Source: an uncultured bacterium
Lineage (GTDB): Bacteria; Desulfobacterota; GWC2-55-46
Direction: 5' to 3'
Assembly: GCA_905339405.1 (NCBI GenBank)
Contig: CAJPGC010000029.1
Location: forward strand, 1 to 64,000
Length of the DNA: 64,000 nucleotides
The notes beneath the pieces were generated by a model. It was not told the DNA's origin, did not search any database, and was given only the letters and a program-made list of their open reading frames with translations. A program made the translations under genes and the position numbers. Positions 1 through 64,000 of the stretch are shown piece by piece (position 1 is the first letter of the stretch; each line of letters begins with the position of its first letter).

Positions 1-410
1 TCGGCGAACTGCTTGGAAGCCCGGAGGACGGCCGCGTGAAGCTTTTTTTGACGTACATGGCCCTTAACGCGAGAAGGGAGCGCTTCGAGCTTTTCAATTC
101 ATCGTCATATATTCCGCTTGAGTGCGAAGGGGCGCACGCGAAGAACGCCGTAGCGTTCGCGAGGGCCGGTGAAAGGGAAGCCGCCGTGACAATAGCACCG
201 AGATTCCTGACCTCCCTTGTGCGCGAAGGCGAGTACGCAACAGGAGGCAGGTGGGCAGATACAACGGTGCTGCTCCCTAAGGGGCTTCATGGATATGAAT
301 GGAAAGACGCGCTCACCGGGCGCTCTGTCTTGCCAGGGCCCGGGATAAAGCTCAGGGACGCCCTCGCCTCTTTTCCGGCAGCCTTTCTCCTCAGCCCTCA
401 AGTGTCATGA
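1..410 (+). CDS. treY: C-terminal fragment of malto-oligosyltrehalose synthase (TreY-like), 5' truncated by window edge
   Basis: Frame is open from base 3; C-terminal sequence ...AVTIAPRF...W.DT.V.LP.G....DALTG... resembles TreY C-termini. Confidence 0.7.
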   Translation, partial: GELLGSPEDGRVKLFLTYMALNARRERFELFNSSSYIPLECEGAHAKNAVAFARAGEREAAVTIAPRFLTSLVREGEYATGGRWADTTVLLPKGLHGYEWKDALTGRSVLPGPGIKLRDALASFPAAFLLSPQVS

Positions 411-420
411 GGCCCGGGCG

Positions 421-519
421 TCAGACCTTTACCTTACCTGTGATCACGGCCAGGGCAGCTACGGCGAAAAGGAACGTGACGAGACCTAATAGCACAAGCA
501 GCAATGGATAGTCAGACAT
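421..519 (-). CDS. possible 32-aa single-TM small protein (MSDYPLLLVLLGLVTFLFAVAALAVITGKVKV)
   Basis: Internal ATG of the 66-aa ORF; GGAAG about 10 nt upstream; strongly hydrophobic helix with basic C-terminus. Confidence 0.35.
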   Translation of the reverse strand: MSDYPLLLVLLGLVTFLFAVAALAVITGKVKV

Positions 520-624
520 GCGGTTTCGGCTTCCTTGTCGTGATGGAATATCCCGGAGTGAGTTTAGCCGAAGTTTCAAGTTTGTCAATTGAGCGCGGCC
601 AGTTTTGCGGACTGATGGCAAATG

Positions 625-1620
625 TCAGAAAAAAGCCGTTCTTGTCCTAAGATACCTCAAGTACCTGTAGGCGGCCCGTGGATTGAAAAACTCGAGATAA
701 TCCGTTTCAAAGCGCCCGTCGCCTATGCCTATCTCACGCGCGGCCCTTGCGGCCAGAGCGCACCAGGCGCGCCCTGGAAGGCCCCAATCAAAGTATTGGT
801 AAAAGAGCCGCCCTTCATGGGGCGGCCGGCAAAAGTCATATTGCGGAGCCTTCCTGAACCTCTCCGAGCCAATGGGAAAGCCCCTGAGTGCGCCCTTTTG
901 CGTCCTGTAACAGGAAAAGAGAGCCTCTTTAAAAGCCCTCTCTTCTTTGGAAAGCTCGATTCGCGCTTCATCCGGGCCCGGGTTCAGGAACCTCGACGTG
1001 ACTATCTTTCCGCCGTCGCCATGATACGAGGTAAACTCAAGGTGCTTCGGGACGCTCTTGCCCTCGGCGCGCATGAGACAGAGGGCGGCGGAGACGGCGA
1101 AAGCGGCGGAGTCATGGTCAGGGTGGCCGCCTTCATAGGGGTGAGTGATGACAATGGCCGGGGCGCGCCTTGCAATCGCCTCTTTCACCGACATTGTTAT
1201 TCCGGGCAGGTTGAACGGAGCGTCGAGGTCAGCGACGTCGAGCGTCGTGAGGTCCATCGGCTGGGACGGCGTCATGCTCAACACCTCGCGGAGCTCGGCG
1301 CGGCGGGCCAGGGCGTAGCCTTCACGGGTCGCGTATCCACGGGCCCGCGCAGCCCGCATGTTCCTCGCGGCGCCGTCGGTTACGTTAAGGACGCTGAAGT
1401 TCTTCAGGTATTTGAGGAGGCCGCCAGCGCCTATGGCCTCGTCGTCCATATGCGCCGCGATGATGAGGACAGGGGCGCTGGCGCCTTGCGGACCGAGTAT
1501 CTCCCTTATCGCCTCCTCGCTGTAACCTTCACGGCTGACTGAACTGGCTGGCTCTGGCAAAGCTCTCCCCCCTTGGTTCATCTCAATAGATGAGCTTACC
1601 CTCGAGCGGCGCTTTGTCAA
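625..1620 (-). CDS. PIG-L / LmbE-family deacetylase
   Basis: VLIIAAHMDDEAIGAGG and THPYEGGHPDHD motifs. Confidence 0.85.
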   Translation of the reverse strand: MTKRRSRVSSSIEMNQGGRALPEPASSVSREGYSEEAIREILGPQGASAPVLIIAAHMDDEAIGAGGLLKYLKNFSVLNVTDGAARNMRAARARGYATREGYALARRAELREVLSMTPSQPMDLTTLDVADLDAPFNLPGITMSVKEAIARRAPAIVITHPYEGGHPDHDSAAFAVSAALCLMRAEGKSVPKHLEFTSYHGDGGKIVTSRFLNPGPDEARIELSKEERAFKEALFSCYRTQKGALRGFPIGSERFRKAPQYDFCRPPHEGRLFYQYFDWGLPGRAWCALAARAAREIGIGDGRFETDYLEFFNPRAAYRYLRYLRTRTAFF

Positions 1621-1651
1621 CGCGGAGTATCGGTCTAAATGGAAAGCCGGT

Positions 1652-3388
1652 TCAGAACGGGAGGCCGGGGATCTTGAAGCCCTTGACCTGGAGGTTTTTC
1701 GTTATCTCCTCGATGAGCCTGTCCATGAGGAGGCCCCTCTCGTCAAGCTCCTTCTGTATGCCGGTGATGGACGAGAGCTGGGCTTTCGCCTGGCTTAGGG
1801 GCGCGGCCACCTTCGAGTTTATCTCCTCGGACAGCTCGGCCTGGAAAAGGGCGGCCTTTTTGGCGACTACCCTGCCTGCGGACTCCCTCAAAACCTGGTC
1901 GAGGTCCGAAGAGATATTTAAACCGTAGTTGTCAACTGTGCCGTCGACGGCAGCGTTCAGGCCGAAGCCCTTGACGTCTGACAAGGCCTCTCCGGCTGCC
2001 CTGAGGAACGGGTTCTTCTCGTCAGCTTTTCCGGCCGCCAGGTCGAGCCCGGAGAGCGCGGCATTCAGGGCCGCGTCCAACTTGAAATCCCTTATGTTGG
2101 CGTTCACGGAAAAATCGGCAAGCCCCTTCCTGAAAGCAATTGGCAGGCTGCCGCCTTCGGAAAGTATGAAGTCGTTTATCCTGTAGCCCTTGACGTCGAA
2201 TCTGGCGAAGTCTTTTGCCGCTTCAGGCACGACCCTGTTAACTTCGCCTATGAGGGACATGGAATCGAGCCCCTTGAGCCGCGTCCCCGAAAAGCGGAAC
2301 TTAATCGGCCTGCCAGTTATCTGCTGGTCTCCGGTGATGTCGAGCACCTCGCCGGAGATATCTCCGGAAGGTATGTTGACCGACACCAAAGCCTTCCTTA
2401 TGAGGAAGTCGGGCACCGGGTCAGATTCAGGGAAGCGCACGTCCGCGCCCCTGCCGCGGGGCTTTACCTCGACTTCGGGCTCGGCCTTATAGACCCTGGA
2501 GACCTTGTCGACCCGCTCCCTCCACATGAGGACTTTGTCGGTCCAGGCGTATATCTGGCCGCCGAAGAAGACCTTGCTGAGGTTCATGAGGCCCTGCTGC
2601 GTGAGCGCGTACTTCTCGGTGAGCCTCTTTACGTCCCTTGCGGGCGCGCCGGAGGCGAACTCGACCCGCTCCCTGTAGTAACTCGCTGTCTTGCCGACGT
2701 CGCTCGCAAGCGTCTTCACGAGCCCGGCGTCGGCCTTTATGTCGTCCCGCAAGGCGATCAAGTCGTTGGCCTTGGCGAATATCTCCGCGGGCGTCTTCGC
2801 CTTGCCCTTTATCCTCTCGAACCTTTCCTCGTACGCCTCTATCCTTTTCTCGTCGGGGAGGCTTTTGAGGGCCTTCTCATATTTTTCCCTGTCTTCCTTG
2901 ACGCGTGATTCAAGCTCTCCGGCGAGCCTTATAGATTCGAGGTCTTCTTTTTTCAGCACCTCGTCGACGTCCGGTATGCTGAAGGTTATGAACGGAGGCT
3001 CTTCGTGGCGGCCCGGGGCTGGCTTTTCAATTGCTCCGGAGCTCTTCCTCGGGGTATTGAGCCTGACCCCCGAGACCGTCATCTCGTCTATCGTGACTTT
3101 CCTCAGAAGGAGGTTCATGCCGTCCATGAGGAACGCTATCCTTCCGGCCTCGACGGCGTTCCTCATGGGAGAGCCGGGGTCCGTGACCTGGAGGCCGGTG
3201 AGAGTGAGCCCGAGGGGGAAAAGCGACAGGTCGGCCTTTTCAAGCTCGACTTTCGCGCCGACTATTGAAGTGCCCTTCTTTTCAATGAAACGCTCGATTA
3301 TGCCGTCTATGAAAATGAACCAGAAGGCCGAGACTACGGCCATCACGATAAAGAAGGCTACGAGGCCGCGCCAGCGTATCCACTTCAT
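1652..3388 (-). CDS. TIGR03545-like membrane-anchored protein (AsmA/DUF748-like)
   Basis: MKWIRWRGLVAFFIV... N-terminal TM; overlaps the TIGR03546-like gene by 4 bp (ATGA). The longer ORF start is out of context. Confidence 0.7.
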   Translation of the reverse strand: MKWIRWRGLVAFFIVMAVVSAFWFIFIDGIIERFIEKKGTSIVGAKVELEKADLSLFPLGLTLTGLQVTDPGSPMRNAVEAGRIAFLMDGMNLLLRKVTIDEMTVSGVRLNTPRKSSGAIEKPAPGRHEEPPFITFSIPDVDEVLKKEDLESIRLAGELESRVKEDREKYEKALKSLPDEKRIEAYEERFERIKGKAKTPAEIFAKANDLIALRDDIKADAGLVKTLASDVGKTASYYRERVEFASGAPARDVKRLTEKYALTQQGLMNLSKVFFGGQIYAWTDKVLMWRERVDKVSRVYKAEPEVEVKPRGRGADVRFPESDPVPDFLIRKALVSVNIPSGDISGEVLDITGDQQITGRPIKFRFSGTRLKGLDSMSLIGEVNRVVPEAAKDFARFDVKGYRINDFILSEGGSLPIAFRKGLADFSVNANIRDFKLDAALNAALSGLDLAAGKADEKNPFLRAAGEALSDVKGFGLNAAVDGTVDNYGLNISSDLDQVLRESAGRVVAKKAALFQAELSEEINSKVAAPLSQAKAQLSSITGIQKELDERGLLMDRLIEEITKNLQVKGFKIPGLPF

Positions 3389-3906
3389 AGGCGGCTCCTC
3401 AAGTCCCTGTAGCTCTGGTACATCCTGTACATCCCGGTCGCTTTCCACGCCTGAACTATCCGTGTCTTCTCGACGTATGAAAGGATGTGCTTCCTGTATT
3501 TTCTTATGAGGAGGTTGCCGGCAAGCACGAACGGGACGAACAGGAGGACGGAGAAAACGATGCTGCCCATGAAGATGGTGTTGTTGAAGCGCGCCACCTT
3601 GAAAATCGACGTATTGTACATATCCGTCCACACGCCCCTCATCGCGTCCCACGTGAGGAGCTTCAGGCCCATCACGTGGAAAAGCGGGTCGAGCCCGTAG
3701 GCAAGGGCGCTGAAAAAGGCGGTGCCGAGGATAAACGCCGAGAGGTTGACACGCAGGACCATCACGAGGAGAAAGACAACGAGGTTGTGGACTCCAAAAA
3801 ACGGCGTGAGGCCCGCCACCATGGCAAAGGCGAAGCCGAGGCTTATCTGAGAGGGGTCTGTCCCGGAATTGAGTATCGAAAGGAGTTTGGCTATCGAATT
3901 TATCAT
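3385..3906 (-). CDS. TIGR03546-like (DUF2062-type) inner-membrane protein
   Basis: MINSIAKLLSILNSGTDPSQISLGFAFAMVAGLTPFFGVHNLVVFLLV. Confidence 0.75.
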   Translation of the reverse strand: MINSIAKLLSILNSGTDPSQISLGFAFAMVAGLTPFFGVHNLVVFLLVMVLRVNLSAFILGTAFFSALAYGLDPLFHVMGLKLLTWDAMRGVWTDMYNTSIFKVARFNNTIFMGSIVFSVLLFVPFVLAGNLLIRKYRKHILSYVEKTRIVQAWKATGMYRMYQSYRDLRSRL

Positions 3907-3915
3907 GTCAGCGCG

Positions 3916-4422
3916 TCACCTGAGAGGGCCGATGTCATAATAGAAAAACCTGCCCTGAAGGCCGCCTTCCGGCCCGGTCTTCACAACGACCGGGGTAAAA
4001 ACCCGGAGCCTGTACTCCCCTTCCGGCACATCGAACACGAGCCTTCGCGTGTAGGCCGTCTTGGGGGCCAGGTCAACTGGGCCGCCGTTCGCCGAAGTAG
4101 ATGAAAGCTCTTTTTCCGGGGCGTACTCCGCGCCGGACTTGCCGACGAGCATGAACCTCGGCTGGAACTGGACTGGCACGGGCATGGAGTAGCTGTTCCT
4201 CAACGAGAGCTCTATTATGAGGAAGAGATCCTCAGGAGAAACCGTCTTCCCAGAGACCGGGAGCGGGGCGTACCTGTATTCCCTGGAGTTCACCTTGAAC
4301 TCCAGTCCGTCGAAGAGCACTGTCTCCTTCGCCGGGTGCACCTTTGCCTTGTTGTCCCAATGGGCGCACGCGCCCATGAGAACCGAAAGGAGCACAGCAA
4401 AAATCAGTTTTGTTGTCTTCAT
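3916..4422 (-). CDS. hypothetical lipoprotein
   Basis: MKTTKLIFAVLLSVLMGACA lipobox; the upstream ORF extension runs through a terminator hairpin, so the internal start is preferred. Confidence 0.7.
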   Translation of the reverse strand: MKTTKLIFAVLLSVLMGACAHWDNKAKVHPAKETVLFDGLEFKVNSREYRYAPLPVSGKTVSPEDLFLIIELSLRNSYSMPVPVQFQPRFMLVGKSGAEYAPEKELSSTSANGGPVDLAPKTAYTRRLVFDVPEGEYRLRVFTPVVVKTGPEGGLQGRFFYYDIGPLR

Positions 4423-4512
4423 TTTCCTCCGAAAGCCGGAAAAAGCCGCAGAGAAGACTTTAACACAAAAACAGGGGAGCGGCCAGAGGCGCGCTAAAAG
4501 GCTGGAGAAGCT

Positions 4513-4548
4513 AAAAAAAACGGCTGGCCGGGGACCCCGGCCAGCCGT
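4513..4548 (-). terminator. rho-independent terminator (minus strand)
   Basis: cggctggccgggg-a-ccccggccagccg perfect hairpin preceded on + by poly-A (poly-U in the minus transcript). Confidence 0.85.
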
Positions 4549-4560
4549 CAATATTAGACT

Positions 4561-4696
4561 GCCTCAAAAATTAGATATTTTTTCTGAAGTCAAGGAAGGG
4601 TGGGAATAAAAAGCGCAGCATATATGATAATATGTGAGCATTTTTATTTACGCCCTGACAAAGAGTTCAGGAAAAAGAGCAATTTTTAAAAGTAGC
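4561..4696 (-). repeat. 136-bp dispersed element, copy A
   Basis: Ungapped by-eye alignment with 49036..49171, about 119/136 identical; 9 bp after the stop codon of the deoxyhypusine synthase-like gene. Confidence 0.9.
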
Positions 4697-4705
4697 CTTT
4701 ACAAG

Positions 4706-5680
4706 CTACCAGCCCAATATCCAGGCAAATATGAGCGGGGCGACTATCGTCGCGTCCGACTCTATGACGAACCTCGGGGTAGTGGTGGAAAGCTTGCCCC
4801 AGGTTATCTTCTCGTTGGGCACGGCCCCGGAATACGACCCGTAGCTCGTGGTCGAATCCGATATCTGGCAGAAGTACCCCCAGAAAGGAGTTTCTTCCTT
4901 CTTGAGGTCCTGCTGGAGCATCGGGACGACGCAGATTGGGAAATCTCCCGCTATGCCGCCGCCTATCTGGAAGAAGCCGATCCCCTGCCCGGAGCAGTTC
5001 TTCTGGTACCAGTCGGCGAGGAATACCATGTACTCTATCCCGGCCTTCATCGTCGTCGCCTTGAGCTCGCCAGTTATGCAGTAGGAGGCGAATATGTTGC
5101 CGAGGGTCGAATCCTCCCAGCCCGGCACGATTATGGGCAGGTTCCTTTCGGCTGCCGCCAGGAGCCAGCTGTTTTTCGGGTCTATCTGGTAGTACTGCTT
5201 CAGGACGCCGCTTTTCAGGAGCTCATAGAAGAACTCGTGCGGAAGGCGGCTCTCGCCCTTATCGTTCGACTTTTTCCAGAGGTCGAATATGTGCTTTTCG
5301 ATCCTCCTTATCGCCTCGTCCTCGGGTATGCAGGTGTCAGTGACCCTGTTGAAGCCCTGCTCGAGGAGCTCCCATTCGTCCTGCGGAGACAGGTCCCTGT
5401 AGCCGGGGACGCGCTTGTAGTGGTCGTGGGCCACGAGGTTGAAGACGTCCTCCTCGAGGTTGGCCCCGGTGCAGGAGATTATGTCGACCTTGCCTGCGCG
5501 TATCATCTCGGCAAGGGTTTTGCCCAGCTCGGCGGTGCTCATAGCCCCGGCAAGCGTGACCATCATCTTGCCTCCGGCGTTCATGTGCGCTTCATAGCCC
5601 TTCGCGGCATCGACCAGCGCGGCAGCGTTGAAGTGCAGGAAATTGCTCTCGATAAACTGTGAAATCGGACCTTTTGCCAT
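4706..5680 (-). CDS. deoxyhypusine synthase family protein
   Basis: GGKMMVTLAGAMSTAELGKTLAEMIRAGKVDIISCTGANLEED ... FFQIGGGIAGDFPICVVPM. Confidence 0.9.
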   Translation of the reverse strand: MAKGPISQFIESNFLHFNAAALVDAAKGYEAHMNAGGKMMVTLAGAMSTAELGKTLAEMIRAGKVDIISCTGANLEEDVFNLVAHDHYKRVPGYRDLSPQDEWELLEQGFNRVTDTCIPEDEAIRRIEKHIFDLWKKSNDKGESRLPHEFFYELLKSGVLKQYYQIDPKNSWLLAAAERNLPIIVPGWEDSTLGNIFASYCITGELKATTMKAGIEYMVFLADWYQKNCSGQGIGFFQIGGGIAGDFPICVVPMLQQDLKKEETPFWGYFCQISDSTTSYGSYSGAVPNEKITWGKLSTTTPRFVIESDATIVAPLIFAWILGW

Positions 5681-5875
5681 CTTCTCTCCCTCTCAATGCT
5701 TTACTTTTCTGCCCCTTATGCCAACCGAATGGGTCTTGGACAGCTATAAAAAATAAGATATTTCGGGGCAAGATTCAACCCCATATTTGGCCTGAGATGG
5801 ATTTTTGTAGTGTAATCGGAAGGTTTCGTGCCCTGAGGCTGGCGGACTATGACTTGCCCGGCAGCTTTCCATGGT

Positions 5876-6000
5876 CAGGCTGCTCAAAAAGTTCCAGATG
5901 CCAGGCGTCGAGGAGCGAGGCACGAGGCGTACTTTTTTATGTACGCCGCAGTGACGAGTGACGAAGACAACAACGCAGATGGGACTTTTTCAGCAGCCTG
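5876..6000. mobile_element. MITE-like element with 17-bp imperfect terminal inverted repeats and internal hairpin
   Basis: caggctgctcaaaaagt (5876-5892) / actttttcagcagcctg (5984-6000), 16/17 complementary; internal stem ggcgtac...gtacgcc at 5926-5947. Confidence 0.75.
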
Positions 6001-6502
6001 AAACGGCCTTGAGTATGCCCTTCAAAATCTCTTCCGGCGAAGGCGGGCAGCCGTGTATGTACGCGTCGACCGGCACGACATTTCCGACGCTCCCCAAAGA
6101 GGCGTAGCTTTCGCCGAAGATGCCGCCGTCAAAAGCGCAGTCGCCGAGGGCGACGACCATCTTGGGGTGGGGCATGGCGTCATACGTCCTCTTCAGCGCA
6201 ATCTCCATGTTGCGAGAGACAGGGCCGGTCACCAGCAGCATGTCAGCGAACCTCGGCGAGGCGGTGAAATGGATGCCGAACCTCTCGCAATCGTAGAGGG
6301 GGTTGTTGACGGCCACAAGCTCCAGTTCACAGCCGTTGCACGAGCCCGAATCGACGAACCTTATCGTAAGAGAGCGCCTGAAACGCTCCAGGACCTCTTT
6401 TTCGAGCTCCCTTCCTACGATTGTGACCCTGGCTTCGGCCTCAGTATCGAGCGGCTCGGTTACTATGCCGGTCCTGAATATCTGGTGGAGTATCCTTAAC
6501 AT
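5990..6502 (-). CDS. hyfI: NuoB/HyfI-type [4Fe-4S] small subunit of hydrogenase-like complex
   Basis: SGSCNGCELELVAVNNPLYDCERFGIHFTASPRFADMLLVTGPVSRNM ... GCPPSPEEIL. Confidence 0.9.
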   Translation of the reverse strand: MLRILHQIFRTGIVTEPLDTEAEARVTIVGRELEKEVLERFRRSLTIRFVDSGSCNGCELELVAVNNPLYDCERFGIHFTASPRFADMLLVTGPVSRNMEIALKRTYDAMPHPKMVVALGDCAFDGGIFGESYASLGSVGNVVPVDAYIHGCPPSPEEILKGILKAVSGC

Positions 6503-6511
6503 CTTTTTCCC

Positions 6512-8083
6512 TTAAAGGTCGTGGCCCGAATACGACTGGTTGAAGCTCTTGTTGCAGAGCGGAAAGTCCGGGACTATGTTCCCGTGTATCGCCTGCTCTA
6601 TGGCCAGCCAGTTCACGCTCGAGGCATCCCTTACCATGCACCTGTTGATATTGCCATCCGGGCCGCAGCTCACCCAGTAGACGACCTCGCCCCTCCAGCC
6701 CTCGACCGCCGAAAAGCCGGACGCCCCCGGCTGGGGCGGGCCCCACTCGGCCGCTATTGGCCCTGAAGGAAGTGAGCCGATGAATTCTTTCATGAGCCTG
6801 TAAGACTCCCTTACCTCTTCGACCCTTACCCACGCCCTCGCGTGCACGTCGCCTGAGGAAAGGAGCGGAACCTTCGGGCAGTGTTTGGCGTACGGGGCGT
6901 ACCCGGTATCTTTCCTGACGTCAAGGGCCTGCCCGCTCGAGCGGGCGACGAACCCGACCGCGCCTATGGCCTTCGCAATCTCAGGTGAAAGGACGCCGGT
7001 ATTGTAGAGCCTGTCCTCCATCGAGGGGTTGTTCTCGTATATCCTGATGAGCCTTTCGAACTCTTCGGAAACAGACCTCGCCTCTTCGAGCATCAAGTCT
7101 ATTGACGCGACCTGAATGTCCTTCAAGACCCCTCCGGGGCAGACCGAGTCCATCATGAGCCTGTGGCCGAAGACAGCCTTATTGGTCCTCAAGACCTTCT
7201 CCCTTAAAATCGAGAACTGGTAGTGTAGAAACGCCAGGGCCGTGTCGTTGCAGATGGCGCCGATGTCGCCCAGGTGGTTGGCTATCCTCTCCCTCTCCAT
7301 CATTATGGCCCTTATGTAGCTAGCCCGTTCCGGAATGACGCAGCCGGACGCCTCTTCCAGAGCCATGCAGAAAGCTGTCGCGTGCGCGACTGTCGAATCT
7401 CCGGAGACCCTTCCGGCAAGCCTTACGGCTTGAGGCCACGAAAGGGCCTCGAACCGCTTCTCTATGCCCTTGTGGACGTAGCCGAACCTCGTCTCCAGGT
7501 TTATGATGTTCTCGCCGACGGCCTGGAACCTGAAGTGGCCGGGCTCGATTATGCCAGCGTGCACCGGGCCTACGGGCACCTCGAAGACGCCCTCGCCCTC
7601 GGCCCTGACCCACTGGTACTCGCCTGAGACCCTTTCCATGGGCTTCGCGGCGTCAAAAGACTTCCTCAAAGGCCAGGCGTCCCGTGGCCAGTCCTCGTGC
7701 TTTATCCAAGGCCTCGGGTCGGGGTGGCCTGCCGGGGTGAGACCCATGAGGCTCTCTATCTGCCTCTCGAAGCGGAATGCGGCCCCATAATGCCTGGTAA
7801 GGCTCTGGAACGTCGGATCATCCACAGGGAGTTCGGCCTTTATGACGAGATAACTGCCGTCAATGGCGTAGGCCGCGAAAACGGCGAAACCCCTGCCGAA
7901 AAGCGTCTCGTCTGCGGCCCACTCGGCAACCAGCCTTAAGCCCTGGTCTTTCATCACCCGGGCGGCGTGGCCGAACAGCTCCGTTTGCACCCTGTACGCC
8001 GAAGCCCCCTTGACCGAAGTGTCGGCCTCAAGCGGGCCCCTGGCCGATATTGCTTTAAGTACGCTCTCCATCTTCTCGTTCAT
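6512..8083 (-). CDS. hyfG: NuoCD/HyfG-type large subunit lacking [NiFe] ligand CxxC motifs
   Basis: GPVHAGIIEPGHFRFQAVGENIINLETRFGYVHKGIEKR...; L1 position reads GRVSGDSTVAHA; C-terminus DFPLCNKSFNQSYSGHDL. Confidence 0.9.
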   Translation of the reverse strand: MNEKMESVLKAISARGPLEADTSVKGASAYRVQTELFGHAARVMKDQGLRLVAEWAADETLFGRGFAVFAAYAIDGSYLVIKAELPVDDPTFQSLTRHYGAAFRFERQIESLMGLTPAGHPDPRPWIKHEDWPRDAWPLRKSFDAAKPMERVSGEYQWVRAEGEGVFEVPVGPVHAGIIEPGHFRFQAVGENIINLETRFGYVHKGIEKRFEALSWPQAVRLAGRVSGDSTVAHATAFCMALEEASGCVIPERASYIRAIMMERERIANHLGDIGAICNDTALAFLHYQFSILREKVLRTNKAVFGHRLMMDSVCPGGVLKDIQVASIDLMLEEARSVSEEFERLIRIYENNPSMEDRLYNTGVLSPEIAKAIGAVGFVARSSGQALDVRKDTGYAPYAKHCPKVPLLSSGDVHARAWVRVEEVRESYRLMKEFIGSLPSGPIAAEWGPPQPGASGFSAVEGWRGEVVYWVSCGPDGNINRCMVRDASSVNWLAIEQAIHGNIVPDFPLCNKSFNQSYSGHDL

Positions 8084-9528
8084 CTCAGAAGCTCCGCCGC
8101 CTTATGGAACCAGTCGTTGAGGAATACCGGCATGTAAAGGCCCAGAATGAGTATAAGGACCAAGTGCAGTATCACCGGGAAATGCGAAGCCTTCAGGGAG
8201 CCCTGCCAGGGCGCGGCGTCTCCGAAGACCATCGGCATGACCCTCTTCATGAGCGCCGCGAAAGCCACGGCTATGCCGAGGAGGAATACCGGCGCGAGGT
8301 ACGGCGCGTTCTTCATCGCCGCCGTGAGTATCAAAAACTCGCTGGTGAAGACACCGAAGGGCGGCACGCCAGCTATCGCCACGACACCGAGCATGAGCCC
8401 CCAGCCGACGAGCGGATTGCCCTTCACGAGCCCCCTTATGCGCGACATGTCCTGGGTGGAGTTCATCTGTGCCGCGTGACCCACAGTAAAGAAGATGGCC
8501 GACTTCGTTATTGAATGGACGAGCATATGGAGGAGCGCGCCGAAGGTCGCGACCGGCCCGCCGAGCCCGAAGGCGAAAGTGGCTATGCCCATGTGCTCTA
8601 TCGAAGAGTACGCGAACATCCTCTTTATGTCCTTCTGGCGAAGCAGCGAAAATGACGCGACTATTATCGAAAGGAGGCCGAAGGCCATCATGATATAGCC
8701 TGTCTTGTTGCTGCCGGTGGCCCCGTCGACTATCACCTTGCACCGCACCAGCGCGTAGAGCGCGACGTTCAGCAGCAGGCCAGAGAGCACGGCCGATATG
8801 GGCGTCGGGCCCTCGCTGTGCGCGTCCGGCAGCCAGTTGTGCAGCGGCACGAGGCCGACCTTGGTGCCGTAGCCGACCATGAGGAATATGAAGGCGAGCG
8901 ACAGGACGGTCGGCTCAAGGCTCCCGGCATAGGCGTTGAGGTTCGTCCACAGGAGCCCCTGCGTGCCCTCACCGAAGACCTTCTCGGCGGCGAAGTAAAG
9001 AAGGACCGTGCCGAACAGGGCCAGCGCTATGCCCACGCCGCAGAGTATGAAGTACTTCCACGCAGCCTCTATGGCCGCCGGGGTGCGGTAGAGAGAAACC
9101 AGCAGCACGGTAGAAAGCGTTGCGAGCTCCATCGATATCCAGAGCACTCCGACGTTGTTCGTCAGTAGCGCCAGAAGCATCGCGAAGATGAAGAGCTGGA
9201 ACATGGCGTGGTAGAAGCGCATGCTCTTGTGCCCTACCCTGCCGTGGCTCCTCTCGAACTTCATGTACTTGCGGCTGAATATGGCGGTAGTTGTCGACAC
9301 GAACGCGGTGAGGACGGCAAGGTAGACGTTGAAGGCATCGACGAAGAAAAAATCATCCCCGGCCAGCATGGGCCCGGTGGCGTAGACCTCGTAGGCAAGG
9401 AAAATCGATGCGGCGAAGGTTGCCCCCGAGCCTATGATGTTTATCTCATGGGCGTACTTCCTGTCGCCGACAAAGGCGAGGACGACCGCGCCCAGGAGGC
9501 TCGTGACGAACACCAGTATCAGCGCCAT
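8080..9528 (-). CDS. hyfF: NuoL/M/N-type proton-pumping subunit (HyfF-like)
   Basis: GYGTKVGLVPLHNWLPDAHSEGPTPISAVLSGLLLNVALYAL; 4-bp overlap with next gene. Confidence 0.9.
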   Translation of the reverse strand: MALILVFVTSLLGAVVLAFVGDRKYAHEINIIGSGATFAASIFLAYEVYATGPMLAGDDFFFVDAFNVYLAVLTAFVSTTTAIFSRKYMKFERSHGRVGHKSMRFYHAMFQLFIFAMLLALLTNNVGVLWISMELATLSTVLLVSLYRTPAAIEAAWKYFILCGVGIALALFGTVLLYFAAEKVFGEGTQGLLWTNLNAYAGSLEPTVLSLAFIFLMVGYGTKVGLVPLHNWLPDAHSEGPTPISAVLSGLLLNVALYALVRCKVIVDGATGSNKTGYIMMAFGLLSIIVASFSLLRQKDIKRMFAYSSIEHMGIATFAFGLGGPVATFGALLHMLVHSITKSAIFFTVGHAAQMNSTQDMSRIRGLVKGNPLVGWGLMLGVVAIAGVPPFGVFTSEFLILTAAMKNAPYLAPVFLLGIAVAFAALMKRVMPMVFGDAAPWQGSLKASHFPVILHLVLILILGLYMPVFLNDWFHKAAELLR

Positions 9529-9559
9529 GGGGTACGCTCCTCCGTGTAAAAGGCGCTTC

Positions 9560-10225
9560 TCATTCGTCCTCCTTGAGCTTTTCCATCTCTTTCAAGTCAA
9601 GGCTTTCGAAGGTGGTGCGTATCTGGAAGAAGAATATCCCGAATATGAACGCCGCGATGAGTATGTCGAGCGCCACGCCGAGCTCCACGACGAGCGGCAT
9701 CCCGTAGGTCGCGCTGGTCGCGGCGAAGAACAAGCCGTTCTCAAGGGAAAGGAAGCCGACTATCTGCGTCACGGCCTTTTTCCTCGTTATCATCATGAGG
9801 AGCCCCAGCATTACGGTCGAGAGCGCGACCGCAAGGGTCGAGCGCGTCAGAAGCGTCGAGAGCTCCCTTACGGGAGAGGTGAGGTCGTAGGAGAATATGA
9901 CGAGCGCGATCCCGATGAGCATCGTCGTCGGGATGTTCACGACCTCCTCGACCTCCTTGTGAATCTTCAGCTTGTGTATGAGGACGTAGAGTATGTAAGG
10001 GAGCGCGAAGACCTTCAGGGTCAGCGTCAGCAAGGCCGAGATGTACAGGTGATGAAGCCCTGCGGAATAGCCGACTACCGCGGTGCTTATCGAAAGGAGA
10101 AGGCCCTGCCAGGCGAAAATATGCAGCAGTCCCTGTATCCTCCTCTGCACGAGAAGCGCGAAAGAGGTAAGGAGTATGAGCGCGGCAAGGACGCTGTTTA
10201 TCTGCGCGGCGAGGCTCAGGTCCAT
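9560..10225 (-). CDS. hyfE: HyfE-like membrane subunit
   Basis: Polytopic, operon position between HyfC- and HyfF-like genes; ENGLFFAATSATYGMPLVVELGVALDILIAAFIFGIF. Confidence 0.85.
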   Translation of the reverse strand: MDLSLAAQINSVLAALILLTSFALLVQRRIQGLLHIFAWQGLLLSISTAVVGYSAGLHHLYISALLTLTLKVFALPYILYVLIHKLKIHKEVEEVVNIPTTMLIGIALVIFSYDLTSPVRELSTLLTRSTLAVALSTVMLGLLMMITRKKAVTQIVGFLSLENGLFFAATSATYGMPLVVELGVALDILIAAFIFGIFFFQIRTTFESLDLKEMEKLKEDE

Positions 10226-10231
10226 TTCAGT

Positions 10232-11182
10232 TCACTCCAGTATGAAATACGAAAGCATGCCGAGGGAAGCCAGCAGAAAGGCCATCCCCAGGAACTCCGC
10301 CACCCTGAATATCCTCATCTTCGCGAGCCCCGTCTCGACCAGCACGATGAAAACACCGATGAGGCCGAGTTTGATCACTATCGCGACAAGGGCAATCGGC
10401 AGCATCGCCGGGTCGTCTATTCCGGCTATGCCCCACGGCAGGAAAAGGGCTATGCCCAGAGAAGCGAAGAGGAAGAGCTTCATCATCGACGCCCACTCGA
10501 TGAGGGCGAGGTGGCGGCCCGAGTACTCCAGCAGCATCGCCTCGTGTATCATCGTCAGTTCCAGGTGCGTCGAGGGGTTGTCCACCGGTATCCTGCCCGT
10601 CTCAGCTATGGCTATGAGGATGAAGGCCAAAAGGGCGAACGCCAGCGAGGGCCGGAGGATAAACTGCACCGTCGTCAGCTCGTGCACCATGAAGGAGAGC
10701 GAAGTCGAGTGGCTCACCAGAGAAACGGTGAAGACCGACATCAGCACGGCGGGCTCTGCCAGCGACGAGACCATCATCTCGCGGCTCGTGCCCATGCCGC
10801 CGAAGGCCGTCCCCGTGTCGAGGCCCGCCAGCGCCGTGAAAAAGCGCGCAAGGGCGAATATCGAGACGAGGGCTATGATGTCCGCCGTGGCCGCAAGGGG
10901 CAGGTCGGCGGAGACGACCGGTATTATCGCCCCGGCCATCAAGGTAGCGCCGAAGACCACGTACGGGGCCGACCTGAATATCCACGAGGCGTTCTCCGCA
11001 AGGACGGTCTCCTTGACGAAGAGCTTCGTGACGTCACGCATCGGCTGAAGGAGCCCGGCGGAGCGCCTCCCCTGCGTCCAGCATTTGAGCATCCTCACCC
11101 AGCCCACGAGGAGAGGGCCGCCCAGGAGGACCAGGACGACCTGGAGGCTTTCTATCAGTATCGGGTAGTATTGCCTTATCAT
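10232..11182 (-). CDS. hyfC: NuoH/HyfC-like membrane subunit
   Basis: GRRSAGLLQPMRDVTKLFVKE ... AETGRIPVDNPSTHLELTMIHEAMLLEYSGR. Confidence 0.9.
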   Translation of the reverse strand: MIRQYYPILIESLQVVLVLLGGPLLVGWVRMLKCWTQGRRSAGLLQPMRDVTKLFVKETVLAENASWIFRSAPYVVFGATLMAGAIIPVVSADLPLAATADIIALVSIFALARFFTALAGLDTGTAFGGMGTSREMMVSSLAEPAVLMSVFTVSLVSHSTSLSFMVHELTTVQFILRPSLAFALLAFILIAIAETGRIPVDNPSTHLELTMIHEAMLLEYSGRHLALIEWASMMKLFLFASLGIALFLPWGIAGIDDPAMLPIALVAIVIKLGLIGVFIVLVETGLAKMRIFRVAEFLGMAFLLASLGMLSYFILE

Positions 11183-13221
11183 GAGAACACCAGCAGGACG
11201 ACGAGCGTTATGAACGAATAAAGGAGGTAGATCTGTATCCTTCCGTGCTGGAGCTTGCCCACGCGCCGCGCTATCCAGAACGAGGCCTCGGAGACCGGCT
11301 TGTACGCGAAGTTCCAGATATGGTCCCTTACCTTCAGGCGGTACAGGTACTTCTCGGGGAAGAGCGAGCTGCCCCTGCGCGACACCACCGTCACCGCCTC
11401 CCTGATGCTGAAGGCGAAGCCGAAAATCCTTCGCGTAGGCATGGACATTGACGTGGCGGTATACTGCATCCTGTTCGTCATCTTCTCGAAGCCGCAGTCC
11501 CAGGCCGGGGCCCTTCTTATGCTTACTCCCCTTGCCCTGAAAATAAAATACAGAACGCCTATGACGAGGACAAGCCAGACGAAGACGAGCGGGGCCGAGT
11601 ACGAGGCCCTCTCGGCAGCCACGGGCGTGAGCCAGAGCCAGCCGGAAGCCTTTGCCGTCTCGCCTATGCCGCCGCCTACGAGAGACATCGGCACCGCGTC
11701 AAGCCAGCCAATGACGTGGTTCGGGAATATGCCCAGAAGGAGACACGAGAGGGCGGCCATTATCATCCCCGCCCTCATGGGCCAGTCGACTTCAGCAACG
11801 TGCGTATCATGCCTTCCCCGCCACTGGCCGAGGAAAGTTATGCCGAAAACCTTGACGAAGCCCCTCGCTGCAAGCGCGACCGTTAACGCGAGGGCAGCGG
11901 CCCCGAGCGGGATCAAAAGGTTCAAGAGCCTTCCTGGCAGCGCCGGCGTCAGGAGGAACGACTGGAAGATGAGCCACTCGGAGACAAAGCCGTTGAAGGG
12001 CGGGAGCGCCGAGGCTGAAAGGCACCCGGCCAGGAACAGCGGCGCGGTCCACTTCATCTTGTGTATCAGGCCCCCGAGGGCCTCCATGCTCCGCTCATGG
12101 GTGGCATGAAGGACTGCGCCTGCCCCCATGAAAAGGAGCCCCTTGAAGACCGCGTGATTGAGCATATGGTAGAGGGCGGCGGCCATCGCCAGGGCCGCCA
12201 GAGTGCCCAACTTCATGTACGCGAAGACCATCGCAAGCCCGACGGCTATGAATATTATCCCGATGTTCTCGACGGACGAGTAGGCAAGGAGCCTTTTTAT
12301 GTCGCTCTGCATGAGCGCGTAGAGTATTCCGAGGACAGCCGAGACGAGGCCGAGAGCAAGGACGAGGCCTCCCCACCACCATTGCGGCGTGCCCATCATG
12401 TCAAAGCCAACGCGTATTATCCCGTAGACGGCCGTTTTGAGCATGACGCCGCTCATGAGCGCTGAGACGTTGCTCGGGGCGGCCGGGTGGGCCTCAGGCA
12501 GCCAGACGTGAAGCGGTATTATGCCCGCCTTCGCAGCGAAGCCGGCAAAGGCCAGGATAAAGGCGATAGAGGCCCACACGGCCGGCATCTCCGCCATGCG
12601 CATGGCGGAGAACGTGTACCCGTGGAAGCTCTCGAAGCCAGCCGCGAACCCGGCCATTATGCCGAAGGACAGGAGGATCAATACCGCGCCGACGTGCGCG
12701 ATGAGCACGTAGATGAACGCGGCCCGCCTGTTGGGCACCTTCTCGTCCTCGAAAAAGACGAGAAAAAAGGAGGATACCGCCATGAGTTCCCAAGATATCA
12801 TGAAAAAGTATGCGTCGTCGGACAGGAGCACCAGCAGCATGCCAGCGAGGAATATGTTATAGAAGACCAGGAGCGGGGCCACAGACCTGCGCCCAAGAAA
12901 GCCCTTCAGGTAACCAATGGAATATACGGAGACGAAGAACCCGAGAAGGCCGACTATGGAGATGAAAAACCCGGAAAGCGCGTCGAGCCTCATGTAAAAG
13001 GGCATGTCCGGAAGGCCTATCGGCAGGATAAAAGTCTCGACAGAGCCCGACAGGACCGTAAGGAAGCCGCCGAAAGCCGCGAGCAGGCAGGCGGCGGCCG
13101 AAAGGGCATTCGAAAGTTTGACAAGGAACTGCTGGTGGTTCGCGAGAATGGCCGAAACAAGGGATATGCAGAGGAAAACGATTATTGAGGCTGACACAAG
13201 CTCGAACGGGGAAGGCATCAC
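11179..13221 (-). CDS. hyfB: NuoL-like membrane subunit (HyfB)
   Basis: AGIIPLHVWLPEAHPAAPSNVSALMSGVMLKTAVYGIIRVGFDMMG. Confidence 0.9.
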   Translation of the reverse strand: MMPSPFELVSASIIVFLCISLVSAILANHQQFLVKLSNALSAAACLLAAFGGFLTVLSGSVETFILPIGLPDMPFYMRLDALSGFFISIVGLLGFFVSVYSIGYLKGFLGRRSVAPLLVFYNIFLAGMLLVLLSDDAYFFMISWELMAVSSFFLVFFEDEKVPNRRAAFIYVLIAHVGAVLILLSFGIMAGFAAGFESFHGYTFSAMRMAEMPAVWASIAFILAFAGFAAKAGIIPLHVWLPEAHPAAPSNVSALMSGVMLKTAVYGIIRVGFDMMGTPQWWWGGLVLALGLVSAVLGILYALMQSDIKRLLAYSSVENIGIIFIAVGLAMVFAYMKLGTLAALAMAAALYHMLNHAVFKGLLFMGAGAVLHATHERSMEALGGLIHKMKWTAPLFLAGCLSASALPPFNGFVSEWLIFQSFLLTPALPGRLLNLLIPLGAAALALTVALAARGFVKVFGITFLGQWRGRHDTHVAEVDWPMRAGMIMAALSCLLLGIFPNHVIGWLDAVPMSLVGGGIGETAKASGWLWLTPVAAERASYSAPLVFVWLVLVIGVLYFIFRARGVSIRRAPAWDCGFEKMTNRMQYTATSMSMPTRRIFGFAFSIREAVTVVSRRGSSLFPEKYLYRLKVRDHIWNFAYKPVSEASFWIARRVGKLQHGRIQIYLLYSFITLVVLLVFS

Positions 13222-13566
13222 TTCACAAGCCTCCAGCCGAGGCCCGGTGTTGCCGGACCTTCCGGTTCAAGCGGAAAAACTAAAAAGAAAAGATCAGTTC
13301 TCGTAGAACGTCCCCTGCCTTAACGATTTACAAATAGCAAAAAAAACCCGACAGGAATCGGATCTTATTCGGTGTGCACAGGAAAAATTCAGGCTTAACG
13401 ATAAGAAAAAAGACTGGATTTTAAACCTGAACCGGATTCCGCCGCATACTTGAACATCGGGCTCTGCCCATTTTTACAGTTTAGGTATAGCTTGTCAAGG
13501 GATAAAAGCAAAAAAAGCCTGCCGAGCCCGGCTCCGTCTTGTCCTGGAAGGGCAGCTGCCCTTACT

Positions 13567-13608
13567 CAAATAAAAAGGGGGTTGCGGCGCATACGCGCCT
13601 CAACCCCC
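13567..13608 (-). terminator. rho-independent terminator downstream of Spy-like gene
   Basis: gggggttgcggcgcatacgcgcctcaaccccc hairpin with A-tract on + side. Confidence 0.75.
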
Positions 13609-13628
13609 GCATGGCCTCAGTTCATTGG

Positions 13629-14099
13629 TCAGCGCTTGCCGCGCTCACCTTTTTTCAAGGCCGCGTCAAAGGCGGCTTTCTGCTCGGGGTTGAGGAGGGA
13701 GCGGACCTTTATCATGTGGCCGTATTTCGCGTCCATGAGCCCCTTTTCAAGCGAGGCTATCTCGCCGGTGAGCCTTGAGAGGGCTTCCCTGTCCGGGGTG
13801 TCGCTCGCGACAATGGCCCTCGCGGCTTCTTTTTTGTTCTTCAGGGACGCCTTTTGCGAAGCCATCTCGTTTTTGAACGACTCCTGAAGCTTGCCTAGCT
13901 CGGTCTTCTGCTCCGCCGTAAGGGTCTTTTTCCAGGCGGCCTTGCCGTACATCTCCCCGTCATGGTCGCATCTCTCGTAGGCTTGCTTGCCTGCGGCGGC
14001 AGCGCCCGCCTTGTCGCCCGCGAACCCGGCTCCGGCGGTCAATGAAACGGCCGCTACAACAGCGGCGGCCAGCATGGTTTTCCTGAACAGGTCCTTCAT
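13629..14099 (-). CDS. Spy/CpxP-like periplasmic protein
   Basis: Signal peptide MKDLFRKTMLAAAVVAAVSLTAGAGFA; LTAEQK, LNPEQKAAFD repeats. Confidence 0.7.
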   Translation of the reverse strand: MKDLFRKTMLAAAVVAAVSLTAGAGFAGDKAGAAAAGKQAYERCDHDGEMYGKAAWKKTLTAEQKTELGKLQESFKNEMASQKASLKNKKEAARAIVASDTPDREALSRLTGEIASLEKGLMDAKYGHMIKVRSLLNPEQKAAFDAALKKGERGKR

Positions 14100-14118
14100 T
14101 TTTCTTCCTCCTTTTGCG

Positions 14119-14613
14119 TTATTGTTTCCGCCCATCAGAAACATCTTTTCCAAAGCGTCTTTCCATGCGCTCTTTCCCGCGCTCGAACCTCTTTTCGAGG
14201 AGCTTCAGGTATTTTTCACGCTGCTCCGGCGTGAGCAATGACTTCTCCTCGAGCATATGCTCCACGGCCGCCGCCTCTATCTGCCCCTGCAGCGCGCCCA
14301 TCTCCTTCAACGTCGACTCTATCGAAGCCCTGTCAGGAGCCTCCTCCCTCATGAGGCCCAGGAGGGCCTCCCTGCGCTTCAGGAGCCCGGCGCGCATTTC
14401 CCGGGCCTCATTCCTGAAACGGGCGTCGGCTTCTTTCATCGAGGCCTCCTGCTCCTTTGTCAGGTCGAGCTTGCGGGCCAGGTCCGCGCCCCTGCCCGGC
14501 CTTTGGACCGCGCACCAGCTGTCGCGGAAGTAGAAGAACCCGGCAGCGGCTATTACCGTGACGTTGAAGACGACGGAGACCAGCAGTATCAATTTGAGGG
14601 TCTTAGTTTTCAT
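14119..14613 (-). CDS. periplasmic heavy-metal sensor/CnrX-ZraP-like protein
   Basis: N-terminal TM; LDLTKEQEASMKEADARFRNE ... LTPEQREKYLKLLEKRF. Confidence 0.7.
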   Translation of the reverse strand: MKTKTLKLILLVSVVFNVTVIAAAGFFYFRDSWCAVQRPGRGADLARKLDLTKEQEASMKEADARFRNEAREMRAGLLKRREALLGLMREEAPDRASIESTLKEMGALQGQIEAAAVEHMLEEKSLLTPEQREKYLKLLEKRFERGKERMERRFGKDVSDGRKQ

Positions 14614-15088
14614 TCCCGTTCTCCCCGGCTGTAAGGTACATGTCCGCCAAAGACTCCGGCGGGACAGGGTCCAAATATTCCGCCGACATGGAAGCGACGA
14701 GGCTCGCCTCCCCGTTCACGGCCATCGACTGCCCGCCCGATATCCTCTCCGAGAGGAACCCAACGGAATGGACGCCCATGAAGACGACAAGCGCTATCGC
14801 GGCCGCCTCCAGCAGCTTCATGTGCGGCGGCATCGCCCAGAGCCAGCCGAAGAGGCCCGGTGCGCCATCGAGCTCTCTTATCTCCCTCATGAGGCGCGTT
14901 GAGAAGCCCTTTGGCGCGGCAAACCTCGGGGCGGAACGCGCCAGAACGGAAGCGTGCCTCTGGCCCTCTACTGCAGCTGCGCAGCTCCGGCATGAATCAA
15001 GGTGAGCCTTCAAAGCCTCTTTCTCGCTTTCACCGAGCACCCCGTCGACGTGCCCGGCGAACAACTCTCCCGCTCTCTTGCAGTTCAT
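14603..15088 (-). CDS. anti-sigma factor with zinc-finger (zf-HC2) domain
   Basis: CKRAGELFAGHVDGVLGESEKEALKAHLDSCRSCAA plus single TM. Confidence 0.85.
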   Translation of the reverse strand: MNCKRAGELFAGHVDGVLGESEKEALKAHLDSCRSCAAAVEGQRHASVLARSAPRFAAPKGFSTRLMREIRELDGAPGLFGWLWAMPPHMKLLEAAAIALVVFMGVHSVGFLSERISGGQSMAVNGEASLVASMSAEYLDPVPPESLADMYLTAGENGNEN

Positions 15089-15122
15089 CTTTCTGTCTCC
15101 TGTGTTATAAACGGATGAAGCG

Positions 15123-15686
15123 TCATATATGTTCCCTTGTATGGCCGAGCAGGCGCCTCAGCTCTTCCCTTGCCCTTGAAAGCCTCGATTTTATGGTGCC
15201 CATCGATATGCCGAGGGCATCAGCCGCCTCGGTGTAGGAAAGCCCTTCGATGTCGCAGAGGACCAGCACTGCCCTGAGCTTGTCCGAAAGACGGCCCACC
15301 GCCAAAGCTACCTCCTCGGCCGACTGCTTCGATAAAAGCATTGCCTCCGGGCCCGGCCCTGGGGAGGCGTGCTCATGCTCGTATTCGTCACCGTCCTGAG
15401 ATTTCCCGGCCAGCGGCAAATGAGACGGTTTTCTCTTGTAGTCGAGACAGGTATTTATGGCTATGCGGGTTATCCAGGCTGAGAAGCCCGGAGAAGGGGT
15501 GAACCTGTCGAGGTTTTTGTAGGCCTTTACAAAAGAGTCCTGCGCCGCGTCCTCGGCGTCGTCAGGCCCGAGCATGTAGCGGCAGATATTGAAGACCTTG
15601 TCCTGATAAGCGATGACAAGCTCTTCGAAAGCCGGGGCGTCTCCCTGCCTGGCTTTCTCTATGAGGATTAGTTCATCCTGAAGCAT
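15123..15686 (-). CDS. rpoE: ECF sigma-70 factor (RpoE-like)
   Basis: AFEELVIAYQDKVFNICRYMLG...AEDAAQDSFVKAYKNLDRF...GLSYTEAADALGISMGTIKSRLSRAREELRRLL. Confidence 0.95.
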   Translation of the reverse strand: MLQDELILIEKARQGDAPAFEELVIAYQDKVFNICRYMLGPDDAEDAAQDSFVKAYKNLDRFTPSPGFSAWITRIAINTCLDYKRKPSHLPLAGKSQDGDEYEHEHASPGPGPEAMLLSKQSAEEVALAVGRLSDKLRAVLVLCDIEGLSYTEAADALGISMGTIKSRLSRAREELRRLLGHTREHI

Positions 15687-15722
15687 ATCGTATGGTCCAA
15701 AAAGGGGCCGGAAGCGGGGCGG

Positions 15723-18700
15723 CTAGACTTCGGCCGCCCTGCTTTTTCTCCCTGCCCGCCATGCCCGGAGCCTTCCCTGGACGGAGTCCAGGTAGATGTA
15801 GACGACCGGGGTTATGTACAGTGTGAGGAGCTGCGAGAATACAAGACCGCCGACGACCGCCAGGCCCAGCGGGCGGCGCGTCTCAGCCCCTGCCCCGAAG
15901 CCGAGCGCGATGGGGAGCGTGCCCATGAGGGCCGCCATCGTGGTCATCATTATGGGCCTGAACCTTATGAGAGCGCCCTGGTATATCGCCTCTTCCGGCC
16001 CCTTCTCCTCTTTCCTCTGCGCGTCGATCGCGAAGTCTATCATCATGATGGCGTTCTTCTTCACGATGCCCACCAGCATGAGCACGCCGACTATCGAGTA
16101 GATATTGAGGTCCTTGCCGAAGGCCATCAGGGTCAGCACCGCGCCGAAGCCCGCCGAAGGCAGCCCGGAGAGGACCGTTATCGGGTGGATGAAGCTCTCA
16201 TAGAGTATGCCCAGGACGAGGTATATGACGAGTATCGCCATAATTATGAGCACCCACATACCTTTGGTCGACTCCTGGAAAGCCTCGGCAGCTCCCTGGA
16301 AGCCCGTCGTTATGGAAGCCGGAAGGCTTGAATCGGCTTCCCCGACCTTCTCCACGGCCTGGCTCAAGGCAACCCCCTCCCTCAAGTCAAACGAAAGAGT
16401 CACGGACGGGTTCTGCCCCTGGTGGTTCACCGTAAGCGGGCCGAGCCCCTTTGTTATACCGGCCACGGCGCCAAGGGGCACGAGCCTGCCGTTCGATGAG
16501 CGCACGTGAATGGCCGACAGGGCCGCCGGGTCCATCTGGTATTTGGGGTCGACCTCCATTATTACCGTGTACTGGTTGTTCGGGGCGTATATCGACGACA
16601 CTTCCCTGGAGCCGTATGCGCTGTAGAGCGTCGACTCTATCTGCTCGGCTGAGACCCCAAGGGTCGACGCCCTGTCGCGGTCTATCCTGACGTTTATCTG
16701 CGGGTTGTTGACCAGAAGGTCGCTGGTGACGTCCTGGAGCTCAGGGAAGCCCTTCAACGCGGCCTCGAGCGTGGCCGCTTGCCTGTAGAGCTCTTCCGTA
16801 TCGGAGCCCTGCAGCGTGTACTGGTACTGGCTCTTCGTGAGCCTGCCGCCAATGCGTATGGGCGGCGGGTTCTGCATGAAGACCTTTATGCCGGGCACCA
16901 CGGCGAGCTTGGGCCTCAGCTCCTTTATGACCTCGTCGGCGGAAAGCTCCCGCTCACTCCTGTCCTTCAGGCGTATGAATATGCGCCCCGTGTTCCCGGA
17001 GTTGTTCGGCCCGCCAGCACCGACGCTGGACATGAAGGCCTCGACGTTCGGGTCCTTCAACACTATGGCGGCAACCTCCTGCTGGTGCCTTTTCATCTCC
17101 TCGAAGGAGATGCCCTGCTGCGCCTCGGTGAAGCAGAATATCTGGCCGGTGTCCTCCGAGGGCAGGAAGCCCGCTGGCATGCGCCAGAAGAGCACGACCG
17201 TCACGGCGAGTATTACAAGCGACAGCACGAGGGTCGCCCTCCTGTAGACCAGCACTTTCCTCAAGCTCCATTCGTATAAACCGAGAAGGCGCTCGAAGCC
17301 GTTCTCGAGGGCCATGTAAACCCGGCCATGATGTTTTTCCGACTCAGGCTTCAAGAACCTGCTGGCGAGCATGGGCGTAAGAGTCAACGAGATGAACCCC
17401 GAGATGAGTATGGCCGCGCCTATGGTTATGGCGAACTCATTGAGGAGCCTTCCGAGTATCCCGCCCATGAAAAGAACGGGTATGAAGACTGCCACCAGAG
17501 AAAGGGTCATCGACACGATGGTGAAGCCTATCTCCCTTGAGCCCTTCAAGGCCGCCTCGAAGGGCTTCTCCCCCTTTTCCATGTGCCGGACTATGTTCTC
17601 GAGCATGACTATGGCGTCGTCGACGACGAAGCCCACCGAGAGGGTCAACGCCATGAGCGAGAGGTTGTTAACGCTGAAGCCCATCAGGCGCATGACGGCG
17701 AAAGTGCCGACTATGGACATGGGCAGGGCAAGGCTGGGGATTATCGTGGAGGATATGTTCCTCAGGAACAGTCCTATCACCATGACGACGAGGGCTATGG
17801 TCAGGACGAGCGTGAACTTGATGTCGTGAACTGACTCGCGTATCGATATCGTGCGGTCGAAGAGGATGTTGAGGTTCACCGAGCCTGGCATTTGGTCCCT
17901 GAAAGAGGGCAGCAGTTCCTTTATGCTGTCGACCACCTCTATCGTGTTGGTCCCCGGCTGGCGCTGCACAGCGAGTATTATCGCCCGTGTGTCCTTATAC
18001 CAGCTCGCTATCTTGTCGTTCTCCACGCTGTCGATGACGCGCCCGAGCTCGTTCAAGCGCACCGGCCTGCCGTCGCGGTAGGCGACGATGACCGGGCCGA
18101 ACGCCTCGGCGTCAAGGAGCTGGCCTGCGGTATTGATGGTAAACGACCTGTGGGGGCCCTGTATCGTGCCGGTCGGTATGTTTACGTTGCTCTGACGGAC
18201 GGCGGACATTACCTCGTCGAGGCCAACTCCTCTGGAGGCCAGAGAGCCCGGGTCGAGCTGCACCCTTACGGCATACTTCTGAGCCCCGAAGACCTGCACC
18301 TGCGCCACGCCGCTTATCATCGAGACCCGCTGGGCTATGAGTGTGTCCGCGTACTCGTTCACCTCAGAAAGCGGCAGGGTCGGCGAGCTCAGCGCAAGGT
18401 AGAGTATCGGCTGGTCGGCCGGGTTGACCTTCCGGTAAGAGGGCGGGCTCGGCATGTCGTTTGGCAGCTGTCCCGAGGCCCTCGCTATCATCGACTGCAC
18501 GTCCTGCGCGGCGGCGTCTATGTCCCTTTCGAGTTCGAACTGGAGGGTTATCTGGGTGGAGCCGAGTCCGTTGACCGAGGTCATAGAATCTACCCCGGCT
18601 ATCGTGGAGAACTGCCTTTCTAGAGGGGTTGCCACGGCCGAGGCCATCGTCTCGGGGTTGGCTCCGGGGAGGTTGGCGCTGACGACTATCGTCGGGAAGT

Positions 18701-18821
18701 CAACGCTCGGCAGCTCGCTTACCGGCAGGGCCCTGTAGCCAGCGACGCCAAAGAGCAGTATCGCGACCATGACCAGCGTGGTCATGACCGGGCGGCGTAT
18801 GAAGCTCTCTGATATTTTCAT
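15723..18821 (-). CDS. RND multidrug efflux permease (HAE1/AcrB-MdtC type)
   Basis: 1032 aa; MKISESFIRRPVMTTLVMVAILLFGVAGYRALPVSELPSVDFPTIVVSANLPGA. Confidence 0.95.
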   Translation of the reverse strand: MKISESFIRRPVMTTLVMVAILLFGVAGYRALPVSELPSVDFPTIVVSANLPGANPETMASAVATPLERQFSTIAGVDSMTSVNGLGSTQITLQFELERDIDAAAQDVQSMIARASGQLPNDMPSPPSYRKVNPADQPILYLALSSPTLPLSEVNEYADTLIAQRVSMISGVAQVQVFGAQKYAVRVQLDPGSLASRGVGLDEVMSAVRQSNVNIPTGTIQGPHRSFTINTAGQLLDAEAFGPVIVAYRDGRPVRLNELGRVIDSVENDKIASWYKDTRAIILAVQRQPGTNTIEVVDSIKELLPSFRDQMPGSVNLNILFDRTISIRESVHDIKFTLVLTIALVVMVIGLFLRNISSTIIPSLALPMSIVGTFAVMRLMGFSVNNLSLMALTLSVGFVVDDAIVMLENIVRHMEKGEKPFEAALKGSREIGFTIVSMTLSLVAVFIPVLFMGGILGRLLNEFAITIGAAILISGFISLTLTPMLASRFLKPESEKHHGRVYMALENGFERLLGLYEWSLRKVLVYRRATLVLSLVILAVTVVLFWRMPAGFLPSEDTGQIFCFTEAQQGISFEEMKRHQQEVAAIVLKDPNVEAFMSSVGAGGPNNSGNTGRIFIRLKDRSERELSADEVIKELRPKLAVVPGIKVFMQNPPPIRIGGRLTKSQYQYTLQGSDTEELYRQAATLEAALKGFPELQDVTSDLLVNNPQINVRIDRDRASTLGVSAEQIESTLYSAYGSREVSSIYAPNNQYTVIMEVDPKYQMDPAALSAIHVRSSNGRLVPLGAVAGITKGLGPLTVNHQGQNPSVTLSFDLREGVALSQAVEKVGEADSSLPASITTGFQGAAEAFQESTKGMWVLIIMAILVIYLVLGILYESFIHPITVLSGLPSAGFGAVLTLMAFGKDLNIYSIVGVLMLVGIVKKNAIMMIDFAIDAQRKEEKGPEEAIYQGALIRFRPIMMTTMAALMGTLPIALGFGAGAETRRPLGLAVVGGLVFSQLLTLYITPVVYIYLDSVQGRLRAWRAGRKSRAAEV

Positions 18822-19948
18822 TTACCCTGTCCGGGCGAGCCCTGCTTTATCTCGACGTTCATGCCGGGGACGAGCTGGAGCTGCCCGTCGGTCACGACTT
18901 CGTCCCCTGGGGCGACCCCTTTACGTATTACCGTCTCGTTCCCGTAAGTCCTTTCGGCCTCGACCTTGCGCTCCTGGGCCTTGCCGTCCTTTACGACGAA
19001 GACGTACTCTCCGCTCTGCCCGGTCATCACGGCCTGGGACGGGACAACGACCGCGCCTTTTTCAATGTCGAGCCTCAGCACCACGTTCACGAACTGGCCG
19101 GGCCACAGGGCCTTTTCAGAGTTCTTAAGAGTAGCCTTTAAGCGTATGGTGCCGGTCGCCCGGTCGACCGCGTTGTCCACGAAAGTCAGCTTCCCTTCGT
19201 AGTCAGCCGACGCGCCCGGCGAAACCCTGACCTTGAGGCCGCCTTTTGCCATGTAGCCCCTTATTGCAGGGAGGCTCTGCTCCGGCAGGGTGAAGCTCGC
19301 GTAGATGGGCTCGACCTGGTATATGGTAACAAGCGGCGCCTGGTCGCCCGCCCTTACGATGTTTCCGCTGTCAAAGGCCGTGCTGCCGGTCTTGCCGGCA
19401 AACGGCGCGCGTATGTAGCAGTAGCCCAGAGTGAGCTTCGCGTTCTCCACGGCCGCGGCGTCGGCCCGCACCGTGGCCTTCAGGGCCTCCGCTGCAGCGC
19501 GGAACTGCTCGTACTGGGACTGGGCGACGTAGCCCTTCCTTACAAGCTCTTCATACCTCCCCGCGTCAGCGGCGGCGTTGTCGGCCTGCGCCATGTCCCT
19601 GGCGAGCTGTGCCTCGGCTGCCTTGAGAGCGACCTCGAAAGGCCTCGGGTCTATCGTAAAGAGCAGCTCGCCCTTTTCAACGTACTGCCCTTCGCTGAAG
19701 TGGACCTTCAGCACCGGGCCGTCCACCTGCGGCCTCACTGCCACCGACGAGAAGGCTTCCATCTCGCCTATCGCCGTCATCTCAAGCGGGACGTCCTTCT
19801 GGATGGCGGCGGCAATCCTCACTGGCGCGCTCCTTGGCTTTTGAGGCTCCTTTTTGGCCCCGCACGAAATGGCGGCAAACGGCAGCGCGAAAAGGCAAGC
19901 GGCCGCAACGAGCCTCTTCAAGAGGCCCTTTCTATCCTTCATCGTCAT
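18818..19948 (-). CDS. RND efflux periplasmic adaptor (membrane fusion protein)
   Basis: Lipoprotein signal; VRPQVDGPVLKVHFSEGQYVEKGELLFTIDPRPFEVAL. Confidence 0.95.
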   Translation of the reverse strand: MTMKDRKGLLKRLVAAACLFALPFAAISCGAKKEPQKPRSAPVRIAAAIQKDVPLEMTAIGEMEAFSSVAVRPQVDGPVLKVHFSEGQYVEKGELLFTIDPRPFEVALKAAEAQLARDMAQADNAAADAGRYEELVRKGYVAQSQYEQFRAAAEALKATVRADAAAVENAKLTLGYCYIRAPFAGKTGSTAFDSGNIVRAGDQAPLVTIYQVEPIYASFTLPEQSLPAIRGYMAKGGLKVRVSPGASADYEGKLTFVDNAVDRATGTIRLKATLKNSEKALWPGQFVNVVLRLDIEKGAVVVPSQAVMTGQSGEYVFVVKDGKAQERKVEAERTYGNETVIRKGVAPGDEVVTDGQLQLVPGMNVEIKQGSPGQGK

Positions 19949-21242
19949 CCCCTGTCTCTCCCATCGCCCGCTGAAGGCTCGCAGCCGCGGTCTTGTAATC
20001 TGTAAGGGCCTGAATGTACGCCGTCTTCGCGTTCACGAAGACGAGCGCCGCGTCGGTCACTTCTATCGGGCTGCCCACCCCGGCGGCGTACCTGCCGTTC
20101 GCTATCTCAAGGTTCTCTTCGGCCTGCCTCAACGCGAGCTCGGCTGCGGGCACTCTCTCGTCCGCCTCTCTCAGGTTGGAGTAAGCCTGCTCGACTTCAA
20201 AGATGACGTTCTGCCTCACGACGTCCTCTCCCGCGTCGAACGCGGCAAGGTTGGATTTCGATTCCTGTACCCTGTGTTTCGTAAGAAAGCCGCTGAAGAG
20301 CGGCAGCGTCAGGTTCACGCCTGCGCTCCAGCCGTCCGACCTGGACGAATCGCCGGAATCCCACGTGTAATCTGCGTTCCCAGTGATGAACGGGTAATAG
20401 CCGCTCCTGGCGGACTCGACCGACTCTTCGACCGCCTTTTTTCTCTCTCCGGCGGCCCTCAGGTCCTGCCTGTTATTGAGAGCCCTCGACATCGCCTCGT
20501 CGAAAGTCATCTCGACCCTCTTGAGCTCGAGGTCGTCGATGACGTCGAAGTTAGGCGCGTCCGGCACGCCCATCGCGTTCTTGAGCCTCGCCAGCGAGAG
20601 CCTCACCTCGTTTTCAGACCTTATGAGGCCCACTCGAGCGTTGCTCAAGTCGACCTCGGCCCTCGTTACGTCAAAGCGGGGCCTGAGGCCCACCTCGAAA
20701 AAGCCTTTTGCCTGGTCGAGCTGCCTTTCGAACTGCTTTATTATCTCCCTTGAGAGCTCCGAGTTCCTTTTAGCCTGCAAAAGGGCGAAGTACGCCTGCT
20801 TCGTGTTGAAAGCGGCGGCTGCAACGCTGTCCTGGAGGTCGAAACGGAACGCCCCTGTGCCATGCTCCTGTATCTTCACCTGTGAGGAGGTCCTGCCGAA
20901 GTCATAGATGTTCTGGAAAAGGCTCACGCCGCTCGTGAAGCTGCCGCCATCGCCCGCCCTGTCCGAAGTGGTCGAGGAGCCGTTCCACTCGTATCCGGCC
21001 GTGAGGTCGACAATGGGGTAGTAACCGGCCCTTGCCTGGCCTACCCTGCTCTGGCTCGCGGCAGCCTGGGCGGCCGCGGCCCTTATGCCTGGCTGCCTCC
21101 TGAGGGCTATCTCCAGACACCTCTTGAGGTCTAATGTCCCGCCGATGGCCTCGACGCCGCTCCCGGCACCGGCAAAAGAGATGCAAGGGAAGGCCGCGAA
21201 CAGAAATATGGTCAATAAAACCGGAAAAGTGCGAAAGCTCAT
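19932..21242 (-). CDS. TolC-family outer membrane efflux protein
   Basis: Internal ATG MSFRTFPVLLTIFLFAAFPCISFA signal peptide; two OEP repeats. Confidence 0.9.
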   Translation of the reverse strand: MSFRTFPVLLTIFLFAAFPCISFAGAGSGVEAIGGTLDLKRCLEIALRRQPGIRAAAAQAAASQSRVGQARAGYYPIVDLTAGYEWNGSSTTSDRAGDGGSFTSGVSLFQNIYDFGRTSSQVKIQEHGTGAFRFDLQDSVAAAAFNTKQAYFALLQAKRNSELSREIIKQFERQLDQAKGFFEVGLRPRFDVTRAEVDLSNARVGLIRSENEVRLSLARLKNAMGVPDAPNFDVIDDLELKRVEMTFDEAMSRALNNRQDLRAAGERKKAVEESVESARSGYYPFITGNADYTWDSGDSSRSDGWSAGVNLTLPLFSGFLTKHRVQESKSNLAAFDAGEDVVRQNVIFEVEQAYSNLREADERVPAAELALRQAEENLEIANGRYAAGVGSPIEVTDAALVFVNAKTAYIQALTDYKTAAASLQRAMGETGDDDEG

Positions 21243-21448
21243 ACCCACCTTCAGGCCGGAATGTTTTCTATGGGCCCGAGAGCCAATTAGATAACATATT
21301 AACGCAAATCTTCGCAAATTTGTTCCATTTTTCAGAACAGATGGGATTATACCGGAAACTGAAATGATGAGGCATTCGCTGGTTTGAAAAGGGTGGCAGG
21401 ACTGAAACAACAGGGCGGGACATCGAAAAAAATAGGCTAGCTCAAAAA

Positions 21449-21479
21449 AAATACCCCGCCGCAAGCAGCGGGGTATTTT
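21449..21479 (-). terminator. hairpin terminator downstream of DUF1579 gene
   Basis: aataccccgc-cgcaagca-gcggggtatt flanked by A-run. Confidence 0.7.
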
Positions 21480-21484
21480 AAATA

Positions 21485-21575
21485 ATCCTCCACTCCCTTG
21501 ATGGGAGGGTTGACATCTTTTCACCCTCTCCCCTGCCCTCCCCCATCAAGGGAGAGGGTGGAAAACGCGGCAAGC
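21485..21575. repeat. intergenic inverted-repeat sequence (CTCCCTTGATGGG family)
   Basis: tccactcccttgatgggaggg and cccccatcaagggagagggtgga in inverted orientation. Confidence 0.5.
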
Positions 21576-21700
21576 CGCAGGTTATTAGACCCCAGAAAGA
21601 ATAAAGTGAAGGACCTCGTCCTTCCGGGTTATTCAGTACCGGGGTCCTTCGCTTCGCTCACATTACAGGGCTAAAAAGCCACGGCAGAGTTCAACCCTGG

Positions 21701-22237
21701 TCACTGCCTCCTGGTGTACTTCATATCCATCATCTTCTCTTCAGTGCCGCCCAGGACAGTGCCGTACATCTCGAAGGTCATCGTATTGTCGTCGACGAGC
21801 CTGCACACGGAGCGCCATTCCATCGGGCCCCTAACGGGGTCGTCGTAACGGCTCTTCTGCGTGAAGCTCCGCCCGTCGGCCTCGGCCGGGCCTTCGAAGT
21901 ACCAGACCGCGGTGCTCATCGAGTCTATCCAGGTGGAGACGTACTTCCTGGTATGGTTGTCGAAGCCCGTTACTCCTACGCCCGTGAAGGGAGAGCCCAT
22001 CATGTCGCCGCTGCACTCCTGCTGCAGGTATCTGCCGTTGAGTATCATCCTCTGCTCGCAGACTCCGCTGGACTCGACAGGGGGTTTGCCGGGCTCGGTC
22101 CACGACCTGGTGAGCGTGTTCCAGCTTCCCGCCATCCTCGCGAGCAGCTTATGCGCTTCTCCGGGTGTCCCGAGCTTCTTGTAGACTTCCATCTCTTCTT
22201 CAAAACTTATCTTTTCGCGTTTTCTCTCGGTTGCCAT
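21701..22237 (-). CDS. DUF1579-family protein
   Basis: MAGSWNTLTRSW...QECSGDMMGSPFTGVGVTGFDNHTRKYVSTWIDSMST. Confidence 0.8.
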   Translation of the reverse strand: MATERKREKISFEEEMEVYKKLGTPGEAHKLLARMAGSWNTLTRSWTEPGKPPVESSGVCEQRMILNGRYLQQECSGDMMGSPFTGVGVTGFDNHTRKYVSTWIDSMSTAVWYFEGPAEADGRSFTQKSRYDDPVRGPMEWRSVCRLVDDNTMTFEMYGTVLGGTEEKMMDMKYTRRQ

Positions 22238-22320
22238 CTTTAACCTCCTTGCGACGCGTTCACCGCGCCAAAAAACCGTGGCGGCCAGTGGACGGCTTCG
22301 CGCTTTTTGCCGGGATTTTC

Positions 22321-22833
22321 TCAGGCGTTCGAAAGGTACTCCTCCAGCTTGTCAAAGGACTCTTCCCACCCCTGCCGGGCCCCTGAACTTTCCGCGAGCT
22401 CTGCGGACACGCTCTGGTGCAATCTGAGCTCCGTCCCGCCGTCGACGCCGGTGAAGGTCACGGTAATGAGTGTCTCAACGGGCCAGTCGCCCATCCCGTA
22501 GTCTACCGGCTGGACGGTGTTGCCGAACTCGTCGGAGAAAAGGTCGGTAAAGACCAGCCTCTCGGGCTCGATTATCTCTAGAAAGACCCCCTTGCCCCAG
22601 TAGTCGCGTCCCTCAGGGGAGCGCATGCACGAATGCAAGACCCCTCCGGGGCGAAGGTCTATTTTGCAAAAGGGCATCGTAAAGCCTCTTGGCCCCCACC
22701 AGCGCTTCATGCGCTCCTCTTCCGTCCAGGCCTTGAAGACCTCTTCCGGCGGGGCGTCGAATACGCGGGTCATCTCAAATTCGCCCGGCGACGGCTGCCG
22801 GGCAGCCTTTTTTGCGGCAGTATCCCTTGCCAT
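22321..22833 (-). CDS. SRPBCC / AHSA1-family protein
   Basis: FEMTRVFDAPPEEVFKAWTEEERMKRWWGPRGFTMP. Confidence 0.9.
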   Translation of the reverse strand: MARDTAAKKAARQPSPGEFEMTRVFDAPPEEVFKAWTEEERMKRWWGPRGFTMPFCKIDLRPGGVLHSCMRSPEGRDYWGKGVFLEIIEPERLVFTDLFSDEFGNTVQPVDYGMGDWPVETLITVTFTGVDGGTELRLHQSVSAELAESSGARQGWEESFDKLEEYLSNA

Positions 22834-23085
22834 TTGAGCACCTCCCTTAGTGCATGAAAATGACAATCATGTTCATCATAAATTGAGTATAGACCCGGGG
22901 CAAAGATGGGTCAAGGCGGCCCGCCGCGTTACAGCCGCAGCGTCTTGGATATTAACCCGCCATTTAGCATTTCCATACTGAGGAATTCCCGGCGTGGGAC
23001 TTTGGTCATATACGGCCGTGGGGCTTTTTCAATAAAATCCCCCCTGCGCGTAATAATCTCAAAAACTGAAAACAGGGGAAAGCAT

Positions 23086-23970
23086 ATGAAAATGAAGCTT
23101 CTTTTCTTCTGCCTGAGCGCGGTCATTACACTTTCAGGGTGCGTCACAAAAAAAATGTATCAGGAAACGCTGTCGGAAACAAAAGATTGCCGGACACAGA
23201 CGGAAAGCGCTTACGCAGACCTCGGCAAGGAGCGGTACGAGACCGCCCGCCTGAGGACTGAGCTTGAAACGAAGGACAACGAGATCTCCGCCCTGAAGGC
23301 GTTGGCAGAGGAGATGGCCCTCACCAGGAAGGACAGGGAAAACCAGGCATCGCAGATATCCTTTCTGAAGGATGCGCTCGACGCCAAAGAGAAGGAAAGG
23401 GAGTCGCTTTCCAGGGAAGTTGAAAAACTCAAGGCGAAATCAGGGGAGATAAGCTCGACAAAGGAGCAGGAACTTCAGAAGGTAAAAGGCACCTACGAGG
23501 CGCTTTTGCGGGAGATGAAGCAGGAGATAGACAAGGGGGACATAAAGATAACACAGGCCCTTGACAGGCTCTCGGTAAACCTTGTGGAGAAGATACTCTT
23601 CGATTCCGGCGAAGCTGACCTCAAGCCCGAAGGCCTGAAGATAATAAAAAGGGTGGGCGACATCCTCAAGGGCACATCCGGCAAGCAGATAAGGGTCGAA
23701 GGGCACACCGACAACGTCCAGATAGGAGCGAAAATACGTGACAAGTACCCGAGCAACTGGGAGCTGTCAACGGCACGCGCGACCAACGTAGTCAGGTACC
23801 TTCAGGACAAGGTCAGGATAAAATCGAAACAGCTCTCAGCCGCTGGCTTCGCCGACAGCAAGCCGGTCGCGACGAACAAGACCGCCGAAGGCAAGGCGCA
23901 AAACCGCAGAATAGAGATAGTGCTGCTGCCGCTCGACGTGGACAGCGTGCTCGAAGATCTCAAGAAGTAG
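23086..23970 (+). CDS. OmpA-family lipoprotein with coiled coil
   Basis: MKMKLLFFCLSAVITLSGCV lipobox; ILFDSGEADLKPEGLKIIKRVG...RVEGHTDN. Confidence 0.9.
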   Translation: MKMKLLFFCLSAVITLSGCVTKKMYQETLSETKDCRTQTESAYADLGKERYETARLRTELETKDNEISALKALAEEMALTRKDRENQASQISFLKDALDAKEKERESLSREVEKLKAKSGEISSTKEQELQKVKGTYEALLREMKQEIDKGDIKITQALDRLSVNLVEKILFDSGEADLKPEGLKIIKRVGDILKGTSGKQIRVEGHTDNVQIGAKIRDKYPSNWELSTARATNVVRYLQDKVRIKSKQLSAAGFADSKPVATNKTAEGKAQNRRIEIVLLPLDVDSVLEDLKK

Positions 23971-23994
23971 TTTTTTCAGATTCTATTTCCAGGA

Positions 23995-24030
23995 AAAAGG
24001 GGGCCGCGCGAAGCGTGGCCCCCTTTTTTT
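23995..24030 (+). terminator. rho-independent terminator
   Basis: aagggggccgcgcgaagcgtggcccccttttttt. Confidence 0.85.
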
Positions 24031-24183
24031 CCAAAGTACCCCAAACAGGCTGGATTGACAAACCGCGCCGCCGGTTTAGACTTTAATATAATAGGCAAAT
24101 TACCGCTCCCACTCGCCCGTTCGGACACTCTTCCCGGCTCATACGCCAAAACGCCTGATAAAAATCAAAACAAGGAGGCCTCT

Positions 24184-25389
24184 ATGAATCCATTCAAGGA
24201 AAAAGGCATGCCCATTGAAAAGCAGTTCAGGAACTGGTCCGAGCTGAACACGAAGCCTTTCAACAAGGACGAGGTGCACCCTTATACCCGGTGCCGCGGC
24301 ATACTGATGAACGGCATCGAGGTTGAGGCTGCCATCTTCCTCCACCAGTTCGCGCGCCACTCGAACGACATCGACGTGAAAAGGCACATCGCGATGAGCC
24401 GCAGGATAGAACAGCAGCAGCAGAAGGCCGTCAACTGGTGCATCCCCGGCGACCAGTCGATACTGGAGACGACCATAGGCTACGAGCAGGTGGCCGTTGA
24501 CCTCACGGCCTGGATGTGCCAGAACGAGCCGGACCCGTACGTGAAGCAGGTCTTCGACTTCGGCCTTCTCGAGGACTTCGACCACCTGTACCGCTACGCC
24601 AACCTTCTGGAGATGAAGCAGGGGATAAAGGCCGAAAAGCTCGTCGGCAAATACACCGAAATAATGCCGGGGCGGCCTACCGCCGAAGAGCACCGCCACC
24701 CGTTCGACGACGTGCGCAAATCAGGGAACAGGAAGAAGATGTCTGTCCAGACGTTGATGAACGTGCTGACGCTGGTGGCGGGCGAGCAGCAGACCATGAA
24801 CTACTATATGAACGTGGGGAACACCCTCGAGGACTCGATAGGGCGCGGCCTTTACCTTGAAATCGGCCAGATAGAAGAGCAGCACGTGACGCAGTACGAA
24901 TCCCTCCTCGACCCGTCGGCTTCATGGTACGAGATGCTCGTGATGCACGAGTACAACGAGTGCTACCTGTACAACTCGTTCATGGAACAGGAGGTCGACA
25001 CTGCGGCCAAAAAGCTCTGGGAGCTCCACCTCTCAATGGAGCTCGAGCACTTCAGGATAGCGTGCGAGATGCTAAAGACTTACGGCAAGAAAGACGCCGA
25101 GGAGCTGCTGCCCGCCGAGTTCCCGAAGGCGATAACGTTCGAGTCGAACGTCGATTACGTCCGCGAAGTCTTGAGAGAGCAGGTCGAGTTCACGGCCCAG
25201 GAGACGGAGATAGTGCCAAAGGATACGCTCAAGAAGGACTCGCTTTACGCGAAAACCCAGGGAGTCCTGAACGCAGGCGGAGTACCGAGCGAACAGGTAA
25301 TAAAGGAACACGTAAAGAAACAGGGGAAAGACTACCGCTACCTCCTCAAGGGCGAACACCCGGTGGACAGGCTCAAGAAGGCGGCGTAA
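24184..25389 (+). CDS. ferritin-like di-iron protein of unknown function
   Basis: EVEAAIFLHQF, EIGQIEEQHVTQYES, MELEHFRIACEM: ExxH motifs on predicted helices; RBS aaggagg upstream. Confidence 0.55.
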   Translation: MNPFKEKGMPIEKQFRNWSELNTKPFNKDEVHPYTRCRGILMNGIEVEAAIFLHQFARHSNDIDVKRHIAMSRRIEQQQQKAVNWCIPGDQSILETTIGYEQVAVDLTAWMCQNEPDPYVKQVFDFGLLEDFDHLYRYANLLEMKQGIKAEKLVGKYTEIMPGRPTAEEHRHPFDDVRKSGNRKKMSVQTLMNVLTLVAGEQQTMNYYMNVGNTLEDSIGRGLYLEIGQIEEQHVTQYESLLDPSASWYEMLVMHEYNECYLYNSFMEQEVDTAAKKLWELHLSMELEHFRIACEMLKTYGKKDAEELLPAEFPKAITFESNVDYVREVLREQVEFTAQETEIVPKDTLKKDSLYAKTQGVLNAGGVPSEQVIKEHVKKQGKDYRYLLKGEHPVDRLKKAA

Positions 25390-25402
25390 AGGGCTTGGGA
25401 AA

Positions 25403-25445
25403 ACAACAGGTGGTCACGCGAAGCGGGGCCACCTCTGTTGTTTTA
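25403..25445 (+). terminator. rho-independent terminator
   Basis: aacaacaggtggtcacgcgaagcggggccacctctgttgtttt. Confidence 0.75.
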
Positions 25446-25538
25446 TGGGCGAGCTCAAGGGGGTTGCACTTATTGGTTAACCCATGTAAATGTGCCGCTT
25501 TTTATAATGTGCTTAAAATCCCCAACCAGAGAACAAAC

Positions 25539-26684
25539 TCACTCCTGTTTATTCTGACTAATTACGCTTGAGTTATCAGAGTTGTCTTTGTCGTACCCAT
25601 TTGGACACCATGTCACTGGTTTTCTTGATAACTCCGAGATCAATGCATTTACAAGTAGTTTCCCCCCCGAAAAAGGCAAGTAAAGACCAACAACTCTCGG
25701 GAACTTTATGGTCTCGGGTTGGTGCAACATCGCCTTTATCGAACCAATCGCCACAAATGCATTTTCCGCCGTGGTTCTGCTAAGCTCACTCTGCACAGGC
25801 AAAGCGGAAGCAACGGCCTGGCTGTTAACACCAAGCGTTTGTACTGTGAGGGATCCCATCAATCGTTTTGCCTCAGCTTCTGCTCCAATGACTCCAATGC
25901 CCGATATGGTTGCGTCTCTTGACGTAGATACTCCTTCTGCAACAATTCGAAGGCCAATTCCAACATAAATCGGCACATTGAATTCCTCGTAGCCATTTTT
26001 TGTAAGTGCTTCTCGCTCTACTATAGTTAGATTCTCTGAACTTTTAACATTGTATTGCTCTGAACCCGGTACAATTTCCCGCTTTTCAGCTTTCAACCCA
26101 AGATATGGTTTATCCCACTGCAATCCATTCACAACATACGTTTCATTTTCAATATACAATTCATTACCCAATAATAAAGCAGGTTTGCGCTCGGTTTTCC
26201 GTTCGTTTCTAAAAGTACCATCGTTGCTGTCACGGGTGTTGGAGACATATTTTACGAGCACTGTCTTTTGGATTAATACGCTTTTATTCACAGTATCCGA
26301 ATTAACATAGTCTGCAGTTAATTTATAGGCAGAACCGGCTTTTCCTGCTTTTGATACGCCATAAGTTACATTACCTTTAGAATCTGAGGATTCCATACTC
26401 ATACGTACGGCATTATCAGGCAGCATATCAAGAAGCTTAACCTTTTTTGTCTTTAAATCATCTCCAATATCAGAGTAATTAATTGTACATTTACCAGTCT
26501 CTATTTGTACCTTAGTGGGGTCGATTGGAATATAGGTATACCCAGATACTTCTTCACCTAGCGATGTTGGTCTTACCTGATTGCTTAAACCGCATCCAGT
26601 AATAGCAAACAAAAGAATACATATGACTGACACAGAAGCAACACGGCACCCGCCATTTAAGATTAATTTTTTAAAATAGAACAA
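25539..26684 (-). CDS. hypothetical lipoprotein in AT-rich island
   Basis: LLFAITGC lipobox; AT-rich relative to flanks. Confidence 0.65.
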   Translation of the reverse strand: MFYFKKLILNGGCRVASVSVICILLFAITGCGLSNQVRPTSLGEEVSGYTYIPIDPTKVQIETGKCTINYSDIGDDLKTKKVKLLDMLPDNAVRMSMESSDSKGNVTYGVSKAGKAGSAYKLTADYVNSDTVNKSVLIQKTVLVKYVSNTRDSNDGTFRNERKTERKPALLLGNELYIENETYVVNGLQWDKPYLGLKAEKREIVPGSEQYNVKSSENLTIVEREALTKNGYEEFNVPIYVGIGLRIVAEGVSTSRDATISGIGVIGAEAEAKRLMGSLTVQTLGVNSQAVASALPVQSELSRTTAENAFVAIGSIKAMLHQPETIKFPRVVGLYLPFSGGKLLVNALISELSRKPVTWCPNGYDKDNSDNSSVISQNKQE

Positions 26685-26942
26685 GACATCCCCCTTTGGA
26701 AAATTATGTAATCATCTATATTGTCTATTTTATTTCAACTTAGAAACAAAATACACTAATCTCTAACTTAAAACAAGAAATTTCATTTTACTTTTATAAT
26801 GATGGGACTGCGTACAAATGACAGGTTTAAAGGCACTTTCTTTTCACATTTTGCATTTGACAAAAGAAAGACTATATTGACAATTCATAATCGAGATAGT
26901 ACATCTGACTAATTGAACATTTGTATACAAGGAGAATAATCG

Positions 26943-27941
26943 ATGCTTGAGCGTAGATCCTCACCACAGTCCATAGCTTGGTTTGTAGACTTATTTCATG
27001 GCAAGCAACTTAATCTTGACCCACCTTATCAAAGGCGTAGTGTTTGGAATCAAGATTATAAACAATATTTTATCGATACGATTCTGAGAAATTACCCTTC
27101 GCCGCCTGTATTTTTAGATGTAAAAATTACTCCAGGTGGAAGGACCGTATATCATGTTGTCGACGGGAAACAACGCCTCTCTGCAATTCTAGAATATCTG
27201 ACCGACATGTTTTGCACATCAGAAAGACATGCAGATCCGACAGTTGCAAATAAATATTTTTCAGATTTAAATGATGACTTTCAGAATCGCTTTCTTCGAT
27301 ACATAATTCCGGTTGAATTCCTTGAAAATGCTGATGATACCGAATTAGAAGAGGCTTTCGATCGCCTAAACAGAAATGTGGCCAAGCTCAATGCACAAGA
27401 ACTCCGTAATGCAAAATATTCAGGCGTTTTTATTTCATTAATGGAAACATTAGCCGATGACCCATTCTGGCATGACATTGGTTTGGCCACAACCTCCCGT
27501 ATCCGTCGAATGTTAGATATTGAATACGTCTCAGAAATTTTTTTGCTTACTATGCATGGAATCCAGGAAGGTAAAACCTACCTTGACCAAGCTTATGCAG
27601 ATTATGACGAGGAGATACCAGACATTGAAACACACCGCAGAATTTACGAGAACTGCAAAACATTTATGGTTCAGCTATGGCCACACTTAGGGACAGATCG
27701 CTTCATCAACCTTGCAGATTTTTATAGCCTTTGGGCCGCAGTGATGACAAGTCGAATAGATCATATCAATGTCATTGAAACAGCACGCAGACTAAGCGAA
27801 TTCGCGAACTCGGTACGAAGCGGGTCTGCATTTGGTGAAGCCCAGGAGTATCTAGTTGCAGCCACACAAGGGTCGAACAAAAGAGCAAACCGGGAGCTTC
27901 GTGCCAGAATCCTTAAAAGTTTGTTTGTTGAACAGGAGTAA
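26943..27941 (+). CDS. DUF262 (GmrSD N-terminal / ParB-Srx-like) protein
   Basis: LDPPYQRRSVWNQDYKQYFIDTILRNYPSPPVFLDVK...YHVVDGKQRLSAI (DGQQR-type motif); no DUF1524/HNH C-terminal domain seen. Confidence 0.85.
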   Translation: MLERRSSPQSIAWFVDLFHGKQLNLDPPYQRRSVWNQDYKQYFIDTILRNYPSPPVFLDVKITPGGRTVYHVVDGKQRLSAILEYLTDMFCTSERHADPTVANKYFSDLNDDFQNRFLRYIIPVEFLENADDTELEEAFDRLNRNVAKLNAQELRNAKYSGVFISLMETLADDPFWHDIGLATTSRIRRMLDIEYVSEIFLLTMHGIQEGKTYLDQAYADYDEEIPDIETHRRIYENCKTFMVQLWPHLGTDRFINLADFYSLWAAVMTSRIDHINVIETARRLSEFANSVRSGSAFGEAQEYLVAATQGSNKRANRELRARILKSLFVEQE

Positions 27942-27944
27942 TTT

Positions 27945-28904
27945 ATGATTCCCTCTCAGCTAGGTGTTGCTTACACTACTCTTGCTATCGATCTGCAAAC
28001 ACTTAAGTCACGTGTTGATTCTATTCTTAAGGCCTATGCAGAAGAACGGGATGGACAATATGCGAGTAGAATAAAGACCGCTGATAGCATTTTCGAAAAA
28101 GCTGTTTTGGGAAGCTATAAGAAGCTTACTGACATTGAAGATCTGTTTGCTTCGACAATTATCCTATCCACAACTCCGATAGGTAGTGCTCTGACTGTAC
28201 TCACCGAATCACTATCAGAACACTTCGTTGTGCATAAGACCAATTCAAACCGGACTAGACAACCCACAGAATTCATCTACGACGACCTCCACTATATTCT
28301 TAGTCTCAAAGATTCTCCGCTACTCCTCAACAAATACCTCCTCGCATTTCGATTCGAGCTGCAGGTAAAATCATATCTGAGACACGGGTGGGCAAAAGCT
28401 ACTCATGACACTATATACAAATCTCCCATAGAGTCCTGGAGAGCATCAAGAGTTGCTGCCCAGACAAGAGCCGCACTTGAGATGATTGAAGCAGCACTGG
28501 CGACAGGCGAAAACCTTTTGCCAGATGAGGCGGCACAACGATATAAGCCAATCGATGAACGCATTGCAGTGTTGGGCATTCTGCTTAATTGGTGGCACGG
28601 TCCGTTTCCTGAGAACCGACGACGCTTGGGTATATTCACATTGAGCATCTTGGAAATGGCCAATCTTACTCTGGAAGCTTTTTCAGCACTTTTGGAGACC
28701 CAACGAGCAAGAGAACTACAAAATATTCGTTCCCTTCCCGTACAACAGGCGATACTTGTTATTCTAATAGAAAACTCATTTAATTCAATAATTAGCAAAG
28801 TACAAAAAAAAGGGAATAGCTATCTTGTGATCACAAGAGAAATGGAAGATGTTTCTGAAAAATGCAAACAGATTCCCTTTGATATTCGTTTCGAGCTACC
28901 CTGA
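27945..28904 (+). CDS. diverged RelA/SpoT-domain nucleotidyltransferase-like protein
   Basis: RIKTADSIFEK (RxKxxxSIxxK), TDIEDLFASTIIL (DLxG/A), EFIYDDLHYIL (YxxxHY), FELQVKSYLRHGWAKATHDTIYK (ExQxRTxxxHxWAxxxHxxxYK). Confidence 0.75.
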   Translation: MIPSQLGVAYTTLAIDLQTLKSRVDSILKAYAEERDGQYASRIKTADSIFEKAVLGSYKKLTDIEDLFASTIILSTTPIGSALTVLTESLSEHFVVHKTNSNRTRQPTEFIYDDLHYILSLKDSPLLLNKYLLAFRFELQVKSYLRHGWAKATHDTIYKSPIESWRASRVAAQTRAALEMIEAALATGENLLPDEAAQRYKPIDERIAVLGILLNWWHGPFPENRRRLGIFTLSILEMANLTLEAFSALLETQRARELQNIRSLPVQQAILVILIENSFNSIISKVQKKGNSYLVITREMEDVSEKCKQIPFDIRFELP

Positions 28905-29151
28905 CAAAAGAACGCAACAGCTACCATCCTTCTTTATACTTACACACATTCACTTGGAGGCAAAAAAGCACCCTCCTGTATTCACGAATTCTGAAAAAAA
29001 GAATGTGTAAACCCCTTGATTTGCCAATTTAATTTAAGAACAGGTCGTCGCCCGGCAGGGAAGAAGTTATCGTTTACTGTGCCAGCCTCGCCTTCGGCTC
29101 GGCTGGCCTCCCGGTCGTACCCCTCCGGGGTTCTTATCCTAGTACACAAAA

Positions 29152-29183
29152 TAAAAAAAGCGCCATAAATGGCGCTTTTTTAT
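29152..29183 (-). terminator. hairpin terminator between island and tRNA-Glu
   Basis: aaaaaagcgcca-taaa-tggcgctttttt, usable in both directions. Confidence 0.8.
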
Positions 29184-29185
29184 TT

Positions 29186-29261
29186 TGGCGTCCCCACGGG
29201 GATTCGAACCCCGGTCGCCGCCGTGAAAGGGCGGTGTCCTTGGCCTCTAGACGATGGGGAC
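29186..29261 (-). tRNA. tRNA-Glu (TTC)
   Basis: Minus strand gtccccatcgtctagaggccaaggacaccgccctttcacggcggcgaccggggttcgaatccccgtggggacgcca; anticodon TTC. Confidence 0.95.
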
Positions 29262-29316
29262 ATTCTTATTTTCTTGTAGGGTGGGCTCTGCCCACCGGCA
29301 CTGCTTCAAGACTTAG

Positions 29317-29460
29317 CCCCACGGGGATTGAGCTCGCACATCCATGTGCTCGCCACTAAAGGGTTTGCGCTTCGCGCAAATCCAAATTTGCTGTCCTGCA
29401 AATTTGTCAAACCCCGGCCGCCTGAAAAAGCGGCCCTTACGATGGGGACATTCTTATTTT
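29317..29460 (-). pseudogene. degenerate, interrupted partial copy of tRNA-Glu region
   Basis: ccccacggggatt and ccccgg..cgcc...acgatggggacattcttatttt match 29192-29272, with about 78 bp inserted and internal deletions. Confidence 0.6.
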
Positions 29461-29465
29461 TTAAA

Positions 29466-29541
29466 TGGTGAGCCGCCCGGGACTCGAACCCGGGGCCACC
29501 TGCTTAAAAGGCAGATGCTCTACCAACTGAGCTAGCGGCTC
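29466..29541 (-). tRNA. tRNA-Lys (TTT)
   Basis: Minus strand gagccgctagctcagttggtagagcatctgccttttaagcaggtggccccgggttcgagtcccgggcggctcacca. Confidence 0.95.
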
Positions 29542-29627
29542 CAAGACCAGGTCAAAACCCAGACCCGTTAAGCTACCACAAGCCCCGGTCTATTGTCAAA
29601 CCAAAAAACCCGTTTAAAAGATGTTTT

Positions 29628-30074
29628 TCATGCGTCGCTCCGGAGGAGCTTCAACGTCTCCTGCACCGCCTTGCGTCTTATGTGCCTGCACTTGACGTAG
29701 ACCGCGCACACCAAGTCGTCCTGCTCCGGCGGCCTCAGAGACCTGTAAAGCCTGATGAGGAGCCGCTCGCGCCCGGCCAGCTCCGGCTGCGGCTTCACGC
29801 CGTCGCACGCTTTGAAAAAATAGGACGGGTCGGCGTTCATCGCCCCGGCTATCTTAACCCACTCCTCGGTCGTTATGGGCACGGAGCCGCATTCTTTCCT
29901 CAGGTAGGTCGTCCTGTCGACCCCGACGCTCCTGGCGATGTAATCCTGCCTCAAGGCGAGCTCTTCCCTCAAAGACTTGAGCCTCTCCAGGACTTTTTGT
30001 ACTGAACTGCTGCCCATTTTCCCTCTGAGGCCCGGCGCGCGGGGTCCCTCGGTTTCGGTAAAAAGATTTTCCAA
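29628..30074 (-). CDS. XRE-family HTH regulator
   Basis: LREELALRQDYIARSVGVDRTTYLRKECGSVPITTEEWVKIAGAMNADPSYFF. Confidence 0.7.
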   Translation of the reverse strand: MENLFTETEGPRAPGLRGKMGSSSVQKVLERLKSLREELALRQDYIARSVGVDRTTYLRKECGSVPITTEEWVKIAGAMNADPSYFFKACDGVKPQPELAGRERLLIRLYRSLRPPEQDDLVCAVYVKCRHIRRKAVQETLKLLRSDA

Positions 30075-30120
30075 ACGGATGACGGAACGGATGGGCGGAC
30101 AGCATGGTCTTGCCCGCGGC

Positions 30121-30513
30121 TTACAGCTTGACTGCCCTTCTCAGGAAGTCCTTGACCTCGAGCACGAAGTCCCTGGTCTGATAGAAACGCAGCAGCGAGT
30201 CGCTTTCGGAGTAGTCTATGGCCGCGTTGTAGGCCCACGCCTCTTTCGAGGACTCAAGCTTCTCTATGTAAGGGTCGAGCTTCGAGGAGTACTTGCGCAA
30301 GGCGGTCACGAAGCTGACGAACTGTTCCTTATGCGGGTTGTCGAAGCCTACCGTGAGAAAGGCGGCGGTCGCCGCGTGGTAGGCCGAATAATAGGACGAG
30401 GTCGCCGAAGGCGAATAAAGGCCCTGCTTCTGCAAACTCTCCGCCGCGGCGAGGTACTCCTCCGCCTTCTTGAACTCGACCCTTATCCTGTCCCTTCGCC
30501 TGGGGTCCAACAA
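30121..30513 (-). CDS. HEPN-domain (UPF0332-like) protein
   Basis: EEYLAAAESLQKQGLYSPSATSSYYSAYHAATAAFLTVG. Confidence 0.75.
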   Translation of the reverse strand: MLDPRRRDRIRVEFKKAEEYLAAAESLQKQGLYSPSATSSYYSAYHAATAAFLTVGFDNPHKEQFVSFVTALRKYSSKLDPYIEKLESSKEAWAYNAAIDYSESDSLLRFYQTRDFVLEVKDFLRRAVKL

Positions 30514-30786
30514 TACGCTCCTTGAGCACCCCTTGAACGGTCATCACGGGATAGCGCGCGACCAGCAGTTCCAACACCGCCTTGGGAAAAGCCCTTCTCT
30601 TGAGATTTTTTAATACATCAAAACGGCATCAAAAGTCAAACATTCCATCCCTGCCGCCCTGATTTTTAACTGCATGGAATATTTATTTCGGAAAAAAGCA
30701 TCAAATTCTTTAAAAAAAGTGAAGGGGCGTCTCTTTTCCCGGAATGCGATTGTCGCCGGGCCTTTCTTATAGTATCATCTGCGGTA

Positions 30787-31938
30787 ATGCCAGGTATACT
30801 CAGCCGCTATATACTCAAGGAAATCAGCGTACCTTTTTTCCTGAGCCTTGCCATACTGACCGCCACCGCCCTTTTGAGCAAAGCCGTAAAACTCATAGAG
30901 CTCATGGTCACGCAGGGCGTAGGGGGCTCGTTCATCTTCTGGTTCGTGGCCTCTGTTGCCCCCTCCTTCCTCATATACACGCTCCCGATATCGTTCCTCA
31001 TAGGCGTGCTCGTGGCCTTCACCCGCCTTAGCTCCGACAGCGAAGTCACGGCGATAAAGGCCTCAGGGCTCGGCCTCAGGGCCATGCTGAGGCCCGTCTT
31101 GCTTTTCGCCCTCTTCGTCTACGGCGCCGCCCTGGTCGTCACTCTTTACCTGTTTCCCTGGGGGAACTTGAACCTCAAGGCCCTTTTCTTCGACGCCTCG
31201 AAGGACAGGTTCGTCTCCGGCCTCGAGGAGAAGACCTTCTACGACAGGTTCAAGGGCATCGTGCTGTACGTCGACAAGATAAACGCCCGCACGGGCGAGA
31301 TGGAAGGCATATTCATATCCGAGAGGGGCGGCAAGGAGGAGACGAACGTCTTTTTCGCGACCAGCGGCGTATTCTCTCCGGCGACCGAACGGTACACCGT
31401 CTACCTCAAGCTCGACGACGGCGCGATACACAGGAAAACAAGCGACGGCAGGACCTATCACATAGCGGGCTTCGCATCCTACACGCTCGAGCTCGGCCTG
31501 GCGGGCCAGCCCGGGGCTGCGGGCGACAAGTCGAACAGGGAGCTCTACCTCGGCGAGCTCATGGACAGGGCCGTCGCCGCCGAGGCCAGGGGAGCGGACC
31601 CGGCCCCGTACCTCATAGACCTGCACAAGAGGTTCGCCCTGCCGGCCTCTGTATTCGTCTTCGCCCTTTTGGGCCTGCCGCTCGGCATACAGAAAATTCG
31701 CGCGGCCAAGTTCACCGGCTTTTCCATCGCCCTCGGCGTGGTGCTCACCTACTACGTGCTCTCGACTGCGTTCGAGGCCCTGGGGGAGTCCGGCTCGCTG
31801 AACGCGGTCTTTGCCGTCTGGGCCTCTGACATAATATTCCTCATCGCGGGCATCTTCGTATTTTTCAGGGCCTCGAAAGACGCCCCCTTGAACCCGTTTC
31901 CGTCCGGCTTCCTTGCCAGGCGAGGAGGCGCCAGATGA
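30787..31938 (+). CDS. lptF: LPS export ABC transporter permease LptF
   Basis: ILSRYILKEISVPFFLSLAILTATALLSKAVKLIELMVTQGV...LPISFLIGVLVAFTRLSSDSE. Confidence 0.9.
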   Translation: MPGILSRYILKEISVPFFLSLAILTATALLSKAVKLIELMVTQGVGGSFIFWFVASVAPSFLIYTLPISFLIGVLVAFTRLSSDSEVTAIKASGLGLRAMLRPVLLFALFVYGAALVVTLYLFPWGNLNLKALFFDASKDRFVSGLEEKTFYDRFKGIVLYVDKINARTGEMEGIFISERGGKEETNVFFATSGVFSPATERYTVYLKLDDGAIHRKTSDGRTYHIAGFASYTLELGLAGQPGAAGDKSNRELYLGELMDRAVAAEARGADPAPYLIDLHKRFALPASVFVFALLGLPLGIQKIRAAKFTGFSIALGVVLTYYVLSTAFEALGESGSLNAVFAVWASDIIFLIAGIFVFFRASKDAPLNPFPSGFLARRGGAR

Positions 31939-33008
31939 AGATACTGGAAAAACACGTACTCTCGGAATTCCTGCGGCTTCTCGTGATGGCCCTTGCCGGG
32001 TTCGTCGTGCTCTTCATAACGGTTGACCTGTTCGAGAACGTCGACACGCTCATCGAACACAAAGTCCCGGCCCTGGCCTCTTTCATATTCTTCATATACA
32101 AGCTGCCGTTCATCATCGGGCAGGTCTCGCCCGTCGCGGTGCTCGTGGCGGTGCTCCTTTCGCTCGGCATACTCTCCAAGCACGGCGAGATAACAGCGAT
32201 GAAGGCCGGGGGCGTAAAGCTTCTCCGGGCCGTCTCGCCTCTCCTTGCGGCAGGCCTTGCCATAAGCCTCGCCATAATCCTCATGAACGAGTACCTGACC
32301 CCGGCCGCACAGAAGAAGGTCGACACCTTCAGGAAGCAGTGGTTCGGCGTCCAGGGCGGCACCTTCGGCAAGGAAGGCCTTTGGGTCAAAAGCGACGGCG
32401 GCATACTTAACATACGCCACGTCGACTTCAAGAAGAACACCCTTTACGGCATCACCTATTACGAGCTCAAAAAGCCCTTCAACGTCACCGGCAGGGTCGA
32501 GGCGCCTTACGCCGAATGGCGCGATGAGAAGTGGGTCGCCGAAAGGGCGGCGGTCTGGACCTTCACGCAGGAAGGCGAGGCGCTCGCCGTGGAAAAGGAA
32601 CAGTTCGTCCTCAAGGGGCTCGCCGAGCCCGAAGACCTGGTTAACCTGGAGAACTTCCAGCAGAACATGAGCTTCCTGGAGCTCCGGTATTACATAGGCG
32701 AGCTGGACGAGGACGGGTACGACACGGCGAAGTACAGGATAGACCTGTGGAGCAAGATTTCGTTCCCGCTCGTGAACTTCATAATGGCGCTCGTCGGCAT
32801 ACCGTTCGCCTTGAAGACCGGCAGGCACAGCGGCATAGCGGCTGGCGTCGGGCTGAGCATAGTCATAGCCTTCAGCTACTGGATGGTCTACGCCCTGACG
32901 AGGTCGCTGGGCCAGGGCGGAATGGTCCCGCCGCTGGTGGCCGCGTTCTTCCCGGACCTGCTGTTCGTGGCGATAGGCTCTCTCATGTACGGCTACGTCA
33001 GGCAGTAG
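31935..33008 (+). CDS. lptG: LPS export ABC transporter permease LptG
   Basis: ILEKHVLSEFLRLLVMALAGFVVLFITVDLFENVDTLIEHKVP; 4-bp overlap with lptF. Confidence 0.9.
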   Translation: MKILEKHVLSEFLRLLVMALAGFVVLFITVDLFENVDTLIEHKVPALASFIFFIYKLPFIIGQVSPVAVLVAVLLSLGILSKHGEITAMKAGGVKLLRAVSPLLAAGLAISLAIILMNEYLTPAAQKKVDTFRKQWFGVQGGTFGKEGLWVKSDGGILNIRHVDFKKNTLYGITYYELKKPFNVTGRVEAPYAEWRDEKWVAERAAVWTFTQEGEALAVEKEQFVLKGLAEPEDLVNLENFQQNMSFLELRYYIGELDEDGYDTAKYRIDLWSKISFPLVNFIMALVGIPFALKTGRHSGIAAGVGLSIVIAFSYWMVYALTRSLGQGGMVPPLVAAFFPDLLFVAIGSLMYGYVRQ

Positions 33009-33009
33009 C

Positions 33010-34785
33010 TCACCGCCGTCCCATTCCACCCATCTCGATTTGACGCAGGTTGCCGGCGGCAGGCTCAAACGCGGGGTTTATGGAAAGCGCCTTCCTGAAC
33101 TCTGAGGCGGCCTCGTCCATGCGGCCGGCCCTTGAATACGCGAGCCCCAGATGGTTGCGGGCCCTGTAGTCGCCGGGGTTGACTGAGAGTATGTACTTGA
33201 ACTGTGCTTCTGCCTCGCCGTATCTTCCCACCGTATAATACGCGAGCCCCAGGTTGTTCCTGGCGTTGAGCTTTCCCGGCTGGCTTCTGACAGCGGCCTC
33301 GAATTCAATTATCGCTTCCTCCATCATCCCCAGGTCCTTGTACGCTGTACCGAGGTTGTAGCGCGCGTCGGCGAACGAAGGGTCCAGCTCCGCGGCTTTC
33401 CTGAACTCGGCCATGCCCTCGCCCGCCTGCCCCTTCTTGTACAGGACGTTCCCGAGGTTGTTCCTTACGCGCGCCTTCTGAGGGCTCTTTTCGGCCGCGT
33501 CTCTCCAGAAAAGGACCTCGTCCGCCCAGAGGTTGTTCCTCGACCAGGTCGCGGCCGAAAGAGGAAGCGCCAGCGCCGCCGTCACGCAGATCGCCCAGGC
33601 CAGCGCGGAGGCCTTAAGTGCGTATCTCTTCCTTAAAAAAGAGAAAACTCCCATCAGGAGGGCCGAGAAAAAGATTGCTGCCCCTGCATCCGGCAGATAG
33701 AGCCTGTGCTCGTAGATGACGTCGTTGATGGGGATTATCGAAGATTCTACCGATATGGCCATGAAAAAGAAGATTATGCCGTAGCCTGCAACCAGGCAGA
33801 GGCCGGACCCTCCCCTTCTGCCCCTTATCAGAAGGTAAACGCCGAGAATGAAAACGGACGCTACCAGCGCGGCCGACAAGATGACCTCAGGAAGGACAAA
33901 GCTCCTCAGTAGCGGATAGTCGTAATCAATATTCTGCCCTATAGGCAAAACAAGGAGCCTCAGGTACGTAGCCATGACCCGGAATTGCGTAGCCAGATAA
34001 TCATGGGTCGAAACAGACTCGAGGTCGCGAAGCTGTATCCTGCGCGTCGTCTCGCTCACGCCCTGGCCGCTTCCGGCTGAAAACTCCAGGCCGAAGAGCA
34101 AAAACGGCACGATAGCCATGACGAACAGGAACGGGAGGAGGGCCGCCGCCCTCCTCCCTGTCTTTTCTGTTCTCCTGAAAAAGACAAGCTCGGTAAGTAC
34201 AATGACTGCGGGCAGGGTAAAGCCTGTCTCCTTCGTGAACTGGGCGGCTATGGCCGAAAAGAACGCGATTGCGTAGAAGATGAAGCGCGATCTGTTCTCC
34301 GATGTCCTCCACTTCAGGTACGAAGCGAGCGACAGGAGATAGAAGAGCGCCGTCAGGGACGCGAAACGCTGCGTTATGTATGAGACGGCCTGCGTCTGGA
34401 CAGGATGAGCGGCAAAGAGGAAAGAAGCCGTAATCGCGGCCGGGAAGGCGTACCAATGAAAGCCCTTCTCCTTCATCATGGGGGTATTGAAAAGGAGCGT
34501 GGCCAGGGCGAACACAAGGGCGGAGTTAACCGCGTGGACCGCCACGTTGAAAAAATGATAGCCGAAAGTATCGAACCCGCCCACGGCATAGTTCAAGGCA
34601 AACGACAGGAAGGTGAGATACCTGGGAGACGGGGGCCAAAGGAGCGAGAGGTCCTGTATCTGCCGGTTAGTGGCGATGTACATCCCGTCGTCGAAGATGA
34701 ACGGGCCGTTGAGCACGTTTGAATAGATGAGGAAAGTTAGCGCGGCAAGGGCCGCGAGCGCGGTTAAGTTCTTGTACCTGCCCAT
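33010..34785 (-). CDS. membrane glycosyltransferase-like protein with C-terminal TPRs (TMTC-like architecture)
   Basis: FIFDDGMYI N-terminal segment, multiple TMs, then repeated RNNLGLAYYTVGRYGEAEAQFKYIL TPR units. Confidence 0.8.
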   Translation of the reverse strand: MGRYKNLTALAALAALTFLIYSNVLNGPFIFDDGMYIATNRQIQDLSLLWPPSPRYLTFLSFALNYAVGGFDTFGYHFFNVAVHAVNSALVFALATLLFNTPMMKEKGFHWYAFPAAITASFLFAAHPVQTQAVSYITQRFASLTALFYLLSLASYLKWRTSENRSRFIFYAIAFFSAIAAQFTKETGFTLPAVIVLTELVFFRRTEKTGRRAAALLPFLFVMAIVPFLLFGLEFSAGSGQGVSETTRRIQLRDLESVSTHDYLATQFRVMATYLRLLVLPIGQNIDYDYPLLRSFVLPEVILSAALVASVFILGVYLLIRGRRGGSGLCLVAGYGIIFFFMAISVESSIIPINDVIYEHRLYLPDAGAAIFFSALLMGVFSFLRKRYALKASALAWAICVTAALALPLSAATWSRNNLWADEVLFWRDAAEKSPQKARVRNNLGNVLYKKGQAGEGMAEFRKAAELDPSFADARYNLGTAYKDLGMMEEAIIEFEAAVRSQPGKLNARNNLGLAYYTVGRYGEAEAQFKYILSVNPGDYRARNHLGLAYSRAGRMDEAASEFRKALSINPAFEPAAGNLRQIEMGGMGRR

Positions 34786-34885
34786 AATGCACGCACCGTC
34801 AAAAGCAGCTGGAAGGTCTTGAAGCCTGGCCCGGGGATTGGGGAACTCTCCGGCAGGGGGCCCAAGCCCCCTGCCGCAGTTGTCA

Positions 34886-36682
34886 TCAGGATTTTTTCGC
34901 GACCCTCACGAAAAGCTCGTCGAGCTGCTTCTGGTCGACAACCGACGGGGCGTCGGTCATGAGGTCGGTGCCCTTCTGTGTCTTGGGGAAGGCTATGACG
35001 TCGCGTATTGACTCCGACTTCGTCATTATCGACATTATCCTGTCGAGGCCGAAGGCGATTCCTCCGTGCGGGGGCGTGCCGAAGCTCAACGCCTCGAGGA
35101 GGAAGCCGAACCTTGCCATTGCCTCTTCCTTCTGTATGCCAAGCATTGCGAAGACCTTCTCCTGCACGTCGCTCCTGTGTATCCTTATGGAGCCTCCGCC
35201 GATTTCGCTGCCGTTCAATACGAGGTCATAGGCCTTGGCGCGCACCTTCAGCGGGTCGGTGTCCATGAGCGCGAGGTCCTCGTCCATCGGAGCTGTGAAA
35301 GGGTGGTGCACCGCGACGTGCCTCTTTTCGGTTTCGTCGTAATCGAACATCGGGAAGTCTGTGACCCAGACGAACCTGAGTTCGTCTTTGGGGATGAGGC
35401 CGAGCCTTCCGCCGATGTTGAGCCTCAGCCTGCCGAGGACGGTGTTGGCAACTGAGGCCTTGTCGGCCCCGAAAAGAAGAAGGTCGCCCGGCTTGGCGCC
35501 GGTAGCTTCAGTTATGCCGCTCTTTTCAGCGTCGGAGAGGAACTTGGCTATCGGCGACTGCCAGCCCTCTTCCGTGACCTTGACCCACGCAAGCCCTTTC
35601 GCGCCGAAAGAAGCGGCAATCTCGGTGAGGTCGTCGAGGTCCTTCCTCGAAAAGGACGCCCCTCCTGGCACGCAGAGCGCCTTCACCACTCCGCCCTTTG
35701 AGGCCGCCTCGTTGAAGACCTTGAAGCCGGAGCCGGAAAGAAGGGCCGTCAGGTCACGGAGCTCGAGGCCGAACCTTACGTCCGGGTTGTCGACGCCGAA
35801 CCTGCCCATTGCCTCGGCGTACGTGAGCCTCGGGAAAGGCGGGTTCACCGTGAGGCCTGCCTCGCGGAATATCTTTATGACGAGCCCTTCCATTATGGAG
35901 ATGACGTCCTCTCTGTCAACGAAGCTCATCTCCGCGTCTATCTGCGTGAACTCGGGCTGACGGTCGGCGCGCAGGTCTTCGTCCCTGAAGCACTTCACTA
36001 TCTGGAAGTACCTGTCCATGCCCGCGACCATGAGTATCTGCTTGAAGAGCTGAGGCGACTGCGGCAGCGCGAAGAAGTGGCCCGGGGAGAGCCTGCTGGG
36101 GACGAGGAAGTCCCTCGCGCCCTCGGGCGTGCTCTTGGTAAGGACCGGCGTCTCAACTTCAATGAAGCCGTTGTCCGCGAGGTAGTTCCTCGTGGCCATG
36201 GCGACCTTGTGGCGCAGCACCAGCTTCCCCTGGAGCGACGGGCGCCTCAAGTCGAGGTAGCGGTACTTGAGTCTCGTCGTCTCGGCGACGTCGCTTTCGT
36301 CCTCTATCATGAACGGGAGCGCCTCGGAGTCGTTGAGTATCCTTATCTCAGTCACGTCCATCTCGACCTGGCCGGTGGAAAGGTTCGGGTTCTCGGTGCC
36401 CTCGGGCCTCCTCCTCACCTGCCCCTTCACGGCGACCACGAACTCGTTGCGAAGGCCGTGCGCGGCGTCGTGCGAGTTGTTAGGCGACTCGGGGCTGAAG
36501 ACGAGCTGCATTATGCCGGCCCTGTCGCGCAGGTCTATGAATATGAGCCCCCCGTGGTCCCTTCTCCTCTGGACCCATCCCATGAGACAGGCGTCCTTGC
36601 CTATATCAGCAGCGCCGAGGCCTCCGCAATACGAGGTCCTTTTCCAGTCACCCATCTTCTCGAACAAGTTCAGTTCCTCCAT
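34886..36682 (-). CDS. aspS: aspartyl-tRNA synthetase
   Basis: [63 protein letters not shown]. Confidence 0.98.
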
Positions 36683-36970
36683 TTCAACCGTTGTATGTTA
36701 TATGCCGGCAAACCGGCTCCTTCGGGGAGCGGAAAACCGCTTTCAGTGACCCAGGTCCGGAAAACAGAAAAAATATTCCTTTGCCCGTTCTTACAACATC
36801 CCGTAAATAAAAGAGATTTGCTTTTATATCATATACTGTTGACCTTTTCAAATCAATACAGGCGATTATTAAACAATTTTTATCTTGACAGTAAGTACAT
36901 AAAAAAGGCAAAATTGCCACTACTATCACCCCCCAAAATCTGAAAAAGGGAAAAGACAAGGAGGCAATCG

Positions 36971-37348
36971 ATGAAGAGGACTGGCTTCTGGATTCTCCTC
37001 CTGGCTTGCGTTGGTATAGCCGTGGGTCTCGTGGCTGCAAAAGACGGTCACGCTGAATACGGGGATATCGTTCTGAACAGCAAGTCGGAGAGCATGCAAC
37101 AGGCAGGAGTGGACCCGGTAGTATTCCCCCACTGGTTCCACAGGATCAGGTTCAAATGCAAGGTGTGCCACGAGGACATATTCATCCTCAAGAAGGGCGC
37201 AAACGACATCAACATGGCGGCCATCATGAACGGGGAATTCTGCGGCAAGTGCCACAACGGCCTGGTTGCATGGGAACCCCTGTATTGTGACAGGTGCCAT
37301 TCCGCCAAACCCGGAGCGACTCCTGGCGCGGCCCCCGCTGCGAAATAA
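36971..37348 (+). CDS. triheme c7-type cytochrome
   Basis: Signal peptide; CKVCH, CGKCH, CDRCH. Confidence 0.9.
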   Translation: MKRTGFWILLLACVGIAVGLVAAKDGHAEYGDIVLNSKSESMQQAGVDPVVFPHWFHRIRFKCKVCHEDIFILKKGANDINMAAIMNGEFCGKCHNGLVAWEPLYCDRCHSAKPGATPGAAPAAK

Positions 37349-37371
37349 TTCGACTGATAAGGAGAAAAGTG

Positions 37372-38028
37372 ATGAAAGCATCTTCATTCAGGAAGCTGAA
37401 GGCTGCTCTCCTCTGTTCGCTCGTGGTGGCTTTCGGCTACACTGTATCCGGCTCTGTTGCTGACGCTGCGCAGGCTCAGCCGAGCAAAGCCCCGGCGAAG
37501 AAAGAGGCCCCGGCCCCTAAGATAGACCCTAACGATCCAGCGAGCCTCATATACCTCGACACCGCCGGAAAGCCGGCCGGAGTCGGCGGAAACGCGGCCG
37601 CTCCCGCCAGCCAGGCGTTCAAGGTCGGCATGGGATGGCACCCCCAGGCACTCGCCGCAACCGGTCTTCCCAAGGACAAGTACGGCCTCGTTGACTGGGC
37701 CAAGCTCGTCAGGGAGAACATCATAAAGCCGAAGCACTCCCTCGACCCCGAGGAAGAGGAGATGCCGCCCCTCAAGATGGACGTACTCATCCCGGCCAAG
37801 GGCACTTTCGTCAACGACGTGATTTACCCGCACGAGATGCACACCTATTGGCTCAAGTGCGAGGTCTGCCATCCCCAGATATTCGTACCCGCGAAGGGCT
37901 CGAACCCGATGACGATGGTCGGGATAGTGCAGGGCGAATGGTGCGGAAGGTGCCACGGGAAGATAGCCTTCCCGCTTACCGACTGCAACAGGTGCCATTC
38001 AGCACCCAAGAAGGCGGCCGCGAAGTAA
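37372..38028 (+). CDS. triheme c7-type cytochrome with Ala/Pro-rich N-terminal extension
   Basis: CEVCH, CGRCH, CNRCH; ggagaaaagtg RBS before ATG 37372. Confidence 0.9.
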   Translation: MKASSFRKLKAALLCSLVVAFGYTVSGSVADAAQAQPSKAPAKKEAPAPKIDPNDPASLIYLDTAGKPAGVGGNAAAPASQAFKVGMGWHPQALAATGLPKDKYGLVDWAKLVRENIIKPKHSLDPEEEEMPPLKMDVLIPAKGTFVNDVIYPHEMHTYWLKCEVCHPQIFVPAKGSNPMTMVGIVQGEWCGRCHGKIAFPLTDCNRCHSAPKKAAAK

Positions 38029-38031
38029 TCT

Positions 38032-38370
38032 ATGAATAAAAAGCTCCTTGCCCTTGTTTTGGTACTTGCTGTCCCGGCGTTTGCCGGGGCAGCACAGTAC
38101 GGCAAGATGACACTCGATTCAAAGATTGAAAGCATGAAGAAGGCCGGAGTCGGGCCTGTCATCTACCCGCACGACAAGCACGAGCTGCTCTTCAAGTGCA
38201 ACGAGTGCCACCCCAAGGTCTTCAAGGAAAAACGGGGCTTGAACGATATGTCCATGAAGATGAACATGGACGGCAAGTTCTGCGGCTCTGAGAACTGCCA
38301 CAACAGCCCGAACGCTTTCCCGCTTTACATCTGCACGAACTGCCACACAAACGTAGGGGTGAAGAAGTAA
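38032..38370 (+). CDS. triheme c7-type cytochrome with one CX4CH motif
   Basis: CNECH, CGSENCH, CTNCH. Confidence 0.9.
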   Translation: MNKKLLALVLVLAVPAFAGAAQYGKMTLDSKIESMKKAGVGPVIYPHDKHELLFKCNECHPKVFKEKRGLNDMSMKMNMDGKFCGSENCHNSPNAFPLYICTNCHTNVGVKK

Positions 38371-38388
38371 TTCTTCGCCCCTTTTTTT
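38356..38388 (+). terminator. rho-independent terminator overlapping cytochrome stop codon
   Basis: aggggtgaagaa-gtaa-ttcttcgcccctttttttt. Confidence 0.9.
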
Positions 38389-38454
38389 TCCTGAACCCAG
38401 AAATCAAGCAAAAACTCCCTTTTTAAAAAACTTTCGTGAGAATTCCTGCCTTCT

Positions 38455-39207
38455 ATGTCAAATATTAGTTCAGAGACTCTTTTTCATTTTACGAATCTTG
38501 AGAATCTTAAAGGAATACTCGAAAATGAGTTTTGCCCCAGATATTCAATTGAAGTAGTTGAATATGCAGGAGTGATTATTGAAACTGCTTACCCTATGGT
38601 GTGCTTCTGTGACATACCATTATCTCAAATAAAAGCACACCTAAAACACTATGGGAATTACGGAATTGGAATGTCAAGAGAGTGGATATTCTCGAAAAAA
38701 TTAAATCCAGTAATGTATCTTAGAATAGGATCGGACTTACATGAATGGTTATTTCGTTTAACGAAGGGGACTGGTTCTTCATGGGAAAGCGCAAATTCGC
38801 ATATAATCGAAATCACAAAAGGACTTGAATTTTTATTGCGGCATGTAAAACCCTTTCAGGGAAAATCAAGGAGAACTGGTGCTAAAATTAAATTCTATAA
38901 CGAAAGAGAATGGAGGTATATCCCTTTTCTTTTTGAAGAAGACATGGAGCAAATTCATATAGGACCATTAAGAGTAGACCAATTTCGAGACCCGAATTGC
39001 CTTAGAGAACACAATGAAAAGATAGAACGGTTTAAACTCAGTTTTGACCCTAAAGACATTAAGTACATTATCGTTAATAAAGAGCGTGAGATACTGGAGA
39101 TGGTGGAATACCTACACAAGGTTAAATCCCCCAAATATGACGATGACACCATAAAAATTTTAACATCGCGAATTATTACTTGTGAGCAGATACAAAAAGA
39201 TTTCTAA
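38455..39207 (+). CDS. AbiGi-family abortive infection (antitoxin) protein
   Basis: LFHFTNLENLKGILENEFCPRYSIE...YPMVCFCDIPLSQIKAHLKHYGNYGIGMSREWIFSKKLNPVMYL; markedly AT-rich. Confidence 0.8.
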   Translation: MSNISSETLFHFTNLENLKGILENEFCPRYSIEVVEYAGVIIETAYPMVCFCDIPLSQIKAHLKHYGNYGIGMSREWIFSKKLNPVMYLRIGSDLHEWLFRLTKGTGSSWESANSHIIEITKGLEFLLRHVKPFQGKSRRTGAKIKFYNEREWRYIPFLFEEDMEQIHIGPLRVDQFRDPNCLREHNEKIERFKLSFDPKDIKYIIVNKEREILEMVEYLHKVKSPKYDDDTIKILTSRIITCEQIQKDF

Positions 39208-39333
39208 CTGGATTGTGCACACACTACCACAGCCGAACTCTTATACCATCAGGAAAACAAATCACATTGCGGAAAGCATGTACCTAAAAAAGTTTGTTGC
39301 CTTCCGTTCCAAACTTTGAGCTTCGTAAACTTT

Positions 39334-40068
39334 TTAATCACTCACGAGCACCGCAGCCTCACTGTCGGCCAGCCATAAGACCTCTTTTGCCCTTACCCTT
39401 GCAGCTGGCAGGTCCTTCCCTTCGAATACCTCTTTCATGGCAGCCGCCTTCTCCTCTCCCGAGACGAGGAAGACGGTCTTCTTAGCCTTCTCTATCGCAC
39501 TAAAGGTAAGCGTCACGCGCCAGGCGTCAAGCTTTGGCACGTGGTTCGGAATCACGAGTCTTTCTTTTTCTTCAAGCCCCTGTGTGCCCGGAAAAAGCGA
39601 AAGGGTATGGCCGTCGCTGCCGAGCCCAAGCAGGACGAGGTCGAACGGCGGGGGAACGCCTGCCCCGAGGTGGAAAAATGAGACGAGCTCATCTTCCGCG
39701 CTCTTCGCGGCAGCCATTGGGGGCAGCTCGCCTTTTATCCTGTGGATGTTTTCCGGCGGAATCTCTATTTTCGAAAGAAGGCTTTGATTGGCGGCGTTGA
39801 AGTTCGACTCGGGGCTGTCCGGCGGGACGCACCTCTCATCGCCCCAGAAAAAATGCGCCAGACCCCATTGCACGGCGGACCTGTACTCTTTGGAGGCCAA
39901 AAGCTCGTAAAGCCTGAGAGGAGTGGCCCCTCCGGAAAGGACAACGCTGAAAAAGCCCTTCTCCCTTACTGCCTCTTCAAAACTTTCGATGAAAAGAAGC
40001 GCGGCTCCCCTTGCAAGGGAATCTTTATCTTGGAAGATTTTGAGGCTTTGTCCGGATGGTCTTGCCAC
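39334..40068 (-). CDS. pgl: 6-phosphogluconolactonase
   Basis: FSVVLSGGATPLRLYELLAS...HFFWGDERCVPPDSPESNFNAANQSLL. Confidence 0.95.
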   Translation of the reverse strand: MARPSGQSLKIFQDKDSLARGAALLFIESFEEAVREKGFFSVVLSGGATPLRLYELLASKEYRSAVQWGLAHFFWGDERCVPPDSPESNFNAANQSLLSKIEIPPENIHRIKGELPPMAAAKSAEDELVSFFHLGAGVPPPFDLVLLGLGSDGHTLSLFPGTQGLEEKERLVIPNHVPKLDAWRVTLTFSAIEKAKKTVFLVSGEEKAAAMKEVFEGKDLPAARVRAKEVLWLADSEAAVLVSD

Positions 40069-40071
40069 GCC

Positions 40072-41100
40072 TCACCTGCTGCCCGGCAGCAAGACCTTCC
40101 GTACCCTTTCACCGAGAGTCCTGGCAGCGTGGTTCGCCGCGCCGATGAGCCCGGCCCTGTCGTTCAAGATTGCGGCCACAGGCACGCCCTTCATGAACTC
40201 CTTGAAACGGCCCTTGTCCTCGAAGGACGGAAGAAAGCCGGTGGTCAGCGCGTTGAGTATCTTCGGGGTTATGCCCCCGCCCAGGTAGACGCCGGCCGTT
40301 GCCAGCGCCTTCAATGCGAGGTTTCCCGCCTCTGCCCCGTATATCGACACGAAGAGCCTCAACGCCTCGACGCAGTTTTTATCGGTCCCTTTCATGCCCT
40401 CTTCCGACACCACGGGGGCGACCCCTTCCGAAGAAAAACGCTCCTTGAGCCAGCCCGGCTCTTCGCCCGGGGCCCTGGACTTCACGAACTCGTATATGTT
40501 CTCGAGTCCCATGCCTGAAACTATCCGCTCGTAGCTCACATGGCCGTACCTTTCCATGAGAAAACCAAGCAGCTCTGTCTCTGTTTTGTCTCTCGGCCCG
40601 AAGTCGGTGTGCCCGCCTTCCGAGGCCGAAGGTATGTGCGAGGAGCCGTCCCAGAAGAGTATCGCCTCGCCGAGGCCTGTGCCCGCGGCTATGAGCGCGG
40701 CGTTGCCCTGCCTGACTACCCCCCTCTGCAGGATGAAAAAGTCCTCTGAATGGAGAAGGCTTACGCCCCAGCCTATTGCCTCGAGGTCGTTTATGAGCGT
40801 GAGCCTCCTGAGCCCCAGGCCGCCCTGCAAGGCCTGTCCGTCTACCGTCCAGTTGAGGTTCGTGAGGACGCACCTGTTACCCACGACCGGGCACGCGATT
40901 CCGAAGGAAGCCGCCTCTATCGCCCTGGCCTCCCCTACCCGCAGGAAATCCCTCAGCACCTCTTCCGGGCCGCTGAAACGCCCGTTCAGGTAAGCTCCTT
41001 CGCGCACCCCCTCCAGCACGCCTTCGTTGAGCGAGAAGAGCGCGAGATAGGTCTTTGTTCCGCCTATGTCGCCGGAGAGTATGAGCCTGTCACCTTTCAT
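40072..41100 (-). CDS. glk: glucokinase
   Basis: LSGDIGGTKTYLALF; LINDLEAIGWG; AAGTGLGEA; EGGHTDFGP. Confidence 0.95.
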   Translation of the reverse strand: MKGDRLILSGDIGGTKTYLALFSLNEGVLEGVREGAYLNGRFSGPEEVLRDFLRVGEARAIEAASFGIACPVVGNRCVLTNLNWTVDGQALQGGLGLRRLTLINDLEAIGWGVSLLHSEDFFILQRGVVRQGNAALIAAGTGLGEAILFWDGSSHIPSASEGGHTDFGPRDKTETELLGFLMERYGHVSYERIVSGMGLENIYEFVKSRAPGEEPGWLKERFSSEGVAPVVSEEGMKGTDKNCVEALRLFVSIYGAEAGNLALKALATAGVYLGGGITPKILNALTTGFLPSFEDKGRFKEFMKGVPVAAILNDRAGLIGAANHAARTLGERVRKVLLPGSR

Positions 41101-42649
41101 AGTTCACCCATTTCCTGCCGTCCCTGCCGATGAACCTTTCCGCCTCCACCGGCCCGTAGCTGCCCGCCCTGTAAAGGCAGAGCTCCGGGGCCCCCTGCCC
41201 TCTTTCCTCGGAATAGTCGAGGGCCGGGCTTAGCCACTCCCAGCTCATCTCCATGGCGTCCGAACGGATGAAGAGCATCTTGTCGCCTATCATGCAGTCC
41301 ATGAGGACCCTTTCATAGGCGTCGAGGACGAGCCCCTCATACCCTTCAGTATAGCCGAAATCCATTACAACGTCCCTCAGGCACATGCGCGAGCCGGGGT
41401 TCTTGGCGTGGAACTTGAGCTGTATCCTCTCGTCCGGCTGTATGCGAATTATGACGGCGTTCGGGCCTATCTCCTCCTCGAAGATGCCGCTGAACATCTG
41501 GTGGGGCACCGCCCTGAACTGGATCGTGACCTGCGTGAAGCGGCTCTTGAGCCTCTTGCCGGAGCGCAGGTAAAAAGGCACCCCCTGCCACCTCCAGTTG
41601 TCTATGAAAAGCTTCATCGCGGCGAAGGTCGAAACGGCGGAGCGCCTGTTGACGCCGTCCTCCTCGCGGTAGCCCCTCGCGGACTTGCCGTTCACCTCGC
41701 CCTCTACGTACTGGCCGAGCACGAGGTTGTCCCTGAGGCTTTCCCTGTCAAGGGGGCGCAGCGCCCTGAAGACCTTCACGCGCTCGTCCCTCACCATCTC
41801 CGACTTGTAGACCGACGGGGGCTCCATGCCGACGAACGACAGTACCTGGAGCATGTGGTTCTGGAACATGTCCCGGAGCACCCCGGCCTCCTCGTAATAC
41901 CCGGCCCGCTTTTCGATGCCGAGAGATTCGGAGGCGGTTATCTGGACGTGGTCGATGAAGTGCCTGTTCCAGATAGGTTCGAATATCGAGTTCGCGAAGC
42001 GGAACATCATTATGTTCTGGACCGTGTCCTTGCCGAGGTAATGGTCTATCCTGAAGACCTGCTCCTCGCGGAAGTGCTTTTCGACGGTCTTCTCGAGGGC
42101 GCGGGCGCTCTCGAGGTCGCGGCCATAGGGCTTCTCTATTACTATCCTCGTCCACCCCCCGTCCTCCGAGGCAAGCCCGGAAGACGCGATAGATTCGATT
42201 ATGCTGGAGTAGACCGAAGGAGGGGTCGAAAGGTAAAGTATCCTGTTGCGCCCGGTCGAGTGCGTAAGGGCCTTATCGTCCATGTACTCCCTGGCTTTCC
42301 GGAGAGAGCCCTCGCTGTAGTCGGTAGGGAAGTAATGGAGCCTCTTTCCGAACTCTTCCCAGGCGACGTGGTCGAAGTTGCCGGCCTTTTTGACGGCCTT
42401 TTCCATGTCCGTCCTGAAGGACTCTTCGCTTATGTCCGTCCTCGCCAGTCCCAGTATGAAAAAGCCTTTCGACAGGAGCTTGTTCCTGAAGAGGCAGAAG
42501 AGGGCCGGGAGGAGCTTTCTTTTCGTCAGGTCCCCGGAAGCGCCGAATATGACGATGGCGCAAGGGTCGGAGGATATCTCCTCGCAGAGCGACGGGCCGA
42601 GCTTTCCTATCTTTACCGTCGGGTGGTGTCCGCCGGGACTCTCTTGCAT
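41090..42649 (-). CDS. zwf: glucose-6-phosphate 1-dehydrogenase
   Basis: IFGASGDLTKRKLLPALF; FRIDHYLGKDTVQNIMMFRFAN. Confidence 0.97.
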   Translation of the reverse strand: MQESPGGHHPTVKIGKLGPSLCEEISSDPCAIVIFGASGDLTKRKLLPALFCLFRNKLLSKGFFILGLARTDISEESFRTDMEKAVKKAGNFDHVAWEEFGKRLHYFPTDYSEGSLRKAREYMDDKALTHSTGRNRILYLSTPPSVYSSIIESIASSGLASEDGGWTRIVIEKPYGRDLESARALEKTVEKHFREEQVFRIDHYLGKDTVQNIMMFRFANSIFEPIWNRHFIDHVQITASESLGIEKRAGYYEEAGVLRDMFQNHMLQVLSFVGMEPPSVYKSEMVRDERVKVFRALRPLDRESLRDNLVLGQYVEGEVNGKSARGYREEDGVNRRSAVSTFAAMKLFIDNWRWQGVPFYLRSGKRLKSRFTQVTIQFRAVPHQMFSGIFEEEIGPNAVIIRIQPDERIQLKFHAKNPGSRMCLRDVVMDFGYTEGYEGLVLDAYERVLMDCMIGDKMLFIRSDAMEMSWEWLSPALDYSEERGQGAPELCLYRAGSYGPVEAERFIGRDGRKWVNYER

Positions 42650-42729
42650 ATGCCTTCCTTTTCTGGGGCTGTCTTCATAATCGAAAGCCCCTCAACGAGG
42701 GGCTTTTCACCGTCACCGGCTTACGGCGT

Positions 42730-43638
42730 TCACTTCGGGCCGCGCTTGACGCCGTGGCCGCCGAACTCTTCGCGCAACGCGGCGAGCACCTTCTCGCCGA
42801 AAGACTCGTCCTGCCTGGAGCGGAACCTGCGCATGAGGGAGGCCGTTATGACAGGCAGGGCGACGTTGAGGTCGACCCCTTCCTTGACCATCCATCTCCC
42901 CTCGCCGGAGTCCTCCACGTACCCTATTATCGAATCGAGCCCGTCTTCTTTTTCAAAGGCGTCTTCGAGGAGCTCGAGGAGCCACGAGCGCACCACGCTG
43001 CCCTTGTTCCAGAGGGCCGACAGCTCGGAGTTCCTTATGCCTTCGCCGTAGGGCGAGGCCTTCAACAACTCGAAGCCCTCGGCATAAGCCTCCATCATCC
43101 CGTACTCGATGCCGTTATGGACCATCTTCACGAAATGGCCTGCACCGCTCGCCCCGCAGTACATGTATCCTCCGGGAGGCGCGAGGGTTTCAAGCAAAGG
43201 CTTCATCCACTCGAACCCGGATTCCGGGCCGCCTATCATCGTGCAGTAGCCTTCCTTCAGCCCCCATATGCCGCCGCTGACTCCCGCGTCCATGTAGACG
43301 AGGCCAGAGGCAGAAAGCTCTTTTGCGCGCCTCAGGTCGTCCTTGTAGTAGCTGTTCCCGCCGTCGACTATCATGTCGCCTCTGGACATGAGCGGCTTCA
43401 AAGCATCTATCGTGCCGTCTACCGGAGCGCCCTCGGGCAGCATTATCCAGACGAGCCTCGGTGAGGCGAGTTTTGTGACGAGCTCCTCGATGGAGGAGGC
43501 CGCTTCCATGCCGTCTTTGCGGGCCGCTGCGGCCGCTTCAGCGCTTCTGTCGAACCCCACGACCCTGTGGCCGCCAGCCACGAGGCGTCTTGCCATGTTG
43601 AGGCCCATGCGTCCGAGCCCTATTATTCCGGCTTCCAT
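42730..43638 (-). CDS. gnd: 6-phosphogluconate dehydrogenase (decarboxylating)
   Basis: [69 protein letters not shown]. Confidence 0.95.
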   Translation of the reverse strand: MEAGIIGLGRMGLNMARRLVAGGHRVVGFDRSAEAAAAARKDGMEAASSIEELVTKLASPRLVWIMLPEGAPVDGTIDALKPLMSRGDMIVDGGNSYYKDDLRRAKELSASGLVYMDAGVSGGIWGLKEGYCTMIGGPESGFEWMKPLLETLAPPGGYMYCGASGAGHFVKMVHNGIEYGMMEAYAEGFELLKASPYGEGIRNSELSALWNKGSVVRSWLLELLEDAFEKEDGLDSIIGYVEDSGEGRWMVKEGVDLNVALPVITASLMRRFRSRQDESFGEKVLAALREEFGGHGVKRGPK

Positions 43639-43666
43639 CCACTCCCTCCGGGAATTTCTTTTTTCT

Positions 43667-46528
43667 TCAGGAAAGGGCCGCGCCCTTCAAGAACTCCTCG
43701 AACTCGCGAAGGGAAGCGGCAGAAGGGTCTTTCATCCCGACGAGCGCCACCCTCGAGCCCTTTGAGTCGAGCGCCTCCATGTCGCCGAAAGCCTGCGACA
43801 GCTCGAGCTGGGAGAAGCTGAAGACGCTGCCCGGCACCTTGAAATCCGCCTTCGCCTCGTGGCAGAAGATGATGAAGACCCCGCATTCGGGCCGCCCTTT
43901 GTGGAGCTGGCCCGTGGAGTGAAGGTACCTGGGGCCGTAGCCGAATTGGGTGGCGGCCCCGGTATTGTCCCTCAAGGCCCTCCTCATCCCGGAGAAGCTC
44001 TTCTCCAGCTCCGGGTCGGAGGGGTCGTAGTAGGCCATGAGCCCGACGTAGTCGCCCTTGCCGATGAGCTTCAGGAATTCCTTAATGGCCTCTTCGGGGC
44101 TCTTGTCCTTGTCTTCGATGTTCATCCTGCCGAAGGCCGTCTTGCCGAGGTAGACGTTGAACCCGTTGCCGATTACCGGAACCCCGGGGGGCTTGAGGCC
44201 GTCTTGCGCGCCTGCCTGATTAAGCCTCGAGACGGCGAGCTTTTTCGCCAGCTCGACGTCGGGCTGGTCAAAGGGGTTTATGCCGAGTATCTGCCCCGCG
44301 ATGGAGGTTGCCACTTCCCAGCGGAGGAACTCGCCGCCGAGCTCGTATATCTCCTTGAGCCTGAGGTCGATGACCGGGTGTCCTGCCGAGGCCAGTGCCC
44401 GCAAGGCCTCCGCCACCGCGCTGTCCGCCTCCCCCAGAGTTATCGATATGAAGACCCTGTCGTTCCCGTACGAAGAAGGGGCCCCCAAAGGCTCGTTCAC
44501 GACCGGCACGAGGCCCCTGCCTTCCTTGCCCGTCGACTCGGCTATTAGCTGCTCTATCCACATCCCGAAGCTCTCTATCTCCTTCGAAAGGAAAAAAGTG
44601 AGCTTGTCCCTCCCATTCAGCCCGAGCCTCCCGAGGGCGGCCCCCAGCATCAGGACCGGGTTCTCCGGCACGTTGACGCAAGGCTGTACCATCGCCTCGA
44701 CCCTTGAAGCGTGCTCGAGGATGCGGCCTATGTCTATGCCGATGAGGGCGGCGGGCAGGAGCCCGAAGTACGAGAGGGCCGAGAACCTTCCTCCTACGTC
44801 CTTCGGGTTAAGGAAAACCTTCCTGAATCTGTATTTCTTGCAGAAGCCCTCAAGCGGGGTGCCGGGGTCTGTTATGGCTATGAAGTTCCTGCCCGACTCC
44901 GCGCCTTTTATCCGGCCGAGCTCCTCGTGGAAGTACTCGAAGAGGCTCAATGGCTCTATGGTGGAGCCGGACTTGCTCGAGACGACGAAGAGAGTTTTTT
45001 CCAGGTCTATTCTCTCTTCCACTGACTTCAGGGCCTCCGGGTCGGTGGAATCGAGTACGAGAAGGCCGGGGTAGCCAGGGGCGCTGCCGAACGACCTCGA
45101 GAAGACCAGCGGGGCAAGGGAGGAGCCGCCCATGCCGAGGAGCACGACGTCTTTGAACCCGTCGTCCCTGACCTCTTTCGCGAAGGAGACTATCTCTTCT
45201 ATGTGCTCGTCCATTATGTACGGCAGGGCCATCCAGCCCAGTGAGCCTTTTATCTGCTTCTTTTCCTCGAGCCCAGTCTTCCAGAGGGTCGCGTCCTTTG
45301 CCCACAGCCTCTCGAAGAAGTTCTCGCGGCTTACCTCTTCGAGCGATTCGGATACCGGCGACTCGAAGCCGTTCAGGGCGAACTTTACCGGCAGGCCCGC
45401 CTTCTTCTCGAGCGAAGCGCGTTTTTCCGCGATAGTCCCCAGTATCTCCTCGTACGACCCGGTAAAAGTCCTTATGCCATCCGCTTCGAGACGGGCGGTG
45501 GCGCCAGAGTAGTCCAGGCCGAGAGAGGAGAGCCCCTCGAATACCTTTTTGGCCCCCTCCAGGTCTTCCGTGAGCGACGGGACGGCATGGCCGTGGTTGT
45601 AGAAAGCCAGGAGGGTATGGAGCGGCATGGTGTTTATAGTGCCCGGGTGGATGAGCTCGGATATATATTTTATATCGCTGTACTGCGGGTTCTTCGTGCC
45701 TGTCGACGCCCACAGGAGCCTCTGTGGCCTCGCGCCGTTCTCCTTCAATTTCCTGAACCTGTCGGAAGAGTAGACCGCCCCGTACCTCATCCAGGCCTGT
45801 TTCGCGTTCGCCACGGCGACCTTGCCGAGAAGGGCGCGGAGCCTTGCGCGCTCGTCGTTGCTTTTGGTCTTCGTTATGCGCTCTTCAAGCAGCCTGTCGA
45901 ACGCCGTGTCTATCCTGCTCACGAAGAAGCTGGCGACGCTCACAACGGTATCGACCGGCATTCCGGCGGCGGCCCTGCGCTCGAGCCCCCTTATGTAAGC
46001 CCAGGCCGCCTCCTCGTAGCGTTCGACCGAAAAAAGGAGCGTAACGTTGACGCTCACCCCTTCGAAGGTAAGCTCCTCTATCGCCTTGAGCCCTTCAGCC
46101 GTGCCCGGCACCTTGACCATGATGTTCGGCCTGTCGACAGCCTTGATGAGCCCCCTGCACTCTTCAACGGTTGAGGCCGCGTCGCTTGCGAGCCTCGGGT
46201 CGGCCTCGATGGAGACGAGCCCCTCCAGGCCGCCGGACTCCCGCCAGAGGGACGCGAAAGTGTCGGCCGCGAGCCTTACGTCCCTGACGATGAGCTTCCT
46301 TGCTATCTCCTCGTCATTGAGGCCTTCCTTCAGGAGCTTCGAGATCTCTTCGTCGTACTCGGTCGTACCGGCTATGGCCCGCTCGAATATCGTGGGGTTT
46401 GAGGTGATGCCTGAGACGGCGTACTCGTCGGAAAGCCGCTTGAGTTCGCCCGAGGTCACTACCCCCTTCCTGAGGTTGTCGTGCCAGACGCTCTGGCCTA
46501 GCCGCTTGAGTTCAAGTAGGGGGTTCAT
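43667..46528 (-). CDS. bifunctional transaldolase / glucose-6-phosphate isomerase
   Basis: Transaldolase half (MNPLLELKRLGQSVWHDNLRK...MVKVPGTAEGLKAIEELT) followed by PGI half (VVLLGMGGSSLAP...VSSKSGSTIEPLSLF). Confidence 0.95.
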   Translation of the reverse strand: MNPLLELKRLGQSVWHDNLRKGVVTSGELKRLSDEYAVSGITSNPTIFERAIAGTTEYDEEISKLLKEGLNDEEIARKLIVRDVRLAADTFASLWRESGGLEGLVSIEADPRLASDAASTVEECRGLIKAVDRPNIMVKVPGTAEGLKAIEELTFEGVSVNVTLLFSVERYEEAAWAYIRGLERRAAAGMPVDTVVSVASFFVSRIDTAFDRLLEERITKTKSNDERARLRALLGKVAVANAKQAWMRYGAVYSSDRFRKLKENGARPQRLLWASTGTKNPQYSDIKYISELIHPGTINTMPLHTLLAFYNHGHAVPSLTEDLEGAKKVFEGLSSLGLDYSGATARLEADGIRTFTGSYEEILGTIAEKRASLEKKAGLPVKFALNGFESPVSESLEEVSRENFFERLWAKDATLWKTGLEEKKQIKGSLGWMALPYIMDEHIEEIVSFAKEVRDDGFKDVVLLGMGGSSLAPLVFSRSFGSAPGYPGLLVLDSTDPEALKSVEERIDLEKTLFVVSSKSGSTIEPLSLFEYFHEELGRIKGAESGRNFIAITDPGTPLEGFCKKYRFRKVFLNPKDVGGRFSALSYFGLLPAALIGIDIGRILEHASRVEAMVQPCVNVPENPVLMLGAALGRLGLNGRDKLTFFLSKEIESFGMWIEQLIAESTGKEGRGLVPVVNEPLGAPSSYGNDRVFISITLGEADSAVAEALRALASAGHPVIDLRLKEIYELGGEFLRWEVATSIAGQILGINPFDQPDVELAKKLAVSRLNQAGAQDGLKPPGVPVIGNGFNVYLGKTAFGRMNIEDKDKSPEEAIKEFLKLIGKGDYVGLMAYYDPSDPELEKSFSGMRRALRDNTGAATQFGYGPRYLHSTGQLHKGRPECGVFIIFCHEAKADFKVPGSVFSFSQLELSQAFGDMEALDSKGSRVALVGMKDPSAASLREFEEFLKGAALS

Positions 46529-46707
46529 AGCGCTCCTGGGACGCGTGGCGGATTTGGTACAGGCCGGCAAAAACAAACGGCAAGCCGCGAGCAGAACGCC
46601 GGGAAAGCGTTCTCCCGGGTCCAGCTGCATGAATGTTTTTATATTATTTAAAACAAATATCTATATTGAAGGGTGCTTTTGGAGCGGGTAGCCCCGGGCC
46701 GGACAAT

Positions 46708-46748
46708 ATACTTATCGGCAGGCCTGTTCCCGGCCTGCCGATAAGTAT
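46708..46748. terminator. 17-bp perfect hairpin between tkt and tal-pgi
   Basis: atacttatcggcaggcc-tgttccc-ggcctgccgataagtat; no U-tract. Confidence 0.5.
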
Positions 46749-46757
46749 AACAGAATA

Positions 46758-48806
<2,049 letters not shown>

Positions 48807-49035
48807 CTATGCCTCTTTACAAGGGGTTTTTCGGAGAGAGAATCTTAACAGATTTGGGGAAAAAGACAATGCAAAATTATTTTAAAAGCCTGTCGTGAAA
48901 AAGCACTCCGCTCAGGATTTTCATGAAAAATCTTTGCGCGCCGACGCGCCTGAACGAGGCGTCTTCTGCCCCCGGAACAACTAAGAAGGCCCGCGGCCGC
49001 TTCATGCGCGGCAATCACGGGCCTGTCTTTTCGTT

Positions 49036-49171
49036 GCCTTAAAAATCTGATATTTTTTCCGAGGTCGAGGAAGGGTGGAAGTAAAAAGCGCAGCATCTAT
49101 GACAATATGTGAGCATTTTTACTTACGACCTGACGAAGAGATCGGGAAAAAGAGCAATTTTTAGATGTAGC
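49036..49171 (-). repeat. 136-bp dispersed element, copy B
   Basis: See copy A (4561..4696); 10 bp after the stop codon of the DUF502 gene. Confidence 0.9.
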
Positions 49172-49181
49172 TATATAAACC

Positions 49182-49847
49182 TCAGCTGTTGACCAGGTCC
49201 CTGTCCTTCTGGTTCGGGATATAGTTCTTGAACTCGTCGTTGTTGGGGATGACCATGCCGCCCGTCATTATGACCTTGAAGGCGTCTTCGACCTTCATGT
49301 CGAGGTAGATGACGTCTTTTTCAGGCAAAACCGCGAAATACCCGGAAGTCGGGTTCGGGGTAGTAGGGACGAACACGCATACCGAAGGCTCGCTCGTCGT
49401 CTTGTGCTTTATCTCGCCGTTCACCCTGCTTGTCATGAACCCCATCGAATAGAGACCCTTCCTCGGGAACTCGATGAGCACGACCTTCCTGAAGCCCTGG
49501 TTCTCCTGGCTGAAGAAGGTTTCCATGAACTGCTTCGTGGCGTTGTAGACCATGCGCACTACCGGCAGCCTTGCCATGCCCTTTTCTGTAAGGCTGAGGA
49601 GGGTCTTGCCCAGGTAGTTCGTGGTAAGAAGGCCTATCATGAATATGCCGAAGACCGTAAAAATTATGCCCAGGCCCGGCACGTGGAAGGGCAGATAGGT
49701 GTCCGGCCTCAAGGAGACCGGAAGGAGCGTCAGCATGCTGTCCATCGAGTTGACTATGATGGACAAGACGTAATACGAAAGATACAGGGGCACCACTACG
49801 AGGAGCCCTGTCATGAAATATCCTCTGAACATCTTTGTCATATGCAA
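49182..49847 (-). CDS. DUF502-family membrane protein
   Basis: [59 protein letters not shown]. Confidence 0.9.
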
Positions 49848-50218
49848 TGGGCCGAAAGCTCGGCGCTTATCTTCCTTATGGAGTTGTTCCCGTCTACGTA
49901 GACCAGCACCGGGGCGTGCTTTTTAGCCTCCGCCTCTTCAAATACCGAATAGCTGGCGATGATGACGAGGTCGCCCTTTTTCGCGAGGTGGGCGGCCGCG
50001 CCGTTTATTGAGATGACGCCGGAGCCCCTCTCGCCCTTTATGGCGTAGGTGGTGAGCCTGTTGCCGTTGGCGATGTCGTATATCTGGACCTGCTCGAACT
50101 CATATATGCCGGCAGCCTCCATGAGGGCTTCGTCAATGGCGACCGAGCCCTCGTAATCGAGGTTGGCGTCAGTGACCGTGGCCCTGTGGATCTTGCTCTT
50201 GAGCATCAAGCGCTGCAT
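49838..50218 (-). CDS. panD: aspartate 1-decarboxylase
   Basis: [25 protein letters not shown]. Confidence 0.97.
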
Positions 50219-50249
50219 CTTTCCCGTTCCTCCTGAAATCGAGGCCCCT

Positions 50250-51095
50250 TTACTTGAGCCTCGTGTTGTCTATGAGCCTTGCCTTACCTATCTTGACGGC
50301 AAGGAAAAGCATCGAGCTGCCGTCTACTATCGGCGCATCCCCGAGGTCTTCGGCGCGGCGCACATTGATATAGTCTATCACGGCCAGGGGCTCTTTCTCT
50401 ATGATTTTTTTCACCTTTTCGATTACGGCAGCGCTCCGCGCCTCTCCTCCGGCGACAAGACGCCTTGCCTCTTCCATCGCCCTGGGCACGCAAACCGCGG
50501 CTTTCCGCTCATCGCCGCTCAGGTAGGAGTTGCGCGAGCTCATGGCCAGGCCGTCGGGTTCGCGCACGGTTTCGACCCCGACGATTTCCACCGGAATATC
50601 AAGGTCTTTCACCATCCGCTCGATTATCGTGAGCTGCTGGAAGTCCTTGCGCCCGAAAAGCGCGGCCCTGGGCATGACTATGTTGAAAAGCTTGAGGACT
50701 ACAGTTGTCACCCCCCTGAAATGGCCGGGCCTGGACGCCCCGCACAGGGTATTGGAAAGCCCCTCGACCTCCACGTAAGTCCTGAAGCCTTCGGGGTATA
50801 TTTCAGCCGCTTCAGGGGTGAAGACGATGTCAACGCCCTCTTCTGCGGCCATCCTGAGGTCCCTGTCGAGGTCCCTCGGGTACGAGCCCAAATCTTCCCT
50901 GGGGCCGAACTGGGCCGGGTTGACGAATATGCTCATGACGAGGGTGGAGCCCCTGGGCCTCGCTGCGCGTAGTAGCGCCCTGTGGCCGTCATGCAGGTAG
51001 CCCATCGTCGGCACGAAGACCACCCTTTCGCCTCTGGCCGCGAGGGCAATTGAAGTCTCCTGCATCTCTTTTATGGTCTTTATTATTTTTGGCAT
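50250..51095 (-). CDS. panC: pantoate-beta-alanine ligase
   Basis: [23 protein letters not shown]...[25 protein letters not shown]. Confidence 0.97.
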
Positions 51096-51116
51096 TGCGT
51101 TATTCAGGCAGGCCCG

Positions 51117-51911
51117 TCAGTAGGAATGTTCCTTCGTGGGGAAAGTCCCCTTCTCAACGTCTTTTACGTACTCTGAGGCCGCTAAATAGATTATGTTCCT
51201 GAGGTCGGCGTACCTTTTGACGAACTTCGGGACCCTGTTGCCGGTAAGCCCGAGCATGTCGTTCACCACGAGCACCTGCCCGTCGCAGTCAGGTCCCGCG
51301 CCGATGCCGATGGTCGGTATCGTAAGCCTCTCGGTTATATCTTTCGCGAGCTGGGCAGGCACGCCCTCTAGAACAATCGAGAAGGCGCCCGCGTCTTCTA
51401 TGGCGATTGCGTCCTCGATTATCTCCTCGGCCTCCCTGCCCTTGCCCTGCACCTTGTACCCGCCCATCCTGTGCACCGACTGCGGGGTGAGCCCGACGTG
51501 GCCCATGACCGGGACGTCCATCGCGGCTATCGCCCGGACGGCCTCCGCAGTCCTCCTGCCGCCTTCGAGCTTCACCGCCTCGGCACCGCCTTCTTTCACG
51601 AGGCGCACGGCGTTCCTCCTGGCGTCGTCGATTGAGGCCTGGTATGAGCCGAAGGGCATGTCGCTTACGACCAGGGCAGCTACCCTGCCCCGCGCCACGG
51701 CCCTCGTATGGTAGATTATCTCGTCGACCGTCACAGGGAGAGTCGTGTCGTAGCCTGCCTCGACCATACCGGCGGAGTCCCCCACTAAAAGCACCGGCAC
51801 CCCGGCGTCGTCGAGTATCTTCGCTGTGGCGAAGTCGTAGGCGGTAAGGACAGGTATCTTCCTGCCTTCCTCTTTCATTCTCGCGATATCAACGGCAGTG
51901 ACCTTTTTCAT
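51117..51911 (-). CDS. panB: 3-methyl-2-oxobutanoate hydroxymethyltransferase
   Basis: PVLTAYDFATAKILDDAGVPVLLVGDSAGMV; GHVGLTPQSVHRMGGYKVQG. Confidence 0.97.
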   Translation of the reverse strand: MKKVTAVDIARMKEEGRKIPVLTAYDFATAKILDDAGVPVLLVGDSAGMVEAGYDTTLPVTVDEIIYHTRAVARGRVAALVVSDMPFGSYQASIDDARRNAVRLVKEGGAEAVKLEGGRRTAEAVRAIAAMDVPVMGHVGLTPQSVHRMGGYKVQGKGREAEEIIEDAIAIEDAGAFSIVLEGVPAQLAKDITERLTIPTIGIGAGPDCDGQVLVVNDMLGLTGNRVPKFVKRYADLRNIIYLAASEYVKDVEKGTFPTKEHSY

Positions 51912-52060
51912 CTCAACCCCCTGACGGCCGGTATTGAAGGACCACAGAAACTAAAAAACCCTCCGGTCTGCCGGAAGGTCTCATTGAAGCCGCCCATTGG
52001 TAAAGGGCGCCGGGTACAATTATTATAGACCAATTCGGCGGTCCAGACAATACCGCCCGT

Positions 52061-52702
52061 CTACCTCGAGGAAAGCGGTATGTAATGCTGGGAGCCGCCC
52101 TTCATGCTCTTTATTTCCTTCACGAGGTTGGCGAGGTCTTCGGGGTTGTTGACGAAGTCAATCTCGCTCGTGTTGACGACCAGCAGGGGCGTGTCGCTGT
52201 AATAAAAGAAATACCTATTGTAGGCGTCGATGAGCTTTTCGAGATACTCGTCCTTCACGCCCTTTTCGTAATCGAAGTTCCTCCTGCCTATCCTGTCGAG
52301 GAGGACGTCGGTCGAGGCCTGCAAATAGATGACGAGGTCGGGCTTCGGTATGCGCGTATCGAGCAGGCGGTAGACCTGCTCATAGAGGCACAGCTCGTTC
52401 TCGTCAAGGTTCAGATAGGCGAATATCCTGTCCTTGGCGAAAAGGTAGTCGGAGACGACGGAGGTATTGAACAGCTCCGGCTGGAACATGTCCTTTTGCT
52501 GCTGGTAGCGGCTGAGGAGAAAGAAAAGCTGTGTCTGGAAGGCGTACTTTTTCATGTCGCCGTAGAACTTCGGCAGAAAAGCGTTATCCTCCACCTCTTC
52601 CAGGAGGGTCCTTCCGCCGAGTTCCTTTGCCAGCAGCTCGGCAAGGCTCGATTTGCCCACGCCTATCGGGCCTTCTATGGCTATATAACGCGATTTTTCC
52701 AT
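52061..52702 (-). CDS. deoxynucleoside kinase
   Basis: YIAIEGPIGVGKSSLAELLAKELG; deoxynucleoside-kinase-like core. Confidence 0.9.
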   Translation of the reverse strand: MEKSRYIAIEGPIGVGKSSLAELLAKELGGRTLLEEVEDNAFLPKFYGDMKKYAFQTQLFFLLSRYQQQKDMFQPELFNTSVVSDYLFAKDRIFAYLNLDENELCLYEQVYRLLDTRIPKPDLVIYLQASTDVLLDRIGRRNFDYEKGVKDEYLEKLIDAYNRYFFYYSDTPLLVVNTSEIDFVNNPEDLANLVKEIKSMKGGSQHYIPLSSR

Positions 52703-52750
52703 TTTTTAGGGGTTGAGGCACAAACAAATTATCTCAGGCAGGATTAAAAG

Positions 52751-53599
52751 TCAAGGCAAGGTTCCGGAGTTTTTCTGCCCGCCCGCCCTTTGATAAAGGG
52801 CTGCCGCCAAAGTACTGAATTCATTGAGGTCAAGGGTCTCTCCGCGTCTTCCCGGGTCTATCCCGGCCTCCTTGATCGCCTCAAGCGTATCAGCCTTCGG
52901 GAGCCCCAGGGAAGAGAGCGAATTAAGGAGGGTCTTTCTCCTCGTTGAAAAAGCGCTCCTTACGACGGCCCTGAAGAATTTTTCGTCGTCCATCTTTATC
53001 TTCGGCTCGTCGAGAACGCGGAAGCTGACGACGCTGGAGTCGACCTTCGGTTTGGGCGTAAACAAATGCGCCGGGACGTCGAATTCCCTTTTTACGTCGG
53101 TGAAGGCCTGCGACAGGACCGAAAGGTTCCCGTAGTCGCGGCTTCCCGGCCCGGCGGCTATCCTCACTGCCACCTCCTTCTGGAACATCAGCACCATTAT
53201 GGAGAAGGCGGCCCTTTCAGTGAGTAGCCTTGAAAGGAGCGGGCCTGATATGTAGTAGGGAAGGTTGGCGACGAGCTTGAAGCGCCCCCCCAGCTCCTTT
53301 GCCAGAGAAGTATAGGAAGTCTTGAGCGCGTCAGAGTGTATTATTGTCAGGTCTTCGCCAGCAAAACGCGACCTGAGGAGCGGTATGAGGTCGGAATCGA
53401 CCTCTATAGCGGTTACGGACGCCCCGGCATCAAGTAGCTCACGGGTAAGGACACCGGTGCCTGGGCCTATCTCCAGCACGAGGTCGCCTTTTTTGACTCC
53501 CGCTGCCTCGACTATCTTTCTTATGATGTTCCTGTCGTTAAGGAAATGCTGGCCGAACTTTTTCTTGGCCCTCGGCCTGGGAATGCTCTCATCCGTCAT
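52751..53599 (-). CDS. rsmA: 16S rRNA dimethyladenosine transferase
   Basis: KKKFGQHFLNDRNIIRKIVEAAG...VLEIGPGTGVLTRELL. Confidence 0.95.
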   Translation of the reverse strand: MTDESIPRPRAKKKFGQHFLNDRNIIRKIVEAAGVKKGDLVLEIGPGTGVLTRELLDAGASVTAIEVDSDLIPLLRSRFAGEDLTIIHSDALKTSYTSLAKELGGRFKLVANLPYYISGPLLSRLLTERAAFSIMVLMFQKEVAVRIAAGPGSRDYGNLSVLSQAFTDVKREFDVPAHLFTPKPKVDSSVVSFRVLDEPKIKMDDEKFFRAVVRSAFSTRRKTLLNSLSSLGLPKADTLEAIKEAGIDPGRRGETLDLNEFSTLAAALYQRAGGQKNSGTLP

Positions 53600-53601
53600 C
53601 G

Positions 53602-54621
53602 TCAGAAGCCCTCCCAGGTGGGCAGGGCGTTGAGCTCCAGCCCGGCAAAAGAGCCGTTCTCGAGGAGGCGCGTGCCAAGGGAAGCGACCATCGCGGCGTT
53701 GTCGGTGCAATACTTCGGGGCCGGGATGAAGAGCTTCAAGCCCTCTTTCGAGGCCATCTCAGTTAGCCTCGAGCGGAACCTCGAATTGGAAGCCACCCCT
53801 CCGGCCACTACGAGGTCCCTGACCCCGGCATCCCTGCAGGCCCACAGCCCTTTCGTTACGAGGGCGTCTACGACCGCCTCCTGGAAGCTCGCTGCGATGT
53901 CCTTGAGATGGGCTTCTGAAGGCGGCCCCCCAAGCGACCTCACGTGAGTTAGAACGGCCGTCTTGAGCCCGCTGAAGCTGAAGTCGAGGTTGCCCTTGCC
54001 AAGGAGCGGCCTCGGAAAAGTAATTGCCTGTGAGCTGCCTTCTTTCGCCAGCGCGTCTATGACGGCCCCACCGGGGTAGCCGAGCCCGAGGAGTTTCGCG
54101 ACCTTGTCAAAGGCCTCTCCGGCGGAGTCGTCTAGGGTCTGGCCGAGTATCTTGTACTTAGTGTAGTCCTCGAAGTACATGAGGGTCGTGTGCCCTCCAG
54201 AGACTATTAAAGAGACGAACGGGAAGGAAGGGACTTCCCTGTCTTCGCCTTTTTCAGCGAGAAAGGCGGCGTATGGGTGCGACTCTATATGGTTCACGCC
54301 CACAAGCGGAAGGCCCTTTACATATGAAAGGCCCTTGGCGAACGACAGGCCGATGAGGAGCGAGCCGACGAGCCCCGGCCCCTGCGTGACGGCTATACCA
54401 TGTATGTCATCAAGCGAGGCGGCGGCGCGCGCAAGCGCTTCTTCAACTACGGGCACTATCGCCTCGATATGGCTCCTTGAAGCGAGCTCCGGGACCACGC
54501 CGCCGTACCTGGCATGTATCCTGTCCTGCGAGGAGACTACCGAAGAGAGCACGACGCGGCCGTTCTCAACTACCGCTGCGGCCGTGTCGTCGCAGGAAGA
54601 TTCAATTCCCAACACTATCAT
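53602..54621 (-). CDS. tsaD: tRNA threonylcarbamoyladenosine synthase subunit
   Basis: VLGIESSCDDTAAAVV; VPELASRSHIEAIVPV; TQGPGLVGSLLIG. Confidence 0.97.
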   Translation of the reverse strand: MIVLGIESSCDDTAAAVVENGRVVLSSVVSSQDRIHARYGGVVPELASRSHIEAIVPVVEEALARAAASLDDIHGIAVTQGPGLVGSLLIGLSFAKGLSYVKGLPLVGVNHIESHPYAAFLAEKGEDREVPSFPFVSLIVSGGHTTLMYFEDYTKYKILGQTLDDSAGEAFDKVAKLLGLGYPGGAVIDALAKEGSSQAITFPRPLLGKGNLDFSFSGLKTAVLTHVRSLGGPPSEAHLKDIAASFQEAVVDALVTKGLWACRDAGVRDLVVAGGVASNSRFRSRLTEMASKEGLKLFIPAPKYCTDNAAMVASLGTRLLENGSFAGLELNALPTWEGF

Positions 54622-55739
54622 GCGATGGCCCTTATCGCCCTGAGGAACACTTCAATGTCCTGAGCCGTGTTGAAATATCCCGGGCTTACCCTTGCGGCCC
54701 CGTCCGGGAAGGTGCCGGAGAGCCTGTGGGCCTCCGGGGCGCAATGCGTGCCGCACCTTATCATTATCCCCGCCTCGTCGTCGAGCCGGAGACCCACTTC
54801 GGCAGGCTTTTTCCCTTCGACGTTGAATGACACGAGGGCCGCGCGCTTCGAGGCCTCAAGCGGCCCGATTACGCTTACGCCTTTGATGGAAGCGAGCCCA
54901 CTAAGAACGGCCTCCACGAGGCCTTCTTCCTTTTCGCGGACACGCTCGACCTTCTCTTCGAGAAGAAAACTTACCCCTGCCCCAAGCCCGCCAATGCCGG
55001 GGGTATTCATCGTACCAGCTTCGAGCGCCTCGGGCATCTCAAGGGGGCTTCCAGCCTCACCGGTGCCGCCGTCGACGAGCGGGGCGGCCTCGATGCCTTC
55101 GCCCAGGTACAAAAAGCCGGTGCCCTGCGGGCCGAATAGCGCCTTGTGCCCGGTGGCAGCGAGTATGTCAACTCCCATCGCGGTCACGTCAAAAGGCATG
55201 GCCCCGATTGTCTGCGCCCCATCGACCATGAAAAGCGCCCCCTTTGACCGGCAGGCTTTCCCGATGCCGCCAATGGGCTGTATCGTCCCGAAGACGTTGG
55301 AGGCGTGGGATACGCAGACCATCTTCGTGTTCTTCTTTATCGCGGCCTCGATGTCGCGGGGCCTCAAAAAGCCTTCCCTGTCCGGGGATACTTTCGTGAC
55401 CTCGACGCCGAGGGATTCAAGCCTTGCAAGGGATTTTACGACGGAGTTATGCTCGAAGGCCGATGTGACGACATGGTCGCCAGGCTTCAACAGCCCCTTG
55501 AGGCCGGTGTTTATGGCCTCGGTTGCGTTCTTTGTGAAGGCGACCCTTCCGGAATCGGGCGCGCCTATGAGAGAAGCGACAGACTCTCTGGCGCCAAAGA
55601 CGACCCTTGCGGCCTCTATTGCCATCGTATGGCTGGAGCGTCCTGGGTTGCCGCCTATAGTCCGGAGGACCTCGTCTATCCTCTCATAGACCCTGGGCGG
55701 CTTGGGGAATGAAGTCGCTGCGTTGTCGAGGTATATCAT
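54618..55739 (-). CDS. aminotransferase class V / cysteine desulfurase family protein
   Basis: MIYLDNAATSFPKPPRVYERIDE; ATGHKALFGPQGTGFLYL; RCGTHCAPEAHR. Confidence 0.9.
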   Translation of the reverse strand: MIYLDNAATSFPKPPRVYERIDEVLRTIGGNPGRSSHTMAIEAARVVFGARESVASLIGAPDSGRVAFTKNATEAINTGLKGLLKPGDHVVTSAFEHNSVVKSLARLESLGVEVTKVSPDREGFLRPRDIEAAIKKNTKMVCVSHASNVFGTIQPIGGIGKACRSKGALFMVDGAQTIGAMPFDVTAMGVDILAATGHKALFGPQGTGFLYLGEGIEAAPLVDGGTGEAGSPLEMPEALEAGTMNTPGIGGLGAGVSFLLEEKVERVREKEEGLVEAVLSGLASIKGVSVIGPLEASKRAALVSFNVEGKKPAEVGLRLDDEAGIMIRCGTHCAPEAHRLSGTFPDGAARVSPGYFNTAQDIEVFLRAIRAIA

Positions 55740-55740
55740 C

Positions 55741-57699
55741 CTACCTGGCGCCTTCAAGCGCGTTCTTTACGGCCGCGCTGAACTCGGAGACCCTGTATGG
55801 CTTGGCAATGACGCCGGAGAAACCGAACTTTTTGTACTCCGACAATATCATGTCCTTGGAATAGCCGCTCGATACGATGGCCCTGACCTTGGGGTCTATC
55901 TCCATGAGCTTTTGCATCGTCTCCTTGCCGCCCATGCCGCCGGGGACGGTAAGGTCGAGTATCACGAGGTCGAAGGGACGCCCTTGGGCCTTCGCGCCGG
56001 AAAAGAGCTCGACAGCCTCTTTGCCTTCGACCGCGAACTCGGCATCATAACCGAGCACATTGAGCATCTCGGAGGCCACGTCCCTTACGAGCTCTTCGTC
56101 GTCCATCACAAGCACCCTTCCCGACCCCTTGCATATCATCTCTTTTTCCTTTCCAGCCGGGTCGGCCTTGGCGGCGGGAAGGTATACGTGGACCAAAGTG
56201 CCTTCCCCCGGCTCTGAGTCTATGCCGATATGCCCCTGGTGCTTCTTTATTATGGAGTAGGTCACGGCCAGGCCGAGCCCGCTCGCCTTCTGTTTCGTTG
56301 TGAAGAACGGGTCAAAGACCTTGGACAGCAGCTTCACGGGTATGCCGAAGCCGCGGTCCTCCACGGTCGTCTTCACGTATTTGCCCGGCTTCAGGGGCAT
56401 CGGCGCGCCTTCGGCGACCTCGATGTTCTCGGCGCTTATCTTCACTGCCCCGCCATCTGGCATCGACTGCATCGAGTTCAGGATGATGTTGTTCAACGCC
56501 TGAGAAAGCTGGCCCTGGTCGGCCTCCACCGGCCAGAGCCCGTCCGGGAAGGAGTAGCCGCAGTTCACGGTCGACCCCCTCAGCACGATATGCGCTGTGT
56601 CCCGTGATATCTGCTCCATCGAGACCGGCTCCTTTACGGGCTGGCCGCCCTTGGAGAAGGTGAGGAGCTGGCGGGTAAGCCCCTTTGTCCTGAGGGCCGC
56701 CTTTTCAATCTCGTCGAGCATCTCGGCGACTTTTTCGCCTGGCCTGCAGTAGGTCTTGGCGACCGAAACGTTGCCGAGCACGCCGAGAAGGAGGTTGTTG
56801 AAATCGTGGGCTATGCCTCCGGCAAGGACGCCGATGGAGTCGAGCTTTTGGGCCTTCAGTATCTCGGCCTCCATTTTCCTGTGCTCGGTCACGTCCTGGA
56901 CGGTGCCCGCCATGCGTACCGGCCTGCCTTCGGCGTCGCACATGACGGCCGCCCTCTCGTGGACTATCCTCTCAGCGCCGTCCGGGCGCACTATCCTGTG
57001 GCTTATCTCGTACGCCCTGTGGTTCGCAAGGGCGTCCCGCACTGAAAGCTCCACGGCGGCCCTGTCGTCGGGGTGGACATAAGTGAGAAAAGATTCGTAA
57101 GTCGCGCCGAACTCCTGGGGCTTGAGGCCGAATATCCTGTAGACCTCGTCCGACCAGTAAAGGCCGTTGCCCGTTATGTCCCAGTTCCAGTTGCCGATGT
57201 GGGCCATTGCCTGGGCTTCCCTGAGGCGCTCGTCGCTCTTCCTCAACTCCTCTTCGGCGCGCTTTCTTTCCGTTATGTCGGTCGATATGCCGCAGATGGC
57301 GCCGGGCAAGCCCGGTATCGGGAACTTGACCGTGAAATACGTATGCAGCTTGCCGTCAGGCTCAAGGGCCACGTCCTCGAACTCGAGGGCCCTTCCGGCC
57401 TCAAGGACCTGCCTGTCGTTCGCCCTGAAAGTATCGGCTATCTCCTTGGGGAAAATGTCGTGGTCGGTCTTGCCCACGACCTTGCCCCCCTTGAACCGCT
57501 CTGCGTAGTACCTGTTCATGAACAGGAACCTGCCGCCGGAGTCCTTGATGTATATGACGGAATGGGAGTTGTCTATTATGGCCTGCAGGAGGTCCATGCC
57601 GTTCATCCCGCCTCCGCCGTCCATCGCGCCTTCGCCGAGCCTCGCCTTGAGCGAGTCTATCTCGGCCAGCAGTTCATCTTTCGTCCTTTTGTCTTCCAT
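55741..57699 (-). CDS. PAS-domain sensor histidine kinase with C-terminal receiver domain
   Basis: Two PAS regions; GGIAHDFNNLL; GFGIPVKLLSKVFDPFFTTK; RVLVMDDEELVRDVASEMLNVLG. Confidence 0.93.
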   Translation of the reverse strand: MEDKRTKDELLAEIDSLKARLGEGAMDGGGGMNGMDLLQAIIDNSHSVIYIKDSGGRFLFMNRYYAERFKGGKVVGKTDHDIFPKEIADTFRANDRQVLEAGRALEFEDVALEPDGKLHTYFTVKFPIPGLPGAICGISTDITERKRAEEELRKSDERLREAQAMAHIGNWNWDITGNGLYWSDEVYRIFGLKPQEFGATYESFLTYVHPDDRAAVELSVRDALANHRAYEISHRIVRPDGAERIVHERAAVMCDAEGRPVRMAGTVQDVTEHRKMEAEILKAQKLDSIGVLAGGIAHDFNNLLLGVLGNVSVAKTYCRPGEKVAEMLDEIEKAALRTKGLTRQLLTFSKGGQPVKEPVSMEQISRDTAHIVLRGSTVNCGYSFPDGLWPVEADQGQLSQALNNIILNSMQSMPDGGAVKISAENIEVAEGAPMPLKPGKYVKTTVEDRGFGIPVKLLSKVFDPFFTTKQKASGLGLAVTYSIIKKHQGHIGIDSEPGEGTLVHVYLPAAKADPAGKEKEMICKGSGRVLVMDDEELVRDVASEMLNVLGYDAEFAVEGKEAVELFSGAKAQGRPFDLVILDLTVPGGMGGKETMQKLMEIDPKVRAIVSSGYSKDMILSEYKKFGFSGVIAKPYRVSEFSAAVKNALEGAR

Positions 57700-57711
57700 A
57701 ACGTTCTCTCT

Positions 57712-59271
57712 TTATACTAGTTGCCTGTCCAGGCTTCTGTACTGTATCGCCTCGGAGAGGTGCTGCGGGCCGATGTCGGCCGCGCCGTCCAGGTCCGCTA
57801 TCGTCCTGGCCACCTTCAGCACGCGCGTATAGGCGCGCGCCGACAGTCCGAGCCTTTCTACCGCCTTCTCGATGAGCCTCGTGGCGTCCGCCTTCAGGGC
57901 GCAGTGTTTTTTCATGAGCCTTGCCGGGAGCTGGCTGTTCGAATGTATGGCGCTCCCGGCAAAACGCTCCGCCTGCACGCGCCTTGCCGCGTCGACCCTT
58001 TTCTTGATGGCTCCCGAGCCCTCGCCGCTCCGTTCGCCGGAAAGCTCCTTGAACCTCACGGCTGGCACTTCGCAATGTATGTCTATCCTGTCCAGCAAGG
58101 GCCCCGATATCTTCGACCTGTAGTGCAGGACCTGCATGGGGGTGCAGACGCATTCCTTGTGAGCGTCCCCAAAGAAACCGCACGGACAGGGGTTCATTGC
58201 GCCGATCAGCATGAAGTCCGCAGGGTACGTAAGAGACATTGCAGCCCTCGCGATAGTCACCTTGCCGTCCTCGAGCGGCTGGCGGAGGACCTCAAGGACG
58301 TTCTTCCTGAACTCCGGCAGCTCGTCGAGGAAAAGCACCCCGTTGTGCGCCAGGCTCACTTCCCCGGGCCTCGGCACCCGTCCGCCGCCGATGAGCCCTG
58401 CGTCGGATATCGTATGGTGCGGCGACCTGAACGGCCTTTCGGCCACCAGCGCGGAGCCGGTCTCGAGCGCGCCCGCCACGCTGTGTATCTTAGTAGTTTC
58501 TATGGCCTCTTCGAGGGTCATGTCCGGCAGTATCGTCGGGAACCTCTTGGCGAGCATCGTCTTGCCCGAGCCCGGTGGGCCTATCATGAGGACGTTGTGG
58601 CCTCCTGCGGCCGCTACCTCGAGCACCCTTTTGACGTGCTCCTGCCCCCTTACGTCGGATATGTCCAGCTGGGTCTCGGCCCTGTCCGAAAAGCGCGCCG
58701 CCGAGTCCGTCCTGAAGGGGGCAAGGGCGGCGTTCCCGTTTATGAACTCGATGAGCTCCGAGAGGCTGGCCACACCGTAGACTTCCGCACCGTCGACTAT
58801 GGCGGCCTCGCTCCTGTTCTCGACCGGGAGGACGAGCTTTTTGCCCGTGTTCCTGGCGAGCACCGCAACCGAAAGGGCCCCCCTGGCGGGCCTTATGCCT
58901 CCGTCAAGGGAAAGCTCGCCCAGGATGAGGTAATCCTCGAGGTCCTCGGCGGTGACTACGCCCTCGGCCTTCAGGATGCCTACGGCTACAGGCAGGTCGA
59001 AAGTCGTGCCTTCTTTCTTTATATCGGCTGGCGCGAGGTTTACAGTTATTTTTTTTGCGGGGAGGTTGTAACCGGAATTTTTTATCGCCGACCTGACCCT
59101 GTCCTTGCTCTCTTTGACGGCATTGTCCGGAAGCCCCACCGTAGAAAAAGAGGGCAGGCCCCTCGAGATGTCGACCTCCACCATCACCTGGAAGGCGTCT
59201 ATGCCGAGCGTCGAAGCGGTTAGTACCCTGGCGAGCATTCGGAACGCCCCAATCGTCGTTTTTTGGCCCAT
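57712..59271 (-). CDS. YifB-family Mg chelatase-like AAA ATPase (ComM-like)
   Basis: VEVDISRGLPSFSTVGLPDNAVKESKDRVRSAIKNSGY; MIGPPGSGKTMLAKRFPTILP. Confidence 0.95.
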   Translation of the reverse strand: MGQKTTIGAFRMLARVLTASTLGIDAFQVMVEVDISRGLPSFSTVGLPDNAVKESKDRVRSAIKNSGYNLPAKKITVNLAPADIKKEGTTFDLPVAVGILKAEGVVTAEDLEDYLILGELSLDGGIRPARGALSVAVLARNTGKKLVLPVENRSEAAIVDGAEVYGVASLSELIEFINGNAALAPFRTDSAARFSDRAETQLDISDVRGQEHVKRVLEVAAAGGHNVLMIGPPGSGKTMLAKRFPTILPDMTLEEAIETTKIHSVAGALETGSALVAERPFRSPHHTISDAGLIGGGRVPRPGEVSLAHNGVLFLDELPEFRKNVLEVLRQPLEDGKVTIARAAMSLTYPADFMLIGAMNPCPCGFFGDAHKECVCTPMQVLHYRSKISGPLLDRIDIHCEVPAVRFKELSGERSGEGSGAIKKRVDAARRVQAERFAGSAIHSNSQLPARLMKKHCALKADATRLIEKAVERLGLSARAYTRVLKVARTIADLDGAADIGPQHLSEAIQYRSLDRQLV

Positions 59272-59346
59272 GCCTCAGATGGCGTCGGCCACCGTGAAAA
59301 CATGATAGCAGGAATCGGTTTGCGCTACAAATGGAATAATTCCAAA

Positions 59347-60648
59347 TTATCTTTTCGGGCTTTCCCTTAGGCTTTCGCGGAAATGCGCCTCTACGTTGTC
59401 CATTGCGCAAAAGCTTCCGCACATGGTGCACGTGTCCGCTTCCAGAGGGGCGCGGCTGTCCCTTATCTGCCTTGCCTGCTCCCCGAAAAGGCCGTGCTTG
59501 AACTGCTCTTCCCACTTTAGATCGCGCCTGGCTTTGGCCATGTCGCGGTCCCTGTCCTTGCGGCCGAGCTTGACCATGTCGCCGACGTGGGCCGCCACCC
59601 TGGCCGCACGGACGCCCTCGACTACGTCTTTTTCGTCGGGCAGGGCGAGATGTTCGGCCGGGGTCACGTAGCAGATGAGGTCAGCGCCGTACCTTGCGGC
59701 CTCGGCGGCACCTATCGCAGCCGATATATGGTCGTACCCGGCGGCTATGTCGGTAGTGAGCGGGCCGAGCACGTAGAACGGGGCATCCCCGCTCATCCTC
59801 TTCTGGAGCTTCACGTTGGCCTCGATATCGTCGAGCGGCAGGTGGCCGGGCCCTTCGCACATCGTCTGGCAGCCCATCTTTCTGCCGATTTCGGCGAGCT
59901 CGCAGTTTATGAGGAGCTCCTGGACCTGCGCCCTGTCGAGGCTGTCATGGACCGCGCCCGCGCGGAGCCCGTTGCCGAGGCTAAGGACGCAGTCGTACTT
60001 CCTCAATATCTCGACGACCCTGTCGAACTTCTCGTAAAGAGGATTTTCCCTGTTGTTGCTGAGCATCCAGCCGACCATGTACGACCCGCCCCTTGAGACT
60101 AAGCCGCCGTAACGGTAGCCCTGCTTCCGGAGCCGCTCTATGGTAAGCCTGTTTATGCCGCAGTGGACAGCCATGAACGATATGCCGTCGGCGCACTGCC
60201 TCTCGAGCACGTCGAAGAGGAGCTCTTCGGGCATCTTGTTGGGGTCGTGGTACTTCTCTATGGCCTCCTTGAAGGCCTGGTAGAGAGGCACGCTGCCAAC
60301 CGGCAGGCTTACCGCCGAGAGAACCTCTTTTCTTATGGAGTCAAGATCTCCTCCAACGGAAAGCTCCATCAGGGTGTCAGCTCCGGCGGCCTGTGCCGCG
60401 AGGGCCTTGCTGACTTCCGCGCCGGGGTCGATGATGTCCGAGGAAGTGCCTATGCTCGCATTTACCTTGGTGCGTAGCCCCTTGCCTATGCCGACGAACC
60501 TTGAGACCCTGTTTTTGTTGAGGGGGATGACGCACCTGCCCTCTACTATATTTTCAAGGAGCGTGGAAGCCGGAACGCCTTCGGCGGCTGCCACCTCCTT
60601 GACCGCCTCAGTTACTATTCCGTTCATTGCGTCTTTCAGTAAACTCAT
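59347..60648 (-). CDS. ThiC-family radical SAM enzyme; candidate 5-hydroxybenzimidazole synthase (BzaF) from cobalamin-operon context
   Basis: MSLLKDAMNGIVTEAVKEVA...CEGPGHLPLDDIEANVKLQK...CTMCGSFCAM; start overlaps cobB stop (ATGA). Confidence 0.85.
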   Translation of the reverse strand: MSLLKDAMNGIVTEAVKEVAAAEGVPASTLLENIVEGRCVIPLNKNRVSRFVGIGKGLRTKVNASIGTSSDIIDPGAEVSKALAAQAAGADTLMELSVGGDLDSIRKEVLSAVSLPVGSVPLYQAFKEAIEKYHDPNKMPEELLFDVLERQCADGISFMAVHCGINRLTIERLRKQGYRYGGLVSRGGSYMVGWMLSNNRENPLYEKFDRVVEILRKYDCVLSLGNGLRAGAVHDSLDRAQVQELLINCELAEIGRKMGCQTMCEGPGHLPLDDIEANVKLQKRMSGDAPFYVLGPLTTDIAAGYDHISAAIGAAEAARYGADLICYVTPAEHLALPDEKDVVEGVRAARVAAHVGDMVKLGRKDRDRDMAKARRDLKWEEQFKHGLFGEQARQIRDSRAPLEADTCTMCGSFCAMDNVEAHFRESLRESPKR

Positions 60649-62027
60649 GACTTTCTCCCGCTCATTTTTTCGCAAAGCGCGACAAACCCCGCCGCGAAAG
60701 ACGGGTTTGACGCGAAGTGAAGGTGGATGTAGCTCGCCAGCGCGTTCTTGTAGACAAATCCTTCTTTCATGGGCCCATCCGGCCCGGGGAGAGCGTAAGC
60801 GTACTCCAGCCCCGCTTCCCGGTTCATCTCGGAGTAATGGAACTCGTGCCCCCGTATCTTTCCCTTTTTGAGGAACGGGCATCTTTCAGTTAAAGCGGCT
60901 TCCCTGTAGCCGAGCGCCTTTCTTTTCGAAAGGAGCCTAGTCGTCCACGGGAAGACGCCAGCCATCCTGCTCACTCTTCCCTCGTGCTCTATTGCCTTGC
61001 CCAGGTACATGAGCCCGCCGCACTCCGCGTAGACCGGCATGCCAGCTTCGGCGGCACGCCGTATCCCATCCCTCAAGAGCCTGTTCTCCTCAAGCTGCTT
61101 CGCGTGGAGTTCGGGGTAGCCTCCGCCGATGTATATGCCGCCGATATCCGGCGGCAGGGCCTTGTCAACAAGCGGGCTGAAAGGGACGAGCCCGGCCCCT
61201 AAGGAAACCAGCATATCGAGGTTCTCCCTGTAATAGAACGAGAACGCCCTGTCTTCGGCTACCGCTATCCTGACGCGGGAAGGACAAACAGGTTGAGGGA
61301 TGACGAAATCCAGGGGAGTCTTCGAGCCGCGAATGAGGGCGTCGAGGTTAACAGACGATTCGACCGCGTCCCCGGCCCTTTTGACGAATTCTTTCCATTC
61401 GCCGCCCATGTCCGCAGCCGTCATGAGGCCTAGATGGCGGCTTTCAATGGCAAGGGAGGCGTCCCTCCTTATGCACCCGAGGAGCTTGACCTTCGAACCG
61501 CGAAGCGATTCCTTCAGCATCTTCTCGTGCCGTTCGCTTCCTGTCTTGTTGAAGACGACCCACCTGAGGTCGACCGAAGGGTCGTACGTCTCAAAGCCTT
61601 TGACCACGGCCCCCATGCTCTGAGCGGCCTTCTCCGCGTTGGCAACGAGCAGCACCGGAAGCCCGAGGGACTTTGAAAGATGGGCGGTGGAGCCTTCTCC
61701 CCCTGCCCCGCCCTTGCCGTCAAAGAGGCCCATTACGCCCTCGACCACTGCGCAGCCAGCGCCATCAGAGGCTGAGCTGAAGGTCCTCCGGACGCCTTTT
61801 ACGCCCATCATCCAAGTGTCGAGGTTGTACGAAGGCCTGCCGAGGAGGAGACTGTGGAGGCCCGGGTCTATGTAGTCCGGCCCGGCCTTGAACGGCTGGA
61901 CGACGAGGCCCCTTCTCCTCAGGGCTTCCATCAGTCCGAGTGCGACGAGCGTCTTCCCCGAGCCGCTGGATGTGCCCGAGACCACGAAGGCTGGCAGCGT
62001 GCGGGTCTTTTTCCTTCCGGCCATCAA
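60645..62027 (-). CDS. cobB: cobyrinate a,c-diamide synthase
   Basis: VSGTSSGSGKTLVALGLMEALRRRGLVVQPFKAGPDYIDPGLH. Confidence 0.95.
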   Translation of the reverse strand: MMAGRKKTRTLPAFVVSGTSSGSGKTLVALGLMEALRRRGLVVQPFKAGPDYIDPGLHSLLLGRPSYNLDTWMMGVKGVRRTFSSASDGAGCAVVEGVMGLFDGKGGAGGEGSTAHLSKSLGLPVLLVANAEKAAQSMGAVVKGFETYDPSVDLRWVVFNKTGSERHEKMLKESLRGSKVKLLGCIRRDASLAIESRHLGLMTAADMGGEWKEFVKRAGDAVESSVNLDALIRGSKTPLDFVIPQPVCPSRVRIAVAEDRAFSFYYRENLDMLVSLGAGLVPFSPLVDKALPPDIGGIYIGGGYPELHAKQLEENRLLRDGIRRAAEAGMPVYAECGGLMYLGKAIEHEGRVSRMAGVFPWTTRLLSKRKALGYREAALTERCPFLKKGKIRGHEFHYSEMNREAGLEYAYALPGPDGPMKEGFVYKNALASYIHLHFASNPSFAAGFVALCEKMSGRKS

Positions 62028-62659
62028 TATATCTCTGTCGGCCTCATGTCCTGGTTGGGCCCTCCGTTCAGGAGCTTCACCACCTTCATGCCGTCCTCGA
62101 GATAGTCGATTATGTTAAGGCAGCCATAGTCCTGCTCTATCCTGAAGAACTTGTCGAGCGGAAGGCTCATCGCCTCGCTCAAAATCACCCTGTTGACCCC
62201 GCCGTGGGCAACTATGCAGACGGACTTGTGCTCGTGCCTCGCGATTATCTCCTCGAGCGCGGGAATTACCCTGGCCCGGAGCTCCACGAGGCTCTCGCCT
62301 TCCTTTACCTTGCTGGTGGCCAGGTCCTTGAAGCTGAAGTGGGCGTCCTCCGGGTACATCGCGATGGCCTCCTCGCGCGTAAGCCCCTCCCACCTGCCGA
62401 GGTTCAGCTCGCGGAGCGAATGCACCATGACGGGCTCGAGCCCGAGCCTCTTGCCGATTATGCGCGCGCCCTTCACGGTGCGCTGGAGGTCCGAAGAGTA
62501 GACCGCGTCTATCTTCTGGCTTGAGAGGAACTCGCAGACCCTCGTCATCTGCTCGACTCCGGTGTTGGTTATGTCGACGTCATAGTGGCCGTTGTAGCGG
62601 TATTCGTGGTGGTTTGCCACCTGCCCGTGCCTTATTAGGTATATCCTCGTAGCGTGCAT
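62024..62659 (-). CDS. cobC: histidine phosphatase family protein (alpha-ribazole phosphatase-like)
   Basis: RIYLIRHGQVANHHEYRYNGHYDVDIT; cobalamin operon position. Confidence 0.9.
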   Translation of the reverse strand: MHATRIYLIRHGQVANHHEYRYNGHYDVDITNTGVEQMTRVCEFLSSQKIDAVYSSDLQRTVKGARIIGKRLGLEPVMVHSLRELNLGRWEGLTREEAIAMYPEDAHFSFKDLATSKVKEGESLVELRARVIPALEEIIARHEHKSVCIVAHGGVNRVILSEAMSLPLDKFFRIEQDYGCLNIIDYLEDGMKVVKLLNGGPNQDMRPTEIY

Positions 62660-62664
62660 GGTTA

Positions 62665-63417
62665 TTACTCCTCCAGGGAGAGTATGTTCGTCATTGCCAG
62701 CGCGAGGACCAGGAAGAGGACCTCCGCGGCCTCGCTGTGAAAGCCGAATATGTCGCCGGTGACGCCTCCGACCTTCCTCTTGAAATACCTTGCCGACATA
62801 TAGATTATAATACCGAGGCCGGCGATGAGCGCAAGGGCCAGCAGGCCGAAAAGGAGGACTATCGCCGCCGAAGTAAAGATTGTGGCCTTCAAAAAGACGG
62901 CCCGGCCGCACCCGGCGAACGCGGCCCCGAGCCCCGTGGGCCTGGCGCACGGCAGCCACTTGGCGAGAGGGACCATCGCCCACCTGCCGACCATCGGGAA
63001 CGCCACTAGCGCCTGTGCCTTGACCTCGAAGGGCATCTCCTCGAGAGCGAGGAACTTGATGAGGACGAGGAGCGCAACGAACAGGACGCCTATGGCCCCG
63101 GTCGCGCTGTCCTTCATTATGCGGAGCCTGTCCTCGGGAGTCTTCCCGCCAGCGAGGGCGTCGACCGTATCAGCGAAGCCGTCCACGTGGAGCCCGCCGT
63201 TCGTGAGGACGAGCAGCAAAAGCAGAATCGCCGTTACGAGACTGTCGGGCAGCAGGGTCGAAAGGAGGTACCACGCCGCCAGGAGCAGGAGCCCCTGCAG
63301 CGCGCCTATGACAGGGAAGTACTGCATGGAGCGTCCGAGCTCAAGGGAGTCGAACGCGATATTCTTTTTGACCCGGAAAAGGGTCAGGAACTGCAGTGCG
63401 AGGAAAAACCTGTTCAT
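62665..63417 (-). CDS. cobS: adenosylcobinamide-GDP ribazoletransferase
   Basis: FLLALQFLT-type start; GGLHVDGFADTVDALAGG. Confidence 0.95.
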   Translation of the reverse strand: MNRFFLALQFLTLFRVKKNIAFDSLELGRSMQYFPVIGALQGLLLLAAWYLLSTLLPDSLVTAILLLLLVLTNGGLHVDGFADTVDALAGGKTPEDRLRIMKDSATGAIGVLFVALLVLIKFLALEEMPFEVKAQALVAFPMVGRWAMVPLAKWLPCARPTGLGAAFAGCGRAVFLKATIFTSAAIVLLFGLLALALIAGLGIIIYMSARYFKRKVGGVTGDIFGFHSEAAEVLFLVLALAMTNILSLEE

Positions 63418-63421
63418 ATAT

Positions 63422-64000
63422 TTACTGAGCGGTCTCCTGCGCATTTTCCTCGGATACACCCGCGTCCCCGAACGTTGCCATCTCGTTATATACTTTGAGG
63501 GCCGCTTCTATTAGGGATATGCCTATGGCCGCGCCGGTGCCCTCGCCGAGCCTCAAGTCGAGGTCGACGAACGGGCGAAGCCCGATCCTCTCGAGCATTA
63601 CGCCGTGCCCGCGCTCGACGGACTTGTGGGCCGAGAACATATAATCCTTCACGCGTGAATCGAGCTCGTAGGCTATGAGCGCTCCGGCGGTCGATATGAA
63701 GCCGTCGACCACGACAGGCACCCTCCTGGCGGCCGCGCCTATTATGAGCCCTGCTATGCCCGCTATCTCCGCGCCGCCGACCTTGGCGAGGACGTCTACC
63801 GGGTCTTTCGGGTCGGGCCTGTTCACATGAAGGGCGTCCTCTATTACCCTGACCTTGTTTATGAATACAGCGTCGTTTATGCCTGTGCCCCTTCCTGTAA
63901 CCTTGTCCACGGGCGCGCCCGAGAAGGCGGCTATTATCGCGCTCGAGGGGGTCGTGTTGGCTATACCCATCTCGCCGGTGCCGAATATGGCCCCCGGGGA
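63422..64000 (-). CDS. cobT: nicotinate-nucleotide-dimethylbenzimidazole phosphoribosyltransferase, truncated by window edge
   Basis: [53 protein letters not shown]. Confidence 0.95.

Follow-up and report, generated by a model that had tools for sequence, protein, structure and literature searches.

A conserved two-gene unit of a DUF262 protein and a RelA/SpoT-fold protein, proposed to act in abortive defence

Two adjacent genes, ORF1 and ORF2, form one conserved unit: they are neighbours across phyla, and their sequences diverge together. We studied the pair in a 64,000-nt stretch of a contig from an uncultured bacterium of the Desulfobacterota (the window), where ORF1 encodes a DUF262 (GmrSD_N) protein and ORF2 a protein that is, by fold, a RelA/SpoT-type pyrophosphokinase, for which we propose an effector or toxin role. 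With slightly more confidence than doubt, we propose that the pair acts against phages or other mobile elements in an abortive defence, ORF1 being an NTP-switch sensor that controls ORF2 as a pyrophosphokinase effector. ORF1 would be an NTP switch with a ParB/Srx fold, of the same type as GmrS, SspE and BrxU, in which an HNH nuclease was lost or never present. In the resting state, it would interact with ORF2 and hold it inactive. On infection, ORF1 would most likely sense DNA that is foreign or carries the wrong modification, or respond to the state of an adjacent restriction-modification (R-M) system, and an NTP-driven change would free ORF2. The freed ORF2 would then use ATP to pyrophosphorylate a cellular acceptor, either the 3′ end of tRNA or a purine nucleotide; this would stop translation or drain nucleotides, so that growth would be arrested and the infected cell would yield no phage.

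Conservation of the gene pair

In the window, the stop codon of ORF1 and the ATG of ORF2 are separated by 3 nt, and both genes lie on the forward strand. The G+C content is 0.355–0.423 at 26–29 kb, compared with about 0.50–0.62 in the surroundings, a region of about 0.59 overall. Both the coordinates and the AT-rich island described in an initial annotation of this DNA are confirmed. The Shine-Dalgarno sequence of ORF2 lies inside the end of ORF1, and translational coupling is therefore likely. The features of the locus are collected in Table 1. The pair was absent from three genomes of the window's genus, two of which are incomplete.

Table 1 Features of the ORF1–ORF2 locus (positions in the window)
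Feature	Position	Strand	Basis or conservation
Sigma-70-like candidate promoter TTGACA-16-GACAAT, 5′ of ORF1	26857-26884	+	10/12 consensus match; consensus scan only (9 found vs 5.9 expected in shuffles), not evidence of function
AAGGAG, 5′ of ORF1	26929-26934	+	Read from sequence
ORF1, DUF262/GmrSD_N protein, 332 aa	26943-27941	+	ATG start; PF03235 match
D74-G-K-Q-R78, DGQQR-like NTP-pocket motif of DUF262	27162-27176	+	Invariant in 57/57 aligned ORF1s
Shine-Dalgarno AGGAG of ORF2	27934-27938	+	Overlaps last codons of ORF1
ORF2, predicted RelA/SpoT-fold pyrophosphokinase, 319 aa	27945-28904	+	ATG start; PF04607, AlphaFold2, Foldseek
R42-x-K44-xxx-S48-xxx-K52, donor (ATP) phosphate/adenine site	28068-28100	+	Invariant 69/69
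D66 (Mg2+ ligand) to T71 (position of second adenine-stacking Arg)	28140-28157	+	D66 69/69
G-loop Y112-D-D-L-H116, acceptor site	28278-28292	+	Alignment of 69 ORF2s
E138-x-Q140 ... H154-xxx-Y158-K159, second Mg2+ ligand and ribose contact	28356-28421	+	Alignment of 69 ORF2s
ORF2 C-terminal helical region, residues ~195-319	28527-28901	+	AlphaFold2 helices 201-308 at high confidence

We scanned one genome per GTDB species with an alignment of ORF1 and two plasmid relatives, making no use of ORF2, and found 80 loci. A full ORF2 homologue was the next gene downstream, in the same order and on the same strand, in 69 of the 80, which is far more than expected by chance; the neighbourhood survey that the initial annotation had suggested thus finds the pair conserved as neighbours across phyla. 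In three further loci, ORF2 was either cut by the contig end (L026 and L039) or broken into two pieces (L090). One contig (L086) ended before the ORF2 position could be seen, and ORF1 stood alone in seven loci (L017 and six Nitrospirota). With ORF2 start codons picked nearest the end of ORF1, the gap between the genes ranged from −26 to +24 nt (median 1.5). The pair spans more than a dozen bacterial phyla and one archaeon, with hosts among the Chloroflexota, Actinomycetota, Bacteroidota, Cyanobacteriota, Pseudomonadota, Nitrospirota, Acidobacteriota, Myxococcota, Planctomycetota, Cloacimonadota, Bipolaricaulota, Bacillota and Melainabacteria, together with a Thermoplasmata archaeon; single host assignments may be wrong, because some genomes are metagenome bins. 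Pairwise distances among ORF1s and among ORF2s were correlated (r = 0.86, a value that includes a contribution from common species descent), the maximum in 2,000 permutations being 0.16.

Pairing was also found from the ORF2 side, in a test that covered one phylum and plasmids. Among 395 genomes of the window's phylum, there were two full-length ORF2s (288 and 266 bits; the next match scored 114), both with ORF1 directly upstream; all weaker matches were to small synthetases of other kinds, which had no ORF1 beside them. When six different ORF2s were searched against plasmids, the matches at full-family strength were exclusively to Rhizobium records. A DUF262 gene lay upstream of ORF2 in all three records examined, two of which are Ti-plasmid records whose ORF2 is split by an IS5 element. 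The pair also has four relatives on viral contigs; three keep ORF2, the fourth is truncated by the end of its contig, and all four adjoin methyltransferase or BsuBI-like restriction endonuclease genes. A pattern scan that used the single ORF2 sequence found nothing in either GTDB or viral contigs, and the Pseudomonas version of the pair was in no E. coli genome at blastn sensitivity.

A two-gene operon with likely translational coupling that is present on conjugative plasmids would also be expected of a plain type II toxin-antitoxin system, in which ORF2 would be a toxSAS-like toxin, ORF1 its antitoxin and nothing more, and addiction would stabilise islands, plasmids and R-M loci without any sensing of phage. 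In keeping with this, ORF1 occurs without ORF2 (L017 and the six Nitrospirota loci), and a full ORF2 without ORF1 was never found in the sets searched. However, ORF1 is large (332–366 aa across the family), has an invariant NTP pocket and comes from a family of defence sensors, whereas the toxSAS antitoxins described in one study are a hydrolase and type II-like antitoxins (PMC11782079); the coupling of one subclade to R-M systems (see below) likewise speaks for a role in defence. We consider a plain toxin-antitoxin system unlikely.

Predicted structures and active site

ORF1 matched PF03235 (GmrSD_N) with an E-value of 5.6e-21 (76 bits; cut-off 33.2), as did 55 of 55 members of an ORF1-family alignment, and the same Pfam search gave no match to an HNH/DUF1524 nuclease domain in ORF1 or ORF2. 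ORF1 is thus what the initial annotation had taken it for, a DUF262 protein with a DGKQR motif (residues 74–78) and no HNH domain. DUF262 domains, which are present in GmrSD, BrxU, SspE and PD-T4-2 (PMC10952713), are NTP-binding and NTP-hydrolysing, and in the first three they act as modification sensors (PMC10952713; PMC8565348; PMC11662687). AlphaFold2 models were made of ORF1 and ORF2, each folded as a single chain. The ORF1 model (pLDDT 93.6) had as its best but weak Foldseek matches the CDP-bound ParB structure 6sdk and BrxU (7p9k); an ORF1 profile matched nothing in the PDB by sequence, and phmmer searches of the PDB with single ORF1 or single ORF2 sequences gave chance-level matches only. 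Judged from the model, ORF1 is a ParB/Srx-type NTP-binding fold with an all-helical C-terminal part. We propose that it is a nuclease-free DUF262 switch that acts as the sensor or regulator of the pair.

ORF2 matched PF04607 (RelA_SpoT) with an E-value of 8.3e-10 (39.4 bits; curated cut-off 27), as did 68 of 68 members of its family. Its AlphaFold2 model (pLDDT 91.5) had CapRel (7ztb) and RelQ (5dec) as best PDB matches in Foldseek, with E-values of about 1e-5, followed by RelP, an exported small alarmone synthetase (SAS), Tas1 and FaRel2; TM-scores against SAS enzymes, normalised by target, were 0.5–0.7. The RelA/SpoT fold read earlier from motifs therefore holds at the level of domain and model. 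An ORF2 profile searched against the PDB found SAS enzymes and CapRel, with matches stopping at about residue 161, and alignment of a RelP chain to the profile supports the residue mapping used below. The C-terminal helical extension of ORF2, of ~125 residues, has no counterpart in small alarmone synthetases; on the model, we propose that these helices are a regulatory or partner-binding part.

The appearance of RelP and RelQ among the fold and profile matches would suit a housekeeping alarmone synthetase of the stress response that happens to lie beside an unrelated DUF262 gene. This explanation is contradicted by the patchy distribution and strict pairing of ORF2, which occurs in 2 of the 395 phylum genomes, lies in an AT-rich island and co-diverges with ORF1; we regard it as extremely improbable.

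Judged from the alignment of 69 ORF2s, ORF2 keeps both Mg2+ ligands and the donor-site residues of alarmone synthetases and toxSAS. The donor-site residues R42, K44, S48 and K52 correspond to R78, K80, S84 and K88 of SaRelP (PMC5794853) and to R64, K66, S70 and K74 of FaRel2 (PMC11782079). The Mg2+ ligands D66 and E138 correspond to SaRelP D107 and E174, and H154 to SaRelP H190 (PMC5794853); E138 and Q140 are FaRel2 E145 and Q147 (PMC11782079). Residues E138, Q140, Y158 and K159 are present in 69 of 69 sequences and H154 in 67; W165 and R169 are also invariant. The catalytic Asp and Glu that had looked retained in the window's ORF2 are therefore constant throughout the family.

Two positions depart from this pattern. 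Position 71 corresponds to SaRelP R112 (PMC5794853), FaRel2 R95 (PMC11782079) and CapRel R116, the second adenine-stacking Arg, which is typical of active RSH members but not of the fold itself. This Arg is missing from the window's ORF2, which has Thr, as the initial annotation had noted for the Arg of the DxxGxR motif, and the replacement is typical of the family: Thr occupies the position in 59 of 69 members and Arg in four, all of them among the nine members of the window's subclade. The G-loop residue Y112 corresponds to SaRelP Y151 (PMC5794853) and CapRel Y155 (PMC9712102); it is Tyr in 9 of 9 members of the window's subclade (I) and Phe in 59 of the 60 others. With Thr71 in most members and Phe in the G-loop of nearly all members beyond subclade I, the family may differ from toxSAS in activity or substrate. 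Since FaRel2 R95 contacts both the donor and the acceptor adenine (PMC11782079), the acceptor choice of ORF2 may be changed. The family would supply naturally occurring RelA/SpoT enzymes whose adenine/acceptor pocket is systematically altered, which would help in studying how this fold selects its substrate.

Loss of the second adenine-stacking Arg in most members, together with the G-loop Phe in two subclades, might instead mean that ORF2 is catalytically dead, or binds nucleotides and does no more, and serves as an allosteric partner of ORF1. However, a scaffold would not need the two Mg2+ ligands or the main phosphate contacts, all of which are invariant across the 69 sequences. We therefore regard a dead ORF2 as very improbable and favour a catalytically active pyrophosphokinase.

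Restriction-modification linkage and known systems

Among 77 genes lying ≤200 bp from a pair, Pfam searches found N6_Mtase 19 times, Eco57I 14 times and BsuBI_PstI_RE 12 times; outside restriction-modification, no family exceeded 3. An R-M gene lay within about 3.5 kb in 36 of 70 paired loci and within 100 bp in 31, on the same strand in 26 of these. By comparison, just 23 of 390 genomes of the window's phylum have any member of the BsuBI/PstI family. Linkage differed between subclades, which were taken from the ORF1 tree or, for 17 loci, assigned according to the best BLAST match: R-M genes were found at 32 of 34 loci in subclade III, where both negative loci are cut by contig ends, at 2 of 29 in subclade II and at 3 of 9 in subclade I, which includes the window. 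The Fisher test of subclade III against subclade II gave p = 3e-13, which is optimistic because the loci are related.

Linkage of this kind would be expected if the pair guarded the R-M system, killing or arresting cells when the adjacent system is inhibited, lost or bypassed, and so watching the host system rather than phage DNA; PrrC beside EcoprrI is the comparison case. The R-M genes of subclade III are often in one operon with the pair, and where Nitrospirota loci of this subclade are without ORF2, the flanks read contained no R-M genes either. On the other hand, subclades I and II, the window included, mostly have no R-M genes nearby (5 of 38 positive), and neither PF06616 (BsuBI/PstI endonuclease) nor PF02384 (N6_Mtase) was found in the window's genome. 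The window's copy therefore acts without such an R-M system, and the coupling is inapplicable to it in that form. We judge a guard role to be quite improbable, and continue to favour an abortive defence in which ORF1 senses infection. The invariance of the catalytic residues, the co-divergence of the two proteins, the linkage to R-M genes and the setting among mobile elements give better support to the initial proposal that ORF2 is an effector and ORF1 its regulator, which we infer from these features taken together.

A more specific form of the defence reading can be put forward tentatively, as possible but doubtful: a widespread immune module, apparently without a name, in which a DUF262 switch lacking a nuclease would read the modification state of DNA (in subclade III, the mark made by the methyltransferase of the same operon) and license a pyrophosphokinase of the RelA/SpoT fold whose base-binding pocket is changed and whose acceptor may be new. 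If this were true, the pair would add a third arm to type II R-M systems, which would modify, cut and, if cutting failed, arrest the cell by pyrophosphorylation. It would also join two defence logics that have so far stood apart, modification sensing by DUF262 proteins (GmrSD, SspE, BrxU) and pyrophosphokinase toxins of the RelA/SpoT type (toxSAS, CapRel). That the pair is almost always joined to R-M loci of the BsuBI/PstI-like and N6-adenine kinds in one subclade suggests an overlooked cell-arrest arm in many type II R-M operons that pass for 'simple'.

In PADLOC, the window's ORF1 matched NsnA (2.3e-33, positions 50–299 of 385) and part of the PD-T4-2_A model (1.5e-22; family best 7.4e-24). 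NsnA was matched over part of the model by 57 of 57 ORF1s (best 9.7e-42), and the candidate PDC-S33 by 61 of 69 ORF2s (best 2.8e-13), the match of the window's ORF2 being weak. Since these matches are partial and modest, none of the three models is evidently built from the ORF1/ORF2 family. A literature search, which took in neither preprints nor most subscription papers, found no paper describing a DUF262 and RelA/SpoT pair, and papers describing NsnA or PDC-S33 were likewise not found. The initial annotation gave no named system for this pair, and none was found in PADLOC or in the papers searched; the pair appears to be unnamed, a DUF262-plus-effector operon resembling those of defence systems, with a toxSAS-like effector.

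The pair shares features with several described systems. Like the toxSAS FaRel2, PhRel2 and CapRel, the last of which blocks phage through tRNA pyrophosphorylation (PMC9712102), ORF2 has a RelA/SpoT synthetase fold with the R-x-K-xxx-S-xxx-K donor site, the Asp and Glu-x-Gln, and toxSAS too have a bicistronic or fused regulator. Unlike them, ORF2 carries the long helical C-terminus and usually lacks the second adenine-stacking Arg, and its partner is a DUF262 NTP-binding protein rather than a Panacea, pseudo-ZFD or hydrolase antitoxin. GmrSD, BrxU, SspE and DndI, modification-sensing restriction enzymes that combine DUF262 with DUF1524, share the DUF262 NTP pocket with ORF1, and SspE and DndI lie beside DNA-modification genes, as ORF1 does in one subclade; in the pair, however, there is no DUF1524/HNH nuclease, and the effector is a separate gene for a predicted pyrophosphokinase. 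PD-T4-2 also consists of a DUF262 protein and a separate effector gene, but that effector is a HEPN protein rather than of the RelA/SpoT type, and ORF1 matches only part of PD-T4-2_A. Finally, type II R-M loci of the BsuBI/PstI type have the pair appended in one subclade, although the pair occurs without R-M genes in other subclades; classically, these systems are of two genes, without the pair.

Other DUF262 pairings and surroundings of the pair

Distant plasmid relatives of ORF1 precede other genes. In L095, L098 and L100, the related DUF262 gene lies directly upstream of a gene for a Ser/Thr protein kinase (Pkinase E-values down to 7e-31) whose nearest PADLOC models are mads_6 and PD-T4-6; we regard this arrangement as a parallel two-gene unit. 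In L096 (2438-4164) and L099 (2474-4172), a gene of ~210 aa without a known Pfam or PADLOC family follows, possibly forming another DUF262-plus-effector pair; a HEPN identity for these ~210-aa partners received no confirmation from Pfam or PADLOC. In the tree, all RelA/SpoT-paired ORF1s lie on one side of a split (support 97/93) from the kinase-paired ORF1s. Given these partners, the DUF262 part seems to pair with a range of effectors, of which PD-T4-2 offers a further example.

The six Nitrospirota loci with an orphan ORF1 (L048, L054, L061, L062, L065 and L036) lie among ordinary chromosomal genes, with neither ORF2 nor R-M genes, and these ORF1s may have taken on another role. On the Rhizobium Ti-type plasmids L008 (3364-5645) and L009 (same positions), an IS5-family transposase splits ORF2 and leaves ORF1 intact.

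In the window, the copy is a stand-alone pair in its AT-rich island. An AT-rich, lipoprotein-like ORF without a Pfam or PADLOC match lies 5′ of the pair on the reverse strand (25539-26684) and probably belongs to the same island. An exact 22-bp direct repeat (29251-29272 and 29439-29460) is found at one end of tRNA-Glu and before tRNA-Lys, and may have been left by recombination at the side of the island that faces the tRNA genes. A second AT-rich patch, ~10 kb downstream of the pair, holds an abortive phage resistance gene of the AbiGi family on the forward strand (38455-39207; PF10899 E = 1.4e-33, PADLOC AbiGi E = 4.3e-52), flanked by haem-cytochrome genes on one side and a 6-phosphogluconolactonase-like gene on the other.
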